From: an uncultured Candidatus Berkelbacteria bacterium
Lineage (GTDB): Bacteria; Patescibacteriota; UBA1384; CAILIB01
Assembly (NCBI GenBank): GCA_903834195.1
Contig: CAILIB010000024.1
Coordinates: 1 to 39,494, forward strand
Direction of reading: 5' to 3'
DNA length: 39,494 nt
Made by a program: the position numbers and the translations under genes. Within the stretch, counting starts at the first letter, position 1, and every line of letters starts with the position of its first letter. Positions 1-39,494 of the stretch are shown here, one piece after another. The notes under the pieces are model-generated. The model was not told where the DNA came from. It made no database searches and saw nothing but the letters and a program-made list of their open reading frames with translations.

Positions 1-1510
1 AGTCCTCAACGTCCTGAGAAATAATAGTGAGGCCAAGGAAGTATTTACGGGCGCGCTTTGCTAGGCCGTACAAGAAGCGAGCTGAGTCTTCGTACTGCAT
101 CATCCACCAGGCTTCGTCCACAACCATGAGGCGACGTTTCAGTTCTGATCGAACGTTGTTCCAGATGTAGTTAAGAACCATGAAAATAGCGATTGGTCGG
201 AGCGATTCTTCGAGGTCGCGAATCGAGAATACGACCAATCCACCGGTAAGCTTGAAGTTGGTTGGCTGGTTGAAAAGGCTGGCGAATGTACCTTCGACGT
301 ATTTGTTGAGGCGAAGAATCAGATTCTCTGCTCCCTGCATGTTGCCTAAGACTGCTACTAAGTCTGCCATTACAGGTGGTGGGTTTTGTTGAGTAGAAGG
401 GTCCGAAGTAATATCTTTGAGTGCGTATGCTTCATAGAGACCCTTATCAAGAATGGCGTCCTCTTCTGCTGTAAGGCCTCCTGCCATAAGGCGAATCAAT
501 CCGTGCAATGTTGTGATGTTAGATCGGAGCAGATCTTCATTTGCATCTTCAGGGTGAATAGAAATCGGCAGGTCAAACGGGTTAATTCGCTTAGGAGAAT
601 TAAGATTGATCTCCAAGTATGACCCTCCTACTGCAGCTGCTAGTTTTTCATACTCATTTTCAGGGTCGATAATTACCACGTCTGTACCCAGCATTAGGTA
701 GCGGAGAATTTCAAGTTTTACAAAATATGATTTTCCAGCACCAGAGGTTGCAAAGATTGTTGCATTGGCATTCTCTAAGTTGAAACGATCAAACAGAATA
801 AGTGAATCGTTGTGTCGATTAATTCCGTACAGAATTCCTTCGTCAGAGGTAAGTTCAGCAGAGGAAAATGGAAAGGTTGTACAGAGGGATCCGGTATCAA
901 GGTTTCTCAAAATACCGAGCTCGTCAGAGGCAATTGGGAGGGTAGAATTAAACCCTTGTTCCATTTGAACAAGTGTTTCCTTGGTGTAAATCAGCATTCC
1001 TCCCAGAGTGGAGGATAGTTGCTTAGACAGAGTATTCAACTCTTCAAGTGACTTAGCGTACAGAGTAAAATAGAGGCTGTATTGGAATAATCGGTTCTGC
1101 CCTTGAGCTAGAGTTTCACGAAGTTCATCGATGTCAGAAACTGCAGTATCTAGTTCTGGGTCGCGAACTTGTCCCCGTTCAGCTTCAATTTGGCGGGTTG
1201 ATTCTAACTGAGAAACCTTCTTCCGTAACTCTTGCATCACTTCTTGAATATCCTGTGGCACGATAAACATGCCGATATCCATAGTGAAATCGTAGTTGAT
1301 AATTGGCGAGAGCCAGTTGGTGTTCAGATAGCGAGGATACGTGTACACAAAGAGTGAACGGACAAAGTAACTCCCCATTTGGATATGGTTTGTAGTTACT
1401 ACAAAGTCCGCAGGGGCGATGATATCGCGCGTGGTAGTTAATCCGTCCTGATATGCACTTAGAGCTGCTTGTGCTGCCTCTGCGCTTTTGTCGTGGTGAA
1501 ACAAACTCAT
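1..1510 (-). CDS. VirB4/TraC-like type IV secretion ATPase (C-terminus runs off the window)
   Basis: Reverse-strand translation open from ATG at 1510 to the window edge: MSLFHHDKSAEAAQ...ANATIFATSGAGKSYFVKLEILRYLMLGTDVVIIDPENEYEKL...LMVVDEAWWMMQ; Walker A and VDEAW Walker B typical of VirB4. Confidence 0.9.
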   Translation of the reverse strand, partial: MSLFHHDKSAEAAQAALSAYQDGLTTTRDIIAPADFVVTTNHIQMGSYFVRSLFVYTYPRYLNTNWLSPIINYDFTMDIGMFIVPQDIQEVMQELRKKVSQLESTRQIEAERGQVRDPELDTAVSDIDELRETLAQGQNRLFQYSLYFTLYAKSLEELNTLSKQLSSTLGGMLIYTKETLVQMEQGFNSTLPIASDELGILRNLDTGSLCTTFPFSSAELTSDEGILYGINRHNDSLILFDRFNLENANATIFATSGAGKSYFVKLEILRYLMLGTDVVIIDPENEYEKLAAAVGGSYLEINLNSPKRINPFDLPISIHPEDANEDLLRSNITTLHGLIRLMAGGLTAEEDAILDKGLYEAYALKDITSDPSTQQNPPPVMADLVAVLGNMQGAENLILRLNKYVEGTFASLFNQPTNFKLTGGLVVFSIRDLEESLRPIAIFMVLNYIWNNVRSELKRRLMVVDEAWWMMQYEDSARFLYGLAKRARKYFLGLTIISQDVED

Positions 1511-2496
1511 AGTGGTGTACTGATAGGTGGAATGCCGTTGTTTTGAGGTGGTGGTTGTGGTGCGGTACCAGGTTGAAGAATCTGAGCTGGAACGCCAGGA
1601 AGAGGTTGAGTAGGCACTTCAGCAACAGGTCCAGTTGGAGCTATGGGAGTTGGAATTGGAACAGGTGCTACAACGGGAGCTGGAGGTGTTACAATTTCAT
1701 CTGGAAGCGGTGTATCCATTACGTGGCCCGAAAGGTCTTCCTGAGTAACACTCTGTGGAGGTTGTACGATAAAGCCTGTAGGAGGCGTTTCAACAGCTGG
1801 AGCTGCTGGTGCATCTTGAGGTGCATCGATTCCGCTCACAATGTTAGAGTTTAAGGTATCCACATCTGTTAGACGTTCTTCAGATACTACATCAGGATTG
1901 TAAATACCGTAGTAGAGCTCAATGAGTTGCTGGGTCTCAAGTAGAGTTGACTTGATGCTTAGGCGGCCAAGACCACCGGCGATAATATTTGCACGGTTGT
2001 GGACTTCAGTTCGATAGTGAGCAAATTCAGCCTCGTCCATTATTGGACCAGTAGGTTGGCGGTGGAAAATATTAGAGATTTGGGCAAATCCAGCCGATTT
2101 ACTTATCGGAGCATAGCTTACTACTACATAGAAACGCTTGGACATGATGTTTGCCACCGAGATCAGGCGCCGGACAAAACCAACATAATCTTCGATCTGA
2201 ATACGGAGAAGGTCATTAGTAACTGTTTTCTGAGATTTCTCAAGGCGAATCAAATATTGTTCAAGATCGAGCTTCTTGGATTGAACAACAATCTGAATGG
2301 GAAAATCAAGAGAGTTTAAGAAACCTTGGTAGGCATAGATAATGGCGTTCTGTTCTGTTTCTGACTTAAGATCAAAGTTGATCGGTTCAAGTTTAAGGAC
2401 AGCGCGAAGGCTGCCATCGGTCATAATGACTGTGCCATCAACGATTCCGGCGATTGGAAGGTGTTCTTGAGTTGGTGAGGCGGTAGAGCGGGCCAC
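1507..2496 (-). CDS. VirB4 N-terminal/TraC-like domain protein with proline-rich C-terminal tail
   Basis: 329-aa ORF overlapping the VirB4 start by 4 nt; 'GIVDGTVIMTDGSLRAVLKLEPINFDLKSE..' resembles the N-terminal region of VirB4-like proteins. Confidence 0.65.
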   Translation of the reverse strand: MARSTASPTQEHLPIAGIVDGTVIMTDGSLRAVLKLEPINFDLKSETEQNAIIYAYQGFLNSLDFPIQIVVQSKKLDLEQYLIRLEKSQKTVTNDLLRIQIEDYVGFVRRLISVANIMSKRFYVVVSYAPISKSAGFAQISNIFHRQPTGPIMDEAEFAHYRTEVHNRANIIAGGLGRLSIKSTLLETQQLIELYYGIYNPDVVSEERLTDVDTLNSNIVSGIDAPQDAPAAPAVETPPTGFIVQPPQSVTQEDLSGHVMDTPLPDEIVTPPAPVVAPVPIPTPIAPTGPVAEVPTQPLPGVPAQILQPGTAPQPPPQNNGIPPISTPL

Positions 2497-2930
2497 TAGC
2501 GTTTAATTAATGGCTGATTGGTTTTTCCACGACTGTCGAGTACTGCTGCAAGAGTAGCTAGTTCACCTGGTTTAATCTTGCGTGCACTATGTTTCTTATC
2601 GTCATCATTCTTAATAGAAACTGGACGAATAAGTTGAGTTTCCTTCCCTGTTTTATGCCAGACTCGGGTTTTTGGCTTAAAAACGTATGCCAGGATAAAT
2701 CTGAAGAACCGATACATCGGCTGATCATTGAACTTACCGATTGAAAGCACGACGGTTAATAACGCAAAAAAACCTCCACCCACTTGGCGTACGAGATCTG
2801 GTAGAGAGAGGCTGGTATAGATCAAAAACGCGAGTCCCCCTCCGACAACCAGGATCCCGAACTGGATGGCCGTGAGTGGACCGACGATACGATCTTCCAT
2901 GGCGATGTTCTGTGGAACCCGAAACTGCAT
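2496..2930 (-). CDS. PrgI family membrane protein
   Basis: MQFRVPQNIAMEDRIVGPLTAIQFGILVVGGGLAFLIY..., two TM segments, directly upstream of VirB4-like genes; start set at the MQFRVP Met rather than the longer ORF. Confidence 0.8.
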   Translation of the reverse strand: MQFRVPQNIAMEDRIVGPLTAIQFGILVVGGGLAFLIYTSLSLPDLVRQVGGGFFALLTVVLSIGKFNDQPMYRFFRFILAYVFKPKTRVWHKTGKETQLIRPVSIKNDDDKKHSARKIKPGELATLAAVLDSRGKTNQPLIKR

Positions 2931-3036
2931 ATATGTGTGAAATACAGATGTACAACGTACGGATTTATTATACGAGGGCGGGCGGGAAAAAGCTAATAAA
3001 ATAGCCGCCGGACTGAGCCGGCGGCGGTGCATACGA

Positions 3037-3705
3037 TCAGAGATTAGCCAGTCCAATGAAGCACTGGCGGAAAAGTGAAATTGCAGTAATGAGGCGCTGA
3101 TATTCTCGTAATGATTTTTCGTGAACCTCATTATTGCTCTGTAGAGCGAATGCAAAGTTGAGGTTTTCTCCAAGCTGATCTAGTTGTTCAAGAAGAGTTG
3201 ATATTGAAGATTTCGTTTCGTCTTCATCAAGCAGAGATGTAATTTGGTTGGACAGCTGAGTTATCATCGCCTCCGTATATAGGCAGGTTGCGGCAAAGAA
3301 AAAACTATAATCTCCCGAATTAGTTGCGCGTATGTACAGAAACGAAAGAATCGTTTTCATTTCCGATGCATCATCCACACTGAGTCGTCCATTTTCAATC
3401 TTCTTAATCATCAGGGTTGATTTGATGGTTTCAAAGAATGACCAGCTTTGTAAATGTGAACTATTTATCTGAAGGTAAAGATCTCCAAGTCGAATGAGGA
3501 GTGGACGAACAAAATTTGGTGCGTTTTCTCTGTGAAGAGTCCAGTAGCAAAAAATGGATAAAATCAGGACTTCAGTTTCAACTTCTGGATTAAGATATAT
3601 GGTCGATGATGATGAGAACGGAGAGTCTGTTAAATCGCCCAAGGTTCCCAAGATATTGTCGAGTTTAGGGTCGTAGGGGCCAATTTGTGCAAGAAACGAT
3701 TTCAT
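3037..3705 (-). CDS. hypothetical protein
   Basis: 222-aa ORF in apparently isolated position; no recognisable motif. Confidence 0.6.
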   Translation of the reverse strand: MKSFLAQIGPYDPKLDNILGTLGDLTDSPFSSSSTIYLNPEVETEVLILSIFCYWTLHRENAPNFVRPLLIRLGDLYLQINSSHLQSWSFFETIKSTLMIKKIENGRLSVDDASEMKTILSFLYIRATNSGDYSFFFAATCLYTEAMITQLSNQITSLLDEDETKSSISTLLEQLDQLGENLNFAFALQSNNEVHEKSLREYQRLITAISLFRQCFIGLANL

Positions 3706-3759
3706 TTTAATGTCCTAACTTTTGCAGTATAGCTGGACATTTAGATCTGTACAGAGTAC

Positions 3760-4230
3760 TTATCCTCCCGCTGAATTTGTATTTCGCCAGTATTCAATTT
3801 GTTCTCGTGTTTCCTCTGCAAGTATATTTGGCACAAGAGTGACTTCATTTGCTGTATGATCCCGTACCATTTCAGCAGATATGCTCGGACGTGTTTTTCT
3901 CCCCTGTGCTGTGCCGTATATAAAAGTGAAAATTTTGGTTTTTATAGCTGCCGACATGCACATTGAACATGGTTCAGCGTTGGTTACTAAAATGTGCCCC
4001 TCAAGAGATTGAGTGTGAAGGGTTTTACATGCATGCCGAAGGAGGTTTATTTCAGCGTGGGCAAGACGATCACTATCTTGTAGTTTTGTGCAGTGTGCAG
4101 AAAACACAACAGCGCCTGCCTTATCAACTAAAAGTGCTCCAAATGCGTCTTCTCCAGATTTACCGGCTAATTCAGCTTCTGTCATGCAGAGGCGGACTAG
4201 TCGTTCTTTTTGTTCTTGTGTGAACATGTG
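3760..4230 (-). CDS. cytidine/deoxycytidylate (guanine) deaminase family protein
   Basis: HAEINLLRHA...TNAEPCSMC zinc-binding deaminase signature; start assumed at MFTQEQ. Confidence 0.85.
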   Translation of the reverse strand, partial: HMFTQEQKERLVRLCMTEAELAGKSGEDAFGALLVDKAGAVVFSAHCTKLQDSDRLAHAEINLLRHACKTLHTQSLEGHILVTNAEPCSMCMSAAIKTKIFTFIYGTAQGRKTRPSISAEMVRDHTANEVTLVPNILAEETREQIEYWRNTNSAGG

Positions 4231-4390
4231 TGTGAGTGTATATGGCAAGATTCGCAGATTGTTGGTGAGGTGTCTAATATTGGGCGGGGCGGAGTAGGTG
4301 CGTATATGTTCGCTAAATATAGCGGGACTCGATTATAGTTCGCTGCGCGAACGGGCAAGCATGCACATGGTACTCTCGTCCCTCCTGATT

Positions 4391-4476
4391 CCACTAAAAT
4401 ATGCCCCAATGATTACCTCTGCAGCACTATTCTATTCCAGTGCGAAGCCAGTAATCATTGGGGCATATTTTAGTGG
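4391..4476 (-). terminator. 25-bp perfect-stem hairpin with structured core at the 3' end of tRNA-Leu(TAA)
   Basis: CCACTAAAATATGCCCCAATGATTA (4391-4415) / TAATCATTGGGGCATATTTTAGTGG (4452-4476) enclosing 4416-4451. Confidence 0.75.
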
Positions 4477-4557
4477 TACCGCGGGCGGGACTCGAACCCG
4501 CAAGCCCGAAGGCAAAGGATTTTAAGTCCTTCGTGTATACCATTCCACCACCGCGGC
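4474..4557 (-). tRNA. tRNA-Leu(TAA)
   Basis: Cloverleaf with long variable arm, anticodon TAA, encoded CCA. Confidence 0.95.
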
Positions 4558-4574
4558 GTACCTATTAAGCTAGC

Positions 4575-5540
4575 TTACGATACCAGAAAGGGCTCCACTC
4601 GCCAACCACTTTCCCCTTTGCTAATGCGTCCAGGAACCGTAAAGCCAGCGGCTCGTGGGTGTCCTCCTCCACCCATCACACGTGCTAAGGCCGCAACATT
4701 AAACATTGAGCCGTCAGCAGTGCGGAATGACCCGCGAATGTCGCCTGGAATAAGTTCTGTAAGCAGTAGCGTAAATTTAACTCCGCTAAGTGTATTAAGT
4801 TCATTCACTACTCCAATTAAATCTTCATCCTTAGCATTCACAGCAAGCATGTCAGCGTGAGTAAGAGCTGAAACTGCGCATCTTCCTCCCCAACTTACTT
4901 CAAGTCGTTCTAGGGCCATTCCAACCAGTTTTAAGTGGGCAACGGACTTCTGATGGCTGATATGTTGAACAATCTTGTTTAGTCGTGCCCCACGGCGCAT
5001 TAAGTCGGCCGACATCTGCATGGTAGCTTCTCGAGTATTACTGTACTGAAATCCTCCAGTATCGGTGTACATCCCAGTTAATAGCGCTGTAGCGATGTCA
5101 TTTGTAATTCGGGTACCGAGTTCACGAATCAGTTCCACTACAAGCTCGGCGGTTGATGAAACATCTCGCTTACTCAGTGATGAGGTGGCTAGTCGAGAAA
5201 GATCTCCATCAGGATGATGATCTACATACGCAAGTGCTCCCCGTTTTGCGTAGGCGCGTATTAAGTCCCCGTACCCTGTTCTCGCTGCGTCTGGGGCATC
5301 TAATATTATGCAAAGATCAGCATCGGACGGTAGTACGCTGGTGTTAATTGTTTTCCAACCATCTAAAAATTGAAAAACTGTTGCTACACCATCACGAAGA
5401 TAGGCTTCTGCTTGAAAGCCTAATTGGGTAAGCGAAAGAGTAAGACCTAGCGTAGAACCAACTGCGTCTCCATCTGGATGGACATGCGAAACAATGACAA
5501 TGCGTTTCGATTGTCTGATCTGAGAAATCAGGCTAGTCAT
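4575..5540 (-). CDS. DHH family phosphoesterase (NrnA-like)
   Basis: SHVHPDGDAVGS, VDHHPDG, C-terminal GGGGHPRAAGF (DHHA1). Confidence 0.9.
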   Translation of the reverse strand: MTSLISQIRQSKRIVIVSHVHPDGDAVGSTLGLTLSLTQLGFQAEAYLRDGVATVFQFLDGWKTINTSVLPSDADLCIILDAPDAARTGYGDLIRAYAKRGALAYVDHHPDGDLSRLATSSLSKRDVSSTAELVVELIRELGTRITNDIATALLTGMYTDTGGFQYSNTREATMQMSADLMRRGARLNKIVQHISHQKSVAHLKLVGMALERLEVSWGGRCAVSALTHADMLAVNAKDEDLIGVVNELNTLSGVKFTLLLTELIPGDIRGSFRTADGSMFNVAALARVMGGGGHPRAAGFTVPGRISKGESGWRVEPFLVS

Positions 5541-5546
5541 GACTGA

Positions 5547-6077
5547 CTAGGCGCGAATGAGTACACTGGTTCCTTCGAGTGGTAACCCAACTCGAGTAAT
5601 CTTAAGTGTGTCACCTTCTGTTCGTGGAAGGCCTAAAGCAGCGAGTACAGCTTCAGTTGCACCTGCGCCAGATAGTACTAAGTAAGATGGCTCAAGTGCT
5701 TTGGTAATCACCTTAAGAGTATCAATATTTGCGTCGCTACGTAGATCAGCAACAAGAATATTAACCTGAGCAACGTCATCAAGTTTCGTTACACTACTAT
5801 CAAGTTCATCGAGTATGAGAGTAGTAAGTTCTTCTGCACGAATAAAGTATGCAACAGAAGCAGTGAGAGGAATGCCTTCGCACTGAATTGAAGCAACATC
5901 GTATTCACCCGCTCCAGGGATAGTAAATGAACCTATCCGAATCCCAGGACCTATCGTGACGGTTTCGGTCTTAGTCTTGAGAGTAACAGTATCTGTTCCA
6001 GAGTGGGCAATAACCATATGTCTTGTGCCACTCTCCTCGCTTGTACGTGAACTTCCTAGGACAGGAATGTATCGCAC
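5547..6077 (-). CDS. MBL-fold-like hypothetical protein
   Basis: 176-aa ORF with 'IPGAGEYDVASIQCEGIP' resembling degenerate MBL-fold proteins; start could be the internal MVIAHSG. Confidence 0.5.
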   Translation of the reverse strand: MRYIPVLGSSRTSEESGTRHMVIAHSGTDTVTLKTKTETVTIGPGIRIGSFTIPGAGEYDVASIQCEGIPLTASVAYFIRAEELTTLILDELDSSVTKLDDVAQVNILVADLRSDANIDTLKVITKALEPSYLVLSGAGATEAVLAALGLPRTEGDTLKITRVGLPLEGTSVLIRA

Positions 6078-6128
6078 GAACTGTGCTCGGAGAGTGGCGT
6101 CGCTTAACTTATAAGAAGTGGGTGAGGA

Positions 6129-7368
6129 CTACGCTTGTTGTTCGAAGTCGTCGACTTCGTCGATCAAACGCTTTTTAGTTGTCTTTTTCTTTGCCTTTTT
6201 AGGTGCTTCTTCTTCAGTTGCAACTGTCGCTGTAGCGGTTGCTGTAGTTTCTTCAACTACAGGTTCGTTGAGGCGCTTAAAGGAAAGTCCGAGACGATGT
6301 TGAGTTGGATCAATTGAAATGATCTTGAACTCGTAGGTGTCGCTCATATGAAGGATGGTACCTGGATCGGTAATCCGCTCATTTGAGATTTCTGAGATGT
6401 GAACGAGTCCATCGATCTCACTGTCTAAGCGTACGAATACACCAAACGGAGTGATACGAGTAACTTGTCCCTTAACCAGCTCACCTACTTTGTACTTGCT
6501 GGCAGCTTCTTGCCAAGGATCTGGCAGGAGGCGCTTGATTGAAAGTGATACGCGGTTGTCTGCGGTAGACACTACGAGTACTTTTACTTTCTCAGCTACA
6601 GTGTACATCGAACTAATGTCGATCACACGTCCCCAAGCAATCTCGGAGATGTGAACCAGGCCTTCGAGTGAATCTTCTTCAGAACCTAGTTTTACAAAGA
6701 TACCGAAATCAACGATACCCGTAATAGTTCCTTCAAGGATGTCACCTTCTTTGATGTGCTTTAGACGTGCTTCTTGAGCAGCATCACCAGCAGCCTTTTC
6801 AGAAAAGATCAATTTGCCCTGTTGAGGGTCAAATGTAAGTACTTTAACTGTAAGAGGTTGTCCAACCAGCTCTTTGAGCTTGGCATAGATTTCATCAGGG
6901 TTACCACCGTCAACGCGTGGGTAGTGTTCAGAAGCAAGTTGAGATACAGGCATGAATCCTGTGAAGTCACCAAGTTCGATAAGTAGACCACCTTTGTTCG
7001 CGTCGCTTACCTTAACGACCATAGGTTGGCCATCTTTTACACGGCTTGTAAGCTCGTTGGTAATACGTTCGCGATCAGCGCGACGAAGTGAAAGTACAAT
7101 ATTGCCCTTCTTGTCTTCAAGAACAAGTACAGAAGCAACGATTGGGTCACCTGGTTTAAGCTCGCCAGAGAGTACCGAAAGCTCGCGCTCTGGGATAACT
7201 CCAACTGCAGCTCCGTTGATATCGACCCAAATGCGGCTCGATGATGAAGAAATAACAGTTCCTTCAATCACTGATCCGGGCACGTACGGTACAACGTTAC
7301 CGCCTTGCTCTTTTAATAAGGACTCCATCGTGAGGGGTTCCAGCTCTTTTGTAGGCTCTTTGGCCATA
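6129..7368 (-). CDS. rpsA: S1 RNA-binding domain protein (ribosomal protein S1-like)
   Basis: Four S1-type repeats, e.g. EGTITGIVDFGIFVKLGSEEDSLEGLVHISEIAW and KGQVTRITPFGVFVRLDSEIDGLVHISEIS; start set at MAKEPTKELEP. Confidence 0.85.
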
Positions 7369-7546
7369 GGAAAAATTCCATTCTTATACTCCGACTTAAG
7401 TCGTATGTATACGTATTCAAAACCCTCAATCCTTACGCAGTCCTGCTTGGTGTTTTGAATACGTATACCGGCGACACTCTTATGCTCCGGCTCTGCCGTG
7501 TGCATATGCAAAAAGGGTAATCCCTACTTGCACATAAACACCGCAC

Positions 7547-7948
7547 CTATGCTTTAGGTTTTGGAAGGTACTTATTGTATCGTTCAACAGCTTTAACTGT
7601 AATCTTTTCTTGCCTATACCGCGTACGCGTATACCACACAATCGCATTAATCCAGATTACAAGAATGATCTCTTGTAGCGTACGCAGAGCATCCATACTG
7701 AGGATAGGGATTTCTTGAATACGGCATGCGTAGAGGAGTAATCCGATTAGTCCATTTGTCCACAGGAGGTTTCTCCAGCGACGCTTGAGTGATGGGTTAA
7801 GTGGTACTGCTGGTATCGCAATAATAAGTGCGATTACTAAACAGACAATTGTTAAAGTTGCATAGACAGGGGCAAACTTCCAGGTTGCTACCGGATTAAG
7901 GTCAAAAAGCGTCTTATACGACCACCAATCTTCCAGTTTAAAGCCCAT
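7547..7948 (-). CDS. hypothetical membrane protein
   Basis: 133-aa ORF with several hydrophobic segments. Confidence 0.6.
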   Translation of the reverse strand: MGFKLEDWWSYKTLFDLNPVATWKFAPVYATLTIVCLVIALIIAIPAVPLNPSLKRRWRNLLWTNGLIGLLLYACRIQEIPILSMDALRTLQEIILVIWINAIVWYTRTRYRQEKITVKAVERYNKYLPKPKA

Positions 7949-7967
7949 ACTATTCGTTAGTTCATTG

Positions 7968-8053
7968 TGGTGCCGCGAGAGGGACTTGAACCCTCACACC
8001 ATTGCTGGTCTAGGCCCTCAACCTAGTGCGTATGCCAATTCCGCCATCGCGGC
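7968..8053 (-). tRNA. tRNA-Leu(GAG)
   Basis: Cloverleaf with long variable arm, anticodon GAG, encoded CCA. Confidence 0.95.
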
Positions 8054-8197
8054 CCGATGGATAAAAGCTAATTAAGTCTACCAGTTTAGCGGCAATCTGT
8101 CGAGTGTTAGCAACAGGATTGAGTTATAGGTATTCCAGGTTGGGAATGTGATGAAATACTACAGACTTTCAGCCGTCTTCTGACGTATGGTCAAACC

Positions 8198-9622
8198 ATG
8201 CAATCAATAGTTTATACAGCATGTGTTGAAGGGGCTTCTGTAATTGAAGTTGCAGTTGAAGTTGAGATTCATCCAGGGTTACCAATCTTTAGTATTATCG
8301 GCTTGCCAGATAAGCAAATTGAAGAGGCTCGTGAAAGGGTTCGTTCGGCAATTCGATCATCAGGGTATCAGTTTCCCCTGGGTCGAATCACTGTGAATCT
8401 TGCTCCTTCAGCAGTTCGTAAGCATGGTACAGGGTTTGACCTTGCTATTGCTACTGGTATTTTAGTGTGTGCAGGTGCACTTGAACCAATTGATATGAAT
8501 ATTTGGCTTGTTGGTGAGCTAGGCTTACAAGGAGATGTCCGGCCAGTGCAACATGCAGCAACTTTGGTTATACATGGGGCTGATCTGGGAAAGAGGCTGA
8601 TTATGCCGCATGGTCAAGAAAATATCGCAGGGCTCATTGGTAAAGGGGAGTTTTACTTTGCCCAGAACTTACGTGAAACAATTTTTTGGTGGAGTACCGG
8701 TACCTGGAAGTTGGCACAATTAATAGAGTTACCAGGCAGGGAACAAACACAGTATAAAATTGATCAAATTCGGGGTCAGGACGGGGCTAAACGCGCCTTG
8801 TTAATTGCACTGGCAGGGAAACATCCTCTCTTACTTACTGGGCCTCCTGGAATGGGTAAAACCATGCTTGCCAATGCCGCCGCAGAGCTGTTGCCGACAA
8901 TGAGTAGAGAAGATGTCTTAGAAATGTTAAAACTCTTAGCTTTTGTTGAGATGGGAAATTCCTATCAATATGAAAGGCCGTTTCGTAGTCCACATCACAC
9001 AGTAAGTAAGGCCGCATTATTTGGCGGTGGAAATCCTATCAAGCCAGGGGAGGTTAGTTTGGCAAATCAGGGGGTGCTATTTTTGGATGAGCTTCCGCTA
9101 TTCAAACGAGAGGTTTTAGAAAGTTTAAGGGAAGTGATTGATACCCGTAAAGTTGTTCATAATAGGGCAGGAAAACAGCATGTCTATCAAGCAGCAGGTG
9201 TTTTGATTGCTGCGCGTAACCCATGTGCCTGTGGAAGGCAGGGAATAGCTGGGCAGGAGTGTATCTGTACACCGGCTGAACGTGCAAAATATGGACTACG
9301 AATATCAGAACCTCTTTTGGACAGGTTTGAAGTATTTTGTGATGTTCCTGCGCTGATAGGGCAGGATTGGGATTCAGCTGCAAAACCATTAGGTCAACAA
9401 TTTGCTGACCACATAGCTTCAGTTTGGAAACAGTCAGGGGAGGTTTCTTGGTCAAAAGAAGCGCTTGATGTATTACGCACTTCAGTTGGGAGTTTAGGGT
9501 TGTCGGGAAGAAGTAGGGAAAGTGTGCGAAGGGTTAGTGAAACAATTACCCGAATTCGGGATGGTTCTTCTGTCTTAGTTGAAGATGTTTTTGAGGCCCT
9601 GCAGTTCAGAAACCGGGGATAA
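8198..9622 (+). CDS. comM: YifB/ComM-like Mg chelatase-related ATPase
   Basis: GLPDKQIEEARERVRSAIRSSG...PSAVRKHGTGFDLAIA...LLTGPPGMGKTMLA...FRSPHHTVS...GEVSLANQGVLFLDELP; conserved YifB/ComM blocks. Confidence 0.9.
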   Translation: MQSIVYTACVEGASVIEVAVEVEIHPGLPIFSIIGLPDKQIEEARERVRSAIRSSGYQFPLGRITVNLAPSAVRKHGTGFDLAIATGILVCAGALEPIDMNIWLVGELGLQGDVRPVQHAATLVIHGADLGKRLIMPHGQENIAGLIGKGEFYFAQNLRETIFWWSTGTWKLAQLIELPGREQTQYKIDQIRGQDGAKRALLIALAGKHPLLLTGPPGMGKTMLANAAAELLPTMSREDVLEMLKLLAFVEMGNSYQYERPFRSPHHTVSKAALFGGGNPIKPGEVSLANQGVLFLDELPLFKREVLESLREVIDTRKVVHNRAGKQHVYQAAGVLIAARNPCACGRQGIAGQECICTPAERAKYGLRISEPLLDRFEVFCDVPALIGQDWDSAAKPLGQQFADHIASVWKQSGEVSWSKEALDVLRTSVGSLGLSGRSRESVRRVSETITRIRDGSSVLVEDVFEALQFRNRG

Positions 9623-9694
9623 GTACTCTATTAAACCTGTACAAACTGCAATTTTCTGGCATAGTTTTTCTTGTATTCGCATTACGTTTTGATC

Positions 9695-9770
9695 GATCTG
9701 TAGCTCAGGTGGTTAGAGCAACGCTCTTATAAGGCGTGGGTCCTGGGTTCAAGTCCCAGCAGATCGACCA
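9695..9770 (+). tRNA. tRNA-Ile(TAT)
   Basis: Acceptor CGATCTG/CAGATCG, anticodon loop CTTATAA, encoded CCA. Confidence 0.9.
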
Positions 9771-9805
9771 AATTAAAAGTACTCTTTGGAGTACTTTTAA
9801 TTTTG
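9751..9805 (+). repeat. 55-bp direct repeat copy 1 (tRNA-Ile 3' end plus terminator)
   Basis: aagtcccagcagatcgaccaaattaaaagtactctttggagtacttttaattttg repeated at 9923-9977. Confidence 0.95.
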
Positions 9806-9922
9806 CTAAAGAGATGGGACTTGAACAGGAAAGGGGTCGGGAAAACAATTGTTTTCCCGTGAAGGAGAGCAGCGAGTGAAATGAGTGATGAGAACCGTGG
9901 GTTCTCATCTGTGCTCAGGTGA

Positions 9923-9977
9923 AAGTCCCAGCAGATCGACCAAATTAAAAGTACTCTTTGGAGTACTTTTAATTTTG
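9923..9977 (+). repeat. 55-bp direct repeat copy 2
   Basis: Identical to 9751-9805. Confidence 0.95.
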
Positions 9978-10047
9978 TTATAAGATTTTGGAACTACAAA
10001 AAAACCAGCCTTCCGTCAAAGACGGTAAGGCTGGTAGGACCTGAAAC

Positions 10048-10437
10048 TTAGCGAAAATCAGTAATCTGAACCCACTGACCTTCACTGCGCTCATCTGCAA
10101 TCTCCCAATGATATTCAGTGGCGTGGTTTACGGCGCTGAATGTATCATTCTTGCGGGTAATTTCAAGTAGACATGAACCCCCAGGTTTTGAGGTTAGTTG
10201 ATCGAGATTCAACCAACACCTCTTTTCTGTATCAAAGTACAAAGCCCAAGGTACTGTCCATTTCGTTTGCCCGTTCTTCATGTCAGCAATAGTTGGATAC
10301 CCAAATCCAGTGTGCACGATTGCTTTTTTGACTGGAGCCTTGTCAACTTGATTCCATAAGAACTCCGTGACTCCAAAATATCCTATTACGAAAAGGACAA
10401 TAAAACCAAAAAACTTAAGTTTCACACATACTCCCAT
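10048..10437 (-). CDS. hypothetical membrane-anchored protein
   Basis: MGVCVKLKFFGFIVLFVIGYFGVTEFLWNQ..., one N-terminal TM; start chosen inside the 185-aa ORF. Confidence 0.6.
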   Translation of the reverse strand: MGVCVKLKFFGFIVLFVIGYFGVTEFLWNQVDKAPVKKAIVHTGFGYPTIADMKNGQTKWTVPWALYFDTEKRCWLNLDQLTSKPGGSCLLEITRKNDTFSAVNHATEYHWEIADERSEGQWVQITDFR

Positions 10438-10564
10438 GCCTCTTGCTATCCGCATAGAAGGCTTTTTAAAGGTACATACATCCTTTACTATGCCGGTGAT
10501 TATGTCATAAAATAGCCAATTTGTCAATCTGGTAGTGGGTAAAAGGCTATGCCTAGCTGATACT

Positions 10565-10618
10565 TTATTTGTAACAAAAAATCCCCCGTTGCCGCTGCGA
10601 GGCAAATCGGAGGATTGG
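10565..10618 (-). terminator. Terminator-like hairpin followed by T-tract
   Basis: Minus strand AATCCTCCGATTTGCCTCGCAGCGGCAACGGGGGATTTTTTG downstream of the 10623-11063 ORF. Confidence 0.6.
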
Positions 10619-10622
10619 AAGC

Positions 10623-11063
10623 TTATCGGTGATGTCGTCGGTAGCGCGACTCATGTCGCGAGCCACCAAATATGTCGATGTTTATCGTGATGCTTGGCCG
10701 GCGAATCGGCGGGTCGATCACCACTATTCGTTGTGGGCAGGGGTGGTAAACCACCTCTGGTTCCAGTGTGTAGTCGTCGTCATACGAACCGGCGAGTACA
10801 ATAGGGTTTCCGAAATAGTCGTGTTCATCTCCACCATGGTACTCGTACCCGCGTGTGTCGCGGATAACGTGGTCACGGTGGCGGGGTCCCCAGTCGGAGC
10901 CCTGGTTGCGGTATCCGCGATCGTAATTCGATCGCCGAATCTGGTGGTAGTCCGAACGTTGACTGTGGTACCCACCACTGCGAACAGGGTTCTGATGACG
11001 ATACTGCGCCGAAGCGCAGCTAATGGTCGCCACGATGGCGACGGCTATAGCGAGTTTCTTCAT
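10623..11063 (-). CDS. secreted Arg/His/Tyr-rich hypothetical protein
   Basis: MKKLAIAVAIVATISCASA|QYRHQNP signal peptide-like N-terminus; Y/R/H/D-rich mature region. Confidence 0.7.
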   Translation of the reverse strand: MKKLAIAVAIVATISCASAQYRHQNPVRSGGYHSQRSDYHQIRRSNYDRGYRNQGSDWGPRHRDHVIRDTRGYEYHGGDEHDYFGNPIVLAGSYDDDYTLEPEVVYHPCPQRIVVIDPPIRRPSITINIDIFGGSRHESRYRRHHR

Positions 11064-11297
11064 AGAGTTTCTCCGCGGGCCTCATGAGGTACAAAACAGA
11101 TTATAAACCTGTTAAATACGATCAATATGCTCCGAACGAATGCTGTATGCTACCACGAAACAGCACTTTTGTCAATCTAGGAGCGTATAAATAACCATAT
11201 AAAACCAAATCAAAACACCCACATTAAATCTAAAACACCCTCATATACCAAAAGCAGGCCGCGCACGCGACCTGCTTCATTCTGAGAGGTTTTAAAC

Positions 11298-13421
11298 CTA
11301 TTCTGCGAGCACGTCCTTGATGCTCAATGAGATACGTCCTTTATCAGGATCAATAGCTGCAACTTTAACATCAACGTGGTCACCAATATTGAGACGATCA
11401 GTTACAAACTCGATGCGCTCATTAGCAATCTGAGAAATGTGAACCATACCATCCTTGCCAGGAAGGAATTCAACAATTGCACCAATTTCTTTCTTAGGAT
11501 TCATGCGGTCGCGTACGATTGAGACAACAGGAACATTGCGGTATATCTCACCAACTTCTACAACGCGGCCAATAGATTCAATTTCCTTGATTGCCTGTTC
11601 AGCAGCAGCTGCATCAAAGGAAGAAATCAGAACTGTACCGTCTTCTTCGATATCGATTGTAAGAACTTCTTTACCACCAACGCTATCAATAATGCGGTTG
11701 ATGTTCTTTCCACCAGGTCCGATAAGTTCACCAATCTTGGTTGGGTCGATCTTAATACTCTGGATACGAGGTGCATATGGTGAAAGGTCAGGACGAGGTT
11801 CTGGGATTACAGCCAACATCTTATCCATGATTTCCATACGAGCAGTGAAGGCTTGGGTAAGCGTCTGTTCAATGATTGGCCAGGTTAAACCAGCAATCTT
11901 AGTATCCATTTGAATAGCCGTAATACCATCGCGAGTACCTGCAATTTTGAAGTCCATGTCTCCGGCAAAGTCTTCCAAACCTTGAAGGTCGGTAAGTACT
12001 TTAAACTCTGAAGCGTCATCGTTGGTCATAAGACCCATGGCAACACCGGCAACAGGTTTGCGGATTGGTACACCTGCATCCATAAGCGCAAGTGTCGAGC
12101 CACAGGTTGCAGCCATTGATGATGATCCGTTTGAAGAAAGAATTTCAGATACAAGACGAATCGTGTATGGGAACTCATCTTTGCTAGGAATTACCGCAAG
12201 CAGAGCGCGCTCAGCAAGTGCTCCGTGACCGATTTCACGACGTGATGAACCACGCACAGGTGAAGCTTCACCAGTTGAATACGGTGGGAAGTTGTAGTGG
12301 TGCATGTAGCGCTTGGTACCCTCTAGATCCATGGTGTCGATCATCTGTTCGTCGCCAGGTGCGCCAAGAGTAGCGATTGTCAGTGCCTGAGTTTGACCAC
12401 GAGTAAACAAACCTGAACCATGGGTGCGGGCAAATAACCCAACTTCAACGGTGATTGGACGAACTTCGGTAATAGCACGGCCGTCTGGGCGCTCATCACG
12501 CTCGAGACAAGCTACACGAACCTGCTTTTCAACTAGTTTGTTGAAAGCAATCTTAATGTCTACCTGCTTGAAAGTGCCCTCGAGCTCGGTTTGGGTGCGC
12601 GCTAGGAGGTTAGCGAGGAGGTCTTGGCGTTCTTCACGCTTCTTACCTGACATTGCATCAGCAATTTCTTTACCTGCAAATGACTTAACAGCTTCATCAA
12701 CAGTTGGACCTTCGGCTACAACAGTCACTTCAGGAGTAACATACTTTTTGAAGAATACCTTCTGAATAGCAATGCTCTCCTGCATACTCGAGTGAGCAAG
12801 ACGGAGTGCTTCAAGCATAACGTCTTCTGGAACTTCGGTAGCACCAGCTTCAACCATCATGACGCGTTCGGCAGTACCGGCAACAACGAGATCCAGAGTA
12901 GAATTCTCCATCTGAGTGCGGGTTGGGTTTACAACTAGGTTACCGTCGATCATACCGATGCGACTTGCGCTAAGAGGTCCCTTATAAGGAGCTGTTCCAG
13001 CTTTTGACAATGCACATGAGGCAGCAAGAATAGCGAGAATGTCAGGGTCGTTCTCCTTATCAATCGAGAGAACTGTAATGATCACCTGAACATCGTTGCG
13101 GAAGTTCTTGTCAAAAAGTGGGCGAACAGGACGGTCGATTAGGCGAGAAGTCAGGATAGCCTGCTCAGACGGACGTCCTTCACGTTTGATAAAGCGGGAG
13201 CCAGAGATTTTACCTGCAGCATAGAGGCGCTCTTCGTAATCAACCATAAGCGGGAAGTAATCGATCCCTTCACGCATGTTCTTTGATACTACGACAGTAG
13301 CGAGAACAACAGTTTCACCTGCTTGTACTGTTACTGCTGCGTCAGCTTGTTCGGCAAATCGGCCGTACTCGATTGTAATCTCGGTTTGTCCGAGACTGGT
13401 TTTGTGGGTTTCTACAGACAT
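11298..13421 (-). CDS. pnp: polyribonucleotide nucleotidyltransferase
   Basis: 707 aa with duplicated RNase PH domains, KH (IGPGGKNINRIID) and C-terminal S1 domain. Confidence 0.97.
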   Translation of the reverse strand: MSVETHKTSLGQTEITIEYGRFAEQADAAVTVQAGETVVLATVVVSKNMREGIDYFPLMVDYEERLYAAGKISGSRFIKREGRPSEQAILTSRLIDRPVRPLFDKNFRNDVQVIITVLSIDKENDPDILAILAASCALSKAGTAPYKGPLSASRIGMIDGNLVVNPTRTQMENSTLDLVVAGTAERVMMVEAGATEVPEDVMLEALRLAHSSMQESIAIQKVFFKKYVTPEVTVVAEGPTVDEAVKSFAGKEIADAMSGKKREERQDLLANLLARTQTELEGTFKQVDIKIAFNKLVEKQVRVACLERDERPDGRAITEVRPITVEVGLFARTHGSGLFTRGQTQALTIATLGAPGDEQMIDTMDLEGTKRYMHHYNFPPYSTGEASPVRGSSRREIGHGALAERALLAVIPSKDEFPYTIRLVSEILSSNGSSSMAATCGSTLALMDAGVPIRKPVAGVAMGLMTNDDASEFKVLTDLQGLEDFAGDMDFKIAGTRDGITAIQMDTKIAGLTWPIIEQTLTQAFTARMEIMDKMLAVIPEPRPDLSPYAPRIQSIKIDPTKIGELIGPGGKNINRIIDSVGGKEVLTIDIEEDGTVLISSFDAAAAEQAIKEIESIGRVVEVGEIYRNVPVVSIVRDRMNPKKEIGAIVEFLPGKDGMVHISQIANERIEFVTDRLNIGDHVDVKVAAIDPDKGRISLSIKDVLAE

Positions 13422-13454
13422 AACGTCTCTTTCTTTGTACTACGACTAGTCAGC

Positions 13455-13498
13455 CATCTCGAGATAGATCACGATAGCTCGTGGTGTGTCTCGAAATG
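13455..13498 (-). promoter_or_regulatory. pnp 5' leader stem-loop
   Basis: Minus strand CATTTCGAGA..CACGA GCTA TCGTG..TCTCGAGATG: 10-bp outer helix (one G-U pair) and 5-bp inner helix, 34 nt upstream of pnp. Confidence 0.6.
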
Positions 13499-13574
13499 AC
13501 AAGTCGCTGATTATTAATTGGTAATCTGATTGCACTATAGCAAAACTAACCGAGATAACCAACTGCAGAAAACA

Positions 13575-13602
13575 AAAATGCCCACCGGAGTGGGCATTTT
13601 TC
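13575..13602 (-). terminator. Rho-independent terminator after rpsO
   Basis: aaaaatgcccac cgga gtgggcattttt. Confidence 0.8.
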
Positions 13603-13614
13603 TTCTTACTTCGA

Positions 13615-13869
13615 CTACTTGCGTAATCCGAGGTCAGCAATAAGCTTTGTGTACACCTCTGGGTCGGTAGACTGGAGGTAGTTCAAGAGGCGACGACGGC
13701 GACCAACGAGCTTCAGGAGACCTGAGCGAGAATCGAAATCTTTGCGGTGCTCTTTAAGGTGCTCTGTGAGTTCTAGAACGCGTTCTGAAAGAAGCGCTAC
13801 CTGAACTTGAGTAGAACCAGTGTCACCTTCGTGTGTCTGATATTTTTGTACGAGTGTTTGTGCAGCCAT
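13615..13869 (-). CDS. rpsO: 30S ribosomal protein S15
   Basis: [53 protein letters not shown]. Confidence 0.97.
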
Positions 13870-13919
13870 GAGAATCAATAAATATTTCTAAGTGAGTATA
13901 CCCTAACTATGGGTTGAGA

Positions 13920-15299
13920 TCAAGCTTCTGTAAGAGGGGGAAGTGATTGGCCTTGCTCAGCAGTGCGTTGGCGATTAGGTTCGCGTGGTGGGCGATCTTG
14001 TGGGCGACGCTGTTGAGATGGTTGAGCAGGTTGTCGTTCCTGACGACGCGGTTCACGTGGTTCAATCTGTTGAATTGGCATTTCAATCTGCTGTTGAGCT
14101 GCAGGCTCTTCATGTAATTCAGTATCCTGAGGCAGAGTAAACGATTTTCCAGAAAGGTGGGCACGAATTTTACCAAGTATTTCCTGTTCTTTTTGAGCAA
14201 CAGTAGCGTTTTCAATCGAGAAGGCTGCTGCTTGAGGGTGTCCTCCGCCATTAAATAGTGCTGCCAATGTAGCAACATTTACAGTTGGGTTTATAGATCG
14301 GAATGATCCCTTAACACCTCCGTCACGTTCATAGAGTAAGACAACAAAGTCCATTCCTTCAGCAGTCTTCAGGAGATCATCAATCACACCCTGTGGACCA
14401 TCGGACATTGGAGCTTGCGCAGCAACAAAATCTGCCTTGCTTAGGTTTGTCCATGCAAAATGATATTGAGTATCTTCTTTAATATACGCAAGTGCACGTC
14501 CCCAGAGGCGAAGCTGAGAAAGTGAGCGTGTCATGTAAATTCGACGAATAATCTCCTGCTGCTCGGCTCCAGCCGCTACCATCTGTGCAGCTACGGTAAG
14601 AGATTTTGGAGTTGTGTTGGAGTTCTGGAAACTGTTAGTGTCGGTGATAATACCTGTGAGTAGGCAGGTAGCAATCTGTGGATCAATTAATCCAGGAGTA
14701 TCTTTACCGAGTGTCTCCAGAAGAGAAACCAGTATTTCAGCAGTTGAAGAAGCAGTTACATCAACAATGTTAACCTTGCCAAAGTTAACGTTTGTACTAT
14801 GGTGATCAATATTTACTACGGGAACTTCATAGAAAAGATCTGAATTCTGTTGATAGAAGTTGCCAATGCGATCTAAATCAGTACAATCAAGAACGATCAC
14901 TAGATCAGTATTAAACGAACCTTCTTCAATTCGAACGTCTGAAGCCGTTAGTACGCCATCTTTAGGAGATACAACAACCATTAATTTGGTATCTGAGACG
15001 CGTCGAAGGGTAATATTTCCTACTTTTGCCTGGTTCTCATCAAGAATAATCAAGAGGTCCTTTTGAAAACTCAGTTCTTTTTGAACTGATGCAAATTGAG
15101 GGAGAAAATTGAGTACTTCTGGGATATTACCATCAATTGCTGCAGTAACTTGTTTACCAAGCTTTTCTAGACCCATTTTGAGCGCCAAAACACTACCCAT
15201 AGCATCGCCATCAGGATGAGCATGGGTTAACAACAAAATAGAATTCGCGTTGCGAACTAGTTCGTTGATCTGTTGTTTGGGGGTCAATTCAGTGGACAT
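13920..15299 (-). CDS. DHH family phosphoesterase (NrnA-like) with Arg/Gln/Pro-rich C-terminal tail
   Basis: THAHPDGDAMGS, VNIDHHSTNVNFG, FNGGGHPQAAAFS; tail QQIEPREPRRQERQPAQPSQQRRPQDRPP. Confidence 0.9.
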   Translation of the reverse strand: MSTELTPKQQINELVRNANSILLLTHAHPDGDAMGSVLALKMGLEKLGKQVTAAIDGNIPEVLNFLPQFASVQKELSFQKDLLIILDENQAKVGNITLRRVSDTKLMVVVSPKDGVLTASDVRIEEGSFNTDLVIVLDCTDLDRIGNFYQQNSDLFYEVPVVNIDHHSTNVNFGKVNIVDVTASSTAEILVSLLETLGKDTPGLIDPQIATCLLTGIITDTNSFQNSNTTPKSLTVAAQMVAAGAEQQEIIRRIYMTRSLSQLRLWGRALAYIKEDTQYHFAWTNLSKADFVAAQAPMSDGPQGVIDDLLKTAEGMDFVVLLYERDGGVKGSFRSINPTVNVATLAALFNGGGHPQAAAFSIENATVAQKEQEILGKIRAHLSGKSFTLPQDTELHEEPAAQQQIEMPIQQIEPREPRRQERQPAQPSQQRRPQDRPPREPNRQRTAEQGQSLPPLTEA

Positions 15300-15353
15300 A
15301 AGATACTGGCCACTATAGCCAGTTATGCCCGCCAGGTCAAGAATTTCCCCAGA

Positions 15354-15929
15354 CTACTTAATTGAGCAGGTATTTGCAGCGAGACTGCTTCCACAGGGTT
15401 TACCAAAGTAAAGCCACCGTGTACGCGAAGCATCTTTAGCAGATGGAGTACTGGTGATTCCTTGTAGATCTGTTGTTGGGTCACTTTCAAGGCCAACTTC
15501 AAGTACATACTCATACTGTTGTCCGCTAGCTGGTTTAGCTAGACTTGTACCTTGCCTATTCGAATAGACGTATCCGCATGTGTAGTTAACAGGGCTAGCC
15601 TGACAACTCGTATACTCAGGTTGGCCGTCCGACGGGATTTGTCGAGTAGTAAATAGAGAAAGATCGAGTTGACTAGTCAGACTGCTACTACTATTTACAA
15701 TAACTGAACCCGCCCCTCCAGTATTTGTGGGATACATACCTCGAATAAGTAGGGCTGATTGATCAATTGCATGTGCAACTTGAAGTACATCAGAGATGCG
15801 TTTACTGTCACGGTTATTTACGCGTGCTTTAGCTAATCCAATACCAGCTGCAGCAATAAGAAGGCCGATAATCGTGATTACGACGAGTAGCTCAATAATG
15901 GTAAATCCGAATTTTCGTACAGGCTTCAT
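15354..15929 (-). CDS. type IV pilin-like (prepilin) protein
   Basis: KFGFTIIELLVVITIIGLLIAAAGIGLAKAR prepilin N-terminus. Confidence 0.88.
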   Translation of the reverse strand: MKPVRKFGFTIIELLVVITIIGLLIAAAGIGLAKARVNNRDSKRISDVLQVAHAIDQSALLIRGMYPTNTGGAGSVIVNSSSSLTSQLDLSLFTTRQIPSDGQPEYTSCQASPVNYTCGYVYSNRQGTSLAKPASGQQYEYVLEVGLESDPTTDLQGITSTPSAKDASRTRWLYFGKPCGSSLAANTCSIK

Positions 15930-15933
15930 ATGC

Positions 15934-16662
15934 TTAGCGTCGTACCATGTAAATATTGCTGTTGCTCACATCAATGTTTCCAGATGGGTAAAGAGGCTGA
16001 TCTTTGAGAGTTACTGTATTACCCTGACTTGCTTGAATTGTATCCGAGCTACTATTTTCAAGTCGCGTATACGTCATATATCCGCCTGGTAAATGACGAT
16101 AGTAGAGGGTTCGCGCAAGAGATCCGGCCTGTGATCCATTAACTACATCGTAATACTGACCTGTTGTGGAATCATCGACGGTTTGGGTTGAATCACCGTT
16201 TACTCCTTGATACCGCTTCTCAATAGGAATAGGGTTCAGGTACGACCCAAGACCAGGTATCCAGCTAGAAGCAGGTTGATAATCAGATGGTTTAAAACCA
16301 GTAGTTGCAGTTCTTGATCCACAATCTGTAAAACCAGCACCAAGTTGAGTTTGAGGAGCGTAATAGTACACAATGCTGGTGTTTGTACTATCAATTGCAA
16401 GACAGCCTTTCCAACTTGCTCTTCCAGCGAGAGTAGGAATTCCTGCTTCGGTGCCAATATATCCAGGAAAACTCTGGTTTACACGGTAGTAGCTCTCAAC
16501 AGCAGTCGCGATGTTGTCGACATTTGATTTACGTGCGTTATCCCGTGCGTTTTTTTGCGCATTTATATAGCTGGTAGCGGCAAGACCAGTAAGAAGACCG
16601 ATGATTGTAATCACCGTCAGGAGCTCAATAATCGTGAAACCTCGTTTGCGCAGCGTGTGCAT
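15934..16662 (-). CDS. type IV pilin-like (prepilin) protein
   Basis: KRGFTIIELLTVITIIGLLTGLAATSYINAQKNARD prepilin N-terminus. Confidence 0.88.
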   Translation of the reverse strand: MHTLRKRGFTIIELLTVITIIGLLTGLAATSYINAQKNARDNARKSNVDNIATAVESYYRVNQSFPGYIGTEAGIPTLAGRASWKGCLAIDSTNTSIVYYYAPQTQLGAGFTDCGSRTATTGFKPSDYQPASSWIPGLGSYLNPIPIEKRYQGVNGDSTQTVDDSTTGQYYDVVNGSQAGSLARTLYYRHLPGGYMTYTRLENSSSDTIQASQGNTVTLKDQPLYPSGNIDVSNSNIYMVRR

Positions 16663-16694
16663 AAGCCCTCTTTATACTCTGGTGCAGTGTACCA

Positions 16695-19343
16695 CTACTC
16701 TACCATCTCAGCCGTAATCCGCAACGGCTGACTTTTATCGATGCTATTTTGTAAGAGTAAAGTTGCAAGCAATCCTTCAACCTTGTCTTGAATAACGCGT
16801 CGTAGCGGACGGGCGCCATACAGTGGGTCGTACCCAAGTTTGGCAATCTTTGCGATTGCGTCCTCACTAAACTCAAGTGTTACACCTTGTTCGGCAGCTT
16901 TTGTGATTACTTCCGCAAGCATCAAAATAACTACCTTAGACAATTCAGATTCAGTTAACTGGCGGAACGGTACGATTGCGTCAAAACGGTTGAGAAATTC
17001 AGGTTTGAAGTTATTTTGAAGGAGGCTGAGTACTTGCTTAGGTAATTGATCAGGGCTCACTTTCTCTTGCATCAACTTCATAATCTCTTTAGAACCTGCG
17101 TTTGAAGTTGCAACGATCAGACAGTTTTGAAAGTGGACTGTACGTCCTGCGTTATCAGTAAGGCGTCCATCATCAAGAAGTTGTAAGAATAGATCAAGAA
17201 CGTGACTATCTGCTTTCTCTAGCTCATCAAAAAGAATAAGAGAATAGGGGTGTTCGCGCACTGCTTGTGTAAGTGCTCCTCCTTGTGCCTGAGTTCCTGC
17301 CCCTGTAGGTGCACCGATAAGTTGGTAAATTGAACTTGGATCTTGGAATTCAGACATATCAAACCTGATAAAGTGCCCGTGTTCACCAAACAGTAGATCT
17401 GCTACAGCTTTGGCGGTTTCTGTTTTCCCCACACCTGTTGGTCCAACAAAAAGAAATGATGCGATTGGTTTCTTCTTATTAGTTAGTCCAGCTCGAGAAC
17501 GACGAAGTGCATCAGCGACGGCTTCAATCGCCTGTTCTTGCCCGATGACCCGCGTATGCAGATTTGTCTCTAGATCGAGAAGTTTCTGCTTTTCTGCTCC
17601 ATCAGCTTCTCGAACAGGGATTGAGGTACGCTTTTCTATTGCTTGTTCTACATCATCGCGTCGTACCCAAGATTGTTTACGCTGTTGTGCCCCACTAGCA
17701 GCATCACCAAGCAGTGTTAGGGCGCCACTTGGAGCAAGTTGATCTGGTAAGAATCGCTCGGCTAGTTCCACTGCTGCTTCTAAAGCGTGAAATGTGAGTC
17801 GTAAATTATACTGGGCCTCTATGTTAGGCGCTTCTTCCTCAAGAATACGTAGTGTTTGTTCAGCTGTTGCAGGAGGAACTTCGATAATAGTTACTGCATT
17901 AGTGATGGCAGGAACATTCTCGAGGTACGAGTGGTACTCTGAGTAAGTTGCCGTACTTACTATCTGGAGAATACCCTGAGTAAGCGCATTAGCGAGTAAT
18001 GTTGCTGGTGTAATTGCAGCCCCTGGGTTAGCTGAAAGCACATGTAAGTCTGGAATTGCAAGAATGACATTTCCGGCTTGCGCAACCTCGGCAATAATCT
18101 GTTGGACATGTTCTTCAGCGCCGTCAGAGGCAAGTAGAGTCTGGGCGTCTAATTGAACCAATCGTTTATCACGGAGTACTTCCGGAACAGTATCTTCAAT
18201 CATGCGGAGTGCGATGCCACCGAGCATAGTCGACTTGCCAACTCCTGGCTCACCAAGAAGAATTACACTGTTCTGGGAAGTTGCACCAAGTATCTCTAGT
18301 GCACGATCGATTTGCAGCTTGCGAGCATCGGCAGAACGAACGTTGCCTGACGCTGCTTGGGCTGTAATATCAACACTAAATCGATCAAGAAATGGGGTTG
18401 GAAGTGCTGTCCAAGCTTTATTCATGAATCCAGAAGGTCTACTGCGACCACGCTCTCTCCAAAAAGCCCACTGTCGATTTCGATCTTGGTCTTCAGCATA
18501 CCAGCGACTAACTGCGTAGATATCTTCTTCAGTAAGTCCATGCTTCTTGAAAAATGCTGCATGGCCCTTAGGATCGCGCATATACGCTAGGAGGAGATCT
18601 TCAAGGTCGATATAGGGGAAATGGGCGCTAAAGGCAGTGTGGAAAGCCTGGTAGTATCTTTCGCGGGCTTCGGCCGTAAAGTAGGCGTGACTCACGCTTG
18701 CTGTATGGCCAGGGGCGATACGTGCCTGCATTTCACTAATAACATCTTGGAGTGGTAATTCTAGGCGGGCTAAAATACTCTGAATACGAGGCTGAAGAAA
18801 GAGTGTTCCGAGAAGAATATCATCGGATATTTGATCAGTGTGTTTCTGTTCAGCTGCATAGGCTGCTTGGCCAAGAAGTTCTTTTAATCGAGGGTTCGCA
18901 TAGTCAAACAAGTCAACAGGTATCGGGGATGTTTCTGGCAGAGTATTGAGTGTATGCACACTTGTTTGGTGATGCTCAAATAGGGTGAGTGCATACATAC
19001 TGAGTAGACCACTTACTCCCATCACGAAACGAAGAATGCCGCGTTGCCATATAAGTTGGTCAAGTGATTGGATTTCACTAAAGCTTACAATAGTACTGAT
19101 GAGAAAAATCAGAAGAATACTGGCTGCTAAACCATATCGTAGGATACGTTTGCGGCCATGCTGAGCTTCAGTTTGAGGGGTTATGTATGGTGTTGTCTTG
19201 AATTGAAACTGAACACCTTGTTCATTACTCAGACAAACACCAATTCCATTACACTTTTGACATACTTTTGCCACACTTTCACCTGCGGCGACAAGTCCGC
19301 GTCCAGTGCATTCATCACAGGTTTGATATGTGTAGGTGCTCAT
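16695..19343 (-). CDS. Clp-family AAA+ ATPase with N-terminal DnaJ-like zinc finger and TM segments
   Basis: CDECTGRG...CQKCNGIG; two hydrophobic segments; Walker A motifs GEPGVGKST and GPTGVGKTET; Clp C-terminal domain. Confidence 0.88.
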   Translation of the reverse strand: MSTYTYQTCDECTGRGLVAAGESVAKVCQKCNGIGVCLSNEQGVQFQFKTTPYITPQTEAQHGRKRILRYGLAASILLIFLISTIVSFSEIQSLDQLIWQRGILRFVMGVSGLLSMYALTLFEHHQTSVHTLNTLPETSPIPVDLFDYANPRLKELLGQAAYAAEQKHTDQISDDILLGTLFLQPRIQSILARLELPLQDVISEMQARIAPGHTASVSHAYFTAEARERYYQAFHTAFSAHFPYIDLEDLLLAYMRDPKGHAAFFKKHGLTEEDIYAVSRWYAEDQDRNRQWAFWRERGRSRPSGFMNKAWTALPTPFLDRFSVDITAQAASGNVRSADARKLQIDRALEILGATSQNSVILLGEPGVGKSTMLGGIALRMIEDTVPEVLRDKRLVQLDAQTLLASDGAEEHVQQIIAEVAQAGNVILAIPDLHVLSANPGAAITPATLLANALTQGILQIVSTATYSEYHSYLENVPAITNAVTIIEVPPATAEQTLRILEEEAPNIEAQYNLRLTFHALEAAVELAERFLPDQLAPSGALTLLGDAASGAQQRKQSWVRRDDVEQAIEKRTSIPVREADGAEKQKLLDLETNLHTRVIGQEQAIEAVADALRRSRAGLTNKKKPIASFLFVGPTGVGKTETAKAVADLLFGEHGHFIRFDMSEFQDPSSIYQLIGAPTGAGTQAQGGALTQAVREHPYSLILFDELEKADSHVLDLFLQLLDDGRLTDNAGRTVHFQNCLIVATSNAGSKEIMKLMQEKVSPDQLPKQVLSLLQNNFKPEFLNRFDAIVPFRQLTESELSKVVILMLAEVITKAAEQGVTLEFSEDAIAKIAKLGYDPLYGARPLRRVIQDKVEGLLATLLLQNSIDKSQPLRITAEMVE

Positions 19344-19344
19344 C

Positions 19345-19659
19345 TTAATTAGCTCCTATAAAGCTGCCAATAATCCAGACTAAACAGAGAATAGGGAAAA
19401 GTAGCCATAGCAGGTATACAAGCGCATAAAGTAAGGCAACGATTGCGTATGCGAAAAGGGCTAATCCAACACGAGCTAAACGGAGAAAAAATCCGATTAT
19501 TCGACCTTGGCGGGTATAATCCTGAAAAATAGGTTTACCAAGGTTCTTCAGAGTATCTCGTACCGAAAATTGACCATCTAAGGTCGTAATTGTTCCAACT
19601 AAGTGTTTGTACGTCCAGGATGGGCTCTGTACGTACCAAAATCGGAGTACGTTTTGCAT
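19345..19659 (-). CDS. hypothetical membrane protein
   Basis: 104-aa ORF with C-terminal hydrophobic region, 2 nt downstream-adjacent to the Clp gene neighbourhood. Confidence 0.6.
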   Translation of the reverse strand: MQNVLRFWYVQSPSWTYKHLVGTITTLDGQFSVRDTLKNLGKPIFQDYTRQGRIIGFFLRLARVGLALFAYAIVALLYALVYLLWLLFPILCLVWIIGSFIGAN

Positions 19660-19702
19660 ACTTCTATTTAACCACAGTATGGAGGAGAACTCTCGTACTG
19701 AG

Positions 19703-19963
19703 TTAGTCCTTTAGTTGTGCATTTATCCAAATCTGTTTTAACCAGCGCAGTGTAAGTGTTGAGAGTGTGAAGCCAATACTAGGTACTATGGCGTTTATCC
19801 AGGGATTTGAATTGCCGATCAGTATGAGAAATATGCCAATTATTACGTAGGTCATAATGAGAATGGCGAGTCTACGCTCAAGGCTAGATTCCCATGTTTT
19901 GTCGAGTTCTACGCGTTTGTTGCGCTTCTCGAGTGCATCTATGCGTTCTTCTATTGTTTTCAT
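19703..19963 (-). CDS. small coiled-coil/TM hypothetical protein
   Basis: MKTIEERIDALEKRNKRVELDKTWESSLERRLAILIMTYVIIGIFLILIG..., start chosen inside the 113-aa ORF. Confidence 0.6.
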   Translation of the reverse strand: MKTIEERIDALEKRNKRVELDKTWESSLERRLAILIMTYVIIGIFLILIGNSNPWINAIVPSIGFTLSTLTLRWLKQIWINAQLKD

Positions 19964-19987
19964 GGGGTAATTGTAGCATTTGGGGGA

Positions 19988-20099
19988 TAAAAAAGAGAAC
20001 CCGCACAGACACGGGTTCCTATAATTCGGGGCCGCATTTGGCAAAGGGCCCTTTCCTCTTAATTTTAGGCAGAAGGTGAAACACCTGAATTTCAGAGTA
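19988..20099 (-). ncRNA. candidate small RNA A
   Basis: Promoter TTGATA (20128-20133) -17 bp- TATACC (20105-20110); transcript ATTACTCTGAAATTCAGG...GAGGAAAGGGCC...GGCCCCGAATTATA; terminator GAACCCG-TGTCTGTG-CGGGTTC-TCTTTTTT; paralogous to RNA B. Confidence 0.75.
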
Positions 20100-20169
20100 A
20101 TTTAGGTATAACATCAATTTTGGGTGATATCAAATTGGGACCGAATTTTACTTTGTAATCTGTTATTTA

Positions 20170-28504: not shown

Positions 28505-29602
28505 ATGAGTGAATCATCAGAACAAAGCGGGCGCCGTTCGGCATTAGATGCTGCAATTGCGTCAATTGAAAAACAGTTTGGCCGTGGTGCCATTATGACC
28601 ATGGGCGGTGAAAACGCTCTCGGTTCAGTAGAAATTATCCCTACCGGAATTTTGGCTGTAGATATTGCCCTAGGTGGAGGAATTCCACGGGGTCGTATCA
28701 TGGAAATTTATGGGCCAGAATCTTCGGGTAAAACTACATTATCAAGTTATATCGTTGGTCAGGTTCAAAAGCGTGGTGGTCTCGCAGCGTACATCGACGC
28801 AGAGCATGCTTTCGATCCAGATTACGCTAAAACCCTCGGCATTCAGCTAGAAGACCTCTTGGTGTCGCAGCCAGACACAGGTGAGCAGGCATTAGAGATC
28901 GTAGAAACATTAGTGCGTTCAAATGCAGTAGATGTAATCGTTATCGACTCAGTTGCAGCACTTGTACCACGTGCAGAAATTGAAGGTGAAATGGGTGACG
29001 CAATGGTAGGTGTACAGGCTCGCCTAATGTCACAAGCACTTCGTAAACTTACAGGTGCAATTTCAAAGTCAAAAACCACAGTAATCTTCATTAACCAGAT
29101 TCGTATGAAGATTGGTGTAATGTTCGGCAACCCTGAGACTACAACAGGTGGAAACGCACTGAAATTCTACTCTTCAGTCCGTATCGAAATTCGTAAGAAA
29201 GAAACAATTAAAGAAGGTGATGTTGCAGTTGGTGTAACAACCGGAATTAAGATTGTGAAGAACAAAATTGCAGCACCATTCCGCACAGCAACATTCGACC
29301 TCATTTATGGTGAAGGTATTTCTAAAGAGGGAGATCTACTTGATACAGGTGTTACAAACGAAGTAGTACGTAAGTCAGGTGCTTGGTACTACTGGGGTGA
29401 AGTAAAGCTTGGTCAAGGCAAAGAAGGCGCACGCGAGTATCTCAAAGCAAATCCAGATATCTACGCAAAAATTGACCGCGAACTTCGTATTAAGGTTGGT
29501 TTGATCAAAGAAGAAGGTTTTCCTGAAAAAACAAAGGAAGCAAAGCCTGCTAAAGAAAAAGCAGTAGACAAAACAGCAGTAGAAGAAGTAGTTACTAAGT
29601 AG
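28505..29602 (+). CDS. recA: recombinase A
   Basis: [58 protein letters not shown]. Confidence 0.98.
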
Positions 29603-30075
29603 TGAATGCGCAATCGTATGCGCTCCGCCTACTGAAAAGTCGCATACGCAGTGCCTGGGAACTCGACCAGGCACTTATGCGTCGTGGGGTAGAAGAAGCT
29701 GAGCGCACCAAAGTCATTGACCTGTTAAAAGAGATAAAACTCGTTGATGACGAGCAATTTGCGCGTGCCTGGTTGCATACGCGGGATAGGTTATCACCTC
29801 GTGGTGAGTATGTTTTGAAAATGGAACTTGCACAAAAGGGGATTAGTAAAGAAATAATTGCCCAAGCTCTTGCAGAACGCAAAGTAGAAATTTCAGAAGA
29901 GGGTGACGGTGAAACCTTGCAAGAAAAAGAAATCACTCAAGGCAAGAAAATCATTGCAGGTAAACAGCGTGCGCTCGCACATCTTGATTCTGAAACAAGA
30001 AATCGGCGTCTCACAGCACTCTTATTACGCCGGGGCTTCTCCTATGATACGGCGCGCCGTATACTAGATGTATGA
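29602..30075 (+). CDS. recX: regulatory protein RecX
   Basis: ALRLLKSRIRSAWELDQALMRRGVEE..., GTG start overlapping the recA stop. Confidence 0.88.
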   Translation: MNAQSYALRLLKSRIRSAWELDQALMRRGVEEAERTKVIDLLKEIKLVDDEQFARAWLHTRDRLSPRGEYVLKMELAQKGISKEIIAQALAERKVEISEEGDGETLQEKEITQGKKIIAGKQRALAHLDSETRNRRLTALLLRRGFSYDTARRILDV

Positions 30076-32282
30076 CGCAGAATTCCTACTGTGCCTGGCT
30101 CTACCAACTGACGTCTATCGAAGAGTCGCGTTGGGGTAAAGAAGCGATTGCCCTGGCTGAAACAGCTCGAACCGGAGTACCGGTTTTGCCTGGTTTCGCC
30201 ATTGCTCGTGAAGTCTTTTTTCTGTATTTCAACGAATCAAGTACACGGCACGTTATTACTAAGGCTGTACAAACTGCTCCTCTCGAAAAAGCACATCTAC
30301 TTCCTGGTGTAGCAAAGGAAATTCGCCAACATATTCTCAAAACACCTCTCCCAGTTGAGCTAAAAAGCTCATTAGCAGCCTATCTCGAAGAATTTGAGGA
30401 TCAGCTCTTGATGACTAAAGGCACAGGGCTAGAACTTGTGCTTACAGCTCAAAATAACCAGCACCTTCGTATTCAAGGCAAGGTTAAGACTATTGCAGAA
30501 GCTGAGTTGCTCCTTCGTAAGCTGTATGCGCTCTATTTTGAAGATACACTTCTTCATACACGACTCGAATCTGAAGATCTAATTGTCCCCTCTGCATTTG
30601 CGGTGCTGGTTCAAAGTGCACAACCTACGCAACTTTCAGGTACAGCAGTTCGTATAGATGCTGAAAAACATGATGAGACGGTGGTTACAATTACAGTTCA
30701 CCATCACGATCATGGTGCACATGAGCAACGAACCGAGGAAGATGTGTACCGTTTTGATGTTCCAACCGGTATTCTCCTTTCAAAATCGGAAGTTCACCAT
30801 CAGTGGGCAGCAACGTCAAAAGGGCATACAACCCCTGCACGTAAAACCACTTCACATCATGCTGAGGAATCCCAATTGAGTCGTCTGGCAAAAATGACCA
30901 AACGTGCTCAAACTGCCTTTAGTGACCTACAGTTTTTCACATGGGTCTTCACAGGTACTCAGCTATTTATAACTGGTGTACAGCCATTTGAAGCAGAAAT
31001 AACGGCAACTTCTAATGGTATTGATCCGCTGCTTTGGGGTATTGTCGGTCATTTAGGAGTTGCGAGTGGTCCAGTGCGTCATATTGCATCAACAAAGGCA
31101 TTAGAAAGCATCCAATTAGGCGATGTTGTTGTTACTGAGCATATTAGTGAAAAGATGCTTGATTTACTCGCCGGTGCTGCAGCACTCATTTGCGAATCTG
31201 GCCATGGAGCTTCTCTAGATGCTGACAGTGCTCGTCGATTAGGTATTCCGGCAGTACTTGGTGTGGCTCATGCTCGTACTGCTCTCCAAGAAGGCCATGT
31301 TGTTACGGTCGATGGCTCACACGGAGCAGTCTACTCAGGTATTCGTCGGGCTGCCGAAGTGCCAGTATTTACTCCACCTGCTCCAACTACAGGTACAAAA
31401 GTGTATGCAACAGTTCGAGAAGTCTTGGATTTGCCAACTGATTTAAGTACTGCAGACGGAATCGGCGTACTTCGAAGTGAACAAATACTAGAGTTGCTCG
31501 GAATTCATCCGCAAGACGTCCTCCGAAAAGGAGTTTCAGATGAGTACGTCAGTATTCTTGCTGACGGTATCGCGCGAGTTGCGCGTGCAGTGTACCCGCG
31601 CCCGGTAGTGTATCAGCTGCATGATCTCGCCAATGTGTTTCTTGGAAGGTCTACTCGAGTAGAGCCGAACCCGTTGATTGGGTATCGCGGTGCGCATCGC
31701 CTCCTTGCTGAACCTGAAACACTCGATTTAGAACTTCAAGCCCTCGATCAGGTGGCAAAGTCTGGCCTCCTCAACATTCAACTACTTATTCCAATGGTTC
31801 GTTCGGTGTCTGAACTAGATAAGGTACTCAAATATCTCGATACAGCAGCCGATCAGTATACTCTCCCTGAATTAGTGTGGGTGCGCTGTGAAACCCCTGC
31901 TCTAGCAATTCAAGCAGATGAACTGGCTGCAAGTGGAGTGTACGGCGTGCTCTTTGATATCCCAGCACTCAGTACCTTGATTGTCGGAATTGATGGCGGA
32001 AATCATCAGATTGGTCATCATCTAGATACGGCTGATGGAGCCGTTCTGCAGGCACTTGAGTATGCAATCATGACCTGTCGAGCTGAAGGTGTAGTAACAA
32101 GTATTGTTGCTGAAGGTGAAATGCTTGCAGCTGAGGTAGTCGAAACTGCAGTGCGGGCAGGTGTAACAGCTGTCTCAACCGAAACTATGTATCTCCAGAG
32201 TACACGAGGATTACTCGCGTCTATTGAACAGCGAATGCTCGTTGAACACGTACTTGATTCGAAACCTGAGCTAGAGGCTTAG
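30072..32282 (+). CDS. degenerate PEP synthase/PEP-utilizing enzyme-like protein
   Basis: GKEAIALAETARTGVPVLPGFAI; SARRLGIPAVLGVA; GVLRSEQIL; NPLIGYRGAHRLL; LLIPMVRSVSELDKV. Confidence 0.8.
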   Translation: MTQNSYCAWLYQLTSIEESRWGKEAIALAETARTGVPVLPGFAIAREVFFLYFNESSTRHVITKAVQTAPLEKAHLLPGVAKEIRQHILKTPLPVELKSSLAAYLEEFEDQLLMTKGTGLELVLTAQNNQHLRIQGKVKTIAEAELLLRKLYALYFEDTLLHTRLESEDLIVPSAFAVLVQSAQPTQLSGTAVRIDAEKHDETVVTITVHHHDHGAHEQRTEEDVYRFDVPTGILLSKSEVHHQWAATSKGHTTPARKTTSHHAEESQLSRLAKMTKRAQTAFSDLQFFTWVFTGTQLFITGVQPFEAEITATSNGIDPLLWGIVGHLGVASGPVRHIASTKALESIQLGDVVVTEHISEKMLDLLAGAAALICESGHGASLDADSARRLGIPAVLGVAHARTALQEGHVVTVDGSHGAVYSGIRRAAEVPVFTPPAPTTGTKVYATVREVLDLPTDLSTADGIGVLRSEQILELLGIHPQDVLRKGVSDEYVSILADGIARVARAVYPRPVVYQLHDLANVFLGRSTRVEPNPLIGYRGAHRLLAEPETLDLELQALDQVAKSGLLNIQLLIPMVRSVSELDKVLKYLDTAADQYTLPELVWVRCETPALAIQADELAASGVYGVLFDIPALSTLIVGIDGGNHQIGHHLDTADGAVLQALEYAIMTCRAEGVVTSIVAEGEMLAAEVVETAVRAGVTAVSTETMYLQSTRGLLASIEQRMLVEHVLDSKPELEA

Positions 32283-34391
32283 GCCGGTTGCAATTATTGG
32301 AACGAGGAAGCGGATCAAGAAGAATAGAATGATACCGCCAACAATCGCGATCACGCGTTCTTTTGCTTTTGCGAGTTCGCCTGGAGACCCACCGGATAAC
32401 ATGTATTGGATACCTGAAACTATGATGAGCATAGTTGCAAGAATCATCACGTAACTCATGTTCTGGATGAATACCAGGCTAATGTAGCAGCCAAACGTAC
32501 TACTTCCGTTTATGGCGTTGATTACAGTTTTATCAATGAGAATACCGTGGTTGTCTGCGGAAGTACTCTGTAGGCAGTTAGGTAGATCTTGATTTGGTTT
32601 GCCTGGGTCTACTGTAGCTGTACCTGAGCCGGTTGTTCCTGTTCCAGTAGTACCAATCGGATTCGCACCTTTACCTGTTGTTGGGTTGATACCAGTGGTA
32701 GCAAGTTCAACAACGTCAGTTCCTACTGCACCAGTAGCCCCATTCGCAATGTATGTAACCTTTGTCCAGTAATTTGAACCTGGTGTTAAACCGGTAAGAG
32801 TATAGGTAAATTGAGTTGCCTGTGTGGTTCCACTCAGTCCCGCTGATTTTGTAAGGTTGGTGCTCGTTGTGTCGTACTTGATCTTAAAATCACCCATTTG
32901 GTAGGTATCGACAGTACTCCAGGTGATAACTGCGGTTGTATCAGTTGTTTTAGTGATTGTTGGGCTACCGCTGAAGATCTGGTCACACCCGAAGATAAGT
33001 GTTGGGTCAGTGAGACAGTCGCCTCCTACTCCAGTACCTGAACCAGATGAATCAGTACCAGAACCTGAAGATCCCGAACCTGAACCTGACCCAGATGAGC
33101 CTGAACCTGAAGTATCTCCTCCTGTAGGTGCTGTTCCAGGTGTTGTAGTTGAAATTACATCGCTATTTCCTTGTACAGTGGTGCCATCAGACGCGTATTG
33201 AACTACCTTAAATGAATACGCAGTTCCAGGTTTAAAACCAGAAAGACTAAGTGAGTGAGAGGTAGTCGTACCAGGTTCAGCTGAAATTGCACCTTCAACT
33301 CCTTGATATCGTAGTCCAGTGGTTTGAGTATCGTACTTTAACGTTCCAGGTCCAGTGGCAATATCGGTATTCCAAGCAAAGTCGATTGTGTACGTGCCAT
33401 CAGATGCTGCAGAGTCTGTTTCGACGGTGCTCGTAAAATTACTTACCTTAGCTGGGTTTGTACTACATGTTGGTGGTCCGGCAGTACTAGAATTTGGAAT
33501 ACAACTTCCAGTTTTACTAGATTCAATTCGAGTTTGCACTGCGTCCAGGTAGGTCTGTGCTGCTTGCGCGCTCGTGTTTTGTGCTGCGTTTCTTGCATCA
33601 AGATACTGGCCGAGATATTGCAGATAGTCAGTACCAGACTGAATGTACGGATTTATCAGCGTGTCGATATTTCTAAGTGAAAGCGAGAAATAGGCATGTT
33701 CAAGGAAAGTGTTTGCATCAGTTGTGCCACTGGATGCTGCGTTTATATCGTTGATAATTCCAGGTACAAGACTAACGAGCTTTGGATATCCGACATCATC
33801 TGGTGCTGGGTATACTTGCTGGGCAAAATATTCGGTGAGCATCTCCGCATAGGCAACCTTTTGAATACTTGAATCTATTGGTGTGCCAGAAAATAAATCT
33901 CTGCCCTTGATAAAACTGTGGATCATTTCATGTGCAATAGTAGCCTGGGCACTAGCCTGAGAACCAAAAACATCTGAGTTAATATAGAGTTTTCCAGTAC
34001 CGGTTAGGTAACATCCGTCTATGGTGCTTCCTGGGCCAATCACTCCACACCCTGCATCTGAGTTCACCTGATTAGGGTACATCATGTACACGGTTTTCAG
34101 GTCTGGTGTCATGTTCGCAGTGATCGGAAGCTTGGTTTGAATTGTGTTATATATATCTTTTATGAAGGTTTGAAACTGTGCCTTCTTAGTATCGTTGAGA
34201 TCTTGAGGTAGGATTTTTGAGTAATCGAAAGTAAACGAAGGACCAGATGCGTGGGCCGTCTGTGCTGAGAATGTCAGAGGAAGTACATTTGCTATCACAG
34301 AAAGTCCCACCAGGTAGAGACTCATACCAAAACGGAACCCTCCAGGAGAGATGGAGAAGATGCCCCGAGTTAGTTTTGGAATGCGAAACAC
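32271..34391 (-). CDS. HExxH metallopeptidase-like + FN3 domains + VirB2/TrbC-like pilin C-terminus
   Basis: IAHEMIHSF; two FN3-like repeats; Gly/Ser linker; C-terminal YVMILATMLIIVSGIQYMLSGGSPGELAKAKERVIAIVGGIILFFLIRFLVP. Confidence 0.75.
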   Translation of the reverse strand: MFRIPKLTRGIFSISPGGFRFGMSLYLVGLSVIANVLPLTFSAQTAHASGPSFTFDYSKILPQDLNDTKKAQFQTFIKDIYNTIQTKLPITANMTPDLKTVYMMYPNQVNSDAGCGVIGPGSTIDGCYLTGTGKLYINSDVFGSQASAQATIAHEMIHSFIKGRDLFSGTPIDSSIQKVAYAEMLTEYFAQQVYPAPDDVGYPKLVSLVPGIINDINAASSGTTDANTFLEHAYFSLSLRNIDTLINPYIQSGTDYLQYLGQYLDARNAAQNTSAQAAQTYLDAVQTRIESSKTGSCIPNSSTAGPPTCSTNPAKVSNFTSTVETDSAASDGTYTIDFAWNTDIATGPGTLKYDTQTTGLRYQGVEGAISAEPGTTTSHSLSLSGFKPGTAYSFKVVQYASDGTTVQGNSDVISTTTPGTAPTGGDTSGSGSSGSGSGSGSSGSGTDSSGSGTGVGGDCLTDPTLIFGCDQIFSGSPTITKTTDTTAVITWSTVDTYQMGDFKIKYDTTSTNLTKSAGLSGTTQATQFTYTLTGLTPGSNYWTKVTYIANGATGAVGTDVVELATTGINPTTGKGANPIGTTGTGTTGSGTATVDPGKPNQDLPNCLQSTSADNHGILIDKTVINAINGSSTFGCYISLVFIQNMSYVMILATMLIIVSGIQYMLSGGSPGELAKAKERVIAIVGGIILFFLIRFLVPIIATGLSL

Positions 34392-34588
34392 GTGCTGTTG
34401 ATAGTTGTACGTCTATAGTATCACGGCTAGGTTGGTGTGGAGTAGTTAGATTTTTTGGGTGAGTTTGAGTGGTTGAAATAGCTTTACTGTTTTGCTATCG
34501 TGATCTGGACGCTTTTGAAGCGTTTGTTGTTTTGTATTTGTGTATTCCTCGGTATTGCTTCGCAATATGAGGGCTCGCGCTCGAATGA

Positions 34589-34664
34589 TCCCCGGTAGCT
34601 CAGTGGTAGTAGCGTCTCGCTGTTAACGAGAATGTCGTTGGTTCGAATCCAACCCGGGGAGCCA
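34589..34664 (+). tRNA. tRNA-Asn(GTT)
   Basis: Acceptor TCCCCGG/CCGGGGA, anticodon GTT, encoded CCA. Confidence 0.95.
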
Positions 34665-34704
34665 AAAGAAAAGAAGTAGGCGGCTGCCTACTTCTTTTCT
34701 TTTG
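34663..34704 (+). terminator. Hairpin H1 with C(GGCT)G loop
   Basis: CAAAAGAAAAGAAGTAGGC-GGCT-GCCTACTTCTTTTCTTTTG. Confidence 0.8.
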
Positions 34705-34854
34705 TTTTACTCGAGAGGATTCGAAACCTGGTTCGACTCTGCCTAAACCTTTTGAGCGAAGCGAAAGCAGAGTTAGTGCAGTGCTTCTTCGCCGCTTCAC
34801 ATCACGAAGTGGTGAAAGGCGGAGAAAGCGAACGTTAGGAAACCCGGGGAGCCA
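34704..34854 (+). repeat. post-tRNA structured module, tRNA-Asn copy 1
   Basis: Ends in AACCCGGGGAGCCA, a copy of the tRNA-Asn 3' end; near-identical to 36900-37126 apart from a 76-bp indel. Confidence 0.85.
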
Positions 34855-34868
34855 CGAATTTTCACCAC

Positions 34869-34940
34869 GTTAAACTGGTGATTTTTCATATACTTAAACT
34901 TTTACTAACAGATCAAAAATGGTTCGAATCTAATCGGGAT
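34869..34940 (+). repeat. repeat X1
   Basis: gttaaactggtgatttttcatatacttaaactt..aacagatcaaaaatggttcgaatctaatcgggat; homologous to X2 and X3. Confidence 0.85.
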
Positions 34941-35001
34941 TATACCTGTAGAACCTGCATTATCAGATGCACTCGTTCAACCACATATGAGACTGTGAAT
35001 A

Positions 35002-36055
35002 CCTAAAAGATCACCCTCATATGGGACAAAATTGGAAGAGATACCTTCATTCAGCGCACCTCTTTCGTGAAGACCTTGCAAACCTCTCAAAGATTGGTAC
35101 AGGTGAAGGTATGCATACTCAACCTGAACGCGAGAAGATCCTCTTGTTTTGGAAAACTCATGGCCTTGCGGCCACCGCTGACGCTTTTCAAGTTTCCCGT
35201 GCAACGCTGTTCCGGTGGGAAAAGAATCCAACTCCACAGAAACGTGTCCGGCACACCCAAGTGCGTAGAGTCATTCCACCACGTATTCGTGCTGAACTCC
35301 TGAGACTTAAACTCCTCCATCCAGAGCTTGGCAAAGGACAACTCCAACCACTTCTCGCACGGTTCTGCAGCCAGGGTGGTATTGGTATTCCGTCTGAAAG
35401 TACCGTTGGGAGGTATCTAGGAGATTTGAGGAAGGAAGGAGTACTTGGGAAGCCAGTGAGGCTTCGCTTCCATGCTCGTACCGGGAAGCTTGTTGAGAAG
35501 CCAATCGAGAGAAAGGTGAAGCTCCGAAGAAACGGGTATGCACCAGGTGTCCCTGGGGATCTCCTGCAAGTTGATACGGTGGTTACCTTCATTAATGGCC
35601 TCAGGCGCTATACCGTGACGGCTATTGATCTGCCCTCCCGCTTCTCCTTTGCCTGGAGCTATACCTCCTTAAGCTCAGCCACCAGTACCGACTTCTTGAG
35701 GAAGCTCACACTAGCTGCTCCATTTCAGATTCACCGTATCCAAACGGACAATGGACTTGAGTTTCATGGCCTCTTTCAAGAGGCACTTCTTAAGAGTGGA
35801 ACCACCCAATTCTTTAACCGGCCAAGAAACCCAAAGCAGAATGCCTTCATTGAACGGTTCAACCGAACCATTCAAGAAGAGTTCCTCTACCGGAACACTG
35901 ATTCTCTAGCTTATGATCTTCCTGAGCACAACCTACGACTCATGGAATACCTCATCTATTACAATGCTGAGCGGCCACATACTGGCCTCAACAAGAAAAC
36001 CCCGCTAGAATATCTCCAATTAACCCCTTAGTCTCAAATAGGGTGGACGAGTACA
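35002..36055 (+). mobile_element. Second, diverged member of the same IS family (approximate ends)
   Basis: Left end CCTAAAAGATCACCCTCATATGGGAC, right end GTCTCAAATAGGGTGGACGAGTACA; intact transposase; no clear target duplication. Confidence 0.75.
35021..36031 (+). CDS. DDE integrase-core transposase
   Basis: LLQVDTVV / IQTDNGLEF / AFIERFNRTIQEEF; related to the 20350-21408 protein but clearly diverged. Confidence 0.9.
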   Translation: MGQNWKRYLHSAHLFREDLANLSKIGTGEGMHTQPEREKILLFWKTHGLAATADAFQVSRATLFRWEKNPTPQKRVRHTQVRRVIPPRIRAELLRLKLLHPELGKGQLQPLLARFCSQGGIGIPSESTVGRYLGDLRKEGVLGKPVRLRFHARTGKLVEKPIERKVKLRRNGYAPGVPGDLLQVDTVVTFINGLRRYTVTAIDLPSRFSFAWSYTSLSSATSTDFLRKLTLAAPFQIHRIQTDNGLEFHGLFQEALLKSGTTQFFNRPRNPKQNAFIERFNRTIQEEFLYRNTDSLAYDLPEHNLRLMEYLIYYNAERPHTGLNKKTPLEYLQLTP

Positions 36056-36060
36056 TCAGA

Positions 36061-36089
36061 TTGACAATGACTAAATTATATGGTACTAT
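36061..36089 (+). promoter_or_regulatory. candidate promoter for the metalloprotease gene
   Basis: TTGACA-17 bp-TACTAT. Confidence 0.6.
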
Positions 36090-36117
36090 CGCCCATTGCA
36101 CTTTGAGGTGAATAGTC

Positions 36118-36762
36118 TTGCATAGAAAACCACTTTATCTTTCTTTCGACGACGGTGTTACCAAGTCTGACCGTAGTGTGATCATCGAAGCAATTCGGGA
36201 AATCCTATCTCGGGCAGGTGCGGAATCATTCGTCAGTGTCAGTGACGTCAGTGATTGGAAGTGTCATCCGCGTTCTCACGCTGGCCTCACTGGTTGGAAT
36301 TCTGTCCAGTGGTATATCGAAACCGCGGCGGAATATTCAAGAGAGAATCAGATAGATACTGATGCTCTCCTGCTACTTCTACGTAATGAGCCGTGGCAAG
36401 AGAAGGAACACTACGACGTACTAGTTTCTTCTCGCGACTTCTACGCTCGGGATCTTAACTTCTGCTTTGGCAGTGGGATACACGAGTTTGGCATGGTTCT
36501 TTCTACTGCGAGGTTTCGCGGGGATCCTGAACGACTCACTACCGTTACAATGCATGAGATGGGACATGCCTTTGGCTTGATTCCATCTACTCGAACCAAA
36601 AACGTTACTAGTAGTCTAGGGCTGCACTGCACCAATCGGTGCATTATGAGGCAAGGGCTCACAAGTAGCGAATGGGAAGCGCATGCACGAGACCGAATTA
36701 CGTACGGGCCGTTTTGCCAGCAATGCATAAACGATCTTCGTGGTTATTTTGCCCAGGCATAA
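36118..36762 (+). CDS. archaemetzincin-like zinc metalloprotease
   Basis: HEMGHAFGL...HCTNRCIM...PFCQQC; TTG start with upstream GAGGTG. Confidence 0.75.
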   Translation: MHRKPLYLSFDDGVTKSDRSVIIEAIREILSRAGAESFVSVSDVSDWKCHPRSHAGLTGWNSVQWYIETAAEYSRENQIDTDALLLLLRNEPWQEKEHYDVLVSSRDFYARDLNFCFGSGIHEFGMVLSTARFRGDPERLTTVTMHEMGHAFGLIPSTRTKNVTSSLGLHCTNRCIMRQGLTSSEWEAHARDRITYGPFCQQCINDLRGYFAQA

Positions 36763-36860
36763 CATATGATAGGGGATCCAGTTGGGTCCCCTATATTACT
36801 TTGCTATTGGGAGATAACTTCAATTGGAGAATGTTTCTAACTCTCGTCACTACAGAGAGC

Positions 36861-36900
36861 CAAATAATAAGACCTTACGGCTGTAAGGTCTTATTATTTG
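36861..36900 (+). terminator. Hairpin H2 with C(GGCT)G loop
   Basis: CAAATAATAAGACCTTAC-GGCT-GTAAGGTCTTATTATTTG. Confidence 0.8.
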
Positions 36901-37126
36901 TTTTACTCGAGAGGATTCGAAACCTGGTTCGACTGCGACGAGTGAGTGAGAATAATTGTGTTTACATAATTATTTGAGCGAACGAGGAAGCTGTATTGCG
37001 AAGCAATACTCTGCCTAAACCTTTTGAGCGAAGCGAAAGCAGAGTTAGTGCAGTGCTTCTTCGCCGCTTCACATCAAGAAGTGGTGAAAGGCGGAGAAAG
37101 CGAACGTTAGGAAACCCGGGGAGCCA
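36900..37126 (+). repeat. post-tRNA structured module, tRNA-Asn copy 2 (with 76-bp insertion)
   Basis: Matches 34704-34854; insertion 36935-37010; ends in AACCCGGGGAGCCA. Confidence 0.85.
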
Positions 37127-37140
37127 CGTAAAATCATCAG

Positions 37141-37212
37141 GTTAAACTGGTGATTTTTCGTATACTCAAACTTAAACTAACAGATCAAAAATGGTTCGAA
37201 TCTAATCGGGAT
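37141..37212 (+). repeat. repeat X2
   Basis: gttaaactggtgatttttcgtatactcaaactt..aacagatcaaaaatggttcgaatctaatcgggat. Confidence 0.85.
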
Positions 37213-37240
37213 AAATAGCATAATCTCCACCCAAATCATG

Positions 37241-37269
37241 TTGACAAATCAGAGTAAATGTGCTACTGT
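37241..37269 (+). promoter_or_regulatory. candidate promoter for the 89-aa ORF
   Basis: TTGACA-17 bp-TACTGT. Confidence 0.5.
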
Positions 37270-37302
37270 ACTCGATTGCATTGCAATAAGTGAGGATTCC
37301 AA

Positions 37303-37572
37303 ATGGTTCAACCGATACGACCTGAGTTTGCCCCCTATGTTACAGCAAAAGATCCCCTTCCAAGGGCGATCGCTGCAGAGATACTTTCCAATATTGCCTG
37401 CTTGGGAGAAAGTGGAAACTATCCCGATGATATTCCGCCGTACTTGGTGGGACGGGCAATCGCGAGATTGGTAAGCAATTACCGAGCTTGCGACGGCCTG
37501 GATGAGGGAAAAATCTTTGCGGATTTCAATGAGGGACTTGCGATTGTTCCTCGATCCAGAGAGTATTTCTAA
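37303..37572 (+). CDS. hypothetical 89-aa protein
   Basis: ATG preceded by GTGAGGA, own candidate promoter, GC-rich hairpin (cccggtgacgaaagttgccggg) downstream. Confidence 0.55.
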   Translation: MVQPIRPEFAPYVTAKDPLPRAIAAEILSNIACLGESGNYPDDIPPYLVGRAIARLVSNYRACDGLDEGKIFADFNEGLAIVPRSREYF

Positions 37573-37656
37573 CTCTGGTGAACTTGAGCCCGGTGACGAA
37601 AGTTGCCGGGTTCTTATTTGTCTAAACCTTAGAGTAATTGTTTCAGTTCTCTCTAA

Positions 37657-37730
37657 GTTAAACTGGTGACTATTCGTATACTTAAAATATAATCAACAGG
37701 TTATAAGTAGTTCGAATCTAATCTGGTCTG
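37657..37730 (+). repeat. repeat X3 (diverged)
   Basis: gttaaactggtgactattcgtatacttaaa..caacag..gttcgaatctaatctgg. Confidence 0.75.
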
Positions 37731-37758
37731 TTCATTCGTAAGAAGCTATCATTAGTGT

Positions 37759-39494: not shown

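What the first reader, a model, noticed from the sequence alone, without database searches (positions are those of the whole stretch)
9751..9977. tRNA-Ile locus: exact 55-bp duplication of tRNA 3' end plus terminator bracketing a different structured insert
aagtcccagcagatcgacca + aattaaaagtactctttggagtacttttaattttg is repeated exactly at 9751-9805 and 9923-9977. The intervening sequence contains GGGACTTGAAC..AAGTCCC, a perfect GGGAAAACAATTGTTTTCCC palindrome and GATGAGAACCGTGGGTTCTCATC. This is the layout seen after Val, Leu and Asn but with a different internal sequence, so the phenomenon is not limited to one repeat family. The direct repeats look like attL/attR.
Basis: seen in the sequence. 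Interest (0 to 1): 0.72.

Follow-up and report, generated by a model that had tools for sequence, protein, structure and literature searches.

The report
Self-addressed mini-elements behind tRNA genes
Behind this tRNA gene, and behind about half of the tRNA genes in the same genome, sits a tiny structured insert that carries an 11-letter antisense copy of the tRNA's own T-loop and is followed by a second copy of the tRNA's end; the same layout recurs across Patescibacteria and matches no family I could find, so it looks like an undescribed class of very small mobile element.

Summary
The repeat is real and exact (9751-9805 = 9923-9977). It is one case of a pattern found across the genome and the phylum: gene end (X), hairpin, an 11-nt antisense copy of the T-loop (X'), a structured core, then a second copy of the gene end (X''). 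Roughly 19 of 42 tRNA genes in this genome carry such a unit, with at least three unrelated cores. The Ile-type core occurs in at least 113 contig stretches, almost all Patescibacteria, and in no viral contig, phage or plasmid searched. About 60% lie just 3' of a tRNA; others lie at ends of fusA, rpsI, rpmG, rplL, dinB or murD. In 64 tRNA cases X' matches that tRNA at positions 53-63 and stops; X'' starts near 57-60 and runs to CCA. At the orthologous tRNA-Ile, one relative has only a hairpin and another an unrelated core with its own duplication. Near-identical cores sit at different tRNAs in one genome, so cores move and are re-addressed. No RT, IS110 or TnpB family accounts for it. Best reading: a non-autonomous mobile element that duplicates its target and leaves the tRNA intact. 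Mobility is inferred, the machinery is unknown, and an RNA function is not excluded.

The parts
9694..9770 (+). tRNA-Ile(TAT), intact; T-loop target X = GTTCAAGTCCC at 9747-9757
9771..9805 (+). Hairpin 1 directly after CCA (terminator-like); right part of the 55-nt repeat
9816..9826 (+). X': 11-nt exact reverse complement of the tRNA's positions 53-63
   Evidence: per-position statistics
9827..9922 (+). Type 2 structured core; hairpins 9838-9846/9851-9859 and 9887-9896/9900-9909; right end GTGA
9923..9942 (+). X'': second copy of the tRNA 3' end (T-loop to CCA)
9943..9977 (+). Hairpin 2, here identical to hairpin 1
21611..21653 (-). Hairpin 1 after tRNA-Val(TAC)
21471..21606 (-). Type 1 unit after tRNA-Val: X' 21593-21606, core 21481-21595, X'' 21471-21480
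21915..22145 (-). Long hairpin plus type 1 unit after tRNA-Leu(CAG): core 21928-22038, X'' 21915-21924
   Evidence: the G003 Leu-CAG to Phe interval has neither hairpin nor unit
34663..34854 (+). Hairpin plus type 1 unit after tRNA-Asn: X' 34715-34728, core 34726-34836, X'' 34841-34854
36998..37108 (+). Second, duplicated copy of the Asn type 1 core, with a palindromic sub-insert
4322..4476 (-). Long hairpin plus a type 3 unit after tRNA-Leu(TAA); X'' CGAGTCCCGC at 4322-4331

Best explanation
The insert is one copy of a family of very small (about 100-250 bp), non-coding, non-autonomous mobile elements of Patescibacteria. They insert mainly in the T-loop / 3' end of tRNA genes and sometimes at the ends of other conserved genes. 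Insertion duplicates the gene end, so an intact gene with its own hairpin stays in front and the surplus copy X'' follows the element. At its left border each element carries a short antisense copy (X') of the target stretch that spans the junction. SHOWN here: the layout, its target specificity, its recurrence with several unrelated cores, presence/absence at orthologous tRNAs, and near-identical cores at different tRNAs of one genome. INFERRED: that copies move as DNA, that X' is renewed from the target at or soon after each insertion, and that the duplication arises on insertion. UNKNOWN: the enzyme. Of the families tested only the XerC-like tyrosine recombinase is present in all 12 core-bearing genomes examined, so a host recombinase acting in trans is possible but untested.
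For: Ile-type relatives behind Ser, Pro and Glu tRNAs of the same genome, and a degenerate one behind Met. Type 1 core at 17 sites in this genome and 9 in G003, essentially all behind tRNAs. Type 2 in at least 113 genome stretches, 0 in viral contigs. Of 83 hits read, 49 lie 3' of a same-strand tRNA. In 64 tRNA cases X' matches the host tRNA at 84-100% per position over 53-63 and drops to background beyond 66, and X'' matches at 89-100% from position 60 to CCA; X'' fits its own tRNA far better than other tRNAs. Same layout at fusA, typA, rpsI, rpmG, rplL, dinB and murD ends, with up to 63-64 nt duplicated. Orthologous tRNA-Ile(TAT): G003 hairpin only, G001 unrelated type 3 core with its own ~29-nt duplication running 8 nt past CCA. 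G026/G034 tRNA-Met pair of one genus: filled versus empty. Nearest core is in the same genome for 13.5 of 46 against 0.8 shuffled (max 4.2), and G016 cores at Gln, Arg and a third tRNA locus differ by one edit.
Against: No mobility gene lies in or beside the unit, and no excised form or mobile intermediate was seen. Core secondary structure is conserved with compensatory changes in type 1 (14 of 29 pairs, 0 of 500 shuffles as high), which a purely parasitic DNA would not need unless structure serves mobility. X'' keeps 94-98% identity, which fits either youth or selection. Own tRNA is the (joint) best match for X' in only 28 of 49 loci because T-loops are alike. In type 1, X' is often imperfect.
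Confidence: 0.55

Rival explanations
1. A functional tRNA-linked RNA: the core is a regulatory or processing RNA, and X' can pair either with the tRNA's T-arm (misfolding the precursor) or with X'' (freeing it), as in a switch.
For: Type 1 core fold is strongly supported by compensatory changes; the Ile insert folds well with X'/X'' closing it; X' is held at about 90% over 11 nt.
Against: A terminator-like hairpin stands between tRNA and core in most cases. At fusA, typA, dinB and murD the core faces the other way upstream of the gene, so it cannot act on that transcript in cis. X' matches X better than it pairs with X''. Orthologous tRNAs lack the unit or carry an unrelated core.
Confidence: 0.2
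2. One reading: attL/attR of a mini-island moved by a tyrosine recombinase (for instance a host XerC-like enzyme in trans); each target has its own element lineage.
For: tRNA 3' ends and ends of conserved genes are classical integrase sites (general knowledge); a tyrosine recombinase is present in all 12 genomes tested; direct repeats bracket the insert.
Against: Near-identical cores occur at different tRNAs in one genome, the duplication has variable length and host-specific bases outside conserved sequence, and the antisense arm is unexplained.
Confidence: 0.13
3. No dedicated mobile element: replication template switching at palindromes (T-arm, terminator hairpin) creates direct and inverted copies and captures structured DNA from another tRNA locus.
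For: Direct-inverted-direct order; unrelated cores share the layout; the inverted segment can extend into the acceptor (19-23 nt in L096, L100, L118).
Against: X' stops sharply at position 63 in most copies rather than decaying along its length, and the hairpin and X' are not in register; one conserved core is spread over a phylum.
Confidence: 0.12

Closest known systems
E. coli tyrT repeats / rtT RNA (from memory; no match to Rfam rtT and no paper found here)
   Same: A roughly 170-180-bp unit behind a tRNA gene that contains the tRNA's 3'-terminal ~19-20 nt and can be released from the tRNA transcript
   Different: Single locus, plain tandem repeats, no antisense T-loop arm, no set of cores spread over many tRNAs
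tRNA-integrating islands and their satellites (tyrosine recombinase attL/attR)
   Same: Insertion at tRNA 3' ends and ends of conserved genes, gene restored, 3' end duplicated
   Different: No integrase, no cargo, variable duplication, target-specific antisense arm
IS110/IS1111 bridge or seek RNA elements; IS200/IS605 with TnpB
   Same: Structured non-coding end with short stretches that match the target
   Different: IS110 and TnpB families absent from 12 of 12 core-bearing genomes; Y1 transposase absent from 5 of 12; here a contiguous 11-nt antisense arm and a long direct repeat
Group I / group II introns
   Same: An 11-nt stretch antisense to the junction (7 nt left, 4 nt right) resembles an internal guide sequence or EBS
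   Different: Core of about 70-150 nt, no match to any Rfam model at gathering score; a complete tRNA precedes it, so no splicing is needed
MITEs / REP-BIME palindromic repeats
   Same: Small, repeated, non-coding, hairpin-rich
   Different: The flanking arms are taken from the target gene and differ at every site, instead of being fixed terminal inverted repeats

Membership tests
Tyrosine-recombinase integrated element (attL/attR) | Direct repeat of the target at both ends | tested here: met
Tyrosine-recombinase integrated element (attL/attR) | Integrase gene in the element | tested here: not met
   Insert of 117 nt between the repeats holds no gene of its own; cores at other sites are similarly short
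Tyrosine-recombinase integrated element (attL/attR) | Site-specific excision or a circular form | not testable with these tools
   needs reads or PCR
rtT RNA (tyrT repeat) | Match to the Rfam covariance model | tested here: not met
IS110/IS1111 (bridge RNA) | DEDD IS110 transposase in the genome | tested here: not met
   0 of 12 core-bearing genomes, control positive in 4 of 14
IS200/IS605 with TnpB omega RNA | TnpB (PF07282) in the genome | tested here: not met
   0 of 12, control positive in 6 of 14
IS200/IS605 with TnpB omega RNA | Y1 transposase in the genome | tested here: inconclusive
   7 of 12; absent from G000, G003, G023, G039, G050
Retroelement (RT-driven) | RVT_1 in core-bearing genomes | tested here: not met
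   absent from G000 (75.7% complete), G016 (91%) and G037 (86%), all bearing cores; a missed RT in incomplete genomes is possible
Group I / II intron | Catalytic core recognised by Rfam models | tested here: not met
MITE | Fixed terminal inverted repeats shared by copies | tested here: not met
   arms X' and X'' follow the local target
Phage or plasmid sequence | Homologue in phage, viral or plasmid collections | tested here: not met
   0 matches in viral contigs, phages and plasmids

The most novel reading that the evidence does not exclude
X' is a working address: an 11-nt guide, in RNA or folded single-stranded DNA, that base-pairs across the target junction (7 nt left, 4 nt right), with the core as scaffold for a host enzyme. 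Each insertion copies the new target, so the element re-addresses itself, and the conserved tRNA T-loop is the common landing site. That would be a guide-programmed mobile element with no enzyme of its own.
Probability: 0.25. Interest if true: 0.92.

Novelty: categorically new. Interest (0 to 1): 0.78.

Why it matters
Patescibacteria are a very large bacterial group with small genomes, and in this genome about half of the tRNA genes carry one of these units. If mobile, it is among the smallest target-adapting elements known and shows how an insert can occupy essential genes without harm, by leaving the gene whole and moving the surplus end behind itself. The sharp 11-nt antisense arm makes a concrete, testable prediction about how targets are chosen. 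It also warns that duplicated tRNA ends in such genomes are not assembly errors.

Tried and rejected
Rfam scan of the window and of eight element loci, permissive threshold included: no convincing family besides tRNA. Viral, phage and plasmid collections: no match. Reverse transcriptase co-occurrence: no. IS110 and TnpB: absent; Y1 transposase: patchy; tyrosine recombinase: universal, so uninformative. In-register inverted duplication of the whole gene end: rejected as a rule, offset between hairpin and X' spreads from -11 to +23 with only 6 of 51 at 0, so the perfect register seen at Ile is coincidence. The two IS481-like transposases downstream of the Val and Asn units have their own inverted repeats and are not needed elsewhere. 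Integron attC resemblance (AAC...GTT) considered; X'' mostly reads GTGA instead of GTTC, so dropped.

Full report
OBSERVATION. tRNA-Ile(TAT) is 9694-9770; its last 20 nt plus the following 35-nt hairpin are repeated exactly at 9923-9977, 172 nt on. Between the copies lie GGGACTTGAAC (9816-9826), a palindromic hairpin (9838-9859) and a second hairpin (9887-9909). The insert folds better than all of 200 shuffles.

GENOME-WIDE. The genome (G000: 1.13 Mb, 46 contigs, 75.7% complete) has 41 tRNA matches by covariance model, and ARAGORN finds 42 distinct genes in the loci fetched. Most are followed directly by a long hairpin whose stem begins in or next to the CCA. Behind many hairpins comes the same order of parts: X' (reverse complement of that tRNA's T-arm), a structured core, and X'' (a copy of the T-stem 3' strand and acceptor, often to CCA), often with a second hairpin. 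The Ile-type core (type 2) also stands behind Glu-CTC, Pro-TGG, Ser-GGA and, degenerate, a Met tRNA. An unrelated core (type 1) stands behind Ala, Arg-GCG, Asn, Asp, three Leu, Met, Ser-CGA, Trp and Val-TAC, and at contig ends that adjoin other tRNAs. A third (type 3) stands behind Leu-TAA and is common in G001. I count roughly 19 of 42 tRNA genes occupied; the count is approximate because several contigs break just downstream of a tRNA.

THE CORES ARE STRUCTURED. Type 1 (11 sequences) has a three-helix fold with 95% of cells paired and 14 of 29 pairs with compensatory changes; no shuffle of 500 and no slid register reaches this. Type 2 is held together by sequence: AAAGGGGTCGGGAAA..TTTCCCG and AACCG.GGG are nearly invariant over 42 sequences, while RNAalifold finds only its first hairpin as a consensus helix. 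Neither matches any of 4227 Rfam families.

DISTRIBUTION. A covariance model found it in 14 of 55 genomes of the window's own class, patchily. Phages and plasmids gave no match. Type 1 was found only in the window's genome and one other genome of its family among 41.

ANATOMY OVER MANY COPIES. Of 83 type 2 hits read, 49 lie just 3' of a same-strand tRNA. In 64 tRNA cases X' agrees with the local tRNA at 84-100% per position over 53-63, falls to about 50-56% at 64-66 and is at background from 67 on. X'' agrees at 55-59% over 57-59, 89% at 60 and mostly 94-100% from 61 to CCA; at 53-56 it usually reads GTGA instead of GTTC. So X' is an 11-nt antisense of the sequence that would exist without the insert, spanning the junction with about 7 nt on one side and 4 on the other. 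X'' fits its own tRNA (mean 13.5 of 15) far better than other tRNAs (8.8); X' does so too, 10.4 against 8.4 of 13, although T-loops are alike.

NOT ONLY tRNAs. The same order of parts occurs at the 5' ends of fusA, typA, dinB and murD (with the core facing away from the gene) and at the 3' ends of rpsI, rpmG and rplL. There the duplicated stretch can reach 63-64 nt and includes host-specific, non-conserved bases past the gene end. That speaks for a fresh duplication of the host's own sequence, not for an att core brought in from elsewhere, and it speaks against a purely tRNA-centred RNA function.

INSERTION. The orthologous tRNA-Ile(TAT) has a hairpin only in G003; in G001 it carries an unrelated type 3 core with its own duplication of about 29 nt, running 8 nt past CCA. 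In the window's own family the Leu-CAG to Phe interval holds a unit in G000 and none in G003. Within one genus, G026 has a unit behind tRNA-Met where G034 has none, the two Met genes standing in the same order. Type 1 cores at the same tRNA in G000 and G003 are not each other's nearest relatives. Type 2 cores have their nearest relative in the same genome for 13.5 of 46 against 0.8 in shuffles (maximum 4.2); in G016 three cores at Gln, Arg and a third tRNA locus differ by a single edit while X' and X'' follow the local gene. A few genomes appear in both collections, which inflates same-target figures, so I do not use those.

MECHANISM. These facts fit a small element that moves, duplicates the gene end on insertion and leaves the working gene in front. 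They require that the arms be taken from the new target. I cannot say how: no RT hit in three core-bearing genomes, no IS110, no TnpB, Y1 transposase in only 7 of 12. A XerC-like tyrosine recombinase is in all 12 and remains a candidate. The most novel reading not excluded is that X' is a guide. A regulatory RNA, a classical att mini-island and template switching are the rivals, with their tests listed.

NOVELTY. I searched Rfam, viral, phage and plasmid collections and open-access full text; none holds this architecture. Papers behind subscription and preprints were not searched, so 'categorically new' is a judgement on what I could see.

Noticed in passing
20350-21408 (-) and 35021-36031 (+): Two IS481-like transposase genes (DDE type by eye), each downstream of a tRNA with a unit (Val, Asn), with inverted ends like GATCACCCTCATATGAGAC.
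   Followed up: no
34700-34950 and 36950-37200: The region behind tRNA-Asn exists twice, on either side of the second transposase; the second copy holds an extra palindromic sub-insert that also occurs in L074 (G000:C26).
   Followed up: partly
4391-4476, 22060-22145, and behind Leu, Ser and Arg tRNAs elsewhere in G000: Very long hairpins behind tRNA-Leu, Ser and Arg share a conserved apex (GTCCTCG...CTGCGGAG) although their stems differ; no Rfam match, possibly another small element or a processing signal.
   Followed up: no
G000 contigs C2, C16, C43: Several contigs end shortly downstream of a tRNA gene, as expected if these repeats break assemblies.
   Followed up: no
L076, L082, L087, L090 (G023): Type 2 cores away from tRNAs, preceded by a stem-loop whose 3' arm abuts the core in the place of X' and followed by a hairpin.
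   Followed up: partly
L284 (G048, tRNA-His): A further unrelated core with the same T-loop antisense arm at the same tRNA that carries type 2 in G049 of the same genus.
   Followed up: partly
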